From Candidatus Eremiobacterota bacterium (GTDB lineage Bacteria > Vulcanimicrobiota > Vulcanimicrobiia > Vulcanimicrobiales > Vulcanimicrobiaceae), in contig JAFAKB010000076.1 in NCBI GenBank assembly GCA_019235885.1, forward strand, positions 62,001 through 126,000: a DNA stretch of 64,000 nt, written 5' to 3'. The translations under genes and the position numbers were made by a program. Under the pieces are notes generated by a model. That model was given only the letters and a program-made list of their open reading frames with translations. It searched no databases and was not told the DNA's origin. Positions 1 to 64,000 of this stretch are shown here, one piece after another. Positions within the stretch are counted from its first letter, which is position 1. Each line of letters begins with the position of its first letter.

Positions 1-396
1 GGCTCACAGCAGTTCTTTCTGACGACGCTGCGCGACCGCCCGGACGAGGTCGGCTGGTGCGTCTGGTATTTCATCTTGCGCGAAGGCAACTCGCGCACCG
101 TCGTCGGGAATGGCGGCTTCAAGGGGGCACCGCGCGACGGGACGGTCGAAATCGGCTACTCGATCCTGCCGGCGTACCAGCGTCGCGGATATGCGTTGGA
201 GGCGGTCGAGGCGCTCGTCCGCTGGGCCTTCGAGGACGCGCGGATGCGCCGCGTGATCGCCGAGACGTACCCGGACTTGCACGCCTCGCTCGGCGTCCTG
301 CGAAAGGCGGGCTTCCGCCGCTGCGAGGGTGCAAGCGCGCCCGAGATCGTGCGCTTCGAACTCCTTCATGGAACGTCGCCTCGCGAATGTAAGTAG
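1..396 (+). CDS. GNAT family N-acetyltransferase (5' end cut off by window)
   Basis: The frame is open from base 1, so the N-terminus lies outside the window; 131 residues are visible. The pattern EIGYSILPAYQRRGYALEAVEALVRWAF is the acetyl-CoA-binding motif A of RimJ/RimL-type GNAT enzymes (Q/R-x-x-G-Y/A), followed by the usual 'ASLGVLRKAGFRR' strand near the C-terminus. Such enzymes transfer an acetyl group from acetyl-CoA to an amine on a protein or small molecule; the substrate cannot be read from the sequence. It ends in TAG and is followed 24 nt later by a small antitoxin-like ORF. Family confident, substrate unknown. Confidence 0.85.
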   Translation, partial: GSQQFFLTTLRDRPDEVGWCVWYFILREGNSRTVVGNGGFKGAPRDGTVEIGYSILPAYQRRGYALEAVEALVRWAFEDARMRRVIAETYPDLHASLGVLRKAGFRRCEGASAPEIVRFELLHGTSPRECK

Positions 397-420
397 CTGG
401 ACGAAATAGAACGAGACAAC

Positions 421-588
421 ATGACGTTGACGCGGGATGCAAAGCAGACGGTGATCGACCGCGCGATGCGCGACCCGGCTTTTGTCAAAGCCCTATTTGA
501 CGAAGTAGTCATTTTATTCCGCACCGGTGAACCGGAGACCGCACGACTCGTCCTGCGTGATTTGATTAGGGCCCTGATTGCTCGTTAG
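421..588 (+). CDS. Truncated addiction-module antidote (N-terminal domain only)
   Basis: A 55-residue ORF starting MTLTRDAKQTVIDRAMRDPAF and ending GEPETARLVLRDLIRALIAR. This matches from memory the N-terminal half of the putative addiction-module antidote family (COG3636/HigA-like), where RDPAF, GEPETAR and LRDLxxA are typical. The family normally continues for about 45 more residues with a helix-turn-helix. Here a TAG stop falls just before that point, so the DNA-binding part is missing. No toxin partner is seen next to it. Either it is a decayed antitoxin or a short variant; decay is more likely. Confidence 0.6.
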   Translation: MTLTRDAKQTVIDRAMRDPAFVKALFDEVVILFRTGEPETARLVLRDLIRALIAR

Positions 589-1058
589 GCGCCCTTTGGT
601 AGCGGCACAGCGAAGCAGGGGCTTACGGTGAACGACTTAAGCTCGTCGGAGTATACAAATCTCTTGTCGATGCCGTGGCGCATCAAACCGGTCCGAAACG
701 AGTTGTATGTGCTGCGAATGGCGCTGGCCGACATCGATGGGAGTCCGATGACCGGCGGAGTGCCGACCTCTTCCTTCTCGATCTTAGACGCGTGAAGTGC
801 AGCAAGCACGAGGCGCCCGTCGCGACTCGTGAGGATCCAGGCGACGGGATCCCACCCGTTAGCCAGGATCACAGCTTCATTCACGATCGAGCTGCCTGGA
901 AGCCCTTGGCCCGGCACGGGAAAACCGATGGCGAAGCTATCGATCGGCGTGCAGTTATCGCCGCGTTTGGCTACGGATCCGATGCCGGCTCCCGCTGTGC
1001 TGCCACACAGCACCAGAAGACCGAGCACCATTGAGGCAACGACCCTTCGGCTAATCAT
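585..1058 (-). CDS. Hypothetical secreted protein
   Basis: A 157-residue protein with a clear N-terminal signal sequence: basic MISRR, a hydrophobic stretch VVASMVLGLLVLCGS and a small-residue region TAGAGIG suiting Sec/SPI cleavage. The Cys in VLCG has no good lipobox (Leu at -1), so lipidation is doubtful. The mature part has no motif I recognise; two further Cys residues (about positions 36 and 148) could form a disulfide in the periplasm. It overlaps the end of the convergent 421-588 ORF by 4 nt. Function unknown. Confidence 0.55.
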   Translation of the reverse strand: MISRRVVASMVLGLLVLCGSTAGAGIGSVAKRGDNCTPIDSFAIGFPVPGQGLPGSSIVNEAVILANGWDPVAWILTSRDGRLVLAALHASKIEKEEVGTPPVIGLPSMSASAIRSTYNSFRTGLMRHGIDKRFVYSDELKSFTVSPCFAVPLPKGA

Positions 1059-1118
1059 ACATATGCTAATTCGCGTCGGCCCTGCCGCGTACTTCCCGCC
1101 TGAAGAGGGCTGCCGAAT

Positions 1119-1325
1119 CTACGTGTGCGCGCACTCGGACCAAAAGAACTCGCAGTCTTTGCAGTACAGACAATGGCCCGTGATAGCGGAGTGCGCATTG
1201 AGCTCGTGGCCGCAGACGCAACGCGGTCGTATTACGACTGTCGGCGAACCCGGTTCGCCCGTCAGCAGATGAAGAGACCGCTGCCGCCGATCGTTCCCGG
1301 GGTGTAGGCGAACGTCGCAGCTCAT
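1119..1325 (-). CDS. Small zinc-ribbon-like protein, hypothetical
   Basis: A 68-residue ORF whose C-terminal half reads CVCGHELNAHSAITGHCLYC followed by KDCEFFW. The arrangement C-x-C-G-H-x(4)-H ... C-x2-C-x2-C-x-F is what is seen in many small uncharacterised cysteine/histidine-rich proteins thought to bind zinc. The first 30 residues show no conservation I can judge, so the true start may lie downstream. It is upstream of, and in the same direction as, the secreted protein at 585-1058 (60-nt gap). Function unknown. Confidence 0.45.
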   Translation of the reverse strand: MSCDVRLHPGNDRRQRSLHLLTGEPGSPTVVIRPRCVCGHELNAHSAITGHCLYCKDCEFFWSECAHT

Positions 1326-1702
1326 GTCCCGTGTGTGGTCCCGGGACGGGCGCGCGCGCTCGCAGGAGCGATCGGCGGGCAGGGCCGGCCGCTACCCGCG
1401 CTCACCCCGTCGAAGACGGCATTCGCACGGCAACGGACGTTCGTTTCGCGTTCCGGGGCGCCAATGAGTGCATCCCGCTTCGTCGTGCAGCGACGTACGA
1501 TGACCGCAGCCCGCGCATACTAACGCAGCGCGTTCATCGTACCGTCCGCATACCCAAGCGTATGCCACCCGTGTCCTCCCTGGATCGCGCTGTCCGCCGT
1601 GTTGGTCGCGGGCAGTAGCAGCACGCTAGCACAGGTCGCCATTTAATCGCCATCGGGAGCCTTGTCCCGGGGGTCTGCGCCCGCGTTGCGGTACTCTAAT
1701 CA
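1326..1702. other. Intergenic stretch, no convincing gene
   Basis: Open frames here have no recognisable motif, no ribosome binding site and a composition expected of random GC-rich DNA. The start (TGTCCCGTGTGTGG, about 1325-1338) would encode C-P-V-C-G and might be a decayed zinc ribbon, but nothing else supports it. Confidence 0.4.
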
Positions 1703-1726
1703 AGACCGGGACGTTTATCCCGGTCT
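1703..1726 (+). other. 9-bp hairpin upstream of small peptide ORF
   Basis: AGACCGGGA / TCCCGGTCT form a perfect 9-bp stem around a 6-nt loop (CGTTTA). It lies 28 nt before the ATG of the small secreted peptide at 1755 and is not followed by a T-tract, so a leader element is more likely than a classic terminator. The structure is seen in the sequence; any regulatory role is inferred. Confidence 0.4.
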
Positions 1727-1754
1727 CCTGGCCTCCGCGCCGGAAAGGGTGCCC

Positions 1755-1907
1755 ATGCTCGTGACCCTCGCGCTTGCCGCGTTACTGCTTGGCAGAACCG
1801 CAACGCCTAGTGAAATTCTCCCCGGCGGACCGTCCGTAACGACTACGGTGACAGCGCCTGCCGCTAGTCCGTCTGTTGCCAATGGTCTTCCGGGCGGGCC
1901 CTCGTAG
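1755..1907 (+). CDS. Small secreted peptide with two LPGGPS motifs
   Basis: A 50-residue ORF: MLVTLALAALLLGRTATPSE, then ILPGGPS, a Thr/Ala/Ser/Pro-rich spacer, and a second GLPGGPS directly before the stop. The first 17 residues form a hydrophobic export-like segment, although the n-region lacks a charge. A purine-rich GGAAAGGG lies 5 nt before the ATG. The duplicated LPGGPS and the short length resemble secreted signalling pre-peptides, but I do not recognise a family. It could also be spurious. Confidence 0.35.
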   Translation: MLVTLALAALLLGRTATPSEILPGGPSVTTTVTAPAASPSVANGLPGGPS

Positions 1908-2311
1908 CCGGTTTGATGGAGTTCGCACGCGCGAAGCGAAGGGTTCGGCGCGACGGTGAGTTTCGCCGACCCATGGTTCAGGCTCCTAAAACTCTGCGTA
2001 AGTCGCGACCCGCGCATTTGCGAACCTGGGGGCGTCCGATCTCGCTGCACGAGCGGCGCGTCGCTTCCAAGGCAGAGAATGACGGTCGCGCAATGCGCGA
2101 CGGATAGGATAAGTCACGCATTTCCGGACCGTCCACGACGCAGCTTTTGCACGGAACAGTGAGCCGCCGCCTGCCGCCGTTGGAGCGCATTGCCTGGGAC
2201 TCCTTTGGCATCAAGCAGCGGGATTTCACAGCTCTCGTTGGATCGGATTAAGGGCTCGATCAGTACCACCCGTGCTGAGGCGCAGGGTCGTAAGCCGGAG
2301 TCACTTCGTTG
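1908..2311. other. Intergenic stretch, no convincing gene
   Basis: About 400 nt without a frame that has a plausible start, ribosome binding site and protein-like composition on either strand. Local GC is lower than in the core regions. It lies downstream of both the peptide gene and the minus-strand cytochrome pair, so it may hold their 3' ends. Confidence 0.4.
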
Positions 2312-2677
2312 TCACTGCGGACAACCGGCATCGATCCAGTCGGCGATCTCCTTTATCTGCGCGTCGGTGAAAAATGGTGGACCGTTCGCAGGCATTTGGT
2401 CGAACGCGCCGTTCTTGGGATCCGCTATCCCCGTTCCTTGCAACACTTGAATGAGCGCCGATCCGGCGGAGTTTCCCGGCACAAGAATGCGGACCGGTTT
2501 GTTTTTGTCGTCTGTAACGCCCGGAACGTTTCCCTGCGTGAACTGTTGATACGTGAGAGTCGACCAAAAAGACTTGTGGGGTGCCTGCGTGACGCCCCCG
2601 TCTTCCTTATTCGCCTGCAGCACTTGGTTGATGAAATTCTGAACAGCCTGATAGGATGCGAGAGCCATCGTGCTCAC
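2312..2677 (-). CDS. Small cytochrome-c-like protein lacking the heme motif
   Basis: About 120 residues with no CxxCH. The C-terminal 'FTDAQIKEIADWIDAGCPQ' closely resembles the last helix of c-type cytochrome domains in large exported proteins, and 'VPGNSAGSALIQVLQG ... MPANGPPFF' resembles the methionine-ligand region (MPxxGP). It therefore looks like a cytochrome-c fold that lost its heme. The GTG at 2677 overlaps the upstream stop (GTGA), but the ATG at 2668, preceded by AAGGTGAG, is an equally good start. No signal peptide is obvious. It is coupled to the CxxCH protein at 2674-4134, so the two probably act together in the envelope. Confidence 0.6.
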   Translation of the reverse strand: MSTMALASYQAVQNFINQVLQANKEDGGVTQAPHKSFWSTLTYQQFTQGNVPGVTDDKNKPVRILVPGNSAGSALIQVLQGTGIADPKNGAFDQMPANGPPFFTDAQIKEIADWIDAGCPQ

Positions 2678-4134
2678 CTTGCGGGCGGCCGACTGGGCGT
2701 CGGCCGCACTTTTGTCTTCAAGTAGTTTTGAAGGTCGACAAGTTCCGGAATGGAAATCGTGCGCCGCGCGTTGGTCTGAAGCGCGTCGGGCGAGATGCGC
2801 TGGAGCAGAAGCATCGCCGGGCCGGGCTGGACTGGATCCAAGCCGTTAGCACGTAAAGCCCAAACGAAGTCAGTGCGAAACTGAACCTTGGTGTGACATT
2901 CCATGCAGGTCTTGCCCTGTGTCGCGTCTTGTTCAAACGTTTCCATGACTGCATTCGCGAATGCTGTCGTCGGCGGGTTTATCACACCTGGAAATGTATT
3001 CGGACGCGTTCCGTCCTGCGTTGGATCGACCGGTGTCGCTGCGAACGGGCTTTGGGGTACCGGCCACTGCGTCATCACGAGTTGATAGTTCTGCCAGACG
3101 GTGCCGGCCAACGCACTTTGATACTTGGCGTTCGTTGCTTGCGTGTTGTCGTGGATCGGCAAGACGCGAACGACGTTGAACGGCGGGCTCGAAGGAGGCG
3201 GTGGAAACGTGGAGACGGGGTCCGCAGTCGGCATCGGCATCCCCGTTCCATCGTTGAAGGCCATGGGTACCCCGTGCGGCGGTGGAACGTTGTCTATTTG
3301 TTCGAACGTCGACCAGATCCACTGTGGACGTGTCTGCGTTTTCTGTACGATATGCAGGCCGACGAGCCCGACCAGCAGATCCTCACATTTCATCGTGGTC
3401 GGATTGAGAATGTGTGCGGTCCTGGTATAATACCGGCCGGGGTTTGCTACGCCGGTCATGACCATCCACGCCGCTTTGACGTCGAGCGAGCCGACAGGCA
3501 TGGGTGGTGCGTTCATCTGCTGGTTCTTGAAGAATCGTGACTTGTTCTGTATGTCCTCGTACTCAGTCTGGTTGAAGCCCGTCGAGTAGCGTACGTATGT
3601 TCCGTTCTGCGCTACCAATTCCCCGACCAGAATTCCGGGACCAGCTTGGCCGAGGTTCCCGGCAATGCCGAACTTTGAGGTGGAGAAGGCACCGAGAACG
3701 AGATCATTGATCCCTACTGTGCTCAAACCGCACGGATTGGGGCCGACGAAGTCGTCGAACTTGCCGAGCACGGGGGGATTGCCGTTGAAGATTTCCCAAT
3801 CTGCCTTGAGCGTCTCGAACACGAGTGGACCGTTCGGCACCGAACCGGGTCTCTGACTCGAATCGGGAACGCCGCGGCGACCTTGTTGTGCGGGCCAGAT
3901 CATCGCGATAAATGCGCGCCATGAATAATCGTCAAAAAAATCGATGGGATTCTGCTGGAAGGTCGCCGGTATACAAACGTCTGCGGGAACCTGCGGTGAC
4001 ATAATCGTGACCACTGGAGGATCCGGGCAAGTCTGGGCACTTGCTGGTCGGCTCTCACCCAGCACGAACGAAATCGACGCCGTCAGCACCACGAAGATGC
4101 CGCTTAGCACTGCGAGATTCCGCGACTGCTCCAT
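2674..4134 (-). CDS. Exported c-type cytochrome-like protein, single CMECH
   Basis: 486 residues. MEQSRNLAVLSGIFVVLTAS with cleavage near SAQ is a signal peptide. One heme-attachment site, CMECH at about residues 410-414, sits in the C-terminal region, followed by 'IPELVDLQNYLKTKV', a typical last cytochrome helix. The first 390 residues are rich in Trp, Pro and Asn (WRAFIAMIWPAQQGRRG; RPQWIWSTFEQIDNVPPPHG) and I do not recognise them as a named enzyme. The start at 4134 is chosen because GGAGG lies 9 nt before it; an in-frame ATG 9 nt upstream directly abuts that GGAGG. Likely a periplasmic electron-transfer or oxidoreductase protein; substrate unknown. Confidence 0.7.
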   Translation of the reverse strand: MEQSRNLAVLSGIFVVLTASISFVLGESRPASAQTCPDPPVVTIMSPQVPADVCIPATFQQNPIDFFDDYSWRAFIAMIWPAQQGRRGVPDSSQRPGSVPNGPLVFETLKADWEIFNGNPPVLGKFDDFVGPNPCGLSTVGINDLVLGAFSTSKFGIAGNLGQAGPGILVGELVAQNGTYVRYSTGFNQTEYEDIQNKSRFFKNQQMNAPPMPVGSLDVKAAWMVMTGVANPGRYYTRTAHILNPTTMKCEDLLVGLVGLHIVQKTQTRPQWIWSTFEQIDNVPPPHGVPMAFNDGTGMPMPTADPVSTFPPPPSSPPFNVVRVLPIHDNTQATNAKYQSALAGTVWQNYQLVMTQWPVPQSPFAATPVDPTQDGTRPNTFPGVINPPTTAFANAVMETFEQDATQGKTCMECHTKVQFRTDFVWALRANGLDPVQPGPAMLLLQRISPDALQTNARRTISIPELVDLQNYLKTKVRPTPSRPPAR

Positions 4135-4431
4135 TGACGTCATCCTCCACGAAGGTAGGCTAGGAGAGCTTCTACGCCTCCCCAATGCTTATCCTGGTAA
4201 GCAAGGCTTAAAGGAAGACGCCCAGCCCTCGTTTAGGCCGCCTAGGGGCGCTGTCGTGGGCCCGACGATTAGTAGGGATGCGCCCGGGGTTACATCGAAC
4301 ACGTGTTCGGTATGGTCTTTGGCCCCGTCGTGAAACGAAGATTTTCTAAACCTCTACGCGGCGTGCCCGACTCGGCCCGAGCGTACTTCCGCGCGTGGGT
4401 CCTGAAGTATATAAAGACGAACGGCCGCATC

Positions 4432-4830
4432 GTGGCCCCCAACAAGGCGAACGCGGCACGCTGGCGGCCGATCGGTCAGGCAGTCGTCGCCCTGCTCTTA
4501 TTGTGCGCTGGACACGCATCTGCTAAGGACCGTTTGCCGTCATTGCCCGATAAGGCACAGCTCCTCGCTTATGGCCGTACCGGTGATAGCAAGTCGTCCG
4601 AGTGCCGCATGATGGAGGCCGCTCTGAAACACATGAATGATCCCGACGGTGTGGACCGCGATATTCACTACCGGCTGATTACCCTTTACTCGTCGTCGTG
4701 TCTTGAACGACTGCGGAAGCACGGCGCATCCCCATCAGCGCAGTATCCGGCGCGGTGGGCGTTAGCGGCATCATGCACTACGCTGCGAGCAATGGGAACC
4801 ATCGACCTCGCGTTGTGTGACGAGCAATGA
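4432..4830 (+). CDS. Hypothetical secreted protein coupled to DUF5131 gene
   Basis: 132 residues from the GTG at 4432. The N-terminus has basic residues then IGQAVVALLLLCAGHASA, a good Sec signal peptide with cleavage after ASA. The mature part contains four Cys residues (SSECRMME, SSSCLERL, AASCTT, LALCDE), suggesting two disulfides outside the cytoplasm. A possible -10 (TATATA, 4408-4413) precedes it. Its TGA overlaps the ATG of the DUF5131 gene by 4 nt (ATGA), so the two are probably co-translated. Function unknown. Confidence 0.6.
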   Translation: MAPNKANAARWRPIGQAVVALLLLCAGHASAKDRLPSLPDKAQLLAYGRTGDSKSSECRMMEAALKHMNDPDGVDRDIHYRLITLYSSSCLERLRKHGASPSAQYPARWALAASCTTLRAMGTIDLALCDEQ

Positions 4831-5561
4831 GCCAGGGGTCTGCGATCGAGTGGACGGACGCGACATGGAATCCGGTAACGGGCTGCACGAAGGTTAGCCC
4901 CGGCTGCGACAACTGTTACGCGGCTACGTTCGCCGAGCGTTTTCGCGGCGTCAAAGGTCATCCGTACGAGCGCGGGTTTGAACTTACGCTGCGTCCGGAA
5001 CGAATCGCGCAGCCGCTCACTTGGAAGAAGCCGCAGCGCGTCTTTGTGAACTCGATGAGTGATCTGTTCCATCGAGACGTGCCCGACGCGTTCATCGAGA
5101 GCGTGTTCGAGACGATGGCGGCTGCGGCGACTCATCAGTTTCAAGTTCTCACAAAACGAGCCGAACGGCTAGAACGCCTAAGCTCGCGTCTTCGCTTCGC
5201 CGACAATATCTGGGTTGGGGTAAGCGTCGAGTCTCCCAGCTACTACTGGCGAATTAGACACTTGCAACGAGTGCCAGCCTCTGTGCGCTTTTTATCGTGC
5301 GAACCGCTGCTAGATGCTCTGCCGGCGCTTCCGCTTATGGGTATCCATTGGGTCATCGTTGGCGGCGAAAGTGGCCCCCGCTCGCGTCCGATCGAAACGG
5401 CGTGGGTCCAGGACATTCGCATGCAGTGCAACGCACAGCATATTGCCTTTTTCTTCAAACAGTGGGGCGGGCGTCAGAAGAAAAAGGCGGGCCGTCGCTT
5501 AAACGGACGTACATACGACGCAATGCCGAAGCCACTGCGCCGCTACGGGAATGTGATATAG
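4827..5561 (+). CDS. DUF5131 / phage Gp37-Gp68 family three-Cys protein
   Basis: 244 residues. The N-terminal 'IEWTDATWNPVTGC' and 'GCTKVSPGCDNCYA' are hallmarks of the phage Gp37/Gp68 family (PF07505, DUF5131), in which three cysteines (C-x6-C-x2-C, about residues 20-30) bind a cluster in a radical-SAM-like fold. Later landmarks are 'FVNSMSDLFH', 'QVLTKRAERL', 'IWVGVSVES' and 'HWVIVGGESGPRSRP'. The length is usual for the family. The family is described as co-occurring with TcmP, which here converges on it tail-to-tail with a 19-nt overlap (5543-5561). The chemistry and target are unknown; roles in phage biology or defence are inferred from its distribution. Confidence 0.88.
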   Translation: MSQGSAIEWTDATWNPVTGCTKVSPGCDNCYAATFAERFRGVKGHPYERGFELTLRPERIAQPLTWKKPQRVFVNSMSDLFHRDVPDAFIESVFETMAAAATHQFQVLTKRAERLERLSSRLRFADNIWVGVSVESPSYYWRIRHLQRVPASVRFLSCEPLLDALPALPLMGIHWVIVGGESGPRSRPIETAWVQDIRMQCNAQHIAFFFKQWGGRQKKKAGRRLNGRTYDAMPKPLRRYGNVI

Positions 5562-6814
5562 GTATTATCGAGCGGTATTTTGCGCTTCGAAGGATTTATC
5601 GGCGGACTGTGTGCTCCACGTGCCGCGGTGATGGCGTGTTTGTCGAACGCGAGACGTGCTAAAGCTTCTTGGTAGTTCTTATCGACGTAGCGCGTCCCGT
5701 AGATGTGCTGGGCGATCATATCTTTGACCGCAATCGTCTTCCCGCTGAAGCGCTTCAACAGATCGGCCATGAGGTCATCGATCGGCGTCTCCACGTTAAA
5801 GAGCGGCTGCGGCGCATTTTCTTGGAACGCGAAGCTCGCCACCCCGTCCACGAAGGTCGAGCTTTCGTTTGCCATGATATCTTTCATAATCTTGTACGCG
5901 GTCGGGTTCTTCGTCACAAACACGAGGTGATGCGTAACCGTACCGCGTGCATTGAGGAAACGAAACGTCTGCACGAAGCGCTTACCTGGGACGTTTAATG
6001 CAGCTTCGAGCGCACTTAGGATGACCTTCTCCTTGTCGTCTTTGCCGACCGTCGGAAGCACTTTGCGAAGCTCCTCGACACGCGCCGTCCCGAACAGAGC
6101 GTCCATGTGTGAGCGCACAACATTGTTCATGATCGCGCCCGGCATCCGCATGAAACAGAAGAAGAAAACTACGTCGCAGCCCCAGCTCTTCAGGATTGCG
6201 TTGATGAGCTTCACCGTCACTCCTTCATAGCCGAACGGATCCAAGAACATGAAGGACGGTATGACTTCCACCACGGCAAACGTTTCGTCGAGCTTGCTCT
6301 CTTGCGCGGTCATTCGCTCGATCTGCGGCGCGTAACGCAGCGTATCGATTCCCGGTAGCGCTGCGATGTTCGCGCGTAGCGTATCGATGCAGTCCTGCTC
6401 CTTATCTGCGAAAAGTGTTATCATCTGATCGCGAAGCACCGGGTCCGCAAGGATCGTGTTCATGATAAGCAGCGGCGTCGAGGGCGTTCCGTCATCGTAA
6501 GCGCCGGGGCCGGAGAACAGGTCAAAGTACGCCATCTTTTTCTCGGTCGCACGCGGTTTAATAATGTTGGCCCACGACTTGAAGTATTTCGAAACAATCC
6601 GCGCCTTCACCAATGAGTGTGGCTTCGGGAGCTGAAAGAATCCCGCGGTATCCCTCGACGCGGTTATTTTGCGCCTAGCGCGCTTCTTCCGCACAGGGTC
6701 TTGCGGCGTACTCTCTGTGGCGCCGAAATCCATCGGAGATGAATCGGGCTGCCGGGTGCTCTTGCCGGGGAAGAGTTCCGGCGCCCCGGCCCCCTCATGC
6801 GGTGTTTGCGACAT
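5543..6814 (-). CDS. tcmP: Three-Cys-motif partner protein TcmP
   Basis: 423 residues. 'MAYFDLFSGPG' at about 93-103 is a motif-I-like nucleotide/SAM-binding loop, and 'FMFLDPFGYEG' at about 187-197 is a DPF motif like those of Rossmann methyltransferases. Together with 'KPHSLVKARIVSKYFKSWANII' these match the three-Cys-motif partner family (TIGR04474). The first 65 residues are a charged, Pro-rich extension (RKKRARRK) that may contact nucleic acid. It is the last gene of a minus-strand series with three small unknown genes (7669 to 6850). Its biochemical activity has not been established to my knowledge; methyltransfer or nuclease-like action is only suggested by the fold. Confidence 0.85.
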   Translation of the reverse strand: MSQTPHEGAGAPELFPGKSTRQPDSSPMDFGATESTPQDPVRKKRARRKITASRDTAGFFQLPKPHSLVKARIVSKYFKSWANIIKPRATEKKMAYFDLFSGPGAYDDGTPSTPLLIMNTILADPVLRDQMITLFADKEQDCIDTLRANIAALPGIDTLRYAPQIERMTAQESKLDETFAVVEVIPSFMFLDPFGYEGVTVKLINAILKSWGCDVVFFFCFMRMPGAIMNNVVRSHMDALFGTARVEELRKVLPTVGKDDKEKVILSALEAALNVPGKRFVQTFRFLNARGTVTHHLVFVTKNPTAYKIMKDIMANESSTFVDGVASFAFQENAPQPLFNVETPIDDLMADLLKRFSGKTIAVKDMIAQHIYGTRYVDKNYQEALARLAFDKHAITAARGAHSPPINPSKRKIPLDNTYITFP

Positions 6815-6849
6815 GATCGTACTTGCTGCGACGTTGGGTCGGCCGGCTC

Positions 6850-7044
6850 TTAGTCCTCGTATTCGACCCCGACAATGTGTGCCGTGTTGAGGGTGAGCTT
6901 CCGCGGCGGTCCGTTCGGCGTGGCGACCTGAACGGTTACGGAAGCTCGATTTTCGGAGAGCGCGGCTTCGATCAGCGCCCCGCCGTCAGCGTCGACAAAG
7001 CAGAATTGCCGGGCACCGTTCTGAGTCAGAAGAACCTTGGGCAT
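6850..7044 (-). CDS. Small hypothetical protein upstream of tcmP
   Basis: 64 residues: MPKVLLTQNGARQFCFVDAD ... TAHIVGVEYED. Alternating hydrophobic residues suggest a small all-beta fold. It ends 35 nt before the tcmP start in the same direction, so it is probably part of that transcript. An alternative start 66 nt upstream (MVVVAGHGRG) would add 22 residues. No family recognised. Confidence 0.5.
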   Translation of the reverse strand: MPKVLLTQNGARQFCFVDADGGALIEAALSENRASVTVQVATPNGPPRKLTLNTAHIVGVEYED

Positions 7045-7097
7045 TGGAGTTAAATGTGCGGCGAAAGGTCCTGGGATTCCTCGCCCGTGGCCCGCGA

Positions 7098-7421
7098 CTA
7101 CGACCATACCGTACCGCCACTGGCTAGGAATGAATGCACTCCCGTCAGCGCGTCGTCCATGTGTTTGCGTAGTTGCATTGCCAGCATGATCTCTGCGTAG
7201 TCCGCGGCGCCTCGGAGATCTTCCGCAACTGCGCCTTGGCGTCGGGTTACGATGGCCAAGAGGACGACGGCGACTAGGCCGCTTGTGCCGCAGGAAGTCT
7301 CGTAGGTTAGGAAGGCTTCGCGTAGGGTGCGCTCGGCCTCCGTGTTGGCGGCTCTTGTCCAGTCGATGCCGAAGCGCTCGAATGTTTCGGGAGCCTTGAA
7401 GGGGACGACGTTTTTCTTCAC
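7098..7421 (-). CDS. Small hypothetical helical protein in tcmP operon
   Basis: 107 residues from a GTG at 7421 that overlaps the stop of the upstream small gene (GTGA). The sequence VKKNVVPFKAPETFERFGID followed by long amphipathic stretches (TEAERTLREAFLTYE; LRGAADYAEIMLAMQLRKHM) predicts a helical soluble protein. A longer frame exists upstream, but its extra residues are Arg/Pro-rich and overlap the neighbouring gene, so the short form is preferred. No family recognised. Confidence 0.5.
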   Translation of the reverse strand: MKKNVVPFKAPETFERFGIDWTRAANTEAERTLREAFLTYETSCGTSGLVAVVLLAIVTRRQGAVAEDLRGAADYAEIMLAMQLRKHMDDALTGVHSFLASGGTVWS

Positions 7422-7669
7422 GGCGCGTCGCTCCCCAGCAGCTCCGCGCCGCGGTAGATGCGGGCGGCGCGAACCGCCGCGATGTCGCTGCGGAATGCAG
7501 TTGATGAGGCTCCGAAGCAGGCTTCGTAGAGCTCGTAGCGGACGGCTTCGCGGCGGATGAATCGGGCGAGGAGCCAAGCGATTCTGGCGATGGAACGGCC
7601 ACTGCGATCCTGCGTGCAGGAAGGTGGCCGGGTGATCGACGCGTGCACGTCGAATCTGCGGGGTGTCAT
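7418..7669 (-). CDS. Small hypothetical protein, first gene of tcmP operon
   Basis: 83 residues from an ATG at 7669, chosen because GAGG lies 9 nt upstream; two further in-frame ATGs at 7678 and 7684 are possible. The protein is Arg- and Ala-rich with a helical centre (RIAWLLARFIRREAVRYELYEACFGAS). It overlaps the next gene by GTGA. A -10 box (7779-7784) and a 13-bp hairpin (7694-7726) lie in its leader. No family recognised. Confidence 0.45.
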   Translation of the reverse strand: MTPRRFDVHASITRPPSCTQDRSGRSIARIAWLLARFIRREAVRYELYEACFGASSTAFRSDIAAVRAARIYRGAELLGSDAP

Positions 7670-7693
7670 TCGATGCATCCTCATCGGGTGACG

Positions 7694-7726
7694 GGCCCGG
7701 TCAGTGTTAGCAGCACTGATCGGGCC
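7694..7726. other. 13-bp hairpin in leader of tcmP operon
   Basis: GGCCCGGTCAGTG and CACTGATCGGGCC pair over 13 bp (one G-U on the plus strand) around a 7-nt loop. It lies between the minus-strand -10 at 7779-7784 and the first small gene at 7669. No T-tract follows on the minus strand. It could be an attenuator, a protein-binding site or an mRNA stability element. Confidence 0.5.
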
Positions 7727-7778
7727 GCTTCAGTTGTTATGGCCGCGACACGTTCTATCGCGCCGTCGAACCTTCATC

Positions 7779-7787
7779 ATTATACCA
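7779..7787 (-). promoter_or_regulatory. Extended -10 promoter (TGG-TATAAT) for tcmP operon
   Basis: On the minus strand TGGTATAAT gives a perfect -10 hexamer (7784-7779) with the TGn extension. No good -35 is seen at 17-18 bp, as is common for extended -10 promoters. It would start transcription near 7772 and produce a leader of about 100 nt containing the 13-bp hairpin. Confidence 0.5.
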
Positions 7788-7846
7788 CATTCGCCGCACG
7801 AGTGTTCGATGCGGGAGATTTTTTTTCGCGCGATCAACGCCGTGCT

Positions 7847-8476
7847 TCAAAACTCCGGCGGCGCGGTGTTCGCGTTCCAAAGATACTCGGGCTGGTCGAG
7901 GGCGTGGTTGATCCAGCGAGACCAGACGAACAGCGCGTCCGACAGCCGGTTCACGTAGCGGATCACTTCCGGCGAGATCTCTTCGCCGGCTTCGCGCATT
8001 CCGATCAGCAGCCGTTCGGCGCGGCGGCAGACCGTGCGCGCTTGGTGCAGGAACGCGCCGGGATACGAGCCGCCGGGGTGGATGAAGTTCGCGAGCGGCT
8101 CCAAGTCTTGCTGCGCGCGGTCGATCGCGCGCTCCAGCGCTTTCGCGTCGTCCGGGCCGATAAGCGGCATCCCTTCCCAGCGGTCTTTCGGGAGCGTCGC
8201 GAGATCGCTGCCCAAGTTGAAGAGCGCGTCCTGCGTCCACGCCAGCCACGCGTCGAGCTCGCGCGCGACCTCGTGCGCGCGGCGCAAGTCCTGCACCGGG
8301 CGCGTGCGTTGCACCTCGGCGAGGCCGGCGCGCGCTAGGCCGATCACCGACGAAAGCTCGTCGACCGTCCCGTACGCCTCGATCCGCAGCGCGTTCTTTT
8401 TCACGCGTTGCCCGCCGACCAGGCCCGTCGTCCCGTCGTCGCCGGTTCGGGTGTAGATGCGCGTGAGCTTCGGCAT
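7847..8476 (-). CDS. Cob(I)alamin adenosyltransferase, PduO type
   Basis: 209 residues. It carries the family signatures in order: TRTGDDGTTGL at the N-terminus (ATP-binding loop), 'HPGGSYPGAFLHQARTVCRRAER' in the middle, and 'YVNRLSDALFVWSRW' near the C-terminus. PduO-type enzymes transfer the adenosyl group of ATP to cob(I)alamin to make coenzyme B12 in the cytoplasm. The ATG at 8476 (MPKLTRIYTRTGD) is preferred because upstream residues are not family-like. The gene is isolated here; a siroheme/corrin-type dehydrogenase lies at 30642. Confidence 0.93.
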   Translation of the reverse strand: MPKLTRIYTRTGDDGTTGLVGGQRVKKNALRIEAYGTVDELSSVIGLARAGLAEVQRTRPVQDLRRAHEVARELDAWLAWTQDALFNLGSDLATLPKDRWEGMPLIGPDDAKALERAIDRAQQDLEPLANFIHPGGSYPGAFLHQARTVCRRAERLLIGMREAGEEISPEVIRYVNRLSDALFVWSRWINHALDQPEYLWNANTAPPEF

Positions 8477-8542
8477 GGCCGCAGGAGCTTCGCCGAGTCG
8501 CGCAGCGACCATTTTCGCGACCTGGGCGCAAATTCGGCTCGG

Positions 8543-8739
8543 TCAAATGCCGAGGACGAGCCTCAGGCCTTCATCGACTCGGGATTGTGTGGACTCCCGC
8601 ACCCGACCGACGGATGCCCCAATGAGCGTTCGGTCGAGTGACACCAGCGCCGACAGGTTGTTCGCGCTCGCCTGCGACAGGCCCGATTCGGTGCGGCGCA
8701 AGCGAACGTCTCCCGGCGCATCCGCGCGGCTCTGGTCAC
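8543..8739 (-). pseudogene. mazF/pemK toxin remnant
   Basis: The reading frame from about 8731 to 8543 (ADAPGDVRLRRTESGLSQAS ... VSLDRTLIGASVGRVRES ... VDEGLRLVLGI) matches the C-terminal half of MazF/PemK endoribonucleases. The N-terminal half with the RGEVWWA and RP(V/A)LVV segments is absent. The only start that would be coupled to the antitoxin (GTG at 8739) is in a different frame. An internal deletion of roughly 150 nt, shifting the frame, explains both facts. The toxin is very probably inactive. Confidence 0.7.
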
Positions 8740-8975
8740 CACCCTTCGTCTTCCAAGACAATCGCAGCTGGACGACCGATGAGCTCGTCGCCGCGTCGCT
8801 GTTTAACGTAGACCGCGTTCAATGCCGCAGTTATCTGTTGGGTATCAGCATCGTGGACGAGGCGTGCGAGCGCGCGAGCATACAGGGCGCTGCGCGAAAC
8901 GCCAAGGCCTTTAGCGAGCTTCTCGGCCTCATCATACAGATCGTCCGGGATAGACACGGCGGTGGTCTTCGTCAC
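8736..8975 (-). CDS. MazE-like ribbon-helix-helix antitoxin
   Basis: 79 residues. MTKTTAVSIPDDLYDEAEKL followed by 'GVSRSALYARALARLV' is the ribbon-helix-helix DNA-binding fold of CopG/MazE antitoxins; the C-terminal tail (RRGDELIGRPAAIVLEDEGW) is the usual toxin-binding region. The stop overlaps the remnant start of mazF as in intact modules. With its toxin broken, it is now an orphan regulator. An extended -10 lies so close to the GTG that the mRNA may be leaderless. Confidence 0.8.
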   Translation of the reverse strand: MTKTTAVSIPDDLYDEAEKLAKGLGVSRSALYARALARLVHDADTQQITAALNAVYVKQRRGDELIGRPAAIVLEDEGW

Positions 8976-8981
8976 ATCCCA

Positions 8982-8990
8982 AGTATAACA
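8982..8990 (-). promoter_or_regulatory. Extended -10 promoter (TGT-TATACT) of antitoxin gene
   Basis: On the minus strand TGTTATACT places a -10 hexamer at 8987-8982. Transcription would begin about 7 nt further on, at or next to the GTG at 8975, implying a leaderless mRNA. No clear -35 is visible. Confidence 0.45.
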
Positions 8991-9049
8991 ATAGCTACCA
9001 CGGGGCAGGACGGTCGCCGACCTGGGCGAACCCGGGGCGTTTGGCCGTC

Positions 9050-10513
9050 ATGGAACGAACGCTGGAACGCATCCCGCCGAAGAGCGCGGACCTCTCGGAG
9101 TGGTATCAAGCCGTCTGCTATCAGGCGCAGCTGGTCGCGCAGGCGCCCGTGCGCGGTTGCCTCGTGCTGCGGCCGTACGGAATGGGGCTGTGGGAGCGCC
9201 TCCAGGCCGAGCTCGACCGCCGCTTCAAAGAGACGGGGCACGAGAACGCCTACTTCCCGCTGCTGATCCCCGAGTCGCTGCTGATGCGCGAGGCGGAGCA
9301 CGTCGAAGGGTTCGCACCCGAAGTCGCCTGGGTCACGCAAGGCGGAAACGAAAAGCTCGCCGAGCGGCTCGCGATCCGGCCGACCTCCGAAGTGCTGGTC
9401 GGCGTGATGTACGCCGAGTGGGTTCAGTCGTACCGCGACTTGCCGGTGCTGATCAACCAGTGGGTCAACGTGTTGCGCTGGGAGAAGCGCACGCGCCCGT
9501 TCCTGCGCACGCTGGAGTTTCTGTGGCAAGAGGGCCACACCGCGCACGCGACGCGCGAGGAAGCCGCCGAGGAAGTCGCGCGCATGCTGGAGATCTATCG
9601 CGAAGTCGCCGAGGACGTCTGCGGCGTTCCGGTCTACAAAGGCGAGAAGTCCGCCTCCGAGCGCTTTCCGGGCGCCGACAACACGTTTTCGATCGAAGCG
9701 CTGATGCCGGACGGGCGCGCGCTGCAGTCGGGGACCTCGCACGAGCTCGGGCAGAACTTCGCCCGCACCTATGACATCACGTTTGCCGCCGAGGACCAGA
9801 CGCAGCAGTACGTCTGGACGACCTCGTGGGGAATGTCGTGGCGAATGCTGGGCGCGCTCATCATGACGCACGGCGACGATCGCGGTCTGCGCATCCCGCC
9901 GAAGATGGCGCCGGTCGAGGTGGTGATCGTACCGATCCCGCGCGGCGACACCACGCGGCTCGACGCTGCGGCGCGCGAGCTGCTCGCGCAGTGCAAGGCC
10001 GCCGGCTTGCGGGTGAAGCTCGACGACAACCCGGGCCAGTCGCCGGGCTACAAGTTCAACGAGTGGGACATGCGCGGCGTGCCGATTCGGCTGGAACTCG
10101 GCAACCGCGACCTCGACGCCGGCGTCGTGACGCTGGTGCGCCGCGACAAAGCGGTGAAGGAAGAAGGGCAGAAGCAGCAGGTTCCGCTCGGCGAGGTAGT
10201 CCGGTTCATTCCGACGATGCTGGAGCAGATTCAGCACAATCTCTTCGCGCAGGCGAAGACGTTCTTGCAGGACCACACCATCCCGACGCACGACCGCGAG
10301 GAGTTCTTCCGGTTGCTGAAAGAGCGCGCCGGGATGATCGACGTGCCGTGGTGCGGCAGCGCGGAGTGCGAGACCGCCGTGAAGGAAGCGACGGGCGCGA
10401 CGACGCGCAATCTGCGCCCTCTGCGAGAGCTTGCGGGTGACGCGCGCGCGGTGAGGTGCGTGCCGTGCGGCGAGCCGGCCCGGTATCAGGCCTATTTCGC
10501 GCAGTCGTATTAG
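9050..10513 (+). CDS. proS: Prolyl-tRNA synthetase (short, archaeal/eukaryotic-like type)
   Basis: 487 residues. Class II aaRS landmarks: 'VRGCLVLRPYGMGLWERLQAELDRRFKETGHENAYFP' (motif 1 region), 'LAIRPTSE' and 'RWEKRTRPFLRTLEFLWQEGHTAH' (motif 2), and 'WGMSWRMLGALIMTHGDDRGLRIPP' (motif 3), then an anticodon-binding domain and the C-terminal zinc-type domain ending in Tyr. There is no ~180-residue editing insertion as in the E. coli enzyme, so this is the ProS type 3 form. It attaches proline to tRNA-Pro in the cytoplasm. The ATG at 9050 is preferred over a TTG at 9041. Confidence 0.95.
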   Translation: MERTLERIPPKSADLSEWYQAVCYQAQLVAQAPVRGCLVLRPYGMGLWERLQAELDRRFKETGHENAYFPLLIPESLLMREAEHVEGFAPEVAWVTQGGNEKLAERLAIRPTSEVLVGVMYAEWVQSYRDLPVLINQWVNVLRWEKRTRPFLRTLEFLWQEGHTAHATREEAAEEVARMLEIYREVAEDVCGVPVYKGEKSASERFPGADNTFSIEALMPDGRALQSGTSHELGQNFARTYDITFAAEDQTQQYVWTTSWGMSWRMLGALIMTHGDDRGLRIPPKMAPVEVVIVPIPRGDTTRLDAAARELLAQCKAAGLRVKLDDNPGQSPGYKFNEWDMRGVPIRLELGNRDLDAGVVTLVRRDKAVKEEGQKQQVPLGEVVRFIPTMLEQIQHNLFAQAKTFLQDHTIPTHDREEFFRLLKERAGMIDVPWCGSAECETAVKEATGATTRNLRPLRELAGDARAVRCVPCGEPARYQAYFAQSY

Positions 10514-10551
10514 CGCGCTGTGCGCGGCGGTCGTCGCGCTGCTGGCGCTTG

Positions 10552-10574
10552 CCCTTCGACAAGCTCAGGCTGAC
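10552..10574 (+). repeat. REP-like palindromic element, copy 1
   Basis: Contains CCTTCGACAAGCTCAGG followed by CTGAC, the same short element found at 24443, 39178 and 39295. It lies just inside or at the 5' end of the 10620-11042 gene and is open in that frame, read as LRQAQAD. Confidence 0.6.
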
Positions 10575-10619
10575 ACCGGCAGCGATGCGCGCGTCATCGC
10601 GCGCAGCGGCGGGGGCGAT

Positions 10620-11042
10620 GTGGTGACCGCGCGGCGGATCGCGGCGGCGCTGCTGGCGCGGCCACTGCCGGCGCAGCTGCTGCGCGTGCGGTGCGAGCGG
10701 TTGAACTCGCATTCGGATTGCGGGCTGATCGTCGCCGGGACGAAGTTCCACCGCCGGCTCGACGTGCGCGCTTGGGAGACGGAGGTCGCCGGGCTGGTCG
10801 AGGGCGCCTTCGCGGCCGCGCCCGAGCTCGAGGAGGTGGACTGCTGGGCGACGGTCCCGCTCGACGCGGGGAAGGGTGTCGTCGTGAGCGGCGACCACGC
10901 GAAGCCGACCTCGGCGACCGTGTTCTCGATCACGGTCCCGCGCGCGCAGCGGGCAAGCGTGCGCGCTCGCCTGAGCTCCGGGGCGGGCGTCTTCTGGGAC
11001 CCGGCGTTCCGGGCGGCTCTGTCGAAGGGAACCGGCGGATGA
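10620..11042 (+). CDS. Hypothetical protein upstream of M16 protease
   Basis: 140 residues from a GTG. I do not recognise the family. It contains 'LLRVRCERLNSHSDCGLIVAGTKFHRRLD' with two Cys residues and 'VDCWATVPLDAGKG'. The frame is open further upstream to 10455 and reads a hydrophobic export-like stretch (ALCAAVVALLALALRQAQAD) with no ATG, GTG or TTG in it. A CTG at 10518 would give a secreted form. The TGA overlaps the ATG of the M16 protease by 4 nt, which supports it being real and co-translated. Confidence 0.55.
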   Translation: MVTARRIAAALLARPLPAQLLRVRCERLNSHSDCGLIVAGTKFHRRLDVRAWETEVAGLVEGAFAAAPELEEVDCWATVPLDAGKGVVVSGDHAKPTSATVFSITVPRAQRASVRARLSSGAGVFWDPAFRAALSKGTGG

Positions 11043-12298
11043 TCCAAACCTCGACCTTGCCGAACGGCCTGCTCGTCCTGACCGAGACGATGTCCCACGT
11101 CCGCTCCGCGACCGTCGGCGTCTGGTGCGACGTCGGCTCGGCGGCCGAGCCGCCCGAACGGCGCGGGCTCTCGCACCTGCTCGAGCACATGGTCTTCAAG
11201 GGAACCGAGCGGCGCACGGCACGGCAGATCGCGGAAGAGATGGACGCCGTCGGCGGCGAGCTCAACGCGATGACCGACAAAGAGACGACGTGTTTCTACG
11301 CGCACGTGGTCGACCGCCAGCTTCCGCGCGCCGTCGACGTGCTCGCCGACATGCTGCAGCACGCGGTCTTCGCGGCCGACGACCTCGCGCGCGAGCAGCA
11401 AGTCGTGCTCGAAGAGATCAAGATGTACGACGACGCGCCGGGCGAGGTCGTGCACGACCGCTTCACGCGCACGCTGTGGCGCGGCGCGAACCTGGGCGAT
11501 CCGACGATCGGCTTCGCGCACACGGTCTCCGCGATCACGCGCGAAGATTTGCTTGCCTGGCACGCCGCGCGCTACGCGCCCTCGACGGTGTTCGTTACCG
11601 CGGCGGGGAACATCGACCACGACACGGTGGTGGCGCTCGCGGCGGAGGCGTTCGCGTCGTTCGGCGGCAGCGCGCCGCGGACGGTTCCCGAGCGCCCGCG
11701 ATTCACGCCGGGATTGGACGTCACGATCGACGACACCGAGCAGGCCTACGTGCTGCTCGGCGCGCCCGGTCTGGCGCTGCGCGACGAGCGGCGCTACGCG
11801 CTCTCGGTGCTCGACGCGCTGCTCGGCGGCGGAATGTCGAGCCGCCTCTTCCAGCGCGTGCGCGAGGAGCGCGCGCTCGCCTACGAGATCTCCACCTTCC
11901 AGCAAGGCTATCGCGAGGCGGGGCTCTTCGGCGTGAGCGCGGGCTGCTCGCCGGAGCGCGTGCAGGAGTGCGTCGACGTCGTCGTCGACGAGCTGGACCA
12001 GCTGCTCCACGACGGCGTGCGCGCCGACGAGGTTGCGCGCACTCGCGAGCACCTCAAGGGAAACCTAACGCTTGCGCTCGAGAGCACGTTCAACCGCATG
12101 TCGCGGCTGGCGCGCAATTACATCGTGCACGGCCGGCAGATCAGCACCGAGGAAGTCGAAGCCGGGTTCGACGCGGTCGACGGCGATGCGGTCGACACGC
12201 TCGCGCGCGAGCTGCTCGGGCCGGCGCAGCGCGGGCTGTGCGTTCTGGGGCCGGCCGACGTTCGCGGCGTGAGGCTGCCGGGGGCCGCGGCCGCGTGA
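11039..12298 (+). CDS. M16 family zinc metallopeptidase (processing-protease-like)
   Basis: 419 residues. The inverted zinc motif HLLEH (about residues 44-48, 'RRGLSHLLEHMVFKGT') and the distal Glu in 'VVLEEIKMYDD' are the M16 metal ligands, and the base Glu is within HLLEH. The C-terminal half has the second M16 lobe with 'GGGMSSRLFQRVREERALAYEI', a family signature. Bacterial relatives (PepR/YmxG-like) cleave peptides in the cytoplasm. It starts in an ATGA overlap with the upstream gene and ends in a GTGA overlap with amj. Confidence 0.93.
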   Translation: MIQTSTLPNGLLVLTETMSHVRSATVGVWCDVGSAAEPPERRGLSHLLEHMVFKGTERRTARQIAEEMDAVGGELNAMTDKETTCFYAHVVDRQLPRAVDVLADMLQHAVFAADDLAREQQVVLEEIKMYDDAPGEVVHDRFTRTLWRGANLGDPTIGFAHTVSAITREDLLAWHAARYAPSTVFVTAAGNIDHDTVVALAAEAFASFGGSAPRTVPERPRFTPGLDVTIDDTEQAYVLLGAPGLALRDERRYALSVLDALLGGGMSSRLFQRVREERALAYEISTFQQGYREAGLFGVSAGCSPERVQECVDVVVDELDQLLHDGVRADEVARTREHLKGNLTLALESTFNRMSRLARNYIVHGRQISTEEVEAGFDAVDGDAVDTLARELLGPAQRGLCVLGPADVRGVRLPGAAAA

Positions 12299-13155
12299 GC
12301 GCGGTCCTCGAAGGCAACGTCGTCCTCGCGGCCGTCCTGACGTTTCTGACGCAAGCGATTCAAATCGGGGCGTACTCGGCGCGCTACGCCGGCGTGACGA
12401 CGGGCCGCATCGCGACCGCGATCTCGCTCTTCAGCCTGCTCGTCACCGCCAGCCGGCTCGCCTCGCTGTTCATGACGCCCTCGCTCGGTGCGGTCGCCGA
12501 CCACGCGGCCAACACCGCGAGCAAGGCGCACCTGCCGTCGGTTCCGCCCGCCGCGCTGCACGTGTTCGACCTGCAGATGCGGGTGATCGTCGCGGCCGGC
12601 TCGCTCGGGATTCTGCTGGGAGCGCTGCTGCTGCCGATGTTCTTGCAGATGTTCGTGCGCGGGATCGGCGCGTTCGAGCGGCTGCACTCGATCCCGCACG
12701 CGCTGCTGCGGCTGTTCGACGTGCGCGTGCTCGCCGATCTGCTGCGCGCGCTGCGACCGCGGCCTCTGCGCCTGGCCGACTTCCCGCTCGAGCGCGTTCC
12801 GCGCAAGCTGCTCATCGCGAACATGCTGCTGTTCGGCGTGTACTCGGTCGGCGTCGTCGCCGCGTACTATGCCAGCGTGATGGTGCTCGACGCGCGCACC
12901 ACCGCGACCGGCCTCTCGGGGCTCGTCAACGGGATCGGCACGGTGGCGTTCTCGCTGTTCGTCGACCCGACCACGGCGTTCATCACCGACCAGACGGTGC
13001 GCGGCGAGCGGCCGCGGCGCGACGTGCAGGCGATGATCTTCTGGCTGGTGGTGACCGCGTTCGTCGGGACGCTGCTGGCGCAGCTGATCCTGTTCCCCGC
13101 GGCCTACTACATCGCCGCCGTCGCCAACTTCTGGGTTCACCTCTCGCACCACTGA
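12295..13155 (+). CDS. amj: Amj-type lipid II flippase (DUF2837)
   Basis: 286 residues, strongly hydrophobic with about six membrane segments. The N-terminal 'VLAAVLTFLTQAIQIGAYSARYAGV' and 'ISLFSLLVTASRLASLFMTPSLGAVAD' match the Amj family, an alternate to MurJ that moves lipid II across the inner membrane. 'VVAAYYASVMVLDARTTATGLSGLVNGIGTV' and 'VDPTTAFITDQTVRGE' are further conserved stretches. The GTG start overlaps the stop of the M16 protease (GTGA). Family assignment is from memory of Amj; substrate is inferred from Bacillus. Confidence 0.85.
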   Translation: MSAVLEGNVVLAAVLTFLTQAIQIGAYSARYAGVTTGRIATAISLFSLLVTASRLASLFMTPSLGAVADHAANTASKAHLPSVPPAALHVFDLQMRVIVAAGSLGILLGALLLPMFLQMFVRGIGAFERLHSIPHALLRLFDVRVLADLLRALRPRPLRLADFPLERVPRKLLIANMLLFGVYSVGVVAAYYASVMVLDARTTATGLSGLVNGIGTVAFSLFVDPTTAFITDQTVRGERPRRDVQAMIFWLVVTAFVGTLLAQLILFPAAYYIAAVANFWVHLSHH

Positions 13156-13165
13156 CGAAAAAGCG

Positions 13166-13831
13166 ATGAAAACGATACGTCTCGCGTTTTTGATCCTTGC
13201 CTGCGCCGCCGTCCCGCTGGGGGCGAGCGGTTGCGCCACCAGCGTCGCGCAGTGGATCGTCAAGGAGCGCAACCACCAGGGCGACGTCGCGCTCGCGCAC
13301 CGCAACTTCCCGGACGCCTCGGTCGCCTACCAGCTCGCGCTCAAGGTCGATCCGGCGAACGCGCACGCGCGCGACGGGCTGATCGTCGTCCAGCTGCGGC
13401 TGGCGCAGACGTTCTTCGCCGCCTCCAAGTTCGACGAGGCGATCGACGCGCTCGCCGTCGCCTCGCATTACGCGCCCTCCGACGATCGCGTGCAGTCGCT
13501 GCGCGGCGAGATCGAGCAGGCGGAGATCAAGCGCGACATCGTCGTGTCGAACTATCCCTCGTACAAGGTCACCGCGCAGTCGCTGAAGCGCGCCTACAAT
13601 CAGCTCAAGCAGCAGAACAACGAGATCCTGCTCTCGCTGCGGCGCTTCGACTACACCTACGACACCGCCGATCTCGCCGCGGCGATCCGCCAGAGCTACG
13701 CGCTCAACGACGAGCTCGCGCGCCTGACGAACCGCCTGCAGCAGTACCGCCAGCTCGTCGAGTCCGGCGTCCCGGCGACCCCTGGCAGCGAGAGCGCCGT
13801 CCCGCCGGCGAGCCTCCTACCCTTGCCGTAA
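13166..13831 (+). CDS. TPR-containing lipoprotein
   Basis: 221 residues. MKTIRLAFLILACAAVPLGASGC is a lipoprotein signal with lipobox ASGC. 'ALAHRNFPDASVAYQLALKVDPANAHARDGLI' and 'FFAASKFDEAIDALAVASHYAPSD' are tetratricopeptide-like repeats. A later helical stretch (SLKRAYNQLKQQNNEILLSLRRF) may be a coiled coil, and the C-terminus is Pro-rich. Likely anchored to an envelope membrane as a scaffold. It starts 10 nt after amj and may share its transcript. Partner unknown. Confidence 0.75.
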   Translation: MKTIRLAFLILACAAVPLGASGCATSVAQWIVKERNHQGDVALAHRNFPDASVAYQLALKVDPANAHARDGLIVVQLRLAQTFFAASKFDEAIDALAVASHYAPSDDRVQSLRGEIEQAEIKRDIVVSNYPSYKVTAQSLKRAYNQLKQQNNEILLSLRRFDYTYDTADLAAAIRQSYALNDELARLTNRLQQYRQLVESGVPATPGSESAVPPASLLPLP

Positions 13832-13882
13832 TAGTGGCGGGCTTGGTATCGTAGACGAACGCCGCTCGATTCGGAGGTGTTC

Positions 13883-14326
13883 GTGCCTACGCAGCTTTCG
13901 CCGCATTTCACGCTCGAAGAGTTCACCGTCTCCGAGACGGCCGCGCAGCTCGGTTTGAGCAATCAGCCGACGCCGGACATGCTGGCCCGGCTCAAAAAGC
14001 TCGCGGAGCACATGGAGCACGTGCGCACTCTGCTGGGGAAGCCCATCTCGGTGAACAGCGCGTACCGCAGCCCGGCGGTGAACAAGGCCGTCGGCGGCGT
14101 TCCGACCAGCGCGCACCAGCAGGCGTACGCGGTCGACTTCACCTGCGCGGGGTTCGGCACGCCGTACGAGATCTGCAAGAAGATCGCCGCCTCGAGCATG
14201 AAATTCGACCAGCTCATCCACGAGAAGCGCGTGTGGGTGCACCTCTCCTTCGCGCCGACGATGCGCCGGCAGCTGCTGACCCTTCCGCCCGAGGGTGGAA
14301 GCTACGTCTCCGGGATCAATCCCTAG
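13883..14326 (+). CDS. Peptidase M15 family (D-Ala-D-Ala carboxypeptidase-like) protein
   Basis: 147 residues. 'LSPHFTLEEFTVSETAAQLG' is the usual N-terminus of the M15_3 (VanX/zinc carboxypeptidase) domain. 'VNSAYRSPAVNKAVGGVPTSAH' and 'AYAVDFTC' supply the first metal ligands (H, D), and 'VWVHLSF' the last His. There is no signal peptide, so it may be a phage-derived endolysin-type or cytoplasmic enzyme. GGAGG with 5-nt spacing favours GTG 13883; a GTG at 13877 overlaps that site. Confidence 0.85.
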   Translation: MPTQLSPHFTLEEFTVSETAAQLGLSNQPTPDMLARLKKLAEHMEHVRTLLGKPISVNSAYRSPAVNKAVGGVPTSAHQQAYAVDFTCAGFGTPYEICKKIAASSMKFDQLIHEKRVWVHLSFAPTMRRQLLTLPPEGGSYVSGINP

Positions 14327-14439
14327 CGCATCGGCCCTCCGGCAGGGACCCGGCCCGTCAATGGGCGTAGTGGACGAAGCTCGGCCTTAGGACTCGACAA
14401 ATGTCCTGAAGGCGACTTCGGCTCGCTGCGGGGGACACC

Positions 14440-15717
14440 ATGGCGCAACTGCTCGACCGCTCGGCTGCTCAATCGACGCTGAACGTCTGGGGGATGGCGC
14501 AGAGCCAGCTCGACGACGTCGCCGCGCTGATCGGACTCGACCCCTCGGTGCACCGCTACATGCGCGAGCCGAAGCGCGTGCTGACGGTGTCGATCCCGGT
14601 GCGCATGGACTCCGGGGAGTTCCGGATGTTCGAGGGCTACCGCGTGCAGCACAACATGGCGCGCGGGCCCGGCAAGGGCGGAATTCGCTTCCATCCCGCC
14701 GTGACGCTCGACGAAGTGAAGGCGCTCGCGATGTGGATGACCTGGAAGTGCGCGCTGGTGAACCTGCCGTTCGGCGGCGCGAAGGGCGGGGTGATCTGCG
14801 ATCCCAAGTCGCTCTCGCTGCACGAGCTGGAGAACCTCACCCGCCGCTACACCTCGGAGATCTCGATCATCATCGGGCCCGAGAAAGATATTCCGGCGCC
14901 CGACGTCTACACGACGCCGCAGATCATGGCCTGGATCATGGACACCTACTCGATGCAGAAAGGCTACTCGATCCCCGGCGTCGTCACCGGCAAGCCGCTG
15001 CAGATCGGCGGTTCGCTCGGGCGCGACAAGGCGACGGCGCGCGGCTGCCTCTACGTCGTGAACGAAGCGATGCGCGCGCTCGAGCTGGACGTCGCCGGCG
15101 CGCGCGTCGCAATCCAAGGCTTCGGCAACGCGGGGCTCCATGCGAGCGAATTGATGGCCGCCGCCGGCTACTCGATCGTCGCGGTCTCCGACTCGACGGG
15201 CGGCGTCGCGAACCCGAACGGACTCGACGTCAAGGGGCTCATCGCGTACAAGATGGAGACGGGTTCGGTGGTCGGCTTCCGCGGCGGCGAGCGCATCGAC
15301 AACCGCGACGTGCTGGAGTACCCGTGCGAGGTGCTTATCCCGGCCGCGCTCGAGAAGGTGATCACCGCGCAGAATGCGCCGCGCATCCGCGCGAAAATCG
15401 TCGCCGAAGCGGCGAACGGGCCGACGCTTCCCGAGGCGGACGAGATCCTGTTCGAACGCGGCATCATGATCTTGCCGGACATCCTCGCCAACGCCGGCGG
15501 CGTCACGGTCTCGTACTTCGAGTGGGTTCAGGACCTCCAGGAGAACTTCTGGGAAGAGGACGAGATCAACGAGCGCTTGCGCAAGAAGATGGTGCGCGCG
15601 TTCAACGAGACGCTCGAGCAGGCGCAGCGGCGCAAGGTCAACATGCGCCGCGGCGCCTACTGCGTGGCGATCGAGCGCGTCGCCGAAGCGACCGAGATGC
15701 GCGGCGTCTATCCGTAG
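14440..15717 (+). CDS. gdhA: Glutamate dehydrogenase (Glu/Leu/Phe/Val family)
   Basis: 425 residues. 'VQHNMARGPGKGGIRFHP' and 'LPFGGAKGGVICDPK' (Lys115) are the substrate-binding and active-site segments; 'VAIQGFGNAGLHASELMAAAGYSIVAVSDSTGGV' is the Rossmann NAD(P)-binding region (GxGNxG). 'VAEAANGPTLPEAD' and 'ILPDILANAGGVTVSYFEWVQ' are family C-terminal signatures. It interconverts glutamate and 2-oxoglutarate plus ammonia in the cytoplasm. The 113 nt upstream contain no clear promoter by eye. Confidence 0.95.
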   Translation: MAQLLDRSAAQSTLNVWGMAQSQLDDVAALIGLDPSVHRYMREPKRVLTVSIPVRMDSGEFRMFEGYRVQHNMARGPGKGGIRFHPAVTLDEVKALAMWMTWKCALVNLPFGGAKGGVICDPKSLSLHELENLTRRYTSEISIIIGPEKDIPAPDVYTTPQIMAWIMDTYSMQKGYSIPGVVTGKPLQIGGSLGRDKATARGCLYVVNEAMRALELDVAGARVAIQGFGNAGLHASELMAAAGYSIVAVSDSTGGVANPNGLDVKGLIAYKMETGSVVGFRGGERIDNRDVLEYPCEVLIPAALEKVITAQNAPRIRAKIVAEAANGPTLPEADEILFERGIMILPDILANAGGVTVSYFEWVQDLQENFWEEDEINERLRKKMVRAFNETLEQAQRRKVNMRRGAYCVAIERVAEATEMRGVYP

Positions 15718-15738
15718 GTAGACTGCAGCGCGAGGCTG

Positions 15739-16242
15739 CTACGAGCTCGGCGTTTCCTGCGCCGTGCGGGTGCCCTGGCCTTGCGTCTCGCCCGAGACGC
15801 TTTGCACCGTCTGTCCCGCCTGGCCGGTCTGTTCGCTGGTCCCGGTCTGCTCAGTCGTTCCCGAGACGTTCTTGAGCTCCTGACCGCCGACGCGAACCTC
15901 GATGCGGCGCGGCTGCATCTTCGGATGGAGCGGGAGCGTGAGCGTCAGCAAGCCGTGCTCGACGTTCGCCTGAATGCTGTCCGCGTCGATCTCTTCGGGC
16001 AGCACCACCGTGCGCGTGAAACGCCGCCGTTCGCCGCGTCCTTCGATCGTGAGCTGCCGGTCTTCGATCGTGACGTTGATCTCCTCGGGCCGGAAGCCGG
16101 GTACCGGGACCTCGATCCGGAAGCCCTCGTCCGTCCGCTCGATCTCGAACCCGTACGCCTGCGGGTTGTGGACCAAACCGGTTGGGTCGAAGCCGAAGAT
16201 CTCGCTCAGCCACGACCGTCCCGGGCGATTCGAACCGTACAT
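15739..16242 (-). CDS. Hsp20 / alpha-crystallin small heat-shock protein
   Basis: 167 residues. The alpha-crystallin domain runs from about 30 to 125: 'GFEIERTDEGFRIEVPVPGFRPEEINVTIEDRQLTIEGRGE' then 'RTVVLPEEIDADSIQANVEHGLLTLTLP', with the IxV motif 'RRIEVRV' after it. The last 45 residues are a Gln/Thr/Ser-rich tail, unusual for Hsp20. It is an ATP-independent holdase. The ATG at 16242 has GGAGG 5 nt upstream; an in-frame GTG lies 12 nt earlier. Convergent with gdhA. Confidence 0.93.
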   Translation of the reverse strand: MYGSNRPGRSWLSEIFGFDPTGLVHNPQAYGFEIERTDEGFRIEVPVPGFRPEEINVTIEDRQLTIEGRGERRRFTRTVVLPEEIDADSIQANVEHGLLTLTLPLHPKMQPRRIEVRVGGQELKNVSGTTEQTGTSEQTGQAGQTVQSVSGETQGQGTRTAQETPSS

Positions 16243-16386
16243 GTACGCCTCCACCTCAGCAAAGGGAATGAGATGCCGGAGAAAACCTCCGGCCTGATTA
16301 TGCCCAGCTTCGCTGAACCGCCGTAACTTGAAGCATGCTGTTGGTGTCGGCTGGTAGTGCGTGCTCTATCATCAAAGTATTGCCTC

Positions 16387-16415
16387 TTGACAGCGGCGAT
16401 CGCAGAAATTATGCT
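16387..16415 (+). promoter_or_regulatory. Sigma70-type promoter upstream of RHS gene
   Basis: TTGACA (16387-16392) and TATGCT (16410-16415) are separated by exactly 17 bp. Transcription would start near 16422, giving a leader of about 138 nt before the RHS start. The remaining intergenic DNA (16243-16559) shows no gene. Confidence 0.6.
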
Positions 16416-16559
16416 TTCGGAACGCGATGACCCTTTCCGGTTACCGCGTCCCACTCGCCACGCTCGCGCGGTGACGCGAGCCCCGATCGCCGGAACGACC
16501 ACGCCGTAGAAGGCGCCCTCGCTCCGCCGCAGTTTCCCTTGCTTCAAGGAGCCTGTCCG

Positions 16560-19500
16560 ATGCAGGGTCTGTTCCGTCGCGCCGTGGCGTTCGTCGCCGC
16601 GCTGGTTCTGCTCGCCCCAACGGCCGGTGACGTCTCGTTCGCGTCCTCACCGCACCACGCGCTGCCCAAGGTGACGGTCGCGCTCGCGACGCCGCCGCAG
16701 CGCGTTCCGGTCAAGGAACCGGTGCGGGTGAAGCCCTCGCCGTTCTCGCTGAGCGCGCTGCGCCCGAAGACGGTGCCGGGCGTACGCGCGCACGGCATTC
16801 CGGTCGCCGGTCCGCCAATGTTCCGGCCGCTGGAGCTCGACCACGCGATGGCCGCGGTGCGCCGCCGCGCGATGCAGCAGCGCTCGAGCGAGCCGAACGC
16901 GCCGCGGGGCGCGCCGCCGTCCCGCTCCATGCCGCTTCCGGCGCCGGCCGGAACGCGGCCGGGGACGCGGCGCGCGATGTCGCTTCCCTCGGATCCGACC
17001 GCCTCCGGAACCGGCATCAATCACTGGTGGCGGTATCAGGAAGAGAACGTGCCGGGCGGTGGCCACGTCATGGTCAACGTCGGGACCGGCAATCTGCTGC
17101 TCCAAGACGACGACATGGCGGTCCCGCACAAGGGCATCGCAATGGCCTTTCGGCGCACCTACAACTCGCAGAGCCCGTCGGCGGTGAGCGGCGATCTGCA
17201 GACCTGGACCGGCCTGTACGGCAACGGCTGGACGAACACGTTCGACGCGCACGTGATCCGCACGTCGCCCGGGCATTTCAGCGTCTACGACATCGACGGT
17301 GCCCGGTACGACTACATCACGTACGGCGGCTACACCGTGAGCGCGCCGCCCGGCGATCACTCGACGCTGACCTGGGACGGTGCATGCGGGCTGCTGTGGC
17401 AGAAGAAGTCCGGGACGCTGTACTACTTTTACAACGTGAGCCCAGATCAGCCGTGTCCGACCACGTCCGGCACGGTAGGCGGCTATGCCGGCCGCATCCA
17501 CCAGATCATCGGCCGCAACCGCAACACCTCGATCACCTTCAACTACTCCTGGGACAACGGCGATGCCTCGGTCACCGGAAAGGTCAGCGCGATCACCGCG
17601 ACGACGGAGTCCGGAATGAGCGCGACGTTGGCGTTCGCCGATTTCAACGGCCATCGGCTCTTGCAGCAGCTCACCTTTCCGGACGGCGGAACGAGCGTCA
17701 TCTACGGCTACGACGCGAACGGCAACCTTGCCTCCGTGCAGCGGCCACCGAACAACAGCGCCGGAACACGTCCGTTGCAAACGTTCAACTACCAGCCCCT
17801 TGGGAGCGACTGGGTGCTGACGGATCTCTCAAGTCCCCGGTACAACGCCGCTTGCATAGCGGGCAGCTGCGGCAGTGACGGTGAGGGGGTGTTGCTGGGA
17901 TACGCTGGGACCAGCGCCGTCTCTTCGACGGTGAGCTCCATCGAGCACGTGGGTGTGGTGAATCCCAGAATTTCGGACGGCGTCAGCTCTGGCCCGTTGC
18001 AGTCGGGTTTCGCCGGCAATGCCTATGGATACCTTACTGAATTCTACACGACCGGCGTCGCGACGCCGACCTATCGCGACACCGACGGCCACATGACGAA
18101 CTGGGTGGTCGACGGAACCGGCCGGGCGACGCAGACGCAAGAGTGCACGACGAGTACGAACCAGGGACAGCAATGCACCGGCACCTGGCTGCTGGCGAAC
18201 GAGAGTTGGGACGCGAACAACAACCGGATTGCCGACGTCGATCCGCGCGGCTACGAGACCGACTACGGATATGACGCAATGGGCAACTCGGTTTCGGTCG
18301 GCGAGCCGCAGACCGCGACGTCGCAGGGAACGTTCCGTCCGACGAAGCTCTTCGATTACGACGCGTACAACAACGTGACGGCGTACTGCGACGAGACCGA
18401 AACGCATAATGCCGGGGTTGTCTGGTCCAGCAGCCTGTCGGGCTCCGATACCCTGTGCTCGACGAACGATGGCTCGGGGCAGCACTGGCGCGCGAGTTAC
18501 ACGTTTCCGTCGTACGAGCCGTACGGCGAGCTCGCGACCATGAGCACTCCCCTCGGGTACACGCGCCATTTCTCGTACAACGCCGCGTACGAGGGGGGCG
18601 CCGACTACGGCCTTCCCACCTCGGTTACGGGCGACTCTTTCGTCCAGATCGACGGCTCGTCACTGACGCCGGCGCAGACGTTCTGGTACGATACGACCGG
18701 CAACGTCCGCTGCTACAGCAACGGCCAGGGCATCTCGGTGCTCTCCTACGACGCCCTTGGCCGGCTTACAAGCGCCGCCGATCCCGATGATACCGCCGCG
18801 AATGCCGGATCGGTCTGCGGCAAAGCCGCTGGCCAGGCCGGCTGGAACACGCAGACCACCTATACCTACTTTCCGGACGGCTCCAAGCAAACGTCGCAGA
18901 CCCCCGTGGAGCGAGCCAACGGCGTCGCGACCGGGTACACCTACGACCTGGACGGCAATGAGACGACCGAGACGCACCACTTCGGATGCGTCGCCGGCCA
19001 TACGTGCACGCCCGGCGTGACGACGAAGTGGTACGACGGCGCCGACCGATTGGTCGAGGTTGAACAGCCGCAAGACCCGAGCGATTACTATGCGTACGCG
19101 TGGCTGACGCGGTATCTGTACGATCTGACGCAGAGCGGGAACGTCTCGATCGCCGGCACGTCATTCGCTGCTCACGGAAACCTGTTCAAGACGCAGGAGT
19201 GGCTGACCGGGCCCGGCGCAAGCTCTCCCTCCTGGACCGACTTGCACGGCAACGCCTTCGACGCGCTCGACCGAGCGGTCGCGAAGTACACGTTCTCGCC
19301 GAGCGCCAACACGACGCTCAGCACGGCGACGACGCTGTATGATGGGTCGTCCGCAACGCTGGGGCTTGTCACCTCACAAAAAGACCCGCTCGGGGAAATT
19401 ACGACGCCGTCCTATGACGAGCTGGGCAGAACGATTCGCGTGGACTTTGCCGGCGATGGCGGCGTCACGCCGACGAAGTCGTTCACGTACGATCCCAACG

Positions 19501-21497
19501 GTCGCCAAACTACCGCGAACGGCGCCGTGTACGGGATGCAAACGACGAGTTACGATGCGGACGGGCGCGTGCGCGAGGTGGACGAGTCGACGAGCGGAAG
19601 CGTCACCTCGCCGGCACGGCTGACGTATGACTACTACCCGAACGGTGACCGGAAGGACCTCAACGTCGCTTCGAGCGCCTTGACCGCAACGCCGCTGCTG
19701 ACCTATGCGCGCCGGAACGACGGCGCGCTCACCAAGGAGACCTTGAACTACAAAGGCGCGACCAGCGCCTTTACCTGGACGTACACCGACGGTGGGCGCA
19801 AGCTGACGCAGAACGATCCGTACACGGGCACGGCGATGCCCTCGCCGCAATCGCCGGTGAACGCCGGGATCCCCTATGCCCCCACAACGTGGTCCTACGA
19901 CACCACGGGCCAAATGTCGGGCACCGGTCTGCCGGAGACGCTGAACTACAGCCGCGGGTCCGACTTCGAAGGACACCTCGCGAACTGGAGCGTCGGGGTG
20001 ACCGGCTCGTCAACATTCGCCGCGGGTGTCTCGTTCTGGAACACCTCGCGCGGCGAAAACTTTCAGCAAGTCACGAACCCATGGCCTTCGGAAATCGCTT
20101 TCAGCTCCCGACCAGCTAACGGCGCACTCGTTCCGGGAATCAAGAACCCGGGTCATCCGCCGTCGTGGGGCAGCTCGCCCGTGTTCGACCCGATCAACGC
20201 CGTTGTCCTCGGCAGCAACCTGACCGGAACGGCCACCGATTCGGTGAACGGCACAACGATACCGTGTGGAACGATCCCCACGATCGACACCTACGATTCG
20301 GCGAGCCGCCTAGTGTCGCGGCCTTCGAACATGTTGAGCCCGGACTCGAACGGGAACTGCAACATCGGCACCAATCCCGGTTGGTTCACCTGGTCGTACG
20401 ACGCAGAAAACCATACGCTTTCGCAGTTGCAAGGCACCGCACAGTGGGGACCGACCGGACAGCCGTATCACATCGGAGGAAGTAGCATCAGCGATTCTCT
20501 GCACTACGACGGTGGCTCGCTGTTGTTCGTCACGGACGGCCAGGGCAATCTAAGCAGTATCAGACTCGGCGCGCTCGCCGACGTGGCGGTGAACGGCCAG
20601 ATTACGGTCTGGGACCGCGACACCTCGAACATGCGGGTGAGCGGCCACAATAACACGCTCTATTACGGCGTAGCGTTTGGAGGTCGAAAGTTCGGCCCGT
20701 ACCGAGGCGGCGAGGGTCCCGGATCGCTTGTGAGCGGCGTCTCCCCGATCATCTTCAACGGCTCGACGACCGCGCCGGTCTGCGCGGTGCAATCGTGCAC
20801 CATCGGTGGCCGGTACCCATATACGCGGACGGAAGGGTTCGACTGGGGCAATCTAACGATTCAAGGCGCCCGAACGGTCGACAACGCGACAGGCCAGTGG
20901 ACCACGCCTGATGCGTACGCCGGAAACGTCCACGACCCGATGAGTCAAAAGCCGTTCATGTGGGACCGCAATAACCCGTACGAGTACGCAGACCCTTCTG
21001 GATTTGCACCGCTACAACCAATAGGAGGTGGAGAAGGAATAATAATTGCCGGAGTTCTTTCTGCAGCCTCCAATGTCCAGGTGACCATAAGCGGAGAGGG
21101 CGGTGGCTGGGGAGGAGGGGCCTCAAGCAGGTTGGTGAAGGGTAACCAAGCCCTATACGAAAAGCATTTCAAAGCCCTTAAAGTTCACGACATCGAGGAG
21201 TATGCCGAAGCAGCTGACAAATTTGACACGCAAGGCCTGAACGCGACTTATGGATTCATTTACGGACTCGGAAGCGATCGATACTGGATTTATGATGTCA
21301 GCAACCAACTCTTGGGCTCATACCTTTTGGACAAGTCGAAGCCTGACATACTATCGTTCTTCAAGGTCGATGGAAATAAGGCGGATGCCCAAAACTACTT
21401 CGTGGGTGACATGCTGAGCCAAGGCCTTACTATCTTGCTTACGCCAGCGAAAATACGAGCGAAAATCGACGAGGTTACCAACAGCGGGGGCTGGTGA
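16560..21497 (+). CDS. Secreted RHS/YD-repeat protein with variable C-terminal tip (putative polymorphic toxin)
   Basis: 1645 residues. The ATG at 16560 follows AAGGAG by 8 nt. MQGLFRRAVAFVAALVLLAP with cleavage near ASS is a signal peptide, followed by a basic, Pro-rich linker. From about residue 156 a DUF6531-like segment (GGGHVMVNVGTGNLLL; FRRTYNSQSP) opens the RHS shell, with YD repeats such as YDANGNL, YDAMGNS, YDALGRL, YDLDGNE, YDELGRT and YDPNGRQ. The RHS core ends near residue 1480 at NNPYEYADPSGF. The last ~165 residues are different: AT-richer codons, a Gly-rich linker, then 'YEKHFKALKVHDIEEYAEAADKF', 'RYWIYDVSNQLLGSY', 'FFKVDG' and 'YFVG'. That H...D...F/Y layout recalls BECR-fold RNase toxins, which is only an inference. 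A cysteine-rich gene follows with a GTGA overlap. Confidence 0.88.
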   Translation: MQGLFRRAVAFVAALVLLAPTAGDVSFASSPHHALPKVTVALATPPQRVPVKEPVRVKPSPFSLSALRPKTVPGVRAHGIPVAGPPMFRPLELDHAMAAVRRRAMQQRSSEPNAPRGAPPSRSMPLPAPAGTRPGTRRAMSLPSDPTASGTGINHWWRYQEENVPGGGHVMVNVGTGNLLLQDDDMAVPHKGIAMAFRRTYNSQSPSAVSGDLQTWTGLYGNGWTNTFDAHVIRTSPGHFSVYDIDGARYDYITYGGYTVSAPPGDHSTLTWDGACGLLWQKKSGTLYYFYNVSPDQPCPTTSGTVGGYAGRIHQIIGRNRNTSITFNYSWDNGDASVTGKVSAITATTESGMSATLAFADFNGHRLLQQLTFPDGGTSVIYGYDANGNLASVQRPPNNSAGTRPLQTFNYQPLGSDWVLTDLSSPRYNAACIAGSCGSDGEGVLLGYAGTSAVSSTVSSIEHVGVVNPRISDGVSSGPLQSGFAGNAYGYLTEFYTTGVATPTYRDTDGHMTNWVVDGTGRATQTQECTTSTNQGQQCTGTWLLANESWDANNNRIADVDPRGYETDYGYDAMGNSVSVGEPQTATSQGTFRPTKLFDYDAYNNVTAYCDETETHNAGVVWSSSLSGSDTLCSTNDGSGQHWRASYTFPSYEPYGELATMSTPLGYTRHFSYNAAYEGGADYGLPTSVTGDSFVQIDGSSLTPAQTFWYDTTGNVRCYSNGQGISVLSYDALGRLTSAADPDDTAANAGSVCGKAAGQAGWNTQTTYTYFPDGSKQTSQTPVERANGVATGYTYDLDGNETTETHHFGCVAGHTCTPGVTTKWYDGADRLVEVEQPQDPSDYYAYAWLTRYLYDLTQSGNVSIAGTSFAAHGNLFKTQEWLTGPGASSPSWTDLHGNAFDALDRAVAKYTFSPSANTTLSTATTLYDGSSATLGLVTSQKDPLGEITTPSYDELGRTIRVDFAGDGGVTPTKSFTYDPNGRQTTANGAVYGMQTTSYDADGRVREVDESTSGSVTSPARLTYDYYPNGDRKDLNVASSALTATPLLTYARRNDGALTKETLNYKGATSAFTWTYTDGGRKLTQNDPYTGTAMPSPQSPVNAGIPYAPTTWSYDTTGQMSGTGLPETLNYSRGSDFEGHLANWSVGVTGSSTFAAGVSFWNTSRGENFQQVTNPWPSEIAFSSRPANGALVPGIKNPGHPPSWGSSPVFDPINAVVLGSNLTGTATDSVNGTTIPCGTIPTIDTYDSASRLVSRPSNMLSPDSNGNCNIGTNPGWFTWSYDAENHTLSQLQGTAQWGPTGQPYHIGGSSISDSLHYDGGSLLFVTDGQGNLSSIRLGALADVAVNGQITVWDRDTSNMRVSGHNNTLYYGVAFGGRKFGPYRGGEGPGSLVSGVSPIIFNGSTTAPVCAVQSCTIGGRYPYTRTEGFDWGNLTIQGARTVDNATGQWTTPDAYAGNVHDPMSQKPFMWDRNNPYEYADPSGFAPLQPIGGGEGIIIAGVLSAASNVQVTISGEGGGWGGGASSRLVKGNQALYEKHFKALKVHDIEEYAEAADKFDTQGLNATYGFIYGLGSDRYWIYDVSNQLLGSYLLDKSKPDILSFFKVDGNKADAQNYFVGDMLSQGLTILLTPAKIRAKIDEVTNSGGW

Positions 21498-22009
21498 TCC
21501 ACAAAAATAGATATATGGAATCTGAACTCACACAAGTTCTTGTTCGACGCCGCGACGCGCTTGGGCGCCACCTTGCCTACTCATCGGTGCGCAAGGCGAT
21601 CTGGCACATGGACATCAATGTGCCGACCGTCGCATGTTCGTGTTGCGGTTATCTCACGCTTCCCGACGGAGGGCATGAGTTCTGCATCTTATGTCGCTGG
21701 TTCGATGACTGGCAGGATGATCCGGACGCAGCCCTCGTGTTGCCCGGGCCAAACCATCCACGGTCACTAGCGGTGGCGCGACGGCTCTTTCGGGATACCT
21801 TGTCAGCCCTGTCTTCTGATGACGAGTTCTTTGCTGAAGAGCAGGAACTCAAGCCGGAGAAGCAGAGGGTCATCGAAGTATTTGATAAGATGGCGGGCGC
21901 TGTGTCCAGCGCTGAATACATTGAGTCATTTGTTGTCGCGCAGCGGTTACTCGGTGAACTTAAGGCGCGGCGACAAGCGCTTGGCGATGTGAGGCGTGCG
22001 AGTCAGTAG
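21494..22009 (+). CDS. Cysteine-rich CPCC-family protein, probable immunity protein
   Basis: 171 residues. 'VACSCCGYLTLPDGGHEFC' and 'ILCRWFDDWQDDPDA' match the cysteine-rich CPCC family (PF14206; usually CPCCGY...C..C.WEDD), here with the second residue changed to Ser. The GTG overlaps the stop of the RHS gene (GTGA); an ATG at 21515 is the alternative start. Local GC is low, like the RHS tip, so tip and this gene probably arrived together. The position directly after a toxin tip suggests an immunity role, which is inference. It overlaps the convergent aldehyde dehydrogenase gene by 63 nt. Confidence 0.75.
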   Translation: MIHKNRYMESELTQVLVRRRDALGRHLAYSSVRKAIWHMDINVPTVACSCCGYLTLPDGGHEFCILCRWFDDWQDDPDAALVLPGPNHPRSLAVARRLFRDTLSALSSDDEFFAEEQELKPEKQRVIEVFDKMAGAVSSAEYIESFVVAQRLLGELKARRQALGDVRRASQ

Positions 22010-23761
22010 GTGCCACTTCGATCCTACGCGCAGTGCTGCGATCGCCGTTGCGGCTAGACGCAGGAATGACGGTTTTGCGGTGTAGGCGAAGAGGTGGCGG
22101 CCGACGCTGTCGGCGTGGCGATGGGTGACGAACCAGGGCGGGGTCGGGAGCAGGGTGCGTTCGCCGTCGGCGAGTGAGCGCGGGAACGGCGCGAAGGGAG
22201 CGCGGACGATGGTCTTCTGCGGTTTGTCGAAGAGGTAGGCGTTGTGGACGATGCCGATGCCGCTGCCGACATTGTCTAGCGTGTTGCCGGGATAGGCGCC
22301 CCAGCTGGCGGTTGCGAGCGTGAAGCCGACGCCGGGCCAGGTGTTCACCGTGATGCAGCCATAACGCAGCGCCGCCAGCGCGTCTTCGAAGGCGGCTCCG
22401 AGCTCGCGCACGGTGCGCGGGTGGATCAGAATCGCCGCGCCGAGGGTGCCGTGGAGGCGCTCGTTACAGAACGTCACCGCGTGGCGCAGGAATTCTGCGG
22501 CATCCGCGCCCGGCAGCGCGGTCTGTGCGAGCACTGGTGCGAACGCTTCGGTGCAGAACAACGGCTCGGAGGCGTTCGACGGGTCTAGTCCGTCGACGTA
22601 CGTCCGATGAATTCCGTCCGGCGGGATACCGGCGGTCTGCGCTTCCGGGTGTTCGTGCTCGACGTTTTTCACGCGCTCGGCGGAACCCGGGTAGTACGAC
22701 GGTCGCGGCGGCGCGGTCTCCAGCGCAGCGCGGACTTTCGCGAGAAAGCGCGGCGCGAGGTTCCACGACTCGGCGGTGATCAGCACTTGCGCGGCGATGC
22801 AGTTCGCGCCCGCGTTGTGCAGCTTCTGCGTCGCGACGTGCGCGGCTTGGAACGTCAAGTCGGCCTCGCTCCACGGGCCGGGCACGACGATCACCGGCGT
22901 GACGTTGCCGAGCTCGCTGGTCACCCGCTTCGTCACCACCGGGCGCCGCTCGCGCTTGCGCGCTGCGCCGTCCGCGCCGGCGCCGAACACGATCGCGTCG
23001 TGCGTGCGCTCGCCGCCGGTCAGGTGGATCGCGTCGATCGACGGATGCGCCACCAGGTACGCGCCTACGTCGGCACCGCCGCCGGTAATGCGCACGAAGC
23101 CTTCCTCGACCAGCGAGGAGAAGATGCGCCCGAAGACCGGCGCCAGGTAGGCATTGACCGGGTTCAGCTTCAGCATCACGGCGCTGCCGTGCGCGTACAG
23201 CGCGTAGAGCACGTCGAGCGGCGGGATGCTGGCGACGTTTCCCGCGCCGAGCACCAGCGTCACCGTGCCATTCGGTTCGCGCTCGCGGTAGAAGCTCGCC
23301 ATATTGTCCCGCAGCGTCTCGCGCGTCACGCCGGGCTCCATCCACACTTCGGCGCGCAAGCCGTTCAGCAGCATGCGGTCGGAGGCGTCGACTGGAAACA
23401 CGTCGACGATCACCTGGCCGTCGGGACGCGTGTGCTTCGCGCGCTCCGGAAGCGGCGGCGTGCCGTTCAGCGCGATCCCGCCGAGCGTCGCGGCGAGCCG
23501 GTCGAGCATGGTCAACAGCGGCCACGGCCCCGACATCCACTCTTCGCCGGCGAGCGGCGTCCCGGCGATCCCTTTGGCGTCCGCCGCCAGCGCGACCCAC
23601 TCGCTCGCGACCTTCACCGTCTGCGCGCGCATCGCGCGCAGGTGCCGAATCTTTCCCGCGATCCCGAGCCGCGCCCACGCGTCGGCGTGCGCGCGCAGCG
23701 TCGCCACGTCATTGTCGAGCTCTGCGGAGTTCAGCGGCAGGGGTCGGGCGCCGACTTCCAT
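21947..23761 (-). CDS. Aldehyde dehydrogenase family protein (604 aa)
   Basis: 604 residues, longer than the usual ~490. The catalytic elements are 'TKRVTSELGNVTPVIVVPG' (general-base Glu), 'KLHNAGANCIAAQVLI' (nucleophile Cys) and 'LFCTEAFAPVLAQ' (ExFxPV). 'LVLGAGNVASIPPLDVLYALYAHG' is a Rossmann-type segment. Such proteins oxidise aldehydes, or reduce acyl groups, with NAD(P). The extra length is spread over the N-terminus and a long C-terminal tail. The ATG at 23761 has GGAGG 5 nt upstream and overlaps the upstream glycosyltransferase gene by 31 nt, so it is the last gene of that operon. Substrate unknown. Confidence 0.88.
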   Translation of the reverse strand: MEVGARPLPLNSAELDNDVATLRAHADAWARLGIAGKIRHLRAMRAQTVKVASEWVALAADAKGIAGTPLAGEEWMSGPWPLLTMLDRLAATLGGIALNGTPPLPERAKHTRPDGQVIVDVFPVDASDRMLLNGLRAEVWMEPGVTRETLRDNMASFYREREPNGTVTLVLGAGNVASIPPLDVLYALYAHGSAVMLKLNPVNAYLAPVFGRIFSSLVEEGFVRITGGGADVGAYLVAHPSIDAIHLTGGERTHDAIVFGAGADGAARKRERRPVVTKRVTSELGNVTPVIVVPGPWSEADLTFQAAHVATQKLHNAGANCIAAQVLITAESWNLAPRFLAKVRAALETAPPRPSYYPGSAERVKNVEHEHPEAQTAGIPPDGIHRTYVDGLDPSNASEPLFCTEAFAPVLAQTALPGADAAEFLRHAVTFCNERLHGTLGAAILIHPRTVRELGAAFEDALAALRYGCITVNTWPGVGFTLATASWGAYPGNTLDNVGSGIGIVHNAYLFDKPQKTIVRAPFAPFPRSLADGERTLLPTPPWFVTHRHADSVGRHLFAYTAKPSFLRLAATAIAALRVGSKWHLLTRTPHIAKRLSPRLKFTE

Positions 23762-25368
23762 TCTCGCCTCCAGTTCGCGTACGCGCCGGCCATCTCGCGG
23801 CGGCGGAAGGCGCGCCAGCGGTCTTCGGCGCCGGGAAGCACCTTCGCGGGATCGGTCTCGTACACCGGCCACTTCGCCGCCGGGTCGAGGACCGGAAACC
23901 GCGCCAGCCAGCAGTACAGCTCCAAGTTCGTCTGCTTCAGCCGCGCGTGCTCGACCGAGATGAAGTAGCGCGCGCCTTTGCGGATCGCGCTCTGCTCGTC
24001 GAACGGCGTCCACAGGTGCGGGTCTTCCTCCCAGCCTTTGCGGTCGACCGTGTACAAGATGGACGGATCGTAGTGCCCCATCACGACCAGCGTGCCGGCC
24101 GCGAGCGTCGCGTCGAGCTGCTTCGCGCGGGCGAAGTTCGCCCGGTTCCACTGATAGTACGGCGCGATCTCGCGGTAACCGGCGATCAGCGCCGCGATCC
24201 ACACCACGGCCGCGATGCCGGCCAGCGTCGTGCGGCGCTCGCGCTCCGCGCTCCAGCGGTCGAACGCGAACGCGCATAGCCGCCCAATCATCAGCGCCGC
24301 GAGCGGCAGGAGCAGGTACAGGTAGTAGTCGACGCGCTCGACCGTCACGACGACGTACGCGTACAGCAGCCCGCCGCCGAGCCAGCCCCACAGCAGCGCG
24401 TCGCTGCGCGAGCCTTCCGCGCCTTGCGCGCCCTTGCCTCGATCCTTCGACGAGCTCAGGATGACAACGACAAAGCCCAGGATCGCGAGCGCGAACCAAA
24501 CCGGCCCGACCATCGTGGTCGCGAGCATCCTCAGCGCGTGCCCGAACGAGATCGCCTTCTGCAGGAACGCGTGCGGCGAAGTCAGTGCCGCGACTAGCGA
24601 AGGAAGCACGTGCAGCTTGGTGATGCCGCTCGCCCAGTGCCACTCCGCGTGCGCCGAGACGTACGCGTCGTACGCGATCAGCGGCACGAACGCGGCCGCG
24701 AACAGCGCCCACAGCTGCAGCCGCGTGACCGCGCCGCGCCATCCGAGCGTCGCGACCGCGCACGCCGCAACCGGGATCGCCGCCGTCACCGCCACCGGCT
24801 TCGCCAAAAACGCCAGCATGAGCAGCAGCGCCGCCACCCACCACCCCCGCCACGACCGCGCCTCGTCTTCGACGATCCAGCGCGCGCACGTGTACAGCGC
24901 GCAGGTGGTGAAGAAGACCATCGCGGTGTCGGGCATGAACGTCCGGCTGTAGTACCAGGCGCCGGGCATGATCGCGAACGCCGCCGCCGCGGCGATCCCG
25001 GCGATGGCCGACCGGAACAGCCAGCGGCCGAACAGCGCGATCACCGGGATCGTTGCGATACCGAACGCGAGCGAGATCAGCCGCCCGAAGATCTCGTGCA
25101 CCCCGAAGACCTTGTACAGCGTCGCGGCGAGGAACGGGACGATCTGCAGTTCCAGCTCGACGTAGTTCGGCGGCGGCCCGTTGTAGTCGGTCTGCGGGAA
25201 GAAGATGTTGTACTGCAACTGCGCGAAATTGCGCGCGATCGCGGCCGTGTCGCCTTGGCGCCAGCCGGGATGGTCGAAGATCGGGTCGTGGATCCCGTAG
25301 AGCCGCAGCGCCGCGCCGGCGAGCGTCAAGGGGATCACCGCGATCCAAAACAGCCGCGCCGGGGTCAC
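23731..25368 (-). CDS. Glycosyltransferase family 39 (PMT/ArnT-like) membrane protein
   Basis: 545 residues from a GTG at 25368 that overlaps the GtrA stop (GTGA). 'DHPGWRQGDTAAIARNFAQ' in the first periplasmic loop carries the acidic residue typical of PMT/ArnT enzymes, and 'YYSRTFMPDTAMVFFTTCALY' is a second family loop. About ten membrane helices follow. These enzymes transfer a sugar from a polyprenyl-phosphate donor to lipid or protein on the outer face of the inner membrane. A REP-like element is inserted in frame in a loop (about residue 305, ILSSSKDRG). Confidence 0.88.
   Translation of the reverse strand: MTPARLFWIAVIPLTLAGAALRLYGIHDPIFDHPGWRQGDTAAIARNFAQLQYNIFFPQTDYNGPPPNYVELELQIVPFLAATLYKVFGVHEIFGRLISLAFGIATIPVIALFGRWLFRSAIAGIAAAAAFAIMPGAWYYSRTFMPDTAMVFFTTCALYTCARWIVEDEARSWRGWWVAALLLMLAFLAKPVAVTAAIPVAACAVATLGWRGAVTRLQLWALFAAAFVPLIAYDAYVSAHAEWHWASGITKLHVLPSLVAALTSPHAFLQKAISFGHALRMLATTMVGPVWFALAILGFVVVILSSSKDRGKGAQGAEGSRSDALLWGWLGGGLLYAYVVVTVERVDYYLYLLLPLAALMIGRLCAFAFDRWSAERERRTTLAGIAAVVWIAALIAGYREIAPYYQWNRANFARAKQLDATLAAGTLVVMGHYDPSILYTVDRKGWEEDPHLWTPFDEQSAIRKGARYFISVEHARLKQTNLELYCWLARFPVLDPAAKWPVYETDPAKVLPGAEDRWRAFRRREMAGAYANWRREWKSAPDPCR
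24443..24465 (+). repeat. REP-like palindromic element, copy 2, inside GT39 gene
   Basis: CCTTCGACGAGCTCAGG with flanking T and ATGAC: one base differs from the core of the copy at 10552. On the gene's own (minus) strand it is translated as VILSSSKDR, in a cytoplasmic or periplasmic loop between membrane helices. Confidence 0.65.
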
Positions 25369-25820
25369 TGAACCGATCGGAACGTCCAGTACTTGTTCAC
25401 GAAGAAGTTCACGACGATGCCCGAGACCGTTGCAATGAACCAGGTCTTGTGCCCGTGGCCGAAGGCCGGCGCGACGAGCGCCGAGACGGCGAGCCCGACC
25501 AGCAGCGCCATCACCGAGACGCTCAAGAACTGCACCGCCTCTTTGCCCGCGTGGCCGGTCGAGCGGAACGTCCACACGCGGTTCAGGAAGTAGTTCGACA
25601 CCCCGCCGGCGAGAAACGCGATCGAGTAGATCGCATAGTACGGCCCGGCCGCCGCAGGATTGATCCCGCCGCGCCGGAGCGCCGCCTGCAACAGCGTGAA
25701 GATCACCAGGTTCACCACGAACCCCGACGCGCCGACGATCCCGAACTTCACGAACTGCCGCACGCCGCGCCGCGTCCGCACGCGCTGGAAGAAGCTCGGG
25801 CTCGTGTCAGGTGCGCTCAT
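25365..25820 (-). CDS. GtrA family polyprenyl-linked sugar flippase-like protein
   Basis: 151 residues with four membrane helices. 'RQFVKFGIVGASGFVVNLVIF' and 'GGVSNYFLNRVWTFRS' at one end and 'GIVVNFFVNKYWTFRSVQ' at the C-terminus are the paired GtrA motifs (N-x-W-T-F). GtrA proteins are thought to move undecaprenyl-phosphate-linked sugars across the inner membrane, supplying GT39-type enzymes. It overlaps both neighbours by 4 nt (ATGA and GTGA), consistent with one pathway. Confidence 0.9.
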   Translation of the reverse strand: MSAPDTSPSFFQRVRTRRGVRQFVKFGIVGASGFVVNLVIFTLLQAALRRGGINPAAAGPYYAIYSIAFLAGGVSNYFLNRVWTFRSTGHAGKEAVQFLSVSVMALLVGLAVSALVAPAFGHGHKTWFIATVSGIVVNFFVNKYWTFRSVQ

Positions 25821-27358
25821 GCTACCCAGTACCAGTCGGCGAACAGCACGGTGAACAGTCCCAGCAGCGGCAAGGAGAACGCGACGTAGGCGTTCTGGAA
25901 CGTCGGCCGCGCGCCCCACAGCGCGAACAGCGCGAACATCGGGAAGAGGACCAGCGCGAAGCGCGGCATGCTCATGAGGCTCGAGGTGCACATCGGGATG
26001 ACGATCGAGAGCGCCATGTAGAGCACGTACGAGAGCCGCAGCCGCCGGAAGCCGACCACCAGCACGACCAGCATCAGCGCGGTGAACGCCAGCTCGAGCG
26101 ACTCGTTCGCGACGGTCTGCGGCGCGTGCGCGTGCACGATCTTGCCGATCGTGTTCGAGACGGAGACCCACGGCGGCGCGAAGTGCCGGCCCCAGTGCGT
26201 CTGCACGTGCGAGAACCGCAGCGGGTCGCCGTTGAGCACCCACAGGTAGCCCATGTAGAGCGCGAGCCCGAGCGGGACGAGCGCCATCCCGATCAGCGGC
26301 TTGACGACGTCGTCGATCCAGTAGCGGAAGAACTCGCGCCCGCCTTCCTTCGCCGCGACCACCCACTCCACGAACAGCGGGACCGCGAGCAGCACGCCTT
26401 CCGAACGCGTCAGCGCCGCGAAGAACCCGAACACCCCGGCGATCAGCCAGCGCCGCTCGCGCACGTAGTAGAACGAGGCGACGGTCAGGAACAGGAACAG
26501 CGACTCGCTGTAGACCGCCGAGAAGAAGATCGCGGTCGGAAAGATCGAGACGAAAAAGGCGGCGCGCTGCGCGACGTGGCGGTTGTACTCGTGCTCGACC
26601 AGCTTGTAGAGGTAGAGCAAGGCGAAGAAGCTGGCCGCGTTCGAGACGATCAGCCCGGCGATCAGCTCGGAGCCGGTGAACCCGCCGGCGATCCGGATCA
26701 GCAGCGGGTAGAGCGGAAAGAACGCCGGCTCCGTTCCCGAGTAGCCGTTGCGCGCGATGCCGAGATAGTGCTCGGCGTCCCAGCGCCCCCACACCGCGAG
26801 CAGCGCGTTCTCCGAGGCGGCGTAGTGCACGCCGGGCCGCTGTCCGATCACCATCGCCGCGAGCTCCGCGATCGCCAGCAGCGGCAGCCGCGTCATCAGG
26901 AACGTCAGCGCGACGTCGCGGACGGTCTGGTTGAAGCGCGCCGCGACGACCAGCTTCGCGAGCGCGAAGACGGCGGCCGCGGCCGCGGCGGCGCGCTCGG
27001 TCCCGTGGCCGCCGCTGGGCGGGAGGAGCGTCCCCCACAGCAGGACCAGCCCCGACCACGAGATCGCGTCGTACTGCAGCGCGGTGATCTGGTCGACCCG
27101 GGCCCGCCGCGCGAAGTACCGCGAGTAGGCGATCCACCCGCCGTACACGCCGACGACGCCGGCCGCGATGCACAGCAGCCACATCGCGTCGAGGAACAGC
27201 GGACCGTGCGGGGCGCGCAGCGCGAGCGCGTACCAGAGGAAGAAGCCGGTGGTGAGGCCGGCGATGCCGACCGACGCGACCGCCGGCCAGCCGACGGCGG
27301 CGACGAACGACGCGGGTCGCCTCGGGACGGCGTGCGCGGCGGGGGCGGCGAGATCCAC
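25817..27358 (-). CDS. PIG-V-like mannosyltransferase family membrane protein
   Basis: 513 residues with about ten membrane helices. 'WGRWDAEHYLGIARNGYSG' contains the WDxxxY/W signature of the PIG-V/GT76-like group, and 'PAFFPLYPLLIRI' and 'AVYSESLFLFLTVASFYYVRERRW' are further conserved family elements. It probably transfers a mannose-like sugar from a polyprenyl donor at the outer face of the membrane. First gene of the minus-strand operon; the GTG at 27358 is about 100 nt from the divergent flavoprotein gene. Confidence 0.85.
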   Translation of the reverse strand: MDLAAPAAHAVPRRPASFVAAVGWPAVASVGIAGLTTGFFLWYALALRAPHGPLFLDAMWLLCIAAGVVGVYGGWIAYSRYFARRARVDQITALQYDAISWSGLVLLWGTLLPPSGGHGTERAAAAAAAVFALAKLVVAARFNQTVRDVALTFLMTRLPLLAIAELAAMVIGQRPGVHYAASENALLAVWGRWDAEHYLGIARNGYSGTEPAFFPLYPLLIRIAGGFTGSELIAGLIVSNAASFFALLYLYKLVEHEYNRHVAQRAAFFVSIFPTAIFFSAVYSESLFLFLTVASFYYVRERRWLIAGVFGFFAALTRSEGVLLAVPLFVEWVVAAKEGGREFFRYWIDDVVKPLIGMALVPLGLALYMGYLWVLNGDPLRFSHVQTHWGRHFAPPWVSVSNTIGKIVHAHAPQTVANESLELAFTALMLVVLVVGFRRLRLSYVLYMALSIVIPMCTSSLMSMPRFALVLFPMFALFALWGARPTFQNAYVAFSLPLLGLFTVLFADWYWVA

Positions 27359-27461
27359 GGTCGGGCTCGTTCCCCGCGAACGGCATCGGTCGCCTGCATG
27401 GATACCGCCCGCTCGGCGGCAAAACCGGAACCGTCCGCCGCGCGCGGCGGGTCAAGACGCT

Positions 27462-28895
27462 GTGGGGCCGCAGGCCCCGGGGAGCAAGACGATTCCGAAT
27501 CGATTCGACGTGATCGTGGTGGGCGCGGGGAGCGGCGGTTACGCCGCGGCGCGCACCGCCCGCGACCTCGGCGCGAACGTCGCCCTGGTGGATCAGGGCC
27601 CGCTCGGCGGCTTGTGCATCCTGCGCGGCTGCATGCCCTCGAAGACGCTGATCGCGACCGGCGACCTCCTGCACGAGATCGGCAAGGCCGGCGAGCTGGC
27701 GGTCCGCGTCGAGCGGCCGGCGCTCGACTTCGGCGCGCTCGCCGCGCGCAAGCGCACGCTGGTCCGCGGCTGGGCCGACTACCGCATCGCCGGGATCGAG
27801 ACGTTTCCGCTCTTTCACGGTGCGGCGCGCTTCGAGTCGCCGACCACGCTGCGGGTCGGCGACGAGGTCCTCTACGCCCCGCGCTTCGTCATCGCCACCG
27901 GCAGCAGCGTCGCTCCGGCGGCGGTCCACGGGCTCGCCGAGGCCGGCTTCATCGACAGCGACGCCGCGCTCGATCTCGAAGCGCCGCCGAAGTCGCTGAT
28001 CGTCTTGGGCGGCGGCTACGTCGGCAGCGAGCTGGGCCAGTTCTTCCACCGCGCCGGCGTCCCGGTGACGTTCATCGTCCGCTCGCAGCACTTGCTCTCC
28101 GGCGAAGATCACGACGTCGGCTTGGGTCTGACCGAGTACTTGCGCGAGGAAGGGATTCGGATCGAGACGTGCGCGCAAGTCCAGTCGGTCGCCGTGCGGG
28201 ACGACGGGCTCAAAGCCGTCCGCTACAAGCAAGACGGCGACGAGCGCGAGGTCGCCGCGCACGAGATCTTCTACGCGCTCGGCCGCGTCCCGAACGCGTG
28301 CGGGCTCGAGCTCGACAAAGCGGGCGTCGAGCACCACGAGATCACCGGCATTCCCGTCGACGCGACGCTGCGCACCTCGAATCCCGACGTCTACGCGGTC
28401 GGCGACGTGACCGGACAGTTTCCGCTCGTGCACGTGGCGATCCAGCAGGGCGAGATCGCGGGCCGCAACGCGGCGACCGGCGCGCACGAACGCGCCGACT
28501 ACCGCATCTCGAAGACCCATACGGTCTTCACCGACCCGCAGGTCGCGATCGTCGGTGAGACGGAGCGCGAGCTGCAAGCAAACGGGATCGAGTACCTCAA
28601 GGCGGCGTACCCGTTCGAAGAGCACGGCAAGGCGGTCGCGCTCGGCCGCACGCAAGGCTTCGTGAAGATGATGGCCTCGCCGAAGGACGGCCGCATTCTC
28701 GGCGCGGCGATCCTCGGCCCCGATGCCTCCGATCTGATCGAGCCGCTGATCGTCGCGATGGCGTACGGCGCGACCGTCCAGGACTACGCGCGCATCCCGC
28801 ACCTTCACCCGACGCTGGTCGAGATCCTGACCTATCCCGCCGAGGAGATCGCCGAGCGGCTGCGCGACGTTCCGCCGCTCGCCGTTGCGAAGTAG
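27462..28895 (+). CDS. FAD-dependent pyridine nucleotide-disulfide oxidoreductase
   Basis: 477 residues. 'FDVIVVGAGSGGYAAARTARDLGA' binds FAD; 'GGLCILRGCMPSK' holds the redox disulfide (C-x4-C), as in mercuric reductase and dihydrolipoamide dehydrogenase; 'LIVLGGGYVGSELGQFFHRAG' binds NAD(P)H; 'VYAVGDVTGQFPLVHVAIQQG' is the second FAD segment; the C-terminal dimerisation domain ends 'HLHPTLVEILTYPAEEI'. The C-terminal H-x-HP supplies the active-site base. No Hg-binding N-terminal domain is present. The GTG at 27462 is the only in-frame candidate close to the FAD motif and has no clear ribosome site. Substrate undefined. Confidence 0.9.
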   Translation: MGPQAPGSKTIPNRFDVIVVGAGSGGYAAARTARDLGANVALVDQGPLGGLCILRGCMPSKTLIATGDLLHEIGKAGELAVRVERPALDFGALAARKRTLVRGWADYRIAGIETFPLFHGAARFESPTTLRVGDEVLYAPRFVIATGSSVAPAAVHGLAEAGFIDSDAALDLEAPPKSLIVLGGGYVGSELGQFFHRAGVPVTFIVRSQHLLSGEDHDVGLGLTEYLREEGIRIETCAQVQSVAVRDDGLKAVRYKQDGDEREVAAHEIFYALGRVPNACGLELDKAGVEHHEITGIPVDATLRTSNPDVYAVGDVTGQFPLVHVAIQQGEIAGRNAATGAHERADYRISKTHTVFTDPQVAIVGETERELQANGIEYLKAAYPFEEHGKAVALGRTQGFVKMMASPKDGRILGAAILGPDASDLIEPLIVAMAYGATVQDYARIPHLHPTLVEILTYPAEEIAERLRDVPPLAVAK

Positions 28896-28896
28896 C

Positions 28897-29784
28897 ATGC
28901 ACGCGGCGCTGGTGCAGTTCAAGCCGCGCAAGGGCGATCTGGACGCGAACCTCGACGCGATGCGCGCGGTGTTCGAGCAGCTCGCGCCGACCGGCACCGA
29001 GCTGATCGTCTTTCCCGAAGCGGCGCTGACCGGGTATTTCCTCGAAGGCGCGGTCTACGAGCTCGCGCTCGACGCGCCGTCGCTCGCGCGCGCGGTCGAC
29101 GAGGAGTGGCGCGCGACCGGCGCCACGCGCGCGGTCGACATCGTGGTCGGCTTCTACGAGAACGCCGGCGGGACGTTTCACAACAGCGCAATGTACCTGC
29201 GCGCCGGCGGCCCGGAGCGCGCGCGGATCGTGCACGTCCACCGCAAGATGTTCTTGCCGACCTACGGCGTCTTCGACGAAGAGCGGTTTCTCACGCGCGG
29301 CCGCCGGCTGGCGGCGTTCGAGAGCGCGTTCGGGCCGGCGGCGATGCTGATCTGCGAGGACGCCTGGCACGCGATCATGCCGACCGTCGCGGCGCTGAAG
29401 GGCGCGCGGCTGCTGATCGTCCCGAGCGCCTCGCCCGGACGCGGCATCTGCGGCGACGGCGAGCTGGAAAGCAACGCGCGCTGGAAGTCGATCCTCGCCG
29501 CGGCGGCTTCCGAGCACGGCGTGTACGTGCTGTACGCCGGGCTGACCGGGTTCGAGGGCGGCAAAGGGATGTCGGGCAACACCTGCGCGTTCTCGCCGCG
29601 CGGCGACCTGCTCGCCTCGGCCGGACCGCTCGATCCGTGCATCGTGCGCGTGCAGCTCGATCCGAACGAAGTCGACTTGGCGCGCGCGACGATCCCACTC
29701 CTCGGCGATCTCTCCGCCGTCCTCCCCGACCTGTGGCTCGACGAGGAGATCCCGGTGACGCGCCGGATCGAGGAGCGCACGTGA
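28897..29784 (+). CDS. Nitrilase-superfamily amidohydrolase, probable glutaminase partner of NadE
   Basis: 295 residues. The Glu-Lys-Cys triad is visible: 'IVFPEAALTGY', 'HRKMFLPTYGVFDEERF' and 'MLICEDAWH'. The Lys segment K-x-x-LPxYxVFDExR is the signature of the glutaminase domain of glutamine-dependent NAD synthetases rather than of generic nitrilases. Such a domain hydrolyses glutamine and channels ammonia to the synthetase. The gene starts 1 nt after the flavoprotein stop and overlaps nadE by GTGA, in the same order as the fused enzyme. Role as a NadE subunit is inferred. Confidence 0.88.
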   Translation: MHAALVQFKPRKGDLDANLDAMRAVFEQLAPTGTELIVFPEAALTGYFLEGAVYELALDAPSLARAVDEEWRATGATRAVDIVVGFYENAGGTFHNSAMYLRAGGPERARIVHVHRKMFLPTYGVFDEERFLTRGRRLAAFESAFGPAAMLICEDAWHAIMPTVAALKGARLLIVPSASPGRGICGDGELESNARWKSILAAAASEHGVYVLYAGLTGFEGGKGMSGNTCAFSPRGDLLASAGPLDPCIVRVQLDPNEVDLARATIPLLGDLSAVLPDLWLDEEIPVTRRIEERT

Positions 29785-30641
29785 ACGCGCAGACCTCACT
29801 GCCCGTCATCGAAACGCCGCTCGACGAGCCGTCGCTGGCGATCGATCCGGAGCTCACCGCGCGCTGGCTCGAAGCGTTCTTGCGCGACGAGATGGTCGAG
29901 CGGCGCGGGATCGGCCGCGCGATCCTCGGGCTCTCGGGCGGGATCGACAGCGCGCTGGTCGCGTACCTGTGCGCGCGCGCGCTCGGGCCGCAGAACGTCT
30001 ATGCCATCCGCATGCCGTACAAGACGTCCTCGCCCAGCTCGCTCAGCGACGCGCAGCGCGTCGTCGACGCGCTCGGGATCAACTGCGAGACGATCGAGAT
30101 CAGCGACGCCGTCGACGGCTACCTCGCGCACGCGCCGGACGCCGACGCGCGCCGCAAAGGGAACGTGATGGCGCGGATGCGGATGCTGGTGCTCTTCGAC
30201 CAGTCGGCGCGCCGCAACGCGCTCCCGGTCGGGACCGGAAACAAGACGGAGCGGCTGATGGGCTACTTCACCTGGCACGCCGACGACACGCCGCCGGTGA
30301 ACCCGATCGGCGATCTGTTCAAGACGCAGGTGTGGGCGCTCGCGCGCCACCTCGGCGTCCCCAACGAAGTCGTCGACAAGCCGCCCAGCGCCGATCTCGA
30401 AGCGAACCAAACCGACGAGGGCGATCTCGGCATCACCTATGCGAAAGCCGACCGCATCCTGAACTTGATCCTGTTCGGCTACAAGGACCCGGCGATCGTC
30501 GCGCGCGGCTTCAGCGAGTCCGAGGTGGGATTGGTGCGCCGCCGCGTCGACGCGACGCACTGGAAGCGCCACCTGCCGACGACGGCGCTGGTCTCCGGCA
30601 CCGCGATCAACGAGTTCTACCTGCGCCCGGTGGACTTCTGA
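29781..30641 (+). CDS. nadE: NAD+ synthase, synthetase domain only
   Basis: 286 residues. 'LGLSGGIDSALVAYLCARALG' is the PP-loop pyrophosphatase motif (SGGxDS) that adenylates nicotinate adenine dinucleotide. 'LPVGTGNKTERLMGYFTWHADD' and 'NPIGDLFKTQVWALARHLGVP' are NadE signatures, and 'KPPSADLEANQTDEGDLG' is the flexible loop. It makes NAD+ from NaAD, ATP and ammonia. The glutaminase half is the separate gene immediately upstream (GTGA overlap). Confidence 0.94.
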   Translation: MNAQTSLPVIETPLDEPSLAIDPELTARWLEAFLRDEMVERRGIGRAILGLSGGIDSALVAYLCARALGPQNVYAIRMPYKTSSPSSLSDAQRVVDALGINCETIEISDAVDGYLAHAPDADARRKGNVMARMRMLVLFDQSARRNALPVGTGNKTERLMGYFTWHADDTPPVNPIGDLFKTQVWALARHLGVPNEVVDKPPSADLEANQTDEGDLGITYAKADRILNLILFGYKDPAIVARGFSESEVGLVRRRVDATHWKRHLPTTALVSGTAINEFYLRPVDF

Positions 30642-31289
30642 GTGCAGACGTCCTCGCAGCCTCCGCGCGCCGGCGACCCGCTCCCGCCGCACGGCTTCTT
30701 TCCGGTCGGCTTGAACCTGGCCGGGCGGCGGTGCGTCGTGATCGGCGCCGCCGACGACAGCGAAGCGAGCGAGAAGGCCGCCGCGCTGCGCGAAGTCGAC
30801 GCCGACGTTCGTCGAATCACCGATCCGGCGGCACTGCGCGACGAGGACGTCGCCGGCGCGTTCTTCGTGATCTCCACGCCGCAGGACGAGGCGCTCTCGG
30901 CGCGCCTGCGCGCGCTCGCCGACGCGCACAAGTTTCTGCTGTGCACGATCGACCAGCCGCGCTACGGCTTCGTCGCGATGCAGGCGATCGTCAAAGCCGG
31001 ACCGGTGCGGATCGGGATTTCGACCGGCGGCGTCGCGCCGCGTGTCGGCAAGATCCTCAAAGCCGCGCTGCAGCGCGTGCTCGACGCGAAGTTCGCGCGC
31101 TTCGTCGACTGCCTGGCGACGCAGAAGCGCCGCAACCGCACGCGCCTGGCCGGCGACGGCGCGGCGCGCCGCCGTGCGATGATCGACGCCGCCCGCGGGT
31201 TCGAGCTGGACGTGCGCGCCGCGTACCCGCAGTGGTTCGAGGACGAGCTGGCGGCGGCCGCGCCGCGCGTGCCGGAGGAGAACCCGTAG
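30642..31289 (+). CDS. Precorrin-2 dehydrogenase / siroheme synthase-like protein
   Basis: 215 residues from a GTG that abuts the nadE stop. 'HGFFPVGLNLAGRRCVVIGAADDSEASEKAAALREVDADVRRI' is the N-terminal Rossmann region of the CysG-B/Met8p/SirC family, although the usual GGGxVA is changed to GAADDSEA. 'VRIGISTGGVAPRVGKILKAAL' is the conserved SxGxSP/K-like segment. The family oxidises precorrin-2 with NAD+ and may insert metal, for siroheme or cobalamin. The altered glycine loop makes NAD binding uncertain. Confidence 0.8.
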   Translation: MQTSSQPPRAGDPLPPHGFFPVGLNLAGRRCVVIGAADDSEASEKAAALREVDADVRRITDPAALRDEDVAGAFFVISTPQDEALSARLRALADAHKFLLCTIDQPRYGFVAMQAIVKAGPVRIGISTGGVAPRVGKILKAALQRVLDAKFARFVDCLATQKRRNRTRLAGDGAARRRAMIDAARGFELDVRAAYPQWFEDELAAAAPRVPEENP

Positions 31290-32563
31290 TGGCTTCGGTC
31301 GAGATCGTCACCATCGGCACCGAGATTCTGCTCGGCCACCTCACCGACACCAACGCGCCGTACGTCGCGCGCCACCTCGCCGATCACGGTGTCGACGTGT
31401 ACGCGAAACACTCCGTCGGCGACAACGCCGAGCGGCTCGCGGTGATGCTGGAAACGGTGCTCGAGCGCGCCGACGGCGCGATCACGACCGGCGGGCTCGG
31501 CCCGACGGTCGACGACCTCACCAAAGACGCGGTCGCGCGCGCCGTCCGCAAAGAGCTGGTGCTGCACGAGCCGTCGCTGCGCGCGATCGAGGAGCGCTTC
31601 AAGGCCTTCGGGCGCGAGATGACCGGCAACAACCGGCGCCAAGCCTATCTGCCCGAAGGGTGCGTGGTGCTGGAGAACCCGCACGGCACCGCGCCCGGCT
31701 TCGTCGCGCTGCGCGAGGACGGCAAGTTCGTCGCCTGCATGCCGGGCGTGCCGCGCGAGATGAAGCCGATGCTCCAGGAGAAGCTGATCCCGTGGCTGGT
31801 GCAGCGCTTCGGCTTGCGCGAGGCGATCTACACCAAGACGCTGCACACCGTGGGAATCGGCGAGTCGCAGCTGGACGCGAAGATCGAAGACCTCTTCCGC
31901 ACGCTCGAGAACCCGAAGATCGCGGTGCTCGCCCACGGCTTTCGCGTCGACGTGAAGGTGATGGCGAAAGCCGCGAGCCGCGCGCAAGCCGAAACGCTGA
32001 TCGAGCCGGTCGCCGCCGAGCTGCGCCGCCGCATCGGCAGCGGTTACTACGGCGACGACGAGACCACGCTCCCCGGCGCGATCGTGCGCGCGCTCGCCGC
32101 ACGCGGGCTGACGCTCGGCACGGCGGAGTCGTGCACCGGCGGCGCGGTCGCCGACGAGATCGTCAGCGTCGCCGGCGCGTCGGCGGTGTTTCGCGGCGCG
32201 GTCGTCGCGTACGCCGACGAGGTCAAGACCGCGCTGCTCGACGTTCCTGAGACGACGCTGAGAAGCGCCGGCGCGGTCAGCGAGGAGACCGCCGTCGCGA
32301 TGGCGCGCGGCGCGCTGCGGCAGCTTGACGCGGATTTTGCGATCTCGACCACGGGGATTGCGGGCCCCGGCGGTGGAACGGCGGAAAAACCGGTCGGGCT
32401 CGTGTGGTTCGCGCTCGCATTGGGAGCGAGTGAGATCGAGACACGGCGGCTCACCTTTCCCGGCGACCGGGCCGACATTCGAGAACGAGCGACCGTGGCT
32501 GCGCTGAGCTTGATTTGGCGTAGGCTCGAGCGCGACGTTCAAGCGGCGACCGGCGTTCCCTAG
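31289..32563 (+). CDS. cinA: CinA family protein (COG1058/COG1546 fusion)
   Basis: 424 residues. The N-terminal MoaB/MogA-like domain begins 'VEIVTIGTEILLGHLTDTNAPYVARHLADHGVDV' and includes 'ITTGGLGPTVDDLTKDAVA' and 'MPGVPREMKPML'. The C-terminal nicotinamide-mononucleotide deamidase domain has 'LGTAESCTGGAVADEIVSVAGAS' and 'STTGIAGPGGGTAEKPVGLVW'. Members act as ADP-ribose pyrophosphatase and/or NMN deamidase, fitting its place after nadE in an NAD-related run. GGAGGAG lies upstream of the GTG start. Confidence 0.94.
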   Translation: MASVEIVTIGTEILLGHLTDTNAPYVARHLADHGVDVYAKHSVGDNAERLAVMLETVLERADGAITTGGLGPTVDDLTKDAVARAVRKELVLHEPSLRAIEERFKAFGREMTGNNRRQAYLPEGCVVLENPHGTAPGFVALREDGKFVACMPGVPREMKPMLQEKLIPWLVQRFGLREAIYTKTLHTVGIGESQLDAKIEDLFRTLENPKIAVLAHGFRVDVKVMAKAASRAQAETLIEPVAAELRRRIGSGYYGDDETTLPGAIVRALAARGLTLGTAESCTGGAVADEIVSVAGASAVFRGAVVAYADEVKTALLDVPETTLRSAGAVSEETAVAMARGALRQLDADFAISTTGIAGPGGGTAEKPVGLVWFALALGASEIETRRLTFPGDRADIRERATVAALSLIWRRLERDVQAATGVP

Positions 32564-32576
32564 CCTCAAGAAAGCG

Positions 32577-34907
32577 ATGCGCATGACACACCGCCCCTAC
32601 TTCCGTCCGATCGTCTTCTCGCTGACGGCGGCTCTGTTGCTCGCCGGCTGCACTCGGATCGGCGGCGGCAAGGCGGCGCCGCCCACGTCGGCCCCGACAC
32701 TCGCGCCGAACGTCGAGAACGTCAACCCGCTCGGTTTCTACTCCTCGGGCGGCGGCCACGGCGGCGGGCAGTGCCCGAAGGCTTCGGCCGCAGCGTGGGG
32801 CTGCCCGAGCGTCTACGCGCTCAGCTCCGATCCGTCCGGCATCACGGTCCAGCGCTTCGACCCCTCGGGCCAGACGACGCAATACAACACGACGCTGACG
32901 ACGCCGGCGAACGACGCGCTCCCCGACTCCTCGGCGAACATGCAGTACCGCTTCAGCTCGCCGTCCGCTGCCGGGCCGTTCGTGGTGACCGTGCAGCAAG
33001 TGCACGACGGCCCGCATCAGGTCTACTACAACCGCAACTCCGACTCGATCGGCCACGCCGACGTCTCGCTGCTGCCGGCGAGCGCGCGCCGTTCGGTGCT
33101 CTCGTCCGCCGCCGGCGCGGGACCGCGCGCCGTGCACGAGCTCGCGCGCCGCGCGAACAAGAGCGCGCCGTCCGGAACGCTCTCCGACCGCCTCTACGTG
33201 CGCTTCCGCCACGCCGCGCTGCAGGCCAACGGCCGCAGCGTCGACGACGCGATCCGCGGCCTCGGCACGCGCGGGCGCGAGCTGGCGACGACCAACGCCG
33301 ATCCGTTGGCGGTGGTCAGCGTTCCGGCCGGAACGACCGCGCAGGACTACGCGAAGACGCTCGCCGACCGCCCCGACGTCGCGGCGACGTTCCCGGTGCG
33401 CAAGCGCTACGCGCTCTCGAAGAGCGCGACGACGCCGAACGACACGAACTTCCAGATTCCCGACGAGTGGTATCTGTTCACCGACGGCTTCCCGTACGCG
33501 TGGTCCTACACCAAAGGCGCGGGCGCGACGATCGCCGTGATCGACACGGGCGTCGATCTGACGAACACCGACATCGCGCAGAACGTCAGCTTCTCCGAGA
33601 CGGTCCTGAACGGCAAGAGCTCGTCCACCGAGGTCGACAAGGACGGGCACGGCACGAACGTCGCCTCGATCGCGGACGCGGTCGCGAACAACGGCAGCGC
33701 GTTCGGCAGCGGGAACCGCAACTTCGCCGGCGGCGGCTGGTCCGCGAAGCTGATCGCGATCTCGATCTTCGATCCGGCAACCGGGTTCGCGTCGGGCTCC
33801 GACGAGGCGATCGCGATCGGCGACGCGGTCTCGCACGGCGCCGACGTCGTGAACTTGAGCCTGGGCGCGGAAGAGAGCTTCAACGACAACCAGTTCACCA
33901 GCGCGAGCAGCTGGAACGGCGGTTACGACGAGGGCGAGTTCGAGGCGATCGAAGCGGCGATCGCGGCCCGGACGACGGTCGTCGCCGCGGCCGGCAACAA
34001 CCGCGACGGCCAGGACTCGAACGGCGACCAAATCCCCGGCACCGGCCAGAACGGCAACCCGCCGCAGTTCTACAAGCACACGAACCTCGACTATCCCGCG
34101 GGCTACGCGGACGTGATCTCGGTCGGCGCCTCGGCGCTCAACGACAACAACACCGGCAATTACACGGTCGCGACCGAGTACGTCGCGCCCTACTCGCAGA
34201 CCGCGGTGAACCTCTCGCTCGTCGCGCCGGGCGGCGATGCGAACGCGAGCGGCAACGACGTCGACCTGCTCCACTGGATCTGGAACTACTACTCGACCAC
34301 CGCCAGCTCGCCGTGCACGTACGAGCAAGGCACGCTGCCGCACATCCCGACGAACTGCACGGCGCTCTTCAACGGCACCTCGCAGGCGACGCCGCAGGTG
34401 TCGGCGGCCGCCGCACTGCTCTACTCGGCCGCGGGCGGGCACAACGTCCTCACGCCGCAGCAGGTAAAGCAGCTGCTGGAGCAGACCGCCGACAACATCA
34501 ACGACCCGGCGCAAGGCCACGGCCGCCTCAACGTCTACCGCGCGGTCGCCGCGCTGGTGCAGGATCCCGGCGCGACCTACACGGGTCCGAAGCCGATCGT
34601 GCGCTCCGCAACGCAGACGATCGCGTTCGCGTACACCAACACGGGCGGCAACCGGCCGACCATCGTCGATTACGACTTCCCGGTCGGCGTCCCGGTCGCG
34701 GCCGACGGCAGCTTCCGCATCGCCGACGTGCGCCCGGCCGACGCGACGAACTTCAAGGTCGCGGTGTGGTACGACGCCAACGCCGACGGGGTCATCGACG
34801 CCGGCGACTGGATCGGCACCTCCCCCGTGAGCTGCAACGTCAGCTCGTCGTGCGCGATCGGCACGATCAAGCTGCAGCAGGTCAGCGGGACTTACGTGCT
34901 GCCGTAA
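32577..34907 (+). CDS. S8 (subtilisin-like) serine peptidase lipoprotein
   Basis: 776 residues. The signal peptide ends in the lipobox LLAGC. The catalytic triad reads as Asp323 ('IAVIDTGVDL'), His358 ('DGHGTNVASI') and Ser602 ('FNGTSQATPQVSAAAALLYSA'). About 290 residues precede the catalytic domain and may include a propeptide (YVRFRHAALQANGRSVDDAIRGLG). The C-terminal ~120 residues form an extra domain with 'AVWYDANADGVIDAGDWIG', an Asp-rich segment that could bind calcium. Likely tethered on the cell surface to digest proteins. It overlaps the convergent oxidoreductase by 16 nt. Confidence 0.92.
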   Translation: MRMTHRPYFRPIVFSLTAALLLAGCTRIGGGKAAPPTSAPTLAPNVENVNPLGFYSSGGGHGGGQCPKASAAAWGCPSVYALSSDPSGITVQRFDPSGQTTQYNTTLTTPANDALPDSSANMQYRFSSPSAAGPFVVTVQQVHDGPHQVYYNRNSDSIGHADVSLLPASARRSVLSSAAGAGPRAVHELARRANKSAPSGTLSDRLYVRFRHAALQANGRSVDDAIRGLGTRGRELATTNADPLAVVSVPAGTTAQDYAKTLADRPDVAATFPVRKRYALSKSATTPNDTNFQIPDEWYLFTDGFPYAWSYTKGAGATIAVIDTGVDLTNTDIAQNVSFSETVLNGKSSSTEVDKDGHGTNVASIADAVANNGSAFGSGNRNFAGGGWSAKLIAISIFDPATGFASGSDEAIAIGDAVSHGADVVNLSLGAEESFNDNQFTSASSWNGGYDEGEFEAIEAAIAARTTVVAAAGNNRDGQDSNGDQIPGTGQNGNPPQFYKHTNLDYPAGYADVISVGASALNDNNTGNYTVATEYVAPYSQTAVNLSLVAPGGDANASGNDVDLLHWIWNYYSTTASSPCTYEQGTLPHIPTNCTALFNGTSQATPQVSAAAALLYSAAGGHNVLTPQQVKQLLEQTADNINDPAQGHGRLNVYRAVAALVQDPGATYTGPKPIVRSATQTIAFAYTNTGGNRPTIVDYDFPVGVPVAADGSFRIADVRPADATNFKVAVWYDANADGVIDAGDWIGTSPVSCNVSSSCAIGTIKLQQVSGTYVLP

Positions 34908-35926
34908 CCGATAGCGGCGAGCGATCTCTGCACGACCAGGCCGTCCGCGAAGGTGGGGACGCCCGGCGTGCCGAGGTCGATTCGCTCGGCGAACGCGTCC
35001 AGCAGCGGTAAAAAATACGGCAGGTTGCCGTGGACGTTGGCGTGCTTCGCGTACGGTGCGGCCGCGACCTCGAGCACGTCCTCGTTCTCTTCCTCGAGCG
35101 CGAAGAGGTTCAGCTCGTTCAGGTCGGAACCGCTGGCGACCGCGCTGCGCCGCTCCCCGTGCGCCGCGATCGTCACCGACTGCACGACGGTCGTCAGGTC
35201 GCCGCTGACGCGCGCGACCAGACCGTCTCCGTAGTCGACGTACGCGAACGCGCCGTCGGCGACGTCGGTCTCGAAGGCGCCCTGCGCGTCGGTACGGTGC
35301 GGGTTCGCGGTGCGCATCAGCCCGACCGTCGCGCGCGGGAGACGCCCGCAGAGGTAGTTCGCCAAGTCGAAGTAGTGCGGCATGTAGGCGTTGCCGGCGC
35401 CGCCGCCGGCGGCGCGCGAGAACCACCAGCCGCGCGAGCGGCCCGTGTTCCGCTCCCGCAGCTCGCCGCTCAGCCGCGCGACCTCGATCTCGCGCAGCGC
35501 GCCGAGGTGAAGGTTGTCGATCAGCTCCTTGAGCGCGATGACTTCCGGCACGTAGCGAAACTCGAACGCGATCGCGGTGGCGGTCCCCGCGCGCTCGGCC
35601 GCGGCGACCATCTCCTCGGCCTGCGCGACGGTGAGCGCGAGCGGCTTCTCGCACAGCACGTGCTTGCCGGCCGCCAGCGCGGCGAGCACGGAGCGGTGGT
35701 GGTCGAACGGCGGCGAGGCGACGGAGACGACGTCGAGCTCGGTGCCGGCGAGCATCTCCTCGACCGAGCGGAACACGTGCGGGATCTTGCGCTCGCGCGC
35801 GACGCGCTCAGCGCTGTTGGGCGAAGCGATCGCGACGACGTCGAACCGCGGGTGCAGCGCAAACGCCGGCGCCTGCACCGTTCCGCCGAACCCGGCCCCG
35901 ACGATTCCGACCCGCAACGCGCTCAT
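34892..35926 (-). CDS. Gfo/Idh/MocA family NAD(P)-dependent oxidoreductase
   Basis: 344 residues. 'LRVGIVGAGFGGTVQAPAFALHPRFDVVAIAS' is the N-terminal Rossmann domain (GxGxxG); 'DVVSVASPPFDHHRSVLAALAAGKHVLCEKPLALTVAQAEEM' contains the family EKP motif. 'GGGAGNAYMPHYFDLANYL' supplies the catalytic-type His/Asp of the C-terminal domain. The family oxidises or reduces sugars, inositols and related alcohols. It is the last gene of the LuxE/LuxC operon and overlaps the aminotransferase by ATGA, so it may act on the same product. Substrate unknown. Confidence 0.92.
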   Translation of the reverse strand: MSALRVGIVGAGFGGTVQAPAFALHPRFDVVAIASPNSAERVARERKIPHVFRSVEEMLAGTELDVVSVASPPFDHHRSVLAALAAGKHVLCEKPLALTVAQAEEMVAAAERAGTATAIAFEFRYVPEVIALKELIDNLHLGALREIEVARLSGELRERNTGRSRGWWFSRAAGGGAGNAYMPHYFDLANYLCGRLPRATVGLMRTANPHRTDAQGAFETDVADGAFAYVDYGDGLVARVSGDLTTVVQSVTIAAHGERRSAVASGSDLNELNLFALEEENEDVLEVAAAPYAKHANVHGNLPYFLPLLDAFAERIDLGTPGVPTFADGLVVQRSLAAIGYGST

Positions 35927-37233
35927 CGTTCCTCCCGTGTCTCGTGCACCGTTCGCTCGAACACGTCGAGCGCGCGCGCGAGCTGGTCGTCCGCGACGAC
36001 CAGCGGCGGCGCGATCGTGATCGAGGTTCCGCTCGTTCCCGACTGCAGCAGGATCAACCCGCGCGCGAGCGCGCGCACGACGACCCGGTTCGCGAGCTCG
36101 GCGCCGCTGAACTCCACTGCCCAGAGGAACCCGAGCCCGCGCACGTCGCGCACCGCGGGCACCGCGCGCAAACGCCCCAGCCGTTCGCCGAGCAGCTTCT
36201 CCCGCGCGCGCACGCGGCCAACCACGTCGAGCCGCGCGAGCTCGTCGAGGTTCGCCAGCGCCGCGGCGCACGCCAGCGGGTTGCCGAGAAAGGTCGAGGT
36301 GTGCAACGCCTCGCCGGTGCTGCGCGGCCAGGCGTCCATCGCGCGCGCCGTGCCGATCGTCGCCGAGAGCGGGACGCCGCCGGCCAGCGCTTTGCCGAGG
36401 CACATCAAGTCCGGCGCGACGCCTTCCCGTTCGCACGCGAACATCGTTCCGGTGCGCCCGAAGCCGGTGTAGATCTCGTCGAGGACCAGCAGCGCCCCGT
36501 GCTCGTCGCAGAGCGCGCGCAACCCGCGCAGCCAGGCCGCCGGCGGAACGATCACGCCGCCGCGCCCTTGAACCGGTTCGGCGACGACCGCGCCGATCGC
36601 GGGATCGTGCGCGAGCGCCGCGCGCACCGCGTCGAGCGCCGTGTCGAGCGGCGTGGCGGCGTTCGGAAACGGCAAGAACGTCGCGCGCTCGGCGACCAGC
36701 GGCGCGAACGGTTGCCGAAAGCGCTCGATCCCGGCGAGCTCGAGCGCGCCGAGCGAGAGGCCGTGATACGCGCCCACAAACGCGAGCGCGCGCGGCTTGC
36801 CGGTCGCGAGCAGCGCGGTCTTCAGCGCGAACTCGACCGCTTCCGCGCCCGACGTCGCGAGGTACGACTTGCACAAGTTTCCGGGCGCGATCTCGGCGAG
36901 CCGCTCGAGGAGCCGCACGCGCACTTCGGTCGGGTGGACGTCGCCCATCCCGTGGATCAACCGCTGCGCCTGATCGGCGGCGGCGGCGGCGACGCGCGGG
37001 TTCGTGTGCCCCGTCGCGGCGACGCCGAAGGCGGAGGTCAGATCGAGATAGCGGTTTCCGTCGACGTCGGTGACCAGCGCGCCGGCGGCGCTCTCCCAGA
37101 ACACGGGAAACTCGGGGCCGAGATACGTTACGCCCCGCGCTTCGACGCCCGCGAGCCGCGCGGCGAGGTCGCGCGAGCGCGGCCCGGGGATCTCCGTGAC
37201 GATCGATTCGAAAGCGTCGCGCGGCGCGCTCAT
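35923..37233 (-). CDS. Class III PLP-dependent aminotransferase
   Basis: 436 residues. 'FVGAYHGLSLGALELAG', 'LLVLDEIYTGFGRTGTMFACEREGVAPDLMCLGKALAGGVPLSA' (PLP-binding Lys in LGKALAGG) and 'HTSTFLGNPLACAAALANL' are class III signatures. Relatives act on ornithine, 4-aminobutyrate, diamines and omega-amino compounds, and some aminate aldehydes. It is embedded by 4-nt overlaps between LuxC and the Gfo/Idh/MocA gene, so the LuxC aldehyde product is an attractive but unproven substrate. Confidence 0.92.
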   Translation of the reverse strand: MSAPRDAFESIVTEIPGPRSRDLAARLAGVEARGVTYLGPEFPVFWESAAGALVTDVDGNRYLDLTSAFGVAATGHTNPRVAAAAADQAQRLIHGMGDVHPTEVRVRLLERLAEIAPGNLCKSYLATSGAEAVEFALKTALLATGKPRALAFVGAYHGLSLGALELAGIERFRQPFAPLVAERATFLPFPNAATPLDTALDAVRAALAHDPAIGAVVAEPVQGRGGVIVPPAAWLRGLRALCDEHGALLVLDEIYTGFGRTGTMFACEREGVAPDLMCLGKALAGGVPLSATIGTARAMDAWPRSTGEALHTSTFLGNPLACAAALANLDELARLDVVGRVRAREKLLGERLGRLRAVPAVRDVRGLGFLWAVEFSGAELANRVVVRALARGLILLQSGTSGTSITIAPPLVVADDQLARALDVFERTVHETREER

Positions 37234-38456
37234 TCGGCGTCGATCCAGCGCACGAAATCCGCGATGCGCGGTGCGCCGCCGTGGTGTCCGGCGAGCGGCG
37301 GCGCTTGCAGCGTGCCGAACGGCGCCACGCGCACCGCGCCGATCCGCGCGGCGAGCGCGAGCGCGCGTTCGCCGGGGGCTCCTGCGACGCCGACGGCTTG
37401 CACCGGCAGCGCATGCTCTGCCACGTAGGCGGCGATCGCGTCGTCGTCCGCGACCGGGATCAGCGGCAGGATGCGTGGCAAGAACGGCGGCGGCTCGCGC
37501 AGCGGAGGTTCGATGACGAGCGTCGCGTCGCCGGCGCGGATCACCGCGCCGCGGCCGCCGGCCGAGCGGAACGCGGCCAAGTTGCGGTAGGCGGCGGCGT
37601 GTGCGACGCGCTGCGGATCGCGCGTTCCGCCGGGGAACTCGACCGCGACGCGCTCGCACGCCGCAGCGAGCGTTTCGACGACGCGCGTCAGCTGTTCGCC
37701 CTCGGCCTCGACGAAGAGCGCGTGCAGTGAGAGACAGCCTTCGCCGTCGTACAGCAGCGCGTCGCGCGCGACGTTTTCGGCGAGCGCGCCATCGAAGCGC
37801 GCGACGTCCGCGCGCGTGAGCCGGCCGATGCTGGCGCGGTGGCCGAACGGGAGGAAGCGCGTCTCCGCCCCGCAGCGCGCGCGAATCTCGCGCAGTGCTT
37901 CGTCGCGCCCGAACGCGACGACGACGTCCGCGCGCGCGAGCAGCTCCGCTTCGTGCGGTTCCTCGCCGCCGGCCCACGCGCGCGCGCGCGCCGCGTCCGC
38001 GAAGGCCGGGTGCTCCTCGGCGAGCGAGGCGAAGAAGCCGGCGATCAGGGCGTCGGCGCGGTCTTTGACGACGACGTCGCACTTCGCGCACAGCGCGAAG
38101 ACCGCCGGGACTAGCGCGACGCCGATCGTCGTGTCGCTGGAGATGATCGCGACGCGCTGGACCCCGAGCGCCCACGCCGCCGGCGCGCCGGGCCGCGCGA
38201 CGACGCCGTAGAGCGCATGGACGCTGCCGAGCTCCGCTGCGATCGCCGCTTCGAGCCCTTCGCGTGTCAGCCCGAAGAAGAGCCGGTCGAGCGCGTAGTC
38301 GACGACCGGGGTGCTGTAGCCGAGCCGCGCTTCGATCGCGGCCGTGGCGCGAACGCGCGGCGCGAAGTCCGCGTCGCGCCAGCGCGCGGCGGCGTCGGCG
38401 ACGCACCCGATGATACGGTGTGTCGAAAGAGCGCGCAGCGCGCCCGCTTCAGCCAC
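37230..38456 (-). CDS. luxC: LuxC-like acyl-protein/acyl-CoA reductase
   Basis: 408 residues from a GTG at 38456. It matches the LuxC family (PF05893): 'VVDYALDRLFFGLTREGLEAAIAAELG', 'AWALGVQRVAIISSDTTIGVALVPAVFALCAKCDVVVKDRAD' and 'LLYDGEGCLSLHALFVEA', where Cys at about 241 aligns with the acyl-accepting Cys of LuxC. LuxC reduces an enzyme-bound acyl group to an aldehyde with NADPH. It overlaps LuxE by 8 nt and the aminotransferase by 4 nt. No luxA/luxB or luxD is present, so bioluminescence is not the role. Acyl chain unknown. Confidence 0.85.
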   Translation of the reverse strand: MAEAGALRALSTHRIIGCVADAAARWRDADFAPRVRATAAIEARLGYSTPVVDYALDRLFFGLTREGLEAAIAAELGSVHALYGVVARPGAPAAWALGVQRVAIISSDTTIGVALVPAVFALCAKCDVVVKDRADALIAGFFASLAEEHPAFADAARARAWAGGEEPHEAELLARADVVVAFGRDEALREIRARCGAETRFLPFGHRASIGRLTRADVARFDGALAENVARDALLYDGEGCLSLHALFVEAEGEQLTRVVETLAAACERVAVEFPGGTRDPQRVAHAAAYRNLAAFRSAGGRGAVIRAGDATLVIEPPLREPPPFLPRILPLIPVADDDAIAAYVAEHALPVQAVGVAGAPGERALALAARIGAVRVAPFGTLQAPPLAGHHGGAPRIADFVRWIDAE

Positions 38457-39585
38457 GGCGCGCGAGCAGCGACTCGGCGTCGAGCGAGCAGCCGCGCAAC
38501 TCCGCGCCTTCGTCGCGACCGAGCAGCACGAGCCCGGCTTCATCCGCGCCGGTCGCGGAACCGACGAGCGCGCCGAGGTCTTCCGTGTCGATCGCGATCA
38601 CCGAGCCGCGATTGGCGAGGTCGACGTGGCGGATCGCGCCGACGACGCCGTTCGGCAGCGGCCGCCCCTCGCCGTCGACGACGATCGGCCGCAGCCACGG
38701 CGGCGCGACCTTGACCCGCGGCTCGATCCGCGCGCGCGACGCGAACGAATCGTAGTACTGCGAGGACAGCTCGGTCATCCCGTACTCGGCGACGATCGCT
38801 TTGAGCGGCATGCCGAGCCGCTCCGACGCTTCGGCGTACAGCTCCGCGCGCGTCACGACGCGCGTGCGGCCTTTGAACCCGCCGGTTTCCATGATCCGCG
38901 AGCCGGTCGGCAGCGCGAGATCGGCGCCGCGCGCGCGCAACGCGTCGAGCAGCGCGACCAGCGCGAACGCCGTTGTCGCGACGCACACCGCGATGCCCTC
39001 GTCGCGCGCGCGCGCAGCATCTCGCACGAAGCGCTCGACCTCGAGCCGGTCTGCGTGCACGTACCAGCCGCCCGCGCCGTCGCCGCGCTCGCGCGCGACG
39101 ACCTCCATCATGAAGCCGAGCGAGCTGTGCGGGTTCTCGCCCGGATCGGGAACGAGGTTGAGGTACCGCAGCCGCACGTCACCCTGAGATTGTCGAAGCG
39201 TGTCGGCGAGCATCATGCGGTCGAACGACGCGAGCAGCGCCGCTTCGTAGAGCTGCGTGGTCGGCAATTCGTGGCGCCCGCTGCGGGCGGGCGCGCCCTG
39301 CGCTTCTCGAAGGGTCGTGCCGCTGGTCTGGAACCACACCGCCGTCTCGTGCGGCGGAAACGTCGCCAGCCGCGCTTCTTTGAACGCCGCCGCCGGCACC
39401 GCGGGAATCTCTTCGACCCGCTCCGGCAACCGCGTTTCGTCGAACCCCGCCGCGCGCGCGAACGCCGCGTACGGCGCGTTGTGCGCGACCTGGTACGCGA
39501 ACAGATCGCGCGCGAGCGCCAGAAACTCCGCGTCGCCGAGCGCGTACGCGCGGATCGCCGCGAGGATCCGCGCGTCGAGCGTCAG
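38449..39585 (-). CDS. luxE: LuxE-like acyl-protein synthetase, apparent CTG start
   Basis: 378 residues when started at CTG 39585. 'VWFQTSGTT' is the ATP/AMP-binding motif, 'YGMTELSSQYYDS' the second adenylation-type motif (YGxTE), and 'AELRGCSLDAESLL' near the C-terminus carries Cys366, equivalent to the acyl-accepting Cys of Vibrio LuxE. The enzyme activates a carboxylic acid with ATP and hands it to LuxC. No ATG, GTG or TTG exists in frame until a TTG at 39429, which would remove 52 conserved-looking residues (RILAAIRAYALGDAEFLALA). The CTG overlaps the upstream TGA (CTGA), matching the operon's other 4-nt overlaps. Two REP-like insertions are translated within it. Confidence 0.85.
   Translation of the reverse strand: MTLDARILAAIRAYALGDAEFLALARDLFAYQVAHNAPYAAFARAAGFDETRLPERVEEIPAVPAAAFKEARLATFPPHETAVWFQTSGTTLREAQGAPARSGRHELPTTQLYEAALLASFDRMMLADTLRQSQGDVRLRYLNLVPDPGENPHSSLGFMMEVVARERGDGAGGWYVHADRLEVERFVRDAARARDEGIAVCVATTAFALVALLDALRARGADLALPTGSRIMETGGFKGRTRVVTRAELYAEASERLGMPLKAIVAEYGMTELSSQYYDSFASRARIEPRVKVAPPWLRPIVVDGEGRPLPNGVVGAIRHVDLANRGSVIAIDTEDLGALVGSATGADEAGLVLLGRDEGAELRGCSLDAESLLARRG
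39178..39200 (-). repeat. REP-like palindromic element, copy 3, inside luxE
   Basis: On the gene strand it contains CTTCGACAATCTCAGGGTGAC with one change from the core of copy 1. It is translated in frame as TLRQSQGD, as an extra segment between helix 'DRMMLAD' and strand 'VRLRYLNLV'. Confidence 0.6.
39295..39314 (-). repeat. REP-like element, degenerate copy 4, inside luxE
   Basis: On the gene strand CCCTTCGAGAAGCGCAGGGC, two to three changes from the core. Translated as TLREAQGA directly after the SGTT nucleotide-binding motif, the same frame and residue pattern as copies 1 and 3. Confidence 0.45.
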
Positions 39586-40193
39586 ATCGGAATCTTCTCT
39601 TTCTTCCGGTGCGAGGCGGTGAACGGCGTCCCCTTGTCCTTCGGATCGGCGGTCGTCAGCAGGCCGACCATGTCGGAGAAGTTCTCCGCGTAGCCGCTCA
39701 GCGTGTACGTCGTCTTCTTCGCGTCGGTCGCCGTCAGCTTGAAGAGCCGCCCGTCGAAGGTGCCGGTGAACGGCATCTTGTCAAGGGTCGCGCGCACCCA
39801 CGTCCCGGTCAGTGCGTCGCCCTGCTGCGTCACGTAGAGGTGCGAGTAGACGGTCTTGCCGGTCATCAGCGGCTGGAGCTGAACTTCCCAGACGCCGTCC
39901 ATCGTCGAGAACTGCGGCGGCTCGGGCGACTCGCTCGCGGCCGGGCTCGGCGAAGCCGCCGGCGCGCTGCGCCGGCCACGGCGGCCGGACGGGGCCGGGC
40001 TCGCGCTCGGCGCGGCGGTCGCGGGCGCGGGCGTGCCGATGAGCTGGCCGGGCGTCGCGACGCTGCCGTTCGGCGGCGGGGGCGGCGGCGGGGTTACCGC
40101 CTGGTCGGACGGGTGAGGCTGTCCGGCCGCTACGGCGGTGCCGCCCAGGGCCAGGGCGGCCACCCCGACGAGCGCGATCTGACGAAGGTTCAA
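39582..40193 (-). CDS. Secreted Pro/Ala-rich protein, first gene of the LuxE operon
   Basis: 203 residues. MNLRQIALVGVAALALGGTAVAAG is a signal peptide. Residues ~30-90 are a Pro/Ala/Ser linker (PPPPPPP; PAPATAAPSASPAPSG). The C-terminal ~105 residues (MDGVWEVQLQPLMTGKTVYS; LYVTQQGDALTGTWVRATLD; FDGRLFKLTATDAKKTTYTL) look like a small beta-barrel with repeated GxW/GT strands. No family recognised with certainty. Its TGA overlaps the CTG of luxE. A periplasmic lipocalin-like carrier role is possible but speculative. Confidence 0.7.
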   Translation of the reverse strand: MNLRQIALVGVAALALGGTAVAAGQPHPSDQAVTPPPPPPPNGSVATPGQLIGTPAPATAAPSASPAPSGRRGRRSAPAASPSPAASESPEPPQFSTMDGVWEVQLQPLMTGKTVYSHLYVTQQGDALTGTWVRATLDKMPFTGTFDGRLFKLTATDAKKTTYTLSGYAENFSDMVGLLTTADPKDKGTPFTASHRKKEKIPI

Positions 40194-40430
40194 CGGGACC
40201 TCTTCACAGCGGGACGGGTTCGAGAACGGGTCTCTGTTCGCAAACGAGGCGGCGGATCATCCCCCGCATCGCTTTTCCGAATCTGAACGATCGGAGCGTC
40301 CCCAAACGTGCCGTCCTGCTCAGTCTTCGGCAGGCACAGCTTGAACGAGGCCGCAAGGTCGGCGCAGTGCCCAGGCCCGTTCGCTGTTGTGCGGCTTGGG
40401 CCGTTTTCGCTGCTCTCGAGGTACTGGCGT

Positions 40431-42503
40431 ATGAGATTTTATCGACGCGGCGCATTGCTGCTGGTCGCAGCAGTGGCGCTCGCGAGCTGTCAGGGCGGCG
40501 GAGCGAGTCCGCCGCCGTTTTCAACCGGTCAAGGGTTGCCGCCCTCGGTGACGGCGACCCAGTCGATCGGCCCGTCGGGCGGCACGGTGGCGGCGACGCT
40601 GGGTGCCGCGACGGTGACCGTGATCGTTCCCAACGGGGCGCTCAGCGCGCAAGGAACGGTCGCGCTTACCGTGTTCGGTTCCGGCGCGCCGAAGACGCTG
40701 CAGTCGGTCGCCCGGAAGACCCGGACGATCGCCAAAGACGCCGTGCTGATCACCGAATTCTCCGTTACCGTCACGGGCGCGACGCTGTTGAAGCCGCTGC
40801 AAGCCTCGTTGACGACCGCACCTCCGGCGGCAGGATCCGTCTTCCGGCTCGCCGGTTTCGGGACGTCGTTCGACGACGTCGACACGGTGACGTTCTCCGG
40901 CGGCACGGCAAAATCGGACTTGAACGTCGCGTTCACGCGGATGTCGCTGGCGTCGAACACGCTGTATGCGTTCTACACCGAGCCGCAGGCCGAAGCCGGG
41001 GCGGCGCCGGTGCCGGTCGTAACCGTAACGCCCGGCACCGCGAATCCGGTCGGCATGCTGAGCGCTGCAACGTACACCGGCAGCGAAGCGGCCCCGAACG
41101 GTTTTCCGTTTCTCGATCCCAACCTCACCTTCTCGATCGACAACCCGACGCTCGGAACGATCGCGACGACGAACGCGACGACCGGAACGCTGACGACCGG
41201 CGCCGTCGACGCGTCGGGAAACGTCATCGCAACCGAACAGACGGCCGGCCGGGGCGGCGTGAAGGGGACGCAGGCGGTGCTGGTCAGCTCGCAGCGCCCA
41301 GGGTACACCGGCGACGCGTTCTCGTTCAGCGGAACGCTCTCGTCGACCACGCAGCAGACCAATTCGAACATCACGACGCAACCGCAAACGGACGCGGCGA
41401 CCGTCGCGCTGACCTCGACCGTCAAGGGCTTCACGCCGAGCACCGCCGGAGCAGGCCAAAACGCGGTGCAGTCGAGCGAGACCGACACGTACCCGCTTCA
41501 GACGATCACGACCAACACGAACAGCGTGTACGTCTACACCGCTGCTTCCGGGCACGGCACGCTCTCGATCAGCTCCAGCGACGCCAAGGATTCGAACGGC
41601 GTCGAGTACCTCACGCAGTACGGGAGCGGCAACGGAACGCTCGACGTCCTTCCCGAAGCGCCCGGCGCGTTCGGCCCGAACAACGCGGCGCTGACGTACA
41701 CCGAGACCGATCCCGCCGGCTTCGGCCGCCAGCGCACGACCAACGCCGACGGCTCGTATACCGAGCAGGGGCACGACGCCCTAGGCGACGTGCAGACGAT
41801 CACGGTGAACCCGGACCTCAGCGCGGCCTACGACGCGCGGCAGTACAGCGGCTTCCGGTTCACGGCGACGGCGCCGAGCGGGACGCCGCCGCGCATCACG
41901 TATCGCGTCTTCAACTCGTCCGGGACGCAGCTGGCGGCGTTCAACATCCCATCCTGGATCCCGGCGAGCATGACGCAGCCCTCGACCGAGACGGACGCCG
42001 ACAACGGAAGCCAGACGTTCCCCGCGGCGTGCAACGTCCCGGCGAAGTACGGGACGAGCGGAAACCAGATCGTGCAGACGGTGAACCGCGCCGACACCGC
42101 GCTCGGGAACTTGGAGACGCTGACGACCACCACGTACACCTCCGGCACTGCCGGCCCGGTGTGCATTCAGATGACCGACTCGATCAAGACGTTCTACGAC
42201 TACACGCTGCAGAACGGCTTCATCGTCTTCGTCAGCGGGAACGCGCAGCCGCTCCAGCTCACCTCGGTGAGCGAGACGCTGGCGCTCCAGTCGGCGAAGA
42301 CGTCGGGTGGCACCACCACGCAGGCGGTCGCGCGCGGCACGTCGTCTGCGTCGCGCGGCGCTTCGTCGATCGCGCCTGGGGCGTTCGCTCCGCTCGCGTT
42401 CGCGCGCGCTCGCTTCGAGCAGGCGGTTCGTCAGAAGCTGGACTGGATGCGCAAGACGACCTTCAACCATAATTTCATGAGCCAGGGAGTGAAGGTACTG
42501 TGA
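40431..42503 (+). CDS. Large lipoprotein with Ig/ZU5-like N-terminal domain
   Basis: 690 residues. MRFYRRGALLLVAAVALASC is a lipoprotein signal with lipobox LASC. Residues ~30-110 ('SIGPSGGTVAATLGAATVTVIVPNGALSAQGTVALTVFG') resemble a ZU5/autoproteolytic-type beta domain. The rest is Thr/Ser/Asn-rich beta sequence without motifs known to me (YTETDPAGFGRQRTTNADGS; SETLALQSAKTSGGTTTQAV). Its stop overlaps the GTG of the sedolisin gene (GTGA). GAGG lies about 9 nt before the ATG. Surface-exposed; partner or substrate of the protease is possible. Confidence 0.75.
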   Translation: MRFYRRGALLLVAAVALASCQGGGASPPPFSTGQGLPPSVTATQSIGPSGGTVAATLGAATVTVIVPNGALSAQGTVALTVFGSGAPKTLQSVARKTRTIAKDAVLITEFSVTVTGATLLKPLQASLTTAPPAAGSVFRLAGFGTSFDDVDTVTFSGGTAKSDLNVAFTRMSLASNTLYAFYTEPQAEAGAAPVPVVTVTPGTANPVGMLSAATYTGSEAAPNGFPFLDPNLTFSIDNPTLGTIATTNATTGTLTTGAVDASGNVIATEQTAGRGGVKGTQAVLVSSQRPGYTGDAFSFSGTLSSTTQQTNSNITTQPQTDAATVALTSTVKGFTPSTAGAGQNAVQSSETDTYPLQTITTNTNSVYVYTAASGHGTLSISSSDAKDSNGVEYLTQYGSGNGTLDVLPEAPGAFGPNNAALTYTETDPAGFGRQRTTNADGSYTEQGHDALGDVQTITVNPDLSAAYDARQYSGFRFTATAPSGTPPRITYRVFNSSGTQLAAFNIPSWIPASMTQPSTETDADNGSQTFPAACNVPAKYGTSGNQIVQTVNRADTALGNLETLTTTTYTSGTAGPVCIQMTDSIKTFYDYTLQNGFIVFVSGNAQPLQLTSVSETLALQSAKTSGGTTTQAVARGTSSASRGASSIAPGAFAPLAFARARFEQAVRQKLDWMRKTTFNHNFMSQGVKVL

Positions 42504-44512
42504 GATCGCAACGACTCTTCGCGGCGCTCGGCATCGCCGCCATTCTCGCGGGATGCGGCGGGGGCGGAGGCGGCTCGAAGGCGCCGGTCCTTCCGCAGGC
42601 GCCGACCAACAACAGGCCCGTCAACGCACCGCAATCGACCACTTTTAAGTACCTCAGCAGCGCCCTGAAGAGCGCGACGCTCACCGGGCCGGCGAACCTG
42701 GGCACGATGAAGGTCGACGTCCAGATGACCTTACCGAACGCCGCCGCGCTCGCACAGTATGCCGCTGCCGTCGGCGACCCGAGCAGCGGCCTCTACCGAC
42801 AATTCCTTACCCCTGAAGAGATCGGGAGCCGATACGGCGCCTCCGACGCCGACTACAATGCGGCAATCGCGTACTTCCAAGCCGCCGGACTGCAGGTCAC
42901 CGGCTGGAAGCAAAAGGCGATGCTCCGCGTCGTCGGTCCTCAAACAAACATGGAGCAGGCCTTCGGAACGAAATTCGGGCTGTACACTCTGAAAGGCGAC
43001 ACGGTGTACGGACCGATGTCGACGCCGAGTTTCTCCAAGCCGCTGGCCGTACACTCGGTAACCCAACTCGTCTACAACCCAAAGTGGATGAAGCGCAACT
43101 CGATCGCGATCGGTCCGCACGGGACGACGCCGGCCTTCGACTTCGGGATTCCTTCGCAGCAGCTGGCTGCGGCGTTCGACTACAGCGGCGCGTATGCGGC
43201 CGGTTACACGGGGACCGGGATCAACGTCGGCATCATCGGCACGGGGCCGATCGCGCAGGACGACTACAAGGCGTACAGACAATCCCTCGGCGCAGGCTGG
43301 CTCGACGGCAACGGCAGCTTCCACGCGACAAGCAACACGATCACGCAGGTGAACGTGAGCTCGAGCAACGGGGTGAACGGCGGCACGCCGGCGACGCCGC
43401 CGCCCGTGACGGGGCCCTGCAGCGGTTCGCTGCCGGGCTGCAATCCCGAGGACGGCGAGGCACAAATCGATACCCAACAAGCCGCTGCATTGGCGCCGAC
43501 CGCAAACGTGCTCTTCTACCTCGCCTACGTGCCGCACGAAACGTTCGGCACCAGTCACGACTTCGGTCCCCGCGAAGGGATCAGCGAAGTGAACGACGAG
43601 GTCCAGCAGATCATCAGCGACAACCAAGCCGACGTCGTCTCCGGGAGTTACGGGCTCGCGGAGCAGTACAGCGACTACACCGGCGCGGACGGCGTGACGT
43701 ACGACCCGAACGGCACGGAGCCCGTCCAGTTCGCGATGTTGCAAGCCGAAGGGATCGCGGTGTTCATCTCCTCCGGCGACGCCGGTGCAGAGGGCTGCGC
43801 CCGGCCGTTTTTCGGCACGGGGCCCGGCGTATCGAGCCCGGATCAGCCGTGCGTGAGCGCGCCGGCGGTCGATCAGAACGTCACCAGCGTCGGCGGGATC
43901 ACCGCGCCCGTCGACGAGGCCGGCCACAAGATCGGGCCGTACACGACCTGGGGCGTGCAGACCGAGCACGGCTTCGGCGCGACGGGCGGCGGGCTCTCGG
44001 TCGCCGTCCCGCTGCCTGCGTATCAAAAGGGGCCCGGCGTCCATGGCACCAAGCGCAACCAGCCGGACGCCTCCCTGGATGCCGATCCGGCGACCGGCGT
44101 CGCGGTCGTCGTCAACGCGGACTTCGGCGGCGGCTTCATCGCGTTCGGCGGCACGAGCGTCGCGGCGCCCGAGATGGCAGCGATGTGGGCGCTCGTCTTG
44201 GATGCTTGCCGGCAAACGCCGGCCTGTGTCGCGAAGGGGAGCGGGCCGAAACCGTACCGGATGGGGAACGCGGCGCCCGCGTTCTACGCGATCTACAACG
44301 ACTCGGTGCGCTACCCGGCGACGTTCCTCGACATCGTCGACGGGAACAACGGCGTGACGCCGTGCCGAGTCAATCCGGCGCAGGTCGGACCTTGTCCGAA
44401 TCCCCCGCCCACCCCCGGTCCGGGGTTCAGTGCGGGGGTCGGCTACGATCTCACGACGGGGATCGGGGTGCCGTTCGGTAGGCACCTCATCAAGTCGGTG
44501 GTCGGCGTCTGA
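42500..44512 (+). CDS. S53 family (sedolisin/kumamolisin-like) serine peptidase lipoprotein
   Basis: 670 residues. The signal ends in lipobox LAGC followed by GGGGGG. A pro-kumamolisin activation domain covers about 70-190 ('YRQFLTPEEIGSRYGASDADY'; 'VVGPQTNMEQAFGTKFGLY'). The catalytic Glu320 and Asp324 are in 'EDGEAQIDTQQAA' and the nucleophile Ser553 is in 'FGGTSVAAPEMAAMWALV'; the C-terminal 'GVGYDLTTGIGVP' belongs to the calcium-binding region. Sedolisins are secreted proteases active at acid pH. It is coupled to the lipoprotein at 40431. Confidence 0.94.
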   Translation: MRSQRLFAALGIAAILAGCGGGGGGSKAPVLPQAPTNNRPVNAPQSTTFKYLSSALKSATLTGPANLGTMKVDVQMTLPNAAALAQYAAAVGDPSSGLYRQFLTPEEIGSRYGASDADYNAAIAYFQAAGLQVTGWKQKAMLRVVGPQTNMEQAFGTKFGLYTLKGDTVYGPMSTPSFSKPLAVHSVTQLVYNPKWMKRNSIAIGPHGTTPAFDFGIPSQQLAAAFDYSGAYAAGYTGTGINVGIIGTGPIAQDDYKAYRQSLGAGWLDGNGSFHATSNTITQVNVSSSNGVNGGTPATPPPVTGPCSGSLPGCNPEDGEAQIDTQQAAALAPTANVLFYLAYVPHETFGTSHDFGPREGISEVNDEVQQIISDNQADVVSGSYGLAEQYSDYTGADGVTYDPNGTEPVQFAMLQAEGIAVFISSGDAGAEGCARPFFGTGPGVSSPDQPCVSAPAVDQNVTSVGGITAPVDEAGHKIGPYTTWGVQTEHGFGATGGGLSVAVPLPAYQKGPGVHGTKRNQPDASLDADPATGVAVVVNADFGGGFIAFGGTSVAAPEMAAMWALVLDACRQTPACVAKGSGPKPYRMGNAAPAFYAIYNDSVRYPATFLDIVDGNNGVTPCRVNPAQVGPCPNPPPTPGPGFSAGVGYDLTTGIGVPFGRHLIKSVVGV

Positions 44513-44534
44513 TCCTCGCTCGCTTGCCGGTACG

Positions 44535-44562
44535 AGGAGCCGCGGGTCGTCCCGCGGCTCCT
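44535..44562 (+). terminator. Strong 12-bp hairpin, probable terminator of S53 operon
   Basis: AGGAGCCGCGGG and CCCGCGGCTCCT pair perfectly around a TCGT tetraloop, 23 nt after the S53 stop and 29 nt before rpmE. The stem is almost all G-C. There is no T-tract, so termination may be weak-tail or Rho-assisted. Confidence 0.6.
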
Positions 44563-44572
44563 TGCGGCGCCC

Positions 44573-44581
44573 TGATATAAT
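44573..44581 (+). promoter_or_regulatory. Extended -10 promoter (TGA-TATAAT) of rpmE
   Basis: TGATATAAT supplies a consensus -10 with the TGn extension. It ends only 9 nt before the rpmE GTG at 44591, so transcription would start within about 3 nt of the start codon: a leaderless or nearly leaderless mRNA. No -35 element is recognisable. Confidence 0.55.
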
Positions 44582-44590
44582 CGTGAGGCT

Positions 44591-44869
44591 GTGAAAACCA
44601 AGGGTCACCCCAAATGGTATCCGGAGGCGCACGTAACGTGCGCTTGCGGTGCCCAGTTCACCACCGGATCGACCAAGCCCACGATCGCCGTCGAAGTCTG
44701 CTCGCATTGCCATCCGCTCTGGACCGGCCAGCAGAAGTTCCTCGACACCGCCGGGCGCGTCGAGAAGTTCAACCAGCGTGCCGCGATGGCCGACAAGAAG
44801 AAGGCCGAAGCCGCCGCGCGGAAGTCGCGCAAGGCTGCCGACGCGGAGGCCGCTTCGGCCTCGCTTTAG
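44591..44869 (+). CDS. rpmE: 50S ribosomal protein L31, zinc-binding type with long tail
   Basis: 92 residues from GTG. '[24 protein letters not shown]' and '[30 protein letters not shown]' match L31, with the zinc ligands C-x-C and C-x2-C of the C+ form. After residue ~65 there is a Lys/Ala-rich extension ([20 protein letters not shown]) of about 25 residues, longer than usual. Part of the large ribosomal subunit. Followed 58 nt later by prfA. Confidence 0.95.
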
Positions 44870-44927
44870 CCGCGCCGAATCGTTCCCTGGAAGCGCGCCG
44901 TCCGACGGTGCGCTTCTTTCGTACCTG

Positions 44928-46013
44928 ATGCAGTACACCGACCGCCTCGAGACGCTCTCGAAACGCTTCGACGAGATCGACGCCGCGCTCGCGGACACGA
45001 GCGGCGGCTTCGACCAGGCGCGCTTCACCGCGCTCATGAAAGAGCGCGCATCGATCGAGCAGACCGTGCACGCGTTCCGCGCGTACCGCGCGCTGCTGCA
45101 CGAGATCGCCGCGAACGACGCGTTGCGCGCCGACAAGAGCGATCCCGAGCTGGCCGCGCTGGCCGAAGAAGAAGCGCCCGCGCTGCGCGAGCGCCTGGCG
45201 GTGCTGGACGCGCAGCTTCAGGACCTGATGCTGCCGCGCGACCCGCACGACGACAAGGACGTGTTCGTCGAGATCCGTGCCGGCGCGGGCGGCGATGAGG
45301 CCGGTATCTTCGCGGGCGATCTGCTGCGGATGTACTCGCGCTTCGCGGAGTCGCGCAAGATGCGCGTCGAGCTGTTGAGCGAGAGCGAGAACGAAGCCGG
45401 CGGGTACAAGGAAGTCGTCGTCAGCGTGAAGGGCGGCGAGCCGTACCGCTGGTTCAAGTACGAGTCCGGCGTCCACCGCGTCCAGCGCGTCCCGGCGACC
45501 GAAGCGGCGGGCCGCATCCACACCTCGACCGCGACGGTCGCCGTGCTGCCGGAGGTCGAGGACGACGGCGAGATCGAGATCAAGCCCACGGACCTGGAGA
45601 TCGACACGTTCAAATCGTCCGGCGCGGGCGGGCAGCATGTCAACAAGACCGAGTCGGCGATTCGCATCACCCACAAGCCGAGCGGGATCGTCGTGGCGTG
45701 CAGCGAGGAACGGTCGCAGCTGCAGAACCGCGCGCGCGCGATGGACATGCTGCGCGCGCAGCTCGCCGCGAACCAGCGGCGCGAGCGCGAGGAAGCGGAA
45801 GGCGCGTTGCGGCGCAGCCAAGTCGGAACGGGCGACCGCAGCGAGAAGATCCGCACCTACAACTACCCGCAGGACCGCATCACCGACCATCGCATCAACC
45901 AGAATTTCCAGAACATCAAAGCGATCCTCGACGGCGACATGGAAAAGCTGATCGTCGAACTGCAGAAGGACGAAAAAGCCCGCCTGCTGAGCGGCGAAAC
46001 CAGCGCGGCGTGA
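44928..46013 (+). CDS. prfA: Peptide chain release factor 1
   Basis: 361 residues. 'HRVQRVPATEAAGRIHTSTATVAVLPE' carries the PAT anticodon-mimic tripeptide that reads UAA/UAG, and 'KSSGAGGQHVNKTESAIRITH' the universal GGQ that triggers peptide release. The N-terminal coiled region (ETLSKRFDEIDAALAD) and the C-terminal 'RTYNYPQDRITDHRI' are typical. Its TGA overlaps prmC by GTGA, the classic prfA-prmC pairing in which PrmC methylates the GGQ glutamine. Confidence 0.96.
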   Translation: MQYTDRLETLSKRFDEIDAALADTSGGFDQARFTALMKERASIEQTVHAFRAYRALLHEIAANDALRADKSDPELAALAEEEAPALRERLAVLDAQLQDLMLPRDPHDDKDVFVEIRAGAGGDEAGIFAGDLLRMYSRFAESRKMRVELLSESENEAGGYKEVVVSVKGGEPYRWFKYESGVHRVQRVPATEAAGRIHTSTATVAVLPEVEDDGEIEIKPTDLEIDTFKSSGAGGQHVNKTESAIRITHKPSGIVVACSEERSQLQNRARAMDMLRAQLAANQRREREEAEGALRRSQVGTGDRSEKIRTYNYPQDRITDHRINQNFQNIKAILDGDMEKLIVELQKDEKARLLSGETSAA

Positions 46014-46870
46014 CGATCGGCGAGGCCCTGCGCGACGCGTCGATCCGGCTAGAGAACGTGGGCGGCAGCGGAAGATTGGACGCGGTGTTCCTGCTGGCGC
46101 ATGCAGCGAGCGTCTCGCGCGCGGAGATGATCGCGCACCGCGAGCGCGAGCTCGAGCCGGACGTCGCGGAGCGGTTCCTGGCGCTGGTCGCGCAGCGCGA
46201 GCGCGGGCTTCCGCTGGCATACGTCACCGGCGAGGCGGGATTCTACGGGCGGATGTTCGGCGTCCACGCGCGCGTGCTCGTCCCGCGGCCGGAGACGGAG
46301 CTGGCAATCGAGTGGGCGGTCCGCCACTTGCGCGCGATCGGGCGGGAGAACGGCCGCGCCGCCGATGTCGGCACGGGAAGCGGCGCGATCGCGATCACGC
46401 TCGCGTGCGAGCTGCCGCAGCTGAGCGTCTTCGCGAGCGACATCTCGCAGGACGCGCTCTCCGTTGCGCGGCGCAACGCGGCGCGCAACAACATCTTTCA
46501 GCATGTGACGTTTCTGCACGGCGATCTGGCGGCGCCGCTGGTTCCGTACGCGCCGTTCGACTGCGTCGTCGCGAACCTGCCGTACGTCCCGAGCGCCGAG
46601 TGCGCGAGCGCGCCCGATCCGGTCTCGTTCGAACCGCTGCTCGCGCGTGACGGCGGGCCCGACGGCCTCGCGCTCTATCGCCGGTTCGTGCCGGACCTGC
46701 CGAAGCTGATCGCACCGCGCGGCATGGTCATCCTCGAAGCGGCGCCGGCGAACGCGCGCGCGCTCGAGCAGCTCGTGCGCGACGAGCTACCCGCTGCGGG
46801 CGTCGAGACGATTCGCGACTATGCCGGACTCGATCGCCTCGTCGTTGCCGCGATCGCGCCGGCGGCTTAG
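46010..46870 (+). CDS. prmC: Release factor glutamine methyltransferase
   Basis: 286 residues. 'VLVPRPETELAIEWAV' and 'AADVGTGSGAIAITLACELPQLSVFASDISQDALSVARRNA' are the substrate and SAM-binding signatures of PrmC/HemK. The catalytic loop reads 'VVANLPYVPSAE', with NLPY in place of the usual NPPY. It N5-methylates the Gln of the GGQ motif in RF1/RF2. Starts at GTG in a 4-nt overlap with prfA and overlaps the convergent lipoprotein gene by 4 nt. Confidence 0.94.
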   Translation: MTIGEALRDASIRLENVGGSGRLDAVFLLAHAASVSRAEMIAHRERELEPDVAERFLALVAQRERGLPLAYVTGEAGFYGRMFGVHARVLVPRPETELAIEWAVRHLRAIGRENGRAADVGTGSGAIAITLACELPQLSVFASDISQDALSVARRNAARNNIFQHVTFLHGDLAAPLVPYAPFDCVVANLPYVPSAECASAPDPVSFEPLLARDGGPDGLALYRRFVPDLPKLIAPRGMVILEAAPANARALEQLVRDELPAAGVETIRDYAGLDRLVVAAIAPAA

Positions 46871-48585
46871 CGAATCCCCGCGACGAAGATCGGGGAAAAG
46901 TTCGCCGAAGCCGAAACGGTACGGCTTCCGTACGGAACGACGACCGCCCCGGTGGTGATGCCCCTTTGGTTCCCGAAGACGTTGCCGGCCGCGTCGATCC
47001 CGGCGATATAGCCGACCGGCCAGACGTCGTTCGGCTGGTTTGACACTTGGACGCGCTGGCCGTGAACGAACTGGCCGGCGGGATACTCCTGCAGCGGATC
47101 GCCTGCGAACACGTTGCCGAGCGAGTCGACGGTGAATCTCGGGTCGATCACCGTCAGCGCGGCGTCGAGCGTGAGCGATCCGCCGGCGCCGATCGCATAG
47201 CGCCCGACCGCGTTCGGCTTCGAGTACCCCGCCTGGACTCCGACGTACACATAGCCTTGGCCGTCGGTGGCGAGCTGCATCAACCGGCCGCCGCTCAAGG
47301 CGCCGCAGTCGTTGGACGAGACAACCTCCGTCGCCGTGGCGGTGGAACCGGTGAGGGCGACGTGGTTGATCGTACAAGAGTTGCTGTTTGCGGGCGGGAC
47401 GCCGAAGTACGCGCCGCCATGGCCATCGAGAGCGAGGTAGACCGGCACGGCACCGCCGGTACAGCTCGGGCAGGTGAAGCTCGTGCTCGATGTCGGAGCG
47501 ACGTTCCCGCTCGCGGTCGAGGGCCACATGTTGATCTGGGTGCCGTTCAGCGTGTACACGTTGCCCGCGGCATCCGCCGCGAACCCGCTGATGCCCGGGC
47601 CGAGCTGGAGCTGCGTGTTCGAGCCGGTGATCTCCGTCTGCGGCGCCATGTTCGCGTCGAAGCGCTCGAGCGCTATGTTGCCGTTCGAATCCCGGCCGTA
47701 CATCCATGCGCCCGACGGATGGCTCTGCGCGACCGGCGCGAACGTCGCGGTCGCGCTCGACAAGCCGGGCGCGGACGCGGTCAGCGTGGCGGCCGGAATC
47801 GCCTGGCCGTTGTACGCCAAGCAGGTGTTCGTGTAGAACGACGTGCCGAACTCGATGTAGAGCGTGGTCGCGACGCTGGTCGAGGGCGGCGCCGCTTGCG
47901 ATGCGCAGGTTTGGTAGCCGGAACTGTCGGAGGTGGCCAGGTAGAGTCCCGTCGCGCCGCTCGAATCACTGTCGGTGATGGTGAGCGTCGGAAGGTTTCC
48001 GGGTGCGCCGATGATGGTGAAGCCGTCGGCATCGAAGACGTGCGCCGTGACGATGAACCGCGTTGCCGTGCCGGTCGGCGGCGCAGGATTGCTCACCGAG
48101 AGCCGCAGCGAGGCGGGGGTGCCGTCGAACCCGACATTCACCGTGTTCGTCTGATCTTGAACGATCGTCTGCTGCACGGTGCCCGAGGAGAGCACGTGGT
48201 TCGACCCGTCGAGCAGCGTGACGGCGAAGGTGTCGGTGCCGACCGGCGCCTGCACCGAGTAGACGGTGCACGTGCCGGTTTGCGGCGGGGGCGCCGGGTT
48301 GGTGCACGGTTGCCCGTTGCTGACGAGGTAGGTGGTCGGCGCCCCGCCGTTCACCGAGATCTGCACGACTTGCGTCGCGGGGGAGACGTAGCGCGGCCGG
48401 CGCTGCTTGCCGGAGCCCGCGCGTGCCGGGATCTTGATTGCAAACGCGATCGTCGCGGTGGGGGCCGGAGCGCTCGGCGTCGCCGTCGGAGCCGGTTGCG
48501 GCCGCGGCTGCACCGACGAGCCGCCCCCGCCGCAGCCGGACGCGATGAACCCGAACGCCAGACCGAAGACCGCGAAGCGGCGCAT
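46867..48585 (-). CDS. Gly-rich lipoprotein with NHL/propeller-like repeats, paralog A
   Basis: 572 residues. MRRFAVFGLAFGFIASGC is a lipoprotein signal with GGGG after the Cys. An N-terminal beta domain (PRYVSPATQVVQISVNGGAP; SVQAPVGTDTFAVTLLDGSN; QDQTNTVNVGFDG) is followed by 'GLYLATSDSSGYQ' and then repeats of the type 'ISGFAADAAGNVYTLNG', 'YLALDGHGGAYFG', 'LATDGQGYVYVG', 'VIDPRFTVDSLGNVFAGD', which look like propeller blades. Its ATG overlaps the stop of its paralog by 1 nt. Function unknown, surface or periplasmic. Confidence 0.75.
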   Translation of the reverse strand: MRRFAVFGLAFGFIASGCGGGGSSVQPRPQPAPTATPSAPAPTATIAFAIKIPARAGSGKQRRPRYVSPATQVVQISVNGGAPTTYLVSNGQPCTNPAPPPQTGTCTVYSVQAPVGTDTFAVTLLDGSNHVLSSGTVQQTIVQDQTNTVNVGFDGTPASLRLSVSNPAPPTGTATRFIVTAHVFDADGFTIIGAPGNLPTLTITDSDSSGATGLYLATSDSSGYQTCASQAAPPSTSVATTLYIEFGTSFYTNTCLAYNGQAIPAATLTASAPGLSSATATFAPVAQSHPSGAWMYGRDSNGNIALERFDANMAPQTEITGSNTQLQLGPGISGFAADAAGNVYTLNGTQINMWPSTASGNVAPTSSTSFTCPSCTGGAVPVYLALDGHGGAYFGVPPANSNSCTINHVALTGSTATATEVVSSNDCGALSGGRLMQLATDGQGYVYVGVQAGYSKPNAVGRYAIGAGGSLTLDAALTVIDPRFTVDSLGNVFAGDPLQEYPAGQFVHGQRVQVSNQPNDVWPVGYIAGIDAAGNVFGNQRGITTGAVVVPYGSRTVSASANFSPIFVAGIR

Positions 48586-50675
48586 CAGTGCGGTCTTCTC
48601 CCCTTGGACGAACCGGTGAGGTTGACGACCGTGATCCCGACGTGCACCGGCGCGGTGTTGTGCTGCGCGTCGCTGAACGTCACGGTGCAGGTGCCGCCGG
48701 ACGCGTGTTTGCTCGTCACGGTGAACGTCGCCGTCGGACCGTTCGCGCTCGAGGGGGTCACCGTCGCGATCGCCCCGCAGTCGTCGATTTCGGTGAACGT
48801 GCCGGTGTAGCCGGTCTCGGAGACGGTGATCGGCGCGCTCGACTGCGTCTCGACGTTTTGCGGCTGCGCGGAGATCGGGCTGCCGCCGCCGCCGCTTGCG
48901 CTGAAGATGCCGCTGACGTAGGCCGGCACGAAGTTCGCGGTCGCCGAAGGAACGCGGCTTCCCGCCGGAATCACCTCCGCCGAGTTGCCGCTCATGAACG
49001 CCGGCTTCGCCGCGAAGAGATTGCCGGCGCCGTCGACACCGTCCGGGTACGCGGCAGTCGGGGCGGCGTTGTTCTGATACGAGTTGCCCGGCGTCGAGGG
49101 CACGGTGGTGCGCTGGCCGTGGACGAAGCTGCTCGCCGGATACTCGTTGATGACCGCGCCGTTGTTCCCGCCCGCGTAGACGTTGCCGTGCGAGTCGACG
49201 GTGAAGAACGGGTTGATCCCGGTGATCATCGCGTCGAGCGTCAGCGCTCCGCCCGCGCCGATCGTGTAGCGCGCGATGGCGGGGTTCGGCGTGATCTGCG
49301 ACTGCACGTAACCCGCGTAGAGATAGCCGTGGCCGTCGCTCACGAGCTGGGTGATCGATCCCGACGCCTGCGCGGTCGGCGCCGAGTCCACATACGGGCT
49401 GCAGTCCGCCGCCACCGTCGGATTCGAGGTCGAACCCGTCAGCGGCACCAGCACGATCGCGCACGAGGTCGTCGTCGTCCCGTTTCGGAAGGCCCCGATG
49501 TATGCGTCGCCCGCGCCGTCGAGCGCGAGCCCTGAGATGACCCGCTGAAGCGGGACGTTCGTCGGTACGCTGAAGTCGGTGCTCGCCGTCGGGCTGGCGT
49601 TTCCGTTCGCGGTCGAGGCGAACTCGTTGATTCGCTGGCCCGACGGTCCTTGCGTCAGGACGAACACGTTCGCGCCGGCGTCGACCGCCAGGCCGTTCAC
49701 GACCGAGAGCTGCGCGTTCGAGCCGGTGATCTCCCCGAGCGGGGCCATGTTCGGGTCGAAGCGGACGAGCCCGGCTTGTGCGTTGGAATCCGTGCCGAAC
49801 ATCCACGCGCCGGTGCCGGCGGTTTGCGCAACGGGCTTGAACGTCGCGGTCGCGCTCGGAACGCCGCTGGCCGACGCCGTCAACGTCGCCCCGTTCGGCA
49901 GCGCTTGACCGTTGTACGCCAAGCACACGTTGGTGTAAAACGAGTTGCCGTTGACCGTCGTGACGGTGGTCGTCACGCTGGTTGCCGGCGCGGCCGCCTG
50001 CGTCGCGCACGTGTTGTCGGAACCGGCGAGATAGAGCCCGGTCACGCCGCTCGTGTCGCTGTCGGTGATCGTGATCGTGGGGAGCGCCCCCGGTGCGCCG
50101 ATGATCGTGAACCCTGCGGCGTCGTAGACCTGCGGCACGACTTGGAACGACGCAGCGGTCCCGGTGGGCGGTGAGGGATTGCTCACCGACACGCTCAGCG
50201 AAGCAGGAACGCCGTTGAAGACGACGTTCACACTGTTCGTCTGATCCTGCACGATCGTCGCCTGCGTGGTGCCCGCCGAGAGAACGTGGTTCGCGTTGTC
50301 GAGCAGCGATATCGTGAAGGTGTCTGTGCCAACCGGTGCCTGCACGGAGTACACGGCGCACGTCCCGCTGCCGGGCGGCGGGCTGGGGTTCGAGCACGGC
50401 TGTCCGCCGCTCACGGGAAAGCTCTGCGCCGGTCCGCCGTTCACCGAGATCTGAACGACCGCCGTCGCCGGCGAGACGTAGCGCGGGGTGCGCGCCTTCG
50501 CCGACCCGACCTTGGACGGGATCGAAACCGCGAACGACACCGTCGCCTTCGGTCCCGGCGTCGGAGTCGGGGTCGGCGGCGGCGGGGGTGGGAACGAGCT
50601 GCCTCCGCCGCCACCGCCGCCACACCCCGCAGCGAACGCGAACGCGAGACCGAAGACGGCAACGAGTCGGCGCAT
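48585..50675 (-). CDS. Gly-rich lipoprotein with propeller-like repeats and C-terminal Ig-like domain, paralog B
   Basis: 696 residues. MRRLVAVFGLAFAFAAGC then GGGGGGG. It shares its layout and long stretches with the downstream paralog (PRYVSPATAVVQISVNGGP; VQAPVGTDTF; FTIIGAPGALPT; YTNVCLAYNGQALP). Propeller-like 'DGAGDAYIGAF', 'DGHGYLYAGYV', 'VDSHGNVYAGG' repeats follow. An extra C-terminal domain of ~110 residues (ISAQPQNVETQSSAPITVSE; CTVTFSDAQHNTAPVHVGIT) is absent from paralog A. The start at 50675 is chosen by analogy to the paralog's MRR; an ATG 9 nt earlier is possible. Function unknown. Confidence 0.75.
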   Translation of the reverse strand: MRRLVAVFGLAFAFAAGCGGGGGGGSSFPPPPPPTPTPTPGPKATVSFAVSIPSKVGSAKARTPRYVSPATAVVQISVNGGPAQSFPVSGGQPCSNPSPPPGSGTCAVYSVQAPVGTDTFTISLLDNANHVLSAGTTQATIVQDQTNSVNVVFNGVPASLSVSVSNPSPPTGTAASFQVVPQVYDAAGFTIIGAPGALPTITITDSDTSGVTGLYLAGSDNTCATQAAAPATSVTTTVTTVNGNSFYTNVCLAYNGQALPNGATLTASASGVPSATATFKPVAQTAGTGAWMFGTDSNAQAGLVRFDPNMAPLGEITGSNAQLSVVNGLAVDAGANVFVLTQGPSGQRINEFASTANGNASPTASTDFSVPTNVPLQRVISGLALDGAGDAYIGAFRNGTTTTSCAIVLVPLTGSTSNPTVAADCSPYVDSAPTAQASGSITQLVSDGHGYLYAGYVQSQITPNPAIARYTIGAGGALTLDAMITGINPFFTVDSHGNVYAGGNNGAVINEYPASSFVHGQRTTVPSTPGNSYQNNAAPTAAYPDGVDGAGNLFAAKPAFMSGNSAEVIPAGSRVPSATANFVPAYVSGIFSASGGGGSPISAQPQNVETQSSAPITVSETGYTGTFTEIDDCGAIATVTPSSANGPTATFTVTSKHASGGTCTVTFSDAQHNTAPVHVGITVVNLTGSSKGRRPH

Positions 50676-50737
50676 GATCACCATTTCGATGGCGGGACGC
50701 CGAATCCCGATTCCTGCCGTCTCTCGCCATAACGTAA

Positions 50738-53231
<2,494 letters not shown>

Positions 53232-53235
<4 letters not shown>

Positions 53236-54272
53236 GCGCGCGGCCCGACGTCGCGCTCGACGTGCGCCAGACCTCGCACACGTCGGCGGGGATGCTCGCC
53301 TACGTGCGCGCGCTGCGAACGTTCCTGCCGGAGCTGGCGCCGGATCTGAGGTTTGCGCAGTTCGGCGGCGGCGACAACTTCGACGTCGCCGAGCAAGTCG
53401 GGATGCCGCTCGTGCTCGCGCGACTCCGCCCGCGGCTGGTGCACTTTCCGACCCCGTACGTGCCGCGCTTCGTGCCGGCGCCGCACGTCGTCACCGTGCA
53501 CGACGTGATCGACCTGGAGTTCCCGCAGTACGCGAAGCCCAAGGTTCAGCCGTACTGGCGGCACGTCGTCGGCCCCGTGCTGCGCTCGGCGCGCGCGGTC
53601 ATCACCGACGACGACGCGACGGTCGAGCTGCTGCAGCGCTACCTGCGCGTCGATCCGGCTCGCGTGCGCGTGATCCCGCTCGGCGTCGACACGCCCGGAT
53701 ACCCGATCGCGCCGGAGCGCCGTGCCCGACCGTATTTTCTGTACGCGGGCAATCACCGGCCGCACAAAGATCTCGGAACGCTCGTATCGGCCTGGGCCTC
53801 GCTTCCCGACGGGATCCAGGTCGATCTGGTGATGACCGGCGAGGACGAACCGGCGCTCCGTGCGCTGGCTGCCGGTGCGCGCGGCGAGCTGGTCTTCACC
53901 GGCGATTGCAACGGCCAGCGGCTCGACGAGCTGTTCCGCGGTGCGCTCGCCTACGTTCAACCCTCACTGCGCGAAGGGTTCGGCCTCCCGCTTCTTGAGG
54001 CGCTCGGGGCCGGAACGCCCGTGATCGCCGCGGAGACGGCGGCCCCATCGGTGCTGAAGCCGTTCGTGCACCGCTATCCGGCGCGCGACGCCGCCGCGCT
54101 GCGCGCGCTGCTGCTGCGCGCGTGCGAGGAAGCCGCAGCGTCCGGGCCGACGGAATCGCCGGCGGCGATGCGCGCGGATGCGGAACGTGCGCGCGCCGCG
54201 ACGGCGCACCTGACGTGGGAACGCACCGTGCGCGCGACCGCGGACGTGTACCGCGAGCTGCTTTCGGCATGA
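53232..54272 (+). CDS. Glycosyltransferase family 4 (first of two)
   Basis: 346 residues. GT-B fold with 'RQTSHTSAGMLAYVRALRTFLPEL' (donor loop), 'HVVTVHDVIDLEFPQYAKP', 'PYFLYAGNHRPHKDLGTLVSAWASLP' and 'AYVQPSLREGFGLPLLEALGAGTPVIAAE' (the E-x7-E motif of GT4). It probably transfers a sugar from an NDP donor onto a lipid-linked acceptor in the cytoplasm. The GTG overlaps the GT2 stop, and its stop overlaps the second GT4 by ATGA. Confidence 0.93.
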
Positions 54273-55252
54273 TCCGCGTCGTGCTCGCCGCGCGGCCGAC
54301 GTCGCGCGCGTCGGCCGGAATGCGCGCGTACACGCGCGCGCTGCTCGAGCGCCTGCCGCGCGTCGCGCCCGACGTCGAGCTGGTTCCGGTCACCTCGCCG
54401 CTCGTGCTGCACCCGCTCGCGCTGCGCACGGCGCGCCCGCAGCTCGTGCACCTGCCGTACCTCGAAGCCGCGCCGCTGGTGCCGCGGCCGTACGTCGCGA
54501 TGGTGCACGACCTGATCCACCTCAAGTTTCCGCACTTGTTCTCGCCCGCGACGGCGGCGTACTGGCGCCTCGCCGCCGCACCGCTGTACCGCAACGCCGC
54601 GCGCGTGCTCGTCAGCGACGAGCGCGTCGCCGACGACTGCGTCGCGCTGCTCGGGCTCGCGCGCGAGCGGATCCGCGTCGTCCCGCTCGGCTACGACGAG
54701 GCGATCCCCGCCGCCGCACCGTGCGAGGCGGCGCGCCCGTACGCGTTCTACGCCGGCAACCACGCGCCGCACAAGGGGCTGGCGACGCTCTACGCCGCCT
54801 GGGCCGCGCTGCCGGAAGAGATCGAGCTCGACCTCGTGCTGACGGGACGTGACGAGCCCGCCGTGCGTTCGAAGTACGTGCGCAAGAACGGCGCGATCGC
54901 ATTCCTCGGTGAGCTCGACGACGCGATGCTCGCGCGACGGTTCCGCGGAGCGCTCGCCTACGTCCAGCCCTCGCTCGCCGAGGGGTTCGGCATCCCGATC
55001 CTCGAGGCGGCGGCGGCCGGCACGCCCGTCCTGGCCAGCACGAGCGCGGTTCCGGCGCTGGTCGCGCCGTTCGCGCAGACGTTCGCGCCCGGCGATGCGA
55101 GCGCGCTCGCGGCGCTGCTCGCCGCGCTCGCCCGCGACCCGGCCCGTGCGCGCCAGCGCGCCGCCGAAGGCGCAGCGGCGCTGCGGGCGTATACCTGGGA
55201 TCGGTTCGCGGCTTCGACGGCCGCCGTCTATCGCGAGGTGGTATGCCCCTGA
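54269..55252 (+). CDS. Glycosyltransferase family 4 (second, paralogous)
   Basis: 327 residues, clearly related to the preceding gene: 'RPTSRASAGMRAYTRALLERLP', 'VAMVHDLIHLKFPHLFSP', 'PYAFYAGNHAPHKGLATLYAAWAALP' and 'AYVQPSLAEGFGIPILEAAAAGTPVLAST' align blade for blade, indicating a tandem duplication. The two likely add consecutive sugars to one glycan. Starts in an ATGA overlap; its end overlaps the next gene by 10 nt. Confidence 0.93.
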   Translation: MIRVVLAARPTSRASAGMRAYTRALLERLPRVAPDVELVPVTSPLVLHPLALRTARPQLVHLPYLEAAPLVPRPYVAMVHDLIHLKFPHLFSPATAAYWRLAAAPLYRNAARVLVSDERVADDCVALLGLARERIRVVPLGYDEAIPAAAPCEAARPYAFYAGNHAPHKGLATLYAAWAALPEEIELDLVLTGRDEPAVRSKYVRKNGAIAFLGELDDAMLARRFRGALAYVQPSLAEGFGIPILEAAAAGTPVLASTSAVPALVAPFAQTFAPGDASALAALLAALARDPARARQRAAEGAAALRAYTWDRFAASTAAVYREVVCP

Positions 55253-56787
55253 TCCGTCCCGTGATCGCTGCGGTACTCGCCGGTTGCGTCGCGGCGTGGT
55301 CGGTTCCGGCCGCCGCCGCGCCGCCCAAGCACGAGGAAGTCCCGGTCCGCGCGATCGCGATCGTCGTCAACGGCGAGGAACTGGCGCGCGATCCCGCGCC
55401 GCGCACCGTCGGCGGCCGCGTGCTCGTCCCGGTCGTGCGGATCTACAGCGCGCTCGGGATCAACGTCGCGCGCAGCGGCAAGACCCTCATCGCTTCCGCG
55501 CCCGCGAAGCGGATCGCGATCACCGCCGGCTCGAAGCGCGCGATCGTCGACAACCGCCCGATCCTGATGGACTCGCCGGCGACCGAGATCGACGGCGCGA
55601 CCTACGTTCCGCTGCGCTTCGTCTCCGACTCGCTCGGCGCGCAGGTGAGCTACGATCCGAAGGCGGCGCGCATCGAAGTGATCTCCTCGATCGTCGGGCG
55701 CACGGCCGGGCTCGAGCAGCGCACCGCGGGCGGCTCGACGCAGTTCGTCGGATCCGCCAGCGCGGTCGACTTGAACTCGGCGCCCGAGTCGATCACGGTG
55801 ACGAAGGGCACGGCGGTGCGCACGATCGCGATCACCTCCGACGCGCGCATCGTGGTGCAGGACGTCGTCACCCGCACCACCACGCCGGCCTCGCTCAAGG
55901 ACGTGCACGTCGGCGACGCGGTCAGCATCATCTTGCGCAAGGACGGCAGCGTCGACCAGGTCGTCGACCGCTACGCCTCGCGCGCCGGAACGATCGCCGC
56001 CGTCTCGGCGAGCGCGTTCGTGCTGCAGGACGGCTACGTCGTCACGCCCGACAAGAGCACCGAGATCACGCTGAACGGGGACCCGGCGCAGATCGGCGAC
56101 CTGAAGGTCGGCGACAGCGTCACCGTGCGGCTGAACCCCGACACGCGCGAGAAGCGGCAGATCCTGGTCGCGCGCGCGATCCCCTCGACGCCGACGCCGG
56201 CCGGGGCGGCGCAGATCACCGACTTCACCGTCGCCGCGAAGGGCGCGCTGCGCGCCAACGACTCGTTCACCGTCACCATGCACGGCACGCCGGGCGGCAA
56301 AGCGACGTTCGACATCGGGACCTACTTGACGGGGCTCCCGCTGCCGGAGACGCAGCCCGGCACGTACACGACGAAGTACACCGTCCCGGCGGGGATCAAC
56401 TTCAGCCGCACCGCGGTCTACGGGCATCTGAGCGCCGGCGGCTCCGAGGCGCCGCGCGCCGAAGCGCCGACGCTGATCGCGGTGGCGACGACGCAGCCGC
56501 AGATCACCGACATCGCGCCGCCCGGCGGGATGGTCGTCAACAACAACAAGCCGTCGATCTACGCGACGTACCGTTCGCCGACCGACGTCGGCATCGACGT
56601 CTCGCGCGTGCGCATCGAAGTGAACGGGCTCGACGTCACCGCCGCGGCGACGCGCACCGACCAGTTCATCACCTACAGCCCGGGTGCGGCGCTCCCCGAC
56701 GGAACCGTCACCGTGGCGGTGACGATCTACGACAACGCCGGCAACGAGAACTCGCGCAAGTGGCAATTCACCGTCCGCACGCGCTGA
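55243..56787 (+). CDS. Secreted protein with copper amine oxidase N-terminal-like domain
   Basis: 514 residues. MPLIRPVIAAVLAGCVAAWSVPAAAA is a signal peptide. Residues ~38-150 ('RAIAIVVNGEELARDPAPRTVGGRVLVPVVRIYSALGINV'; 'TYVPLRFVSDSLGAQVSYDPKAARIEV') form the Cu_amine_oxidN1-type domain (PF07833), a cell-wall or envelope module without catalytic activity itself. Several beta domains follow, including 'VGDAVSIILRKDGSVDQVV' and 'IGDLKVGDSVTVRLNPDTREKRQ' and two Ig-like units. Located with glycosyltransferases, it may bind the glycan they make; this is inference. Confidence 0.85.
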   Translation: MPLIRPVIAAVLAGCVAAWSVPAAAAPPKHEEVPVRAIAIVVNGEELARDPAPRTVGGRVLVPVVRIYSALGINVARSGKTLIASAPAKRIAITAGSKRAIVDNRPILMDSPATEIDGATYVPLRFVSDSLGAQVSYDPKAARIEVISSIVGRTAGLEQRTAGGSTQFVGSASAVDLNSAPESITVTKGTAVRTIAITSDARIVVQDVVTRTTTPASLKDVHVGDAVSIILRKDGSVDQVVDRYASRAGTIAAVSASAFVLQDGYVVTPDKSTEITLNGDPAQIGDLKVGDSVTVRLNPDTREKRQILVARAIPSTPTPAGAAQITDFTVAAKGALRANDSFTVTMHGTPGGKATFDIGTYLTGLPLPETQPGTYTTKYTVPAGINFSRTAVYGHLSAGGSEAPRAEAPTLIAVATTQPQITDIAPPGGMVVNNNKPSIYATYRSPTDVGIDVSRVRIEVNGLDVTAAATRTDQFITYSPGAALPDGTVTVAVTIYDNAGNENSRKWQFTVRTR

Positions 56788-58373
56788 GGGCGCTGGCGAT
56801 GTTCGCCGTCGCGCTCTCCGCCTGCAGTGCGGGCGGCGGCGGCTCGTCCGGCGGCGGCGAGAACGGTCCGACGCTCGTGATGGCGCGCGTGAAGGACGCC
56901 GTCGTCCTGGATCCGGCGCACGCGACCGACGGCCTCTCGCTGAACACGACCAACGAGGTGATGCAGAACCTGGTCGCGTTCAAGCCGGGCTCGTTCGACG
57001 TCGTCGGCGACGTCGCGCAAAAATGGAGCGCGAGCCCGGACGGCAAGACCTGGACGTTCGAGCTCAAGCCGGGCTTGCAGTTCTCGGACGGCACACCGCT
57101 CGACGCGAAGGCGGTGAAGTTCAACTTCGACCGCTGGCGGCTCGCCTCGAACCCGGCGCACGGCAACTTCCCGTACTCCTACTACAACGACGACTTCGGC
57201 GGCTTCCCCGGCGTCGTCGCCGACGTGCAGGCGCCGAGCCCGACGCGGCTCGTCGTCAAGCTCGCCAAGCCGTTCGGTCCGTTCCTGCGCGACATCGCCG
57301 AGCAGGCGTTCGGGCTCGGCTCGCCGGCGGCGATCCTGCGCGATCCGAAAGCGTTCGAGCTCAAGCCGGTCGGGAGCGGGCCGTACACGCTCGCCGAGTG
57401 GGTGCGCGACGATCACATCACGCTGGTCGCGAACGCGAAGTGGCAAGGAAAAAAGCCCGGCTACCCGACCGTGATCATCCGCGACATCCCGGATCAGGCG
57501 ACCAGCGTGCTCTCGATCGAGAAGGGCGACATCGACATGCTGACCGATCCGCGTCCCGACGATGCGAAGAAGCTCGGCGGCGAGCGGGGGATCTCGGTCG
57601 TGCAGCAGATGCCGAACAACGTTAGCTACCTCGCGATGGACGTCGAGAAAAAACCGTTCGGTGACCTGCGCGTGCGGCAAGCGGTCGCGTACGCGATCGA
57701 CGTCACGACGATGGCGAAGTCGCTGTACTCCAGCGGCGCGGTCGTCGCCGACAACTGGACGCCGCCGTGGATGCTCGGCGCGAACCCGGCGGTGAAAGCC
57801 TACCCGCACGATGTCGCGAAAGCGCGCGCGCTGCTGGCGGCGGCGGGCTATCCGCACGGTTTCACGACCACGCTGAGCTACTCGACCGCGCCGCGCCCGT
57901 ATCTGCCCGAGCCGCAGCGCGTCGCCGAGACGCTTCAGGCGAACCTTGCGCAAGTCGGGATCACCGCGACGCTGCAGCCGTACGAGTGGGGCGTCTTCCT
58001 CGACCGCATCAAGCACGGTCTGCACGAGATGTGCCTCATCGGCTGGACCGGCGACAACGGCGACCCGGACAATTTCTTCTACCCGCTGCTCGATCAAAAC
58101 TCGGCGCACAAGGACGGAACTGCGCAGAACTACTCGTTCTGGCGCGATCCGGCGTTCCACCGGCTGATGCTCGCCGGCCAAGCGGCGGTCGAGGACGCGA
58201 AGCGCAAGCCGGTCTACCAGCAGGCGAACGCGATGGTGCACGATCAAGTGCCAGCGGTTCCGCTCGTGCACACGACGGTGCCGATCGTGCTGAAATCTTC
58301 CCTGAAGGGTTTCGTTCCGTCCCCGAACACCTCGTACCACTTCAACCTCATCCAAGCGCCGGCGGGGTCGTAA
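56784..58373 (+). CDS. ABC transporter substrate-binding lipoprotein, family 5, apparent CTG start
   Basis: 529 residues. 'DPAHATDGLSLNTTNEVMQNLVAF', 'WTFELKPGLQFSDGTPLDAKAVKFNFDRW', 'PVGSGPYTLAEWVRDDHITLVANAKW' and 'FGDLRVRQAVAYAIDVTTMAKSLYSSGAVVADNWTPP' are typical of the oligopeptide/dipeptide (SBP_bac_5) family. The lipobox is LSAC. The CTG at 56784 (LRALAMFAVALSAC) overlaps the upstream TGA and supplies a basic n-region. The ATG at 56799 would start MFAVALSAC with no positive charge. No permease or ATPase genes are adjacent. Ligand probably a peptide. Confidence 0.92.
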   Translation: MRALAMFAVALSACSAGGGGSSGGGENGPTLVMARVKDAVVLDPAHATDGLSLNTTNEVMQNLVAFKPGSFDVVGDVAQKWSASPDGKTWTFELKPGLQFSDGTPLDAKAVKFNFDRWRLASNPAHGNFPYSYYNDDFGGFPGVVADVQAPSPTRLVVKLAKPFGPFLRDIAEQAFGLGSPAAILRDPKAFELKPVGSGPYTLAEWVRDDHITLVANAKWQGKKPGYPTVIIRDIPDQATSVLSIEKGDIDMLTDPRPDDAKKLGGERGISVVQQMPNNVSYLAMDVEKKPFGDLRVRQAVAYAIDVTTMAKSLYSSGAVVADNWTPPWMLGANPAVKAYPHDVAKARALLAAAGYPHGFTTTLSYSTAPRPYLPEPQRVAETLQANLAQVGITATLQPYEWGVFLDRIKHGLHEMCLIGWTGDNGDPDNFFYPLLDQNSAHKDGTAQNYSFWRDPAFHRLMLAGQAAVEDAKRKPVYQQANAMVHDQVPAVPLVHTTVPIVLKSSLKGFVPSPNTSYHFNLIQAPAGS

Positions 58374-58377
58374 GCAC

Positions 58378-58728
58378 ATGGCGACGGATCCGAACTGCAT
58401 CTTCTGCAAGATCGTGAGCAAGGAGATCCCGGCCGACGAGGTCGCGCGCGACGAGCACCTGGTCGCGTTCCGCGATCTCAACCCGCAAGCGCCCACGCAC
58501 GTGCTGATCGTCCCGACCGAGCACGCGCAGCACCTGAGCGACTTCACGGAGCGCGCGAACGACGAGCGCGCCGCGCGCCTGCTCAACACCGCCTCGGAGC
58601 TCGGCCGCCGCTTCGGACGCGACGGCTACCGCGTCGTCATCAACGAAGGTCCCGACGGCGGCCAAACCGTCCACCACCTGCACCTGCACGTCCTGGCCGG
58701 CCGCCACATGACGTGGCCGCCAGGCTGA
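58378..58728 (+). CDS. HIT family (HinT-like) nucleotide hydrolase
   Basis: 116 residues. 'NCIFCKIVSKEIPADEVARDEHLVAFRDLNPQAPTHVLIVP' and the histidine triad 'QTVHHLHLHVLAGRHM' identify HinT/PKCI-type HIT proteins, which hydrolyse adenosine phosphoramidates in the cytoplasm. The two Cys of CxxC with His could bind zinc. It starts 4 nt after the solute-binding protein stop and is followed by the rpsU promoter. Confidence 0.95.
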   Translation: MATDPNCIFCKIVSKEIPADEVARDEHLVAFRDLNPQAPTHVLIVPTEHAQHLSDFTERANDERAARLLNTASELGRRFGRDGYRVVINEGPDGGQTVHHLHLHVLAGRHMTWPPG

Positions 58729-58735
58729 GAATTCT

Positions 58736-58764
58736 TTGACCGACCGGCGATCCTGTGATATAGT
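58736..58764 (+). promoter_or_regulatory. Sigma70-type promoter of rpsU
   Basis: TTGACC (58736-58741) and TATAGT (58759-58764) with a 17-bp spacer, between the HIT stop and rpsU. Predicted start near 58771, leader about 59 nt with GGGAGGTG before the ATG. Confidence 0.7.
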
Positions 58765-58829
58765 CCCTGGTCGGGCCTAGAAGGGTCACGATGCGGCTTT
58801 GGCCGCGGCGGAGGGAGGTGTTCTAGTAG

Positions 58830-59000
58830 ATGGAGATTCGAGTCGCCCCGGGCGAGACGATCGAGAGCGCGCTGCGCCGCTTCAAGAAGGCGACGCAGAA
58901 GGCCGGCGTCCTCGCGGAGGCGCGGAAGCACGAGCACTACGAGAAGCCGAGCGTCCGCCGCAAGAAGAAGAGCGCCGCCGCCCGCAAGCGCCGCACCTGA
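58830..59000 (+). CDS. rpsU: 30S ribosomal protein S21
   Basis: 56 residues: [20 protein letters not shown], then a helical basic segment ([19 protein letters not shown]) and the Lys/Arg-rich C-terminus [15 protein letters not shown]. This is the S21 pattern (ExxxxALRRFKR; R-x-H-EYYEKPS-x-KRK). S21 joins the 30S platform near the anti-Shine-Dalgarno. The GGGAGG site is about 11 nt before the ATG. Two short inverted repeats (GAGCC/GGCTC and GGCC/GGCC, 58999-59025) follow and may end the transcript. Confidence 0.95.
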
Positions 59001-59115
59001 GCCGCGCGGGCTCGGCCAGCCGGCCAAAGAGGAAGCGCTGAATACGAACTAAACACTGAGCAACCGAACGTCCGTCGGGAAGTCCGGCGGCCCGTTCGGG
59101 GCGAGGTGTTTTTTC

Positions 59116-62082
59116 ATGCGTTCTGCGTTCTTTTGGCGCGCCGGAGTCTGCTGTTTCGCGATCTCCGCAATGTGTTGGGCGGGCCTGCCGGCGCTGTCCG
59201 ACGGAGAATCGTCGCTCCCGGCCGCGGAATCAGGTGCCCCCGCTGTCGAATCCGTCGCCCCCGTCGCAGAGCCGGCGCCCGCGTCCGCGGAGCCGGCGCC
59301 CGCATCCGCAGAGCCGGCGCCCGCTGCAGAACAGGCATCCGCCCCCGCCGAGTCGCCGCTCGGAGCGGCCGCAGCCGCGCTTCCTCCTCCCGAGCCGGCT
59401 TCGGTCGCGCCGGAGCCCACGGTGGCGCAAGCCGCGCCGCCGACGACGGCGGTCGTCCAAGGCAGCGTCAAGACGACGGCCGGCACGCCGATCGCCGGCG
59501 CGACGGTCGCGCTGAGCGGGCCGGCGAGCGCGCGCACGACGACCGACGCCGACGGAAACTTCACCGTCACCGTTGCGCCGGGCGTCTACCGCATCGACGT
59601 GACGCGCCCCGGCTACGTGCCGGCGGTGCTCTCTGATTTCGCGGTGGTTGCCGGAAGCACGATTCCCGTCACCGTCGCGCTCAACCAAGCCAATCTGACC
59701 TCGCTGCAACAGATCGGCCGCGTCTCGACGGTGAGCCGCGGCAGCCGCAGCGCGATCAACACCGGCACCGCGACGTCGAACTATTTGACCGCTCAGGCGT
59801 TCGCGAACCTCGGCAACCCGCAGGTCAACGACGTGCTGCAGCACCTGCCCGACGTCACGATCGAGCGCATGGGGAGCCAGCAGGACACCTCGATCATCGT
59901 CGGCGGCGTGCAGCCGTACGAGACGCAAGTCCTCGTCGACGGCCACCCGCTCGCGCTGGGCCAGTACGGCGTCTGGGTGAGCACGTACTATCCCTCGTAT
60001 CTGAGCGGCGGCGTCGAGACGCAGTCCGGTCCCGGCAACACGACGCCGTTCGCGAACATCGCGGTCGGCGGCACCGTCAACCTGCTCACGCCCTCGTTCA
60101 CGCGCCAGCGGACGTACGAGCTCGCGACCGGCGTCGACAACTACCAGACGCAGTTCAGCCACCTGCTCACCACCGGCTCGCTCGGCAAGTTCCAGTACGT
60201 GATCGGGGCCGGTGTCGACGGCAACAACGGGCCGTACTATCAGACGAAGCAGTGCAACGCGCTCCCGCAAGGGAACGGCACCGCGATCCTGCAGTTCTGC
60301 GATGACGCGAGCGGCTCGTTCTTCAGCAAAGGCGAGGTGTTCAAAGGGCGCTGGGAGTTCTCGCCGGCGACCTCGTTCGAAGCCGGCTTCGTCGGCGCGT
60401 GGGGCGGCTACAGCCCGCAGGGAACGGCGTGGGGCACCTCGCTCGGGCCGCTCACGATCGTCGGCTGCACGAACCCGAGCGGTCCGAACACCGGCATCTG
60501 CACGAATCCCGCCCAGTCCTACCTGATCGGCAGCAAGGTGAACTCGTTGGGCTGGTTCCCGGGCTCGTCCGTCACCAACAACCAGACGCTGTTCGACGCG
60601 CAGTTCCGCACCGCGCTCGGCAAAGGCACGCTGCTGGTGCGCCCGTACGTCGGAAGCATCGAGCCCGAGATCATCAACGGCACCGGCGAGGTCAATTATT
60701 CGTCGGGCTTCTCGCCGCCGGGCAAGCCGAACGATCCTGATTTCCTTGCCGCCTGCTCTCCGCCGTTCTCGTCGTTGACGAACCCGACCGGAGGCGTCAC
60801 CATCGTGAACGGTCAGCAGGAGTGCTACCAAACCTCCTTCACCACCTTCGAGAAGGACAAGCTGTACGGCACGACGTTCTCGTACCTCCACCCGTTCGGT
60901 GACGACCTCTACAACCTCACCTACGACTTCCACGGCACGAGCACGATCGCGTTCGTCGGCTGCGACTTGCCGGTCTGCACCGCGGTGCCGTTCTCGACGA
61001 ACCGCTACTCCACGATCTCGCTCACCGGCGACATCCACCGTGTCCGCAACCTCCGGATCGACGTCGGACTGTACGACACGCTCTACACCGTCGTCGGCTG
61101 GCGGCCCAGGTCGCTCACCGACGCGACGCTGATCGGCTTCCGCCGTACGATTCCGCGCTTCGATCCGCACGTCGCGCTGACGTTCCGGCCGACGAACGAT
61201 ATATCGTACCGCGCCGCGTTCGGAACGTCGACGACGTTCCCGTTCGTCGGACAGCTGAGCGGCACGGCGACCTTCCAGAAGCCGCCGGACCAGGCGCTTG
61301 GGATCTACGCGCTGGGCGGATCGCTGACCGAAAAGAACGCCGATCTCGTCCCCGAGGTGAGCATCGCGTACAGTCTCGGTGCCGACAAGCGCTTCCGCAA
61401 CGGCAGCGTGCTGAGCCTCGACCTTCAGGACTCCGTCATCCACAACGTGTTCGAAGTGCTGACAACGGCGATACCCGCGAACGGCGGTCTCGAAGGGATC
61501 TTCGCGCCGATCAACGTCGCCAAGCTCACCACGCAGATTGCGACGCTGAAATACCGCAACGCGCCGCCGCTCGGTCTCGGCTTCAGCGCCGCAGTCGCCG
61601 CCGAACGCTCGATCGTCTCCGGGCTGCCGCCGGGTCTTTACAGCGCGGGCAACAACAGCTTCCCGGTGAACAACGTGCAAATCTGCGGTAACGGCGTCGC
61701 CGCGCCCGGAATCGCGACCTGCATTCCGTATCTGAAGGGCTACGGTCAGCTCACGTACTCGCTGAAAGACGGTTCGTTCTTCGGCCTCGGCGTCGACTAC
61801 GAGGGCAAGAACAACGCGTACTTCCAGCCGCCGTTCACGCAGTTCGACCTCACCGCGCGCCACCCGGTGACGAAGACCGTGGAGCTCCAGCTTGGCGTGC
61901 AGAACTTGTTCAACACGAACAACTACGGAACGTATCTCGCGACGCCGGGCGCGGGGACGCCCGTCGTCGCCGGTTCGGTCGACGCCGCCGGCCGGGAAAT
62001 TCAGACCTCGTTCATCGCCAGCCGCATCTCGGCTCCGCCACGGATCATTCGTCTGCAGCTGCGCTTCCACAGCGGCCGATGA
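59116..62082 (+). CDS. TonB-dependent outer-membrane receptor
   Basis: 988 residues. A signal peptide (MRSAFFWRAGVCCFAISAMC) is followed by an Ala/Pro/Glu-rich linker with repeats of EPAPASA. Residues ~112-195 are a carboxypeptidase-regulatory-like domain ('VVQGSVKTTAGTPIAGATVALSGPASARTTTDADGNFTVTV'). The plug ('VNDVLQHLPDVTIERMGSQQDTSIIVGG'; 'QVLVDGHPLALGQYGVW'; 'ANIAVGGTVNLLTP') precedes a ~700-residue beta-barrel ending 'RIIRLQLRFHSGR'. It imports a ligand using TonB energy and shows the cell has an outer membrane. GAGG lies 9 nt before the ATG. Ligand unknown. Confidence 0.92.
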   Translation: MRSAFFWRAGVCCFAISAMCWAGLPALSDGESSLPAAESGAPAVESVAPVAEPAPASAEPAPASAEPAPAAEQASAPAESPLGAAAAALPPPEPASVAPEPTVAQAAPPTTAVVQGSVKTTAGTPIAGATVALSGPASARTTTDADGNFTVTVAPGVYRIDVTRPGYVPAVLSDFAVVAGSTIPVTVALNQANLTSLQQIGRVSTVSRGSRSAINTGTATSNYLTAQAFANLGNPQVNDVLQHLPDVTIERMGSQQDTSIIVGGVQPYETQVLVDGHPLALGQYGVWVSTYYPSYLSGGVETQSGPGNTTPFANIAVGGTVNLLTPSFTRQRTYELATGVDNYQTQFSHLLTTGSLGKFQYVIGAGVDGNNGPYYQTKQCNALPQGNGTAILQFCDDASGSFFSKGEVFKGRWEFSPATSFEAGFVGAWGGYSPQGTAWGTSLGPLTIVGCTNPSGPNTGICTNPAQSYLIGSKVNSLGWFPGSSVTNNQTLFDAQFRTALGKGTLLVRPYVGSIEPEIINGTGEVNYSSGFSPPGKPNDPDFLAACSPPFSSLTNPTGGVTIVNGQQECYQTSFTTFEKDKLYGTTFSYLHPFGDDLYNLTYDFHGTSTIAFVGCDLPVCTAVPFSTNRYSTISLTGDIHRVRNLRIDVGLYDTLYTVVGWRPRSLTDATLIGFRRTIPRFDPHVALTFRPTNDISYRAAFGTSTTFPFVGQLSGTATFQKPPDQALGIYALGGSLTEKNADLVPEVSIAYSLGADKRFRNGSVLSLDLQDSVIHNVFEVLTTAIPANGGLEGIFAPINVAKLTTQIATLKYRNAPPLGLGFSAAVAAERSIVSGLPPGLYSAGNNSFPVNNVQICGNGVAAPGIATCIPYLKGYGQLTYSLKDGSFFGLGVDYEGKNNAYFQPPFTQFDLTARHPVTKTVELQLGVQNLFNTNNYGTYLATPGAGTPVVAGSVDAAGREIQTSFIASRISAPPRIIRLQLRFHSGR

Positions 62083-62528
62083 CGATCCAAGAACGGATCA
62101 ACGCGGACCTCAAAGAGGCGATGAAGGCGCGCGACCAGGTGCGGCTCGACGCGTTGCGCAGCGCTGTTTCGGCTTTCAACTACAAGCGCAAGGAAGCCGG
62201 AAACCCGACCATCTCGGAAGCGGACCAGCTCGCGATCGTCCAGCGGCTCGTCAAGCAGTGCGGCGACTCGATCGAGCAGTTCCAAAACGCCGGCCGGACC
62301 GAGCTGGTCCAGAAGGAGACGCGCGAGCGCGAGATCCTGCAGCGGTACCTGCCCGCGCAGAAGTCCCCGGACGAGATCCGCGCGCTGGTTCGCGAGACGA
62401 TCGCCGGGCTGCCCGCGGAGGGCCGTAACCAGGGCGCGGTGATGAAGGCCGTGCTGCCGCCGCTCAAGGGCCTGGCCGACGGGAACGTCGTGCGGCAGAT
62501 CGTCGCCCAGGAGCTCGCCTCTGCGTAA
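62079..62528 (+). CDS. GatB/YqeY domain protein
   Basis: 149 residues. 'TIQERINADLKEAMKARDQVRLDALRSAVSAFNYKRKE' and 'REILQRYLPAQKSPDEIRALVRETIAG', ending 'DGNVVRQIVAQELA', match YqeY, a stand-alone relative of the tRNA-binding tail of GatB. It may aid tRNA-dependent amidation, but this is not proven for the family. It starts in an ATGA overlap with the receptor gene. Confidence 0.93.
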   Translation: MTIQERINADLKEAMKARDQVRLDALRSAVSAFNYKRKEAGNPTISEADQLAIVQRLVKQCGDSIEQFQNAGRTELVQKETREREILQRYLPAQKSPDEIRALVRETIAGLPAEGRNQGAVMKAVLPPLKGLADGNVVRQIVAQELASA

Positions 62529-62558
62529 CTCCACCGTGCGCCCAAGGTAGATCGGCGT

Positions 62559-63866
62559 GTGAACGCTCGCCGCCTCGTCGCCTTTCTCTGCCTCCTTGCC
62601 GGAGGGCTCTCGGCGTGGGCGCAATCGGCCGCCGCGAAGCCGGAGTCGGGCCGAGGCATCGTCGTCATCCCGATCACCGGGACGATCGACGCCGGAATGG
62701 CACACATGGTGGTCCGGGCCGTCGCCGAGGCGAAGGCGGCGCACGCGCGCGCGATCGTCCTCGACGTCAACACGCCGGGCGGTTTGGTGAGCGCGGCGTT
62801 CGAGATTCGCGACGCGCTGCTCTTCAGCGAGATCCCGGTCGACGCGTTCGTCGAGCGCGCGTTCTCGGCCGGCGCGCTGGTCTCGCTGTCGGCCTCGCGG
62901 ATCGCGATGGAGTCGGGCAGCTCGATCGGCGCCGCGGAGCCCATTCCCAAGACGGTCAAGACCGTTTCGGCGCTGCGCAGCGAGTTCGAGTCGACCGCCA
63001 CGCGGTACCACCGCAACGCACACCTTGCCGCCGCGATGGTCGACGCGACCGTCGACGTGCCGAAGTACAAGGCGCCGAACGGGATCCTCACCCTCACCGC
63101 GGACCAGGCGCGCACCGAAGGTTTCTCCGAAGCGACGGTCGGCTCGTTCGCCGCCGCGCTGGCGCGCTTCGGTTTGAGCGACGCGCCGCAGACCGAAGCG
63201 TCGTACACGTTCGCCGAGCAGGTCGCGCGCTTCGCGACCGATCCGGCGATCAGCGGGATTCTGCTCACGATCGGGTTCTTGGGCCTGCTGATCGAGCTGC
63301 AGACGCTGCACGGGATCGCCGGCGCGGTCGGCGTCGCGGCGCTTGCGCTGTTCTTCGGCACCCACATCTACGCGGGCTTCTCGAACGGCATCGTGCTCGC
63401 GCTGGCGCTGCTGGGCCTGCTGCTGATCCTCTTCGAGCTGCACGTGCTGCCCGGACACGGGGTCGCGGGGACGCTCGGGGCGATCATCCTGGTCGCCTCC
63501 GTGCTGCTCGCGTTCGGGCTGCAGTTCTTCGTCGGCGCGCTGCAGGCGCTCGCGATCGCGATCGTGCTGACCGTGGTGATCTTCTCCCTGCTGATCCGCT
63601 GGATCCCCGAGAACGCGTTCATGAAGCGGATCGTGTTCGCCGGAACGCAAGGCCCGGACTACGTCGCCAGCCTCGACCACCGCGACCTCCTAGGCGCGAG
63701 CGGGACCGCGCTCTCGTTCCTGCGCCCGGCCGGCGTCGCGATGTTCGGCGAGGTCCGCGCCGACGTGCTGACGGAGGGGGAGTTCGTTCCGGCCGGAACA
63801 CCCGTCCGCGTAACCCGCGTCGAAGGCGCGCGGGTCTTCGTGCGCCCGGAAGCTGAGGGACAATAA
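62559..63866 (+). CDS. nfeD: NfeD family membrane-bound serine protease
   Basis: 435 residues from GTG. A signal peptide (NARRLVAFLCLLAGGLSAWA) leads to a ClpP/SppA-like domain: 'IVVIPITGTIDAGMAHMVVRAVAEAKA', 'IVLDVNTPGGLVSAAFEIRDAL' and 'VERAFSAGALVSLSASRIAM', where the Ser of FSAGAL is the probable nucleophile. Five or six membrane helices follow, then a C-terminal OB-fold domain ('GASGTALSFLRPAGVAMFGEVRADVLTEGEFVPAGTPVRVTRVEG'). NfeD works with flotillin-like proteins, and floA follows 3 nt later. Confidence 0.94.
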   Translation: MNARRLVAFLCLLAGGLSAWAQSAAAKPESGRGIVVIPITGTIDAGMAHMVVRAVAEAKAAHARAIVLDVNTPGGLVSAAFEIRDALLFSEIPVDAFVERAFSAGALVSLSASRIAMESGSSIGAAEPIPKTVKTVSALRSEFESTATRYHRNAHLAAAMVDATVDVPKYKAPNGILTLTADQARTEGFSEATVGSFAAALARFGLSDAPQTEASYTFAEQVARFATDPAISGILLTIGFLGLLIELQTLHGIAGAVGVAALALFFGTHIYAGFSNGIVLALALLGLLLILFELHVLPGHGVAGTLGAIILVASVLLAFGLQFFVGALQALAIAIVLTVVIFSLLIRWIPENAFMKRIVFAGTQGPDYVASLDHRDLLGASGTALSFLRPAGVAMFGEVRADVLTEGEFVPAGTPVRVTRVEGARVFVRPEAEGQ

Positions 63867-63869
63867 GCC

Positions 63870-64000
63870 ATGTTCGGCGTTCTCGTCGTCGTCGTCACCG
63901 TCGCGATCATCGTTGCGATCGCGCTGTTCCTGTACTATTTTCCGATCGGGTTGTGGATCCGCACGGTGGCGGCCGGCGTCCCGCTCTCGATCATCTCGCT
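63870..64000 (+). CDS. floA: Flotillin-like protein FloA (3' end cut off by window)
   Basis: 43 residues are visible: MFGVLVVVVTVAIIVAIALF then YYFPIGLWIRTVAAGVPLSIISL. The single N-terminal membrane helix and the 'FPxGLWI..AAGV' pattern fit bacterial FloA/YqfA, a membrane-microdomain scaffold. The position right after nfeD is the usual pairing. The remainder lies outside the window. Confidence 0.8.
   Translation, partial: MFGVLVVVVTVAIIVAIALFLYYFPIGLWIRTVAAGVPLSIIS

Follow-up and report, generated by a model that had tools for sequence, protein, structure and literature searches.

The minus strand of the window (the whole stretch of 64,000 nucleotides that was analysed) carries a conserved module of three genes, coding for a LuxE-like protein, a LuxC-like protein and a class III aminotransferase (AT), and their sequences suggest that the products probably form a three-enzyme relay that would make a primary amine from a carboxylic acid. 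A gene for a Gfo/Idh/MocA-type oxidoreductase follows, and adjacent genes overlap by 4–8 nt (Table 1). Pfam assigned all four products (E-values of 7e-12 for LuxE, 1e-32 for LuxC, 2e-100 for Aminotran_3 and 8e-30 for GFO_IDH_MocA) and, together with our reading of the junctions, agreed with the order and the overlapping ends given in the preliminary description. The luxE stop overlaps the luxC GTG by 8 nt, and ATGA is the shared overlap at both the luxC/AT and the AT/Gfo junctions. All four reading frames are intact. The luxC start is most likely the GTG at 38456. The listed luxE start (TTG, 39429) truncates the gene, as conserved N-terminal sequence extends upstream to about 39585; the start there is uncertain, the sole candidate being a CTG that overlaps the stop of the secreted-protein gene. 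A scan for promoters and terminators gave no signal above chance.

Table 1. Features of the locus, in positions of the window.
Feature	Position	Strand	Basis
Gfo/Idh/MocA-type NAD(P) oxidoreductase	34892..35926	-	Pfam, EKP and H...D motifs
Class III PLP aminotransferase, LuxE-linked clade	35923..37233	-	Pfam, signature, tree, model
LuxC-like acyl-protein thioester reductase (putative)	37230..38456	-	Pfam, PDB 7xc6_A, conserved Cys
LuxE-like acyl-protein synthetase (putative; ANL/PaaK-like fold)	38449..39585	-	Pfam, PDB 7xc6_E, Foldseek, conserved motifs
Dispersed-repeat copy CTTCGACAATCTCAGGGTGAC within luxE; adds TLRQSQGD in frame	39178..39198	-	
Degenerate copy of the same dispersed repeat, CTTCGAGAAGCGCAGGGCG, within luxE, beside the SGTT ATP-loop; TLREAQGA, same frame	39291..39314	-	
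Secreted Pro-rich beta protein, without Pfam family; judged outside the pathway	39582..40193	-	syntenic neighbour

LuxE scored 45.3 bits against the Pfam gathering cut-off of 24.9 (PF04443) and matched PDB 7xc6_E (3e-9), while Foldseek related it to the PaaK/ClxA adenylating enzymes. At least 95% of 94 relatives keep its acyl-accepting Cys in RGCS (codon 38490-38488), and the SGT, YGM, E, D, GR and RGCS motifs are likewise conserved among them. LuxC scored 114 bits against a cut-off of 21 (PF05893) and matched PDB 7xc6_A (1.7e-5), the other subunit of the same solved complex, and its catalytic Cys (codon 37736-37734) is conserved in at least 95% of 100 relatives. Both nucleophiles were thus kept, as had been proposed, and each protein is present as a single copy in the genome. 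Both fell far below the NCBIfam equivalog cut-offs (37.9/550 bits for LuxE and 32.2/750 for LuxC). The Pfam LuxE model also under-calls LuxE of these bacteria: three genomes (G120, G124 and G125) were missed at first, yet carry it. The reported lack of luxA, luxB and luxD was confirmed among the operon genes, and luxA and luxB were also missing from the flanks read; a genome-wide LuxD search found no match, but its control matched nothing either.

The AT differs from GABA aminotransferase (GABA-AT) at the residues of its Glu211/Arg398 switch pair, with Arg at the Glu211 position (codon 36564-36562) and Thr at that of Arg398 (codon 36018-36016). All 116 LuxE/LuxC-linked ATs had Arg at the former position and none kept Arg398, whereas 25 of 28 unlinked ATs lacked this signature. 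Further replacements were Arg141 to Leu and Gln242 to Tyr/Trp; the PLP Lys (codon 36393-36391), the Asp and the remaining core are intact. In the tree, the LuxE-linked ATs formed one clade (SH-aLRT 98) with PatA, GabT and the ArgJ-adjacent ArgD outside it. The AT scored below every NCBIfam equivalog cut-off, including that of the PigE model (272 bits, cut-off 850), and its clade was unnamed in the family libraries searched. The predicted structure (pLDDT 96) had the GABA-AT (GabT) fold with a TM-score of 0.92. The tree and the signature ruled out an ordinary GABA or putrescine enzyme, and the AT showed none of the grouping with ornithine, 4-aminobutyrate or putrescine enzymes that would have spoken against the linked-pathway idea. 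A replacement of an arginine, heme or polyamine step was also rejected, as ArgD (beside ArgJ), HemL (beside HemA) and a PatA-like AT are encoded elsewhere in the genome.

LuxE was followed by LuxC and the AT in 46 of the 52 evaluable Eremiobacterota/Vulcanimicrobiota loci and stood apart from the others in six. In Myxococcota the order was AT–LuxE–LuxC: LuxE adjoined the AT in all 30 of the best AT matches, selected by AT similarity alone, and the linkage was found in 17 of 20 more distant loci. Thus the predicted association of LuxC/LuxE pairs with the AT was seen in two distantly related phyla, and this conservation across phyla places the arrangement far from chance. Signature-less AT paralogs in the same genomes had no LuxE/LuxC neighbour. 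Two genomes (G246 and G318) carried a member of the AT clade without detectable LuxE, for which the model is weak. The module is near-universal in the host's family of bacteria, and among 85 good genomes from the phylum 66 carry the AT.

The Gfo/Idh/MocA protein has the features by which its family is recognised, i.e. a Rossmann domain, EKP and the H/D catalytic motif, and EKP, H189 and D192 were invariant in 70 relatives. Of the 47 Eremiobacterota loci that could be evaluated, 42 have its gene after the AT. However, an MFS transporter gene takes its place in class-level relatives, and no gene was recognised as its counterpart at the corresponding place in the Myxococcota loci read. We regard the enzyme as an accessory operon member in the host's family; a role as a core step is not supported. 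The MFS gene is also the sole pointer, no stronger than a hint, towards an envelope or export role of the product.

The secreted protein, earlier counted among the five operon genes, was rejected as a pathway member or ancestral operon gene on synteny, since in most relatives other genes stand between it and luxE, and the two adjoin only in this genome and near relatives. In two genomes of the same genus (G119 and G125), MetY- and CoA-binding-type genes lie between them, the latter recognised in G125 only via its antisense frame; other relatives also have LeuC/LeuD there. A link to sulfur metabolism was discarded as well: MetY is kept elsewhere in this genome, unlinked to the operon, and Suf genes adjoin the module only in one Myxococcota group and some class-level relatives.

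From the observed gene order, conservation, catalytic residues and AT clade and signature we infer the chemistry, the substrate class and the product of the relay. LuxE would use ATP to convert the acid to an acyl-adenylate and would then acylate its own C-terminal Cys; from there the acyl group would pass to the LuxC Cys and be reduced with NAD(P)H to the aldehyde, which the clade-specific AT would take as a PLP/PMP ketimine, releasing the primary amine. The Gfo/Idh/MocA enzyme might provide a lineage-specific later step or a side activity. Of the earlier proposal that the neighbouring AT aminates the LuxE/LuxC aldehyde, the genetic part is supported by linkage in two phyla and by the separate AT clade, and the amination itself stays a prediction. 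The resemblance of LuxE to aryl-acid adenylating enzymes means that the acid need not be fatty. Leu in place of the Arg141 that binds the carboxylate of GABA suggests a substrate tail without a carboxylate, which is probably hydrophobic, and the replacement of Glu211 by Arg with the loss of Arg398 suggests altered binding of the amino donor.

The three proposed steps have a precedent in TamA/TamH, which converts a C12 acid to the C12 amine (PMC9594044). PtTamA-PtTamH of Pseudoalteromonas tunicata (tambjamine YP1; PMC9594044) shares with our locus ATP activation, a thioester, NAD(P)H reduction and a class III AT, encoded by two or three linked genes. However, TamA joins an ANL domain to an ACP, and TamH fuses an acyl-ACP-reductase-type domain to the AT, whereas here a putatively self-acylating LuxE and LuxC are separate proteins, with no ACP domain found by Pfam and no pyrrole-alkaloid cluster. 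PigE of prodigiosin biosynthesis also couples thioester reduction to a class III AT acting on the aldehyde (PMC8341465), but as a single fusion protein with another reductase type and without LuxE-like activation. The enzymes for activation and reduction in our module are thus not homologous to those of TamA/TamH or PigE. As in both systems, a class III AT and a thioester reductase are genetically coupled here, in two phyla. The fatty acid reductase of luciferase systems, LuxC/LuxE(/LuxD) (PDB 7xc6), is built from homologues of our LuxC and LuxE, and the two Cys nucleophiles are common to both systems; our operon has the AT in place of luxA/luxB/luxD. GABA, putrescine and acetylornithine aminotransferases share the fold and the PLP core with the AT, which forms a clade apart without the switch pair. 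In HemA/HemL (glutamyl-tRNA reductase and GSA aminotransferase) a class III PLP enzyme likewise receives its aldehyde from a reductase, but the substrate is a tRNA and the reductase unrelated, and the genome has its own HemA/HemL pair elsewhere. A literature search for a LuxE-LuxC-aminotransferase operon returned only unrelated LuxE/LuxC settings and no description of the module.

Alternatively, the same relay could serve primary metabolism, turning a small or polar acid into a cofactor-, polyamine- or amino-acid-like product rather than a lipid. The near-universal module and the wide spread of the AT would fit this, as would the housekeeping genes around the Eremiobacterota loci (MetY, CoA-binding protein, LeuC/LeuD, PrfA, CinA, NadE) and Rrf2, SufBCD, SufS, SufU and CysH around one Myxococcota group. 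We nevertheless regard it as doubtful, since neighbours vary by lineage (an FHA-GGDEF protein in other myxobacteria) and so imply no pathway, the genome encodes canonical ArgD and HemA/HemL at other loci, and the AT has Leu at the carboxylate-binding position. The clade-wide loss of Arg398 and replacement of Glu211 could instead mean non-transaminase PLP chemistry, that is, an epimerase, lyase or condensing enzyme whose substrate would be the LuxC aldehyde or some other compound. Amino-acid racemases also have class III folds and scored just below GABA-AT in our fold search. These are only about 30% identical to the AT, however, its PLP core is intact, and the new Arg could bind the donor carboxylate, which makes this reading rather improbable.

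That the AT is a mere neighbour, with the aldehyde or alcohol of LuxE/LuxC serving another purpose, as perhaps in flagellar glycosylation islands, seems very unlikely to us. LuxE/LuxC pairs without this AT are known, e.g. in such islands of Aeromonas (PMC7874193), and LuxE is separated in the six loci mentioned, but the AT clade and signature match the linkage exactly in two phyla and both gene orders. LuxE/LuxC of flagellar or O-antigen glycan clusters would be expected to have glycosyltransferase and sugar genes around them; none stood beside the module in the loci annotated here. A decay of the pathway in this particular genome through repeat damage to LuxE is unlikely. Two in-frame insertions of a dispersed repeat, one in the ATP-loop region, make it doubtful whether the LuxE encoded in the window is active. 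The 16-nt repeat core has 69 copies genome-wide (at most one mismatch; none for the reversed control). Both insertions were missing from every relative examined, LuxE exceeds close relatives by 7 residues at the CTTCGAGAAGCGCAGGGCG copy, and its structure model has low confidence nearby. Against decay, the four frames are uninterrupted and all catalytic residues are present.

The acid-to-amine relay thus remains our preferred reading. More tentatively, the module may represent a widespread undescribed pathway to primary alkyl amines (or other neutral-acid amines) in Vulcanimicrobiota and Myxococcota, with a product that is a normal cell component or exported and an AT of a new specificity group lacking the usual Glu/Arg switch. 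None of the polar lipids reported for the cultured relative was assigned as an aminolipid. The whole operon appears to be present in the phylum's only cultured member, so a direct test is possible. If true, two large groups that have received little study would share a conserved route from acids to amines, assembled from parts hitherto known mainly from bioluminescence, and the signature would allow its AT to be recognised in any genome; the relay would provide an ACP-free enzyme set for this conversion and would predict amines that nobody has sought in these bacteria.

Pfam matches in the window confirmed the four gene identities and the overlapping order given in the preliminary description, with overlaps of 8 nt (LuxE/LuxC), 4 nt (LuxC/aminotransferase) and 4 nt (aminotransferase/oxidoreductase). 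A LuxE start at TTG 39429 removes conserved sequence, and the alignment reaches back to about 39585. LuxE and LuxC are each the only member of their family in the genome. Among solved structures, the nearest to them are the two chains of the LuxC/LuxE complex 7xc6, yet both score far below the cut-offs of the NCBIfam equivalog models for the luminous proteins. The LuxE and LuxC cysteines described earlier as kept are also kept in relatives: the LuxE adenylation motifs and RGCS Cys were at least 95% conserved among 94 LuxE relatives, as was the LuxC Cys among 100 LuxC relatives. The Gfo/Idh/MocA protein retained its EKP motif and H/D pair. The LuxE model (pLDDT 90) has an ANL/PaaK-type adenylating fold, which is equally near to aryl-acid and fatty-acid ligases, so that the acid may be other than fatty.

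Features of the operon region in the window
Feature	Position	Strand	Basis or remark
Secreted protein	40193-39582	minus	stops at beginning of LuxE frame
LuxE-like	about 39585-38449	minus	Pfam
LuxC-like	38456-37230	minus	Pfam
Class III aminotransferase	37233-35923	minus	Pfam
Gfo/Idh/MocA oxidoreductase	35926-34892	minus	Pfam
Secreted S8 (subtilase) and sedolisin/kumamolisin-type proteases	32577-34907, 42500-44512	plus	flank operon
Dispersed repeat	39178-39198	minus	
Dispersed repeat	39291-39314	minus	
Dispersed repeat	10554-10574	plus	
Dispersed repeat	24445-24465	plus	

Searching for LuxE in a single genome of each species yielded 194 relatives, of which 80 were read. LuxE was followed by LuxC and the aminotransferase on the same strand in 46 of 52 Eremiobacterota/Vulcanimicrobiota loci with enough contig, and the oxidoreductase came next in 42/47; the exceptions are loci with inserted genes or with LuxE relocated behind a ribosomal-protein operon. 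The aminotransferase was present in 100 of 147 genomes of the window's phylum (66/85 of good quality) and adjoined LuxC in 29 of 30 fetched loci, the thirtieth lying at a contig edge. To avoid bias, one Myxococcota-type phylum, where the order is aminotransferase-LuxE-LuxC, was searched with the aminotransferase alone. Matches at 1e-70 were found in 151/189 genomes, and LuxE was adjacent in all 30 best matches, in most together with LuxC. Among more distant aminotransferase loci, LuxE or LuxC was nearby in 17/20; LuxE was elsewhere in the genome for one of the others and not detectable in two genomes. The proposed association of the LuxC/LuxE pair with an aminotransferase thus recurs widely, and these three genes are the core set.

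The oxidoreductase belongs to this core only in families near the window; in class-level relatives (L148-L150, L152, L157-L160) an MFS gene (MFS_3/MFS_1 families) directly follows the aminotransferase instead. We judge it EntS/MefA-like, compatible with export and no more. The secreted Pro-rich protein, previously counted as an operon member, has to be removed from it, as LuxE is preceded in most relatives, two of them from the window's genus, by MetY-like and CoA-binding genes. One of the two (G119) carries the secreted protein, MetY, CoA-binding protein, LuxE, LuxC, aminotransferase and oxidoreductase; the secreted protein came to adjoin LuxE by loss of the MetY-like and CoA-binding genes. 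MetY of the window's genome lies on another contig and is therefore a neighbour, not a requirement.

Other neighbours vary. S8 or S53-type protease genes occur near the operon, on the opposite strand, in many but not all relatives' loci. Genes for 2-oxoacid dehydrogenase E1/E2, in some cases also Suf genes, lie close by in class-level relatives. In one Myxococcota group (L096, L097, L100, L105, L109) the three genes are directly upstream of Rrf2-SufB-SufC-SufD-SufS-SufU-SufT, and in other myxobacteria (L221, L224, L226, L230, L233) an FHA-GGDEF protein, its domains Pfam-confirmed in L221, precedes the aminotransferase, often overlapping it. At a Sumerlaeota locus (L108), LuxE lacks an adjacent LuxC and shares an overlap with the gene for an AspC-like class I aminotransferase, perhaps a different LuxE-aminotransferase pairing.

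Two stretches are inserted in frame in the window LuxE: TLREAQGA lies beside the SGTT loop and TLRQSQGD farther along the protein, and neither occurs in any relative examined. Both derive, in the same reading frame, from one dispersed repeat (CTTCGACAAGCTCAGGgTGAC), whose 16-nt core (up to 1 mismatch) has 69 copies in the genome; the reversed control gave 0. This LuxE copy may be impaired. The repeat resembles the protein-embedded palindromic elements that exist, for example, in Rickettsia. An aminotransferase paralog (L113) bears the other-strand reading, ILSLSKD.

The aminotransferase was modelled (pLDDT 96) with the fold of GABA aminotransferase (GABA-AT), from which it differs at the Glu211, Arg398, Arg141 (Leu) and Gln242 (Tyr) positions. 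Arg occupied the Glu211 position in 116/116 LuxE/LuxC-linked enzymes and Arg398 was found in none, whereas this signature was absent from 25 of 28 unlinked ones, 20 with the canonical Glu/Arg pair, in a set where some genomes appear twice and rows are not all independent. The other three were distant-locus members that carry the signature without adjacent LuxE/LuxC. In a quick tree without bootstrap, signature enzymes fell together on one side of a branch (SH-aLRT 98), outside which were the genome's own ArgD, the PatA and GabT references and paralogs from the same Myxococcota genomes. The linked aminotransferase is a separate clade, and of the two refuting conditions set earlier, a LuxC/LuxE pair never beside the aminotransferase or an aminotransferase grouping tightly with a known biosynthetic enzyme, neither was borne out.

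LuxE/LuxC systems act by ATP-dependent acylation of a LuxE Cys, transfer to a LuxC Cys and reduction to the aldehyde. By the same steps, the LuxE Cys of window-type proteins would be acylated at the expense of ATP, the acyl group passed to the LuxC Cys and reduced by LuxC, and the aldehyde converted by the aminotransferase to a primary amine. Class III aminotransferases make primary amines in TamA/TamH, shown with a C12 acid (PMC9594044), and in PigE (PMC8341465). A semialdehyde substrate with a second carboxylate seems disfavoured, because the equivalent of the carboxylate-binding Arg141 is lost. The Arg/Ser-Thr exchange points to a changed mode of donor binding, though it could also signify different PLP chemistry. 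The polar lipids of the cultured relative Vulcanimicrobium alpinum WC8-2, reported as unidentified, speak neither for nor against an amino lipid. In a search largely confined to openly accessible papers, we found no description of a LuxE-LuxC-aminotransferase module. LuxE-LuxC-aminotransferase is well supported as a genetic unit and putative as a pathway, and we infer that window-type genes would carry out the conversion of acid to aldehyde to amine.
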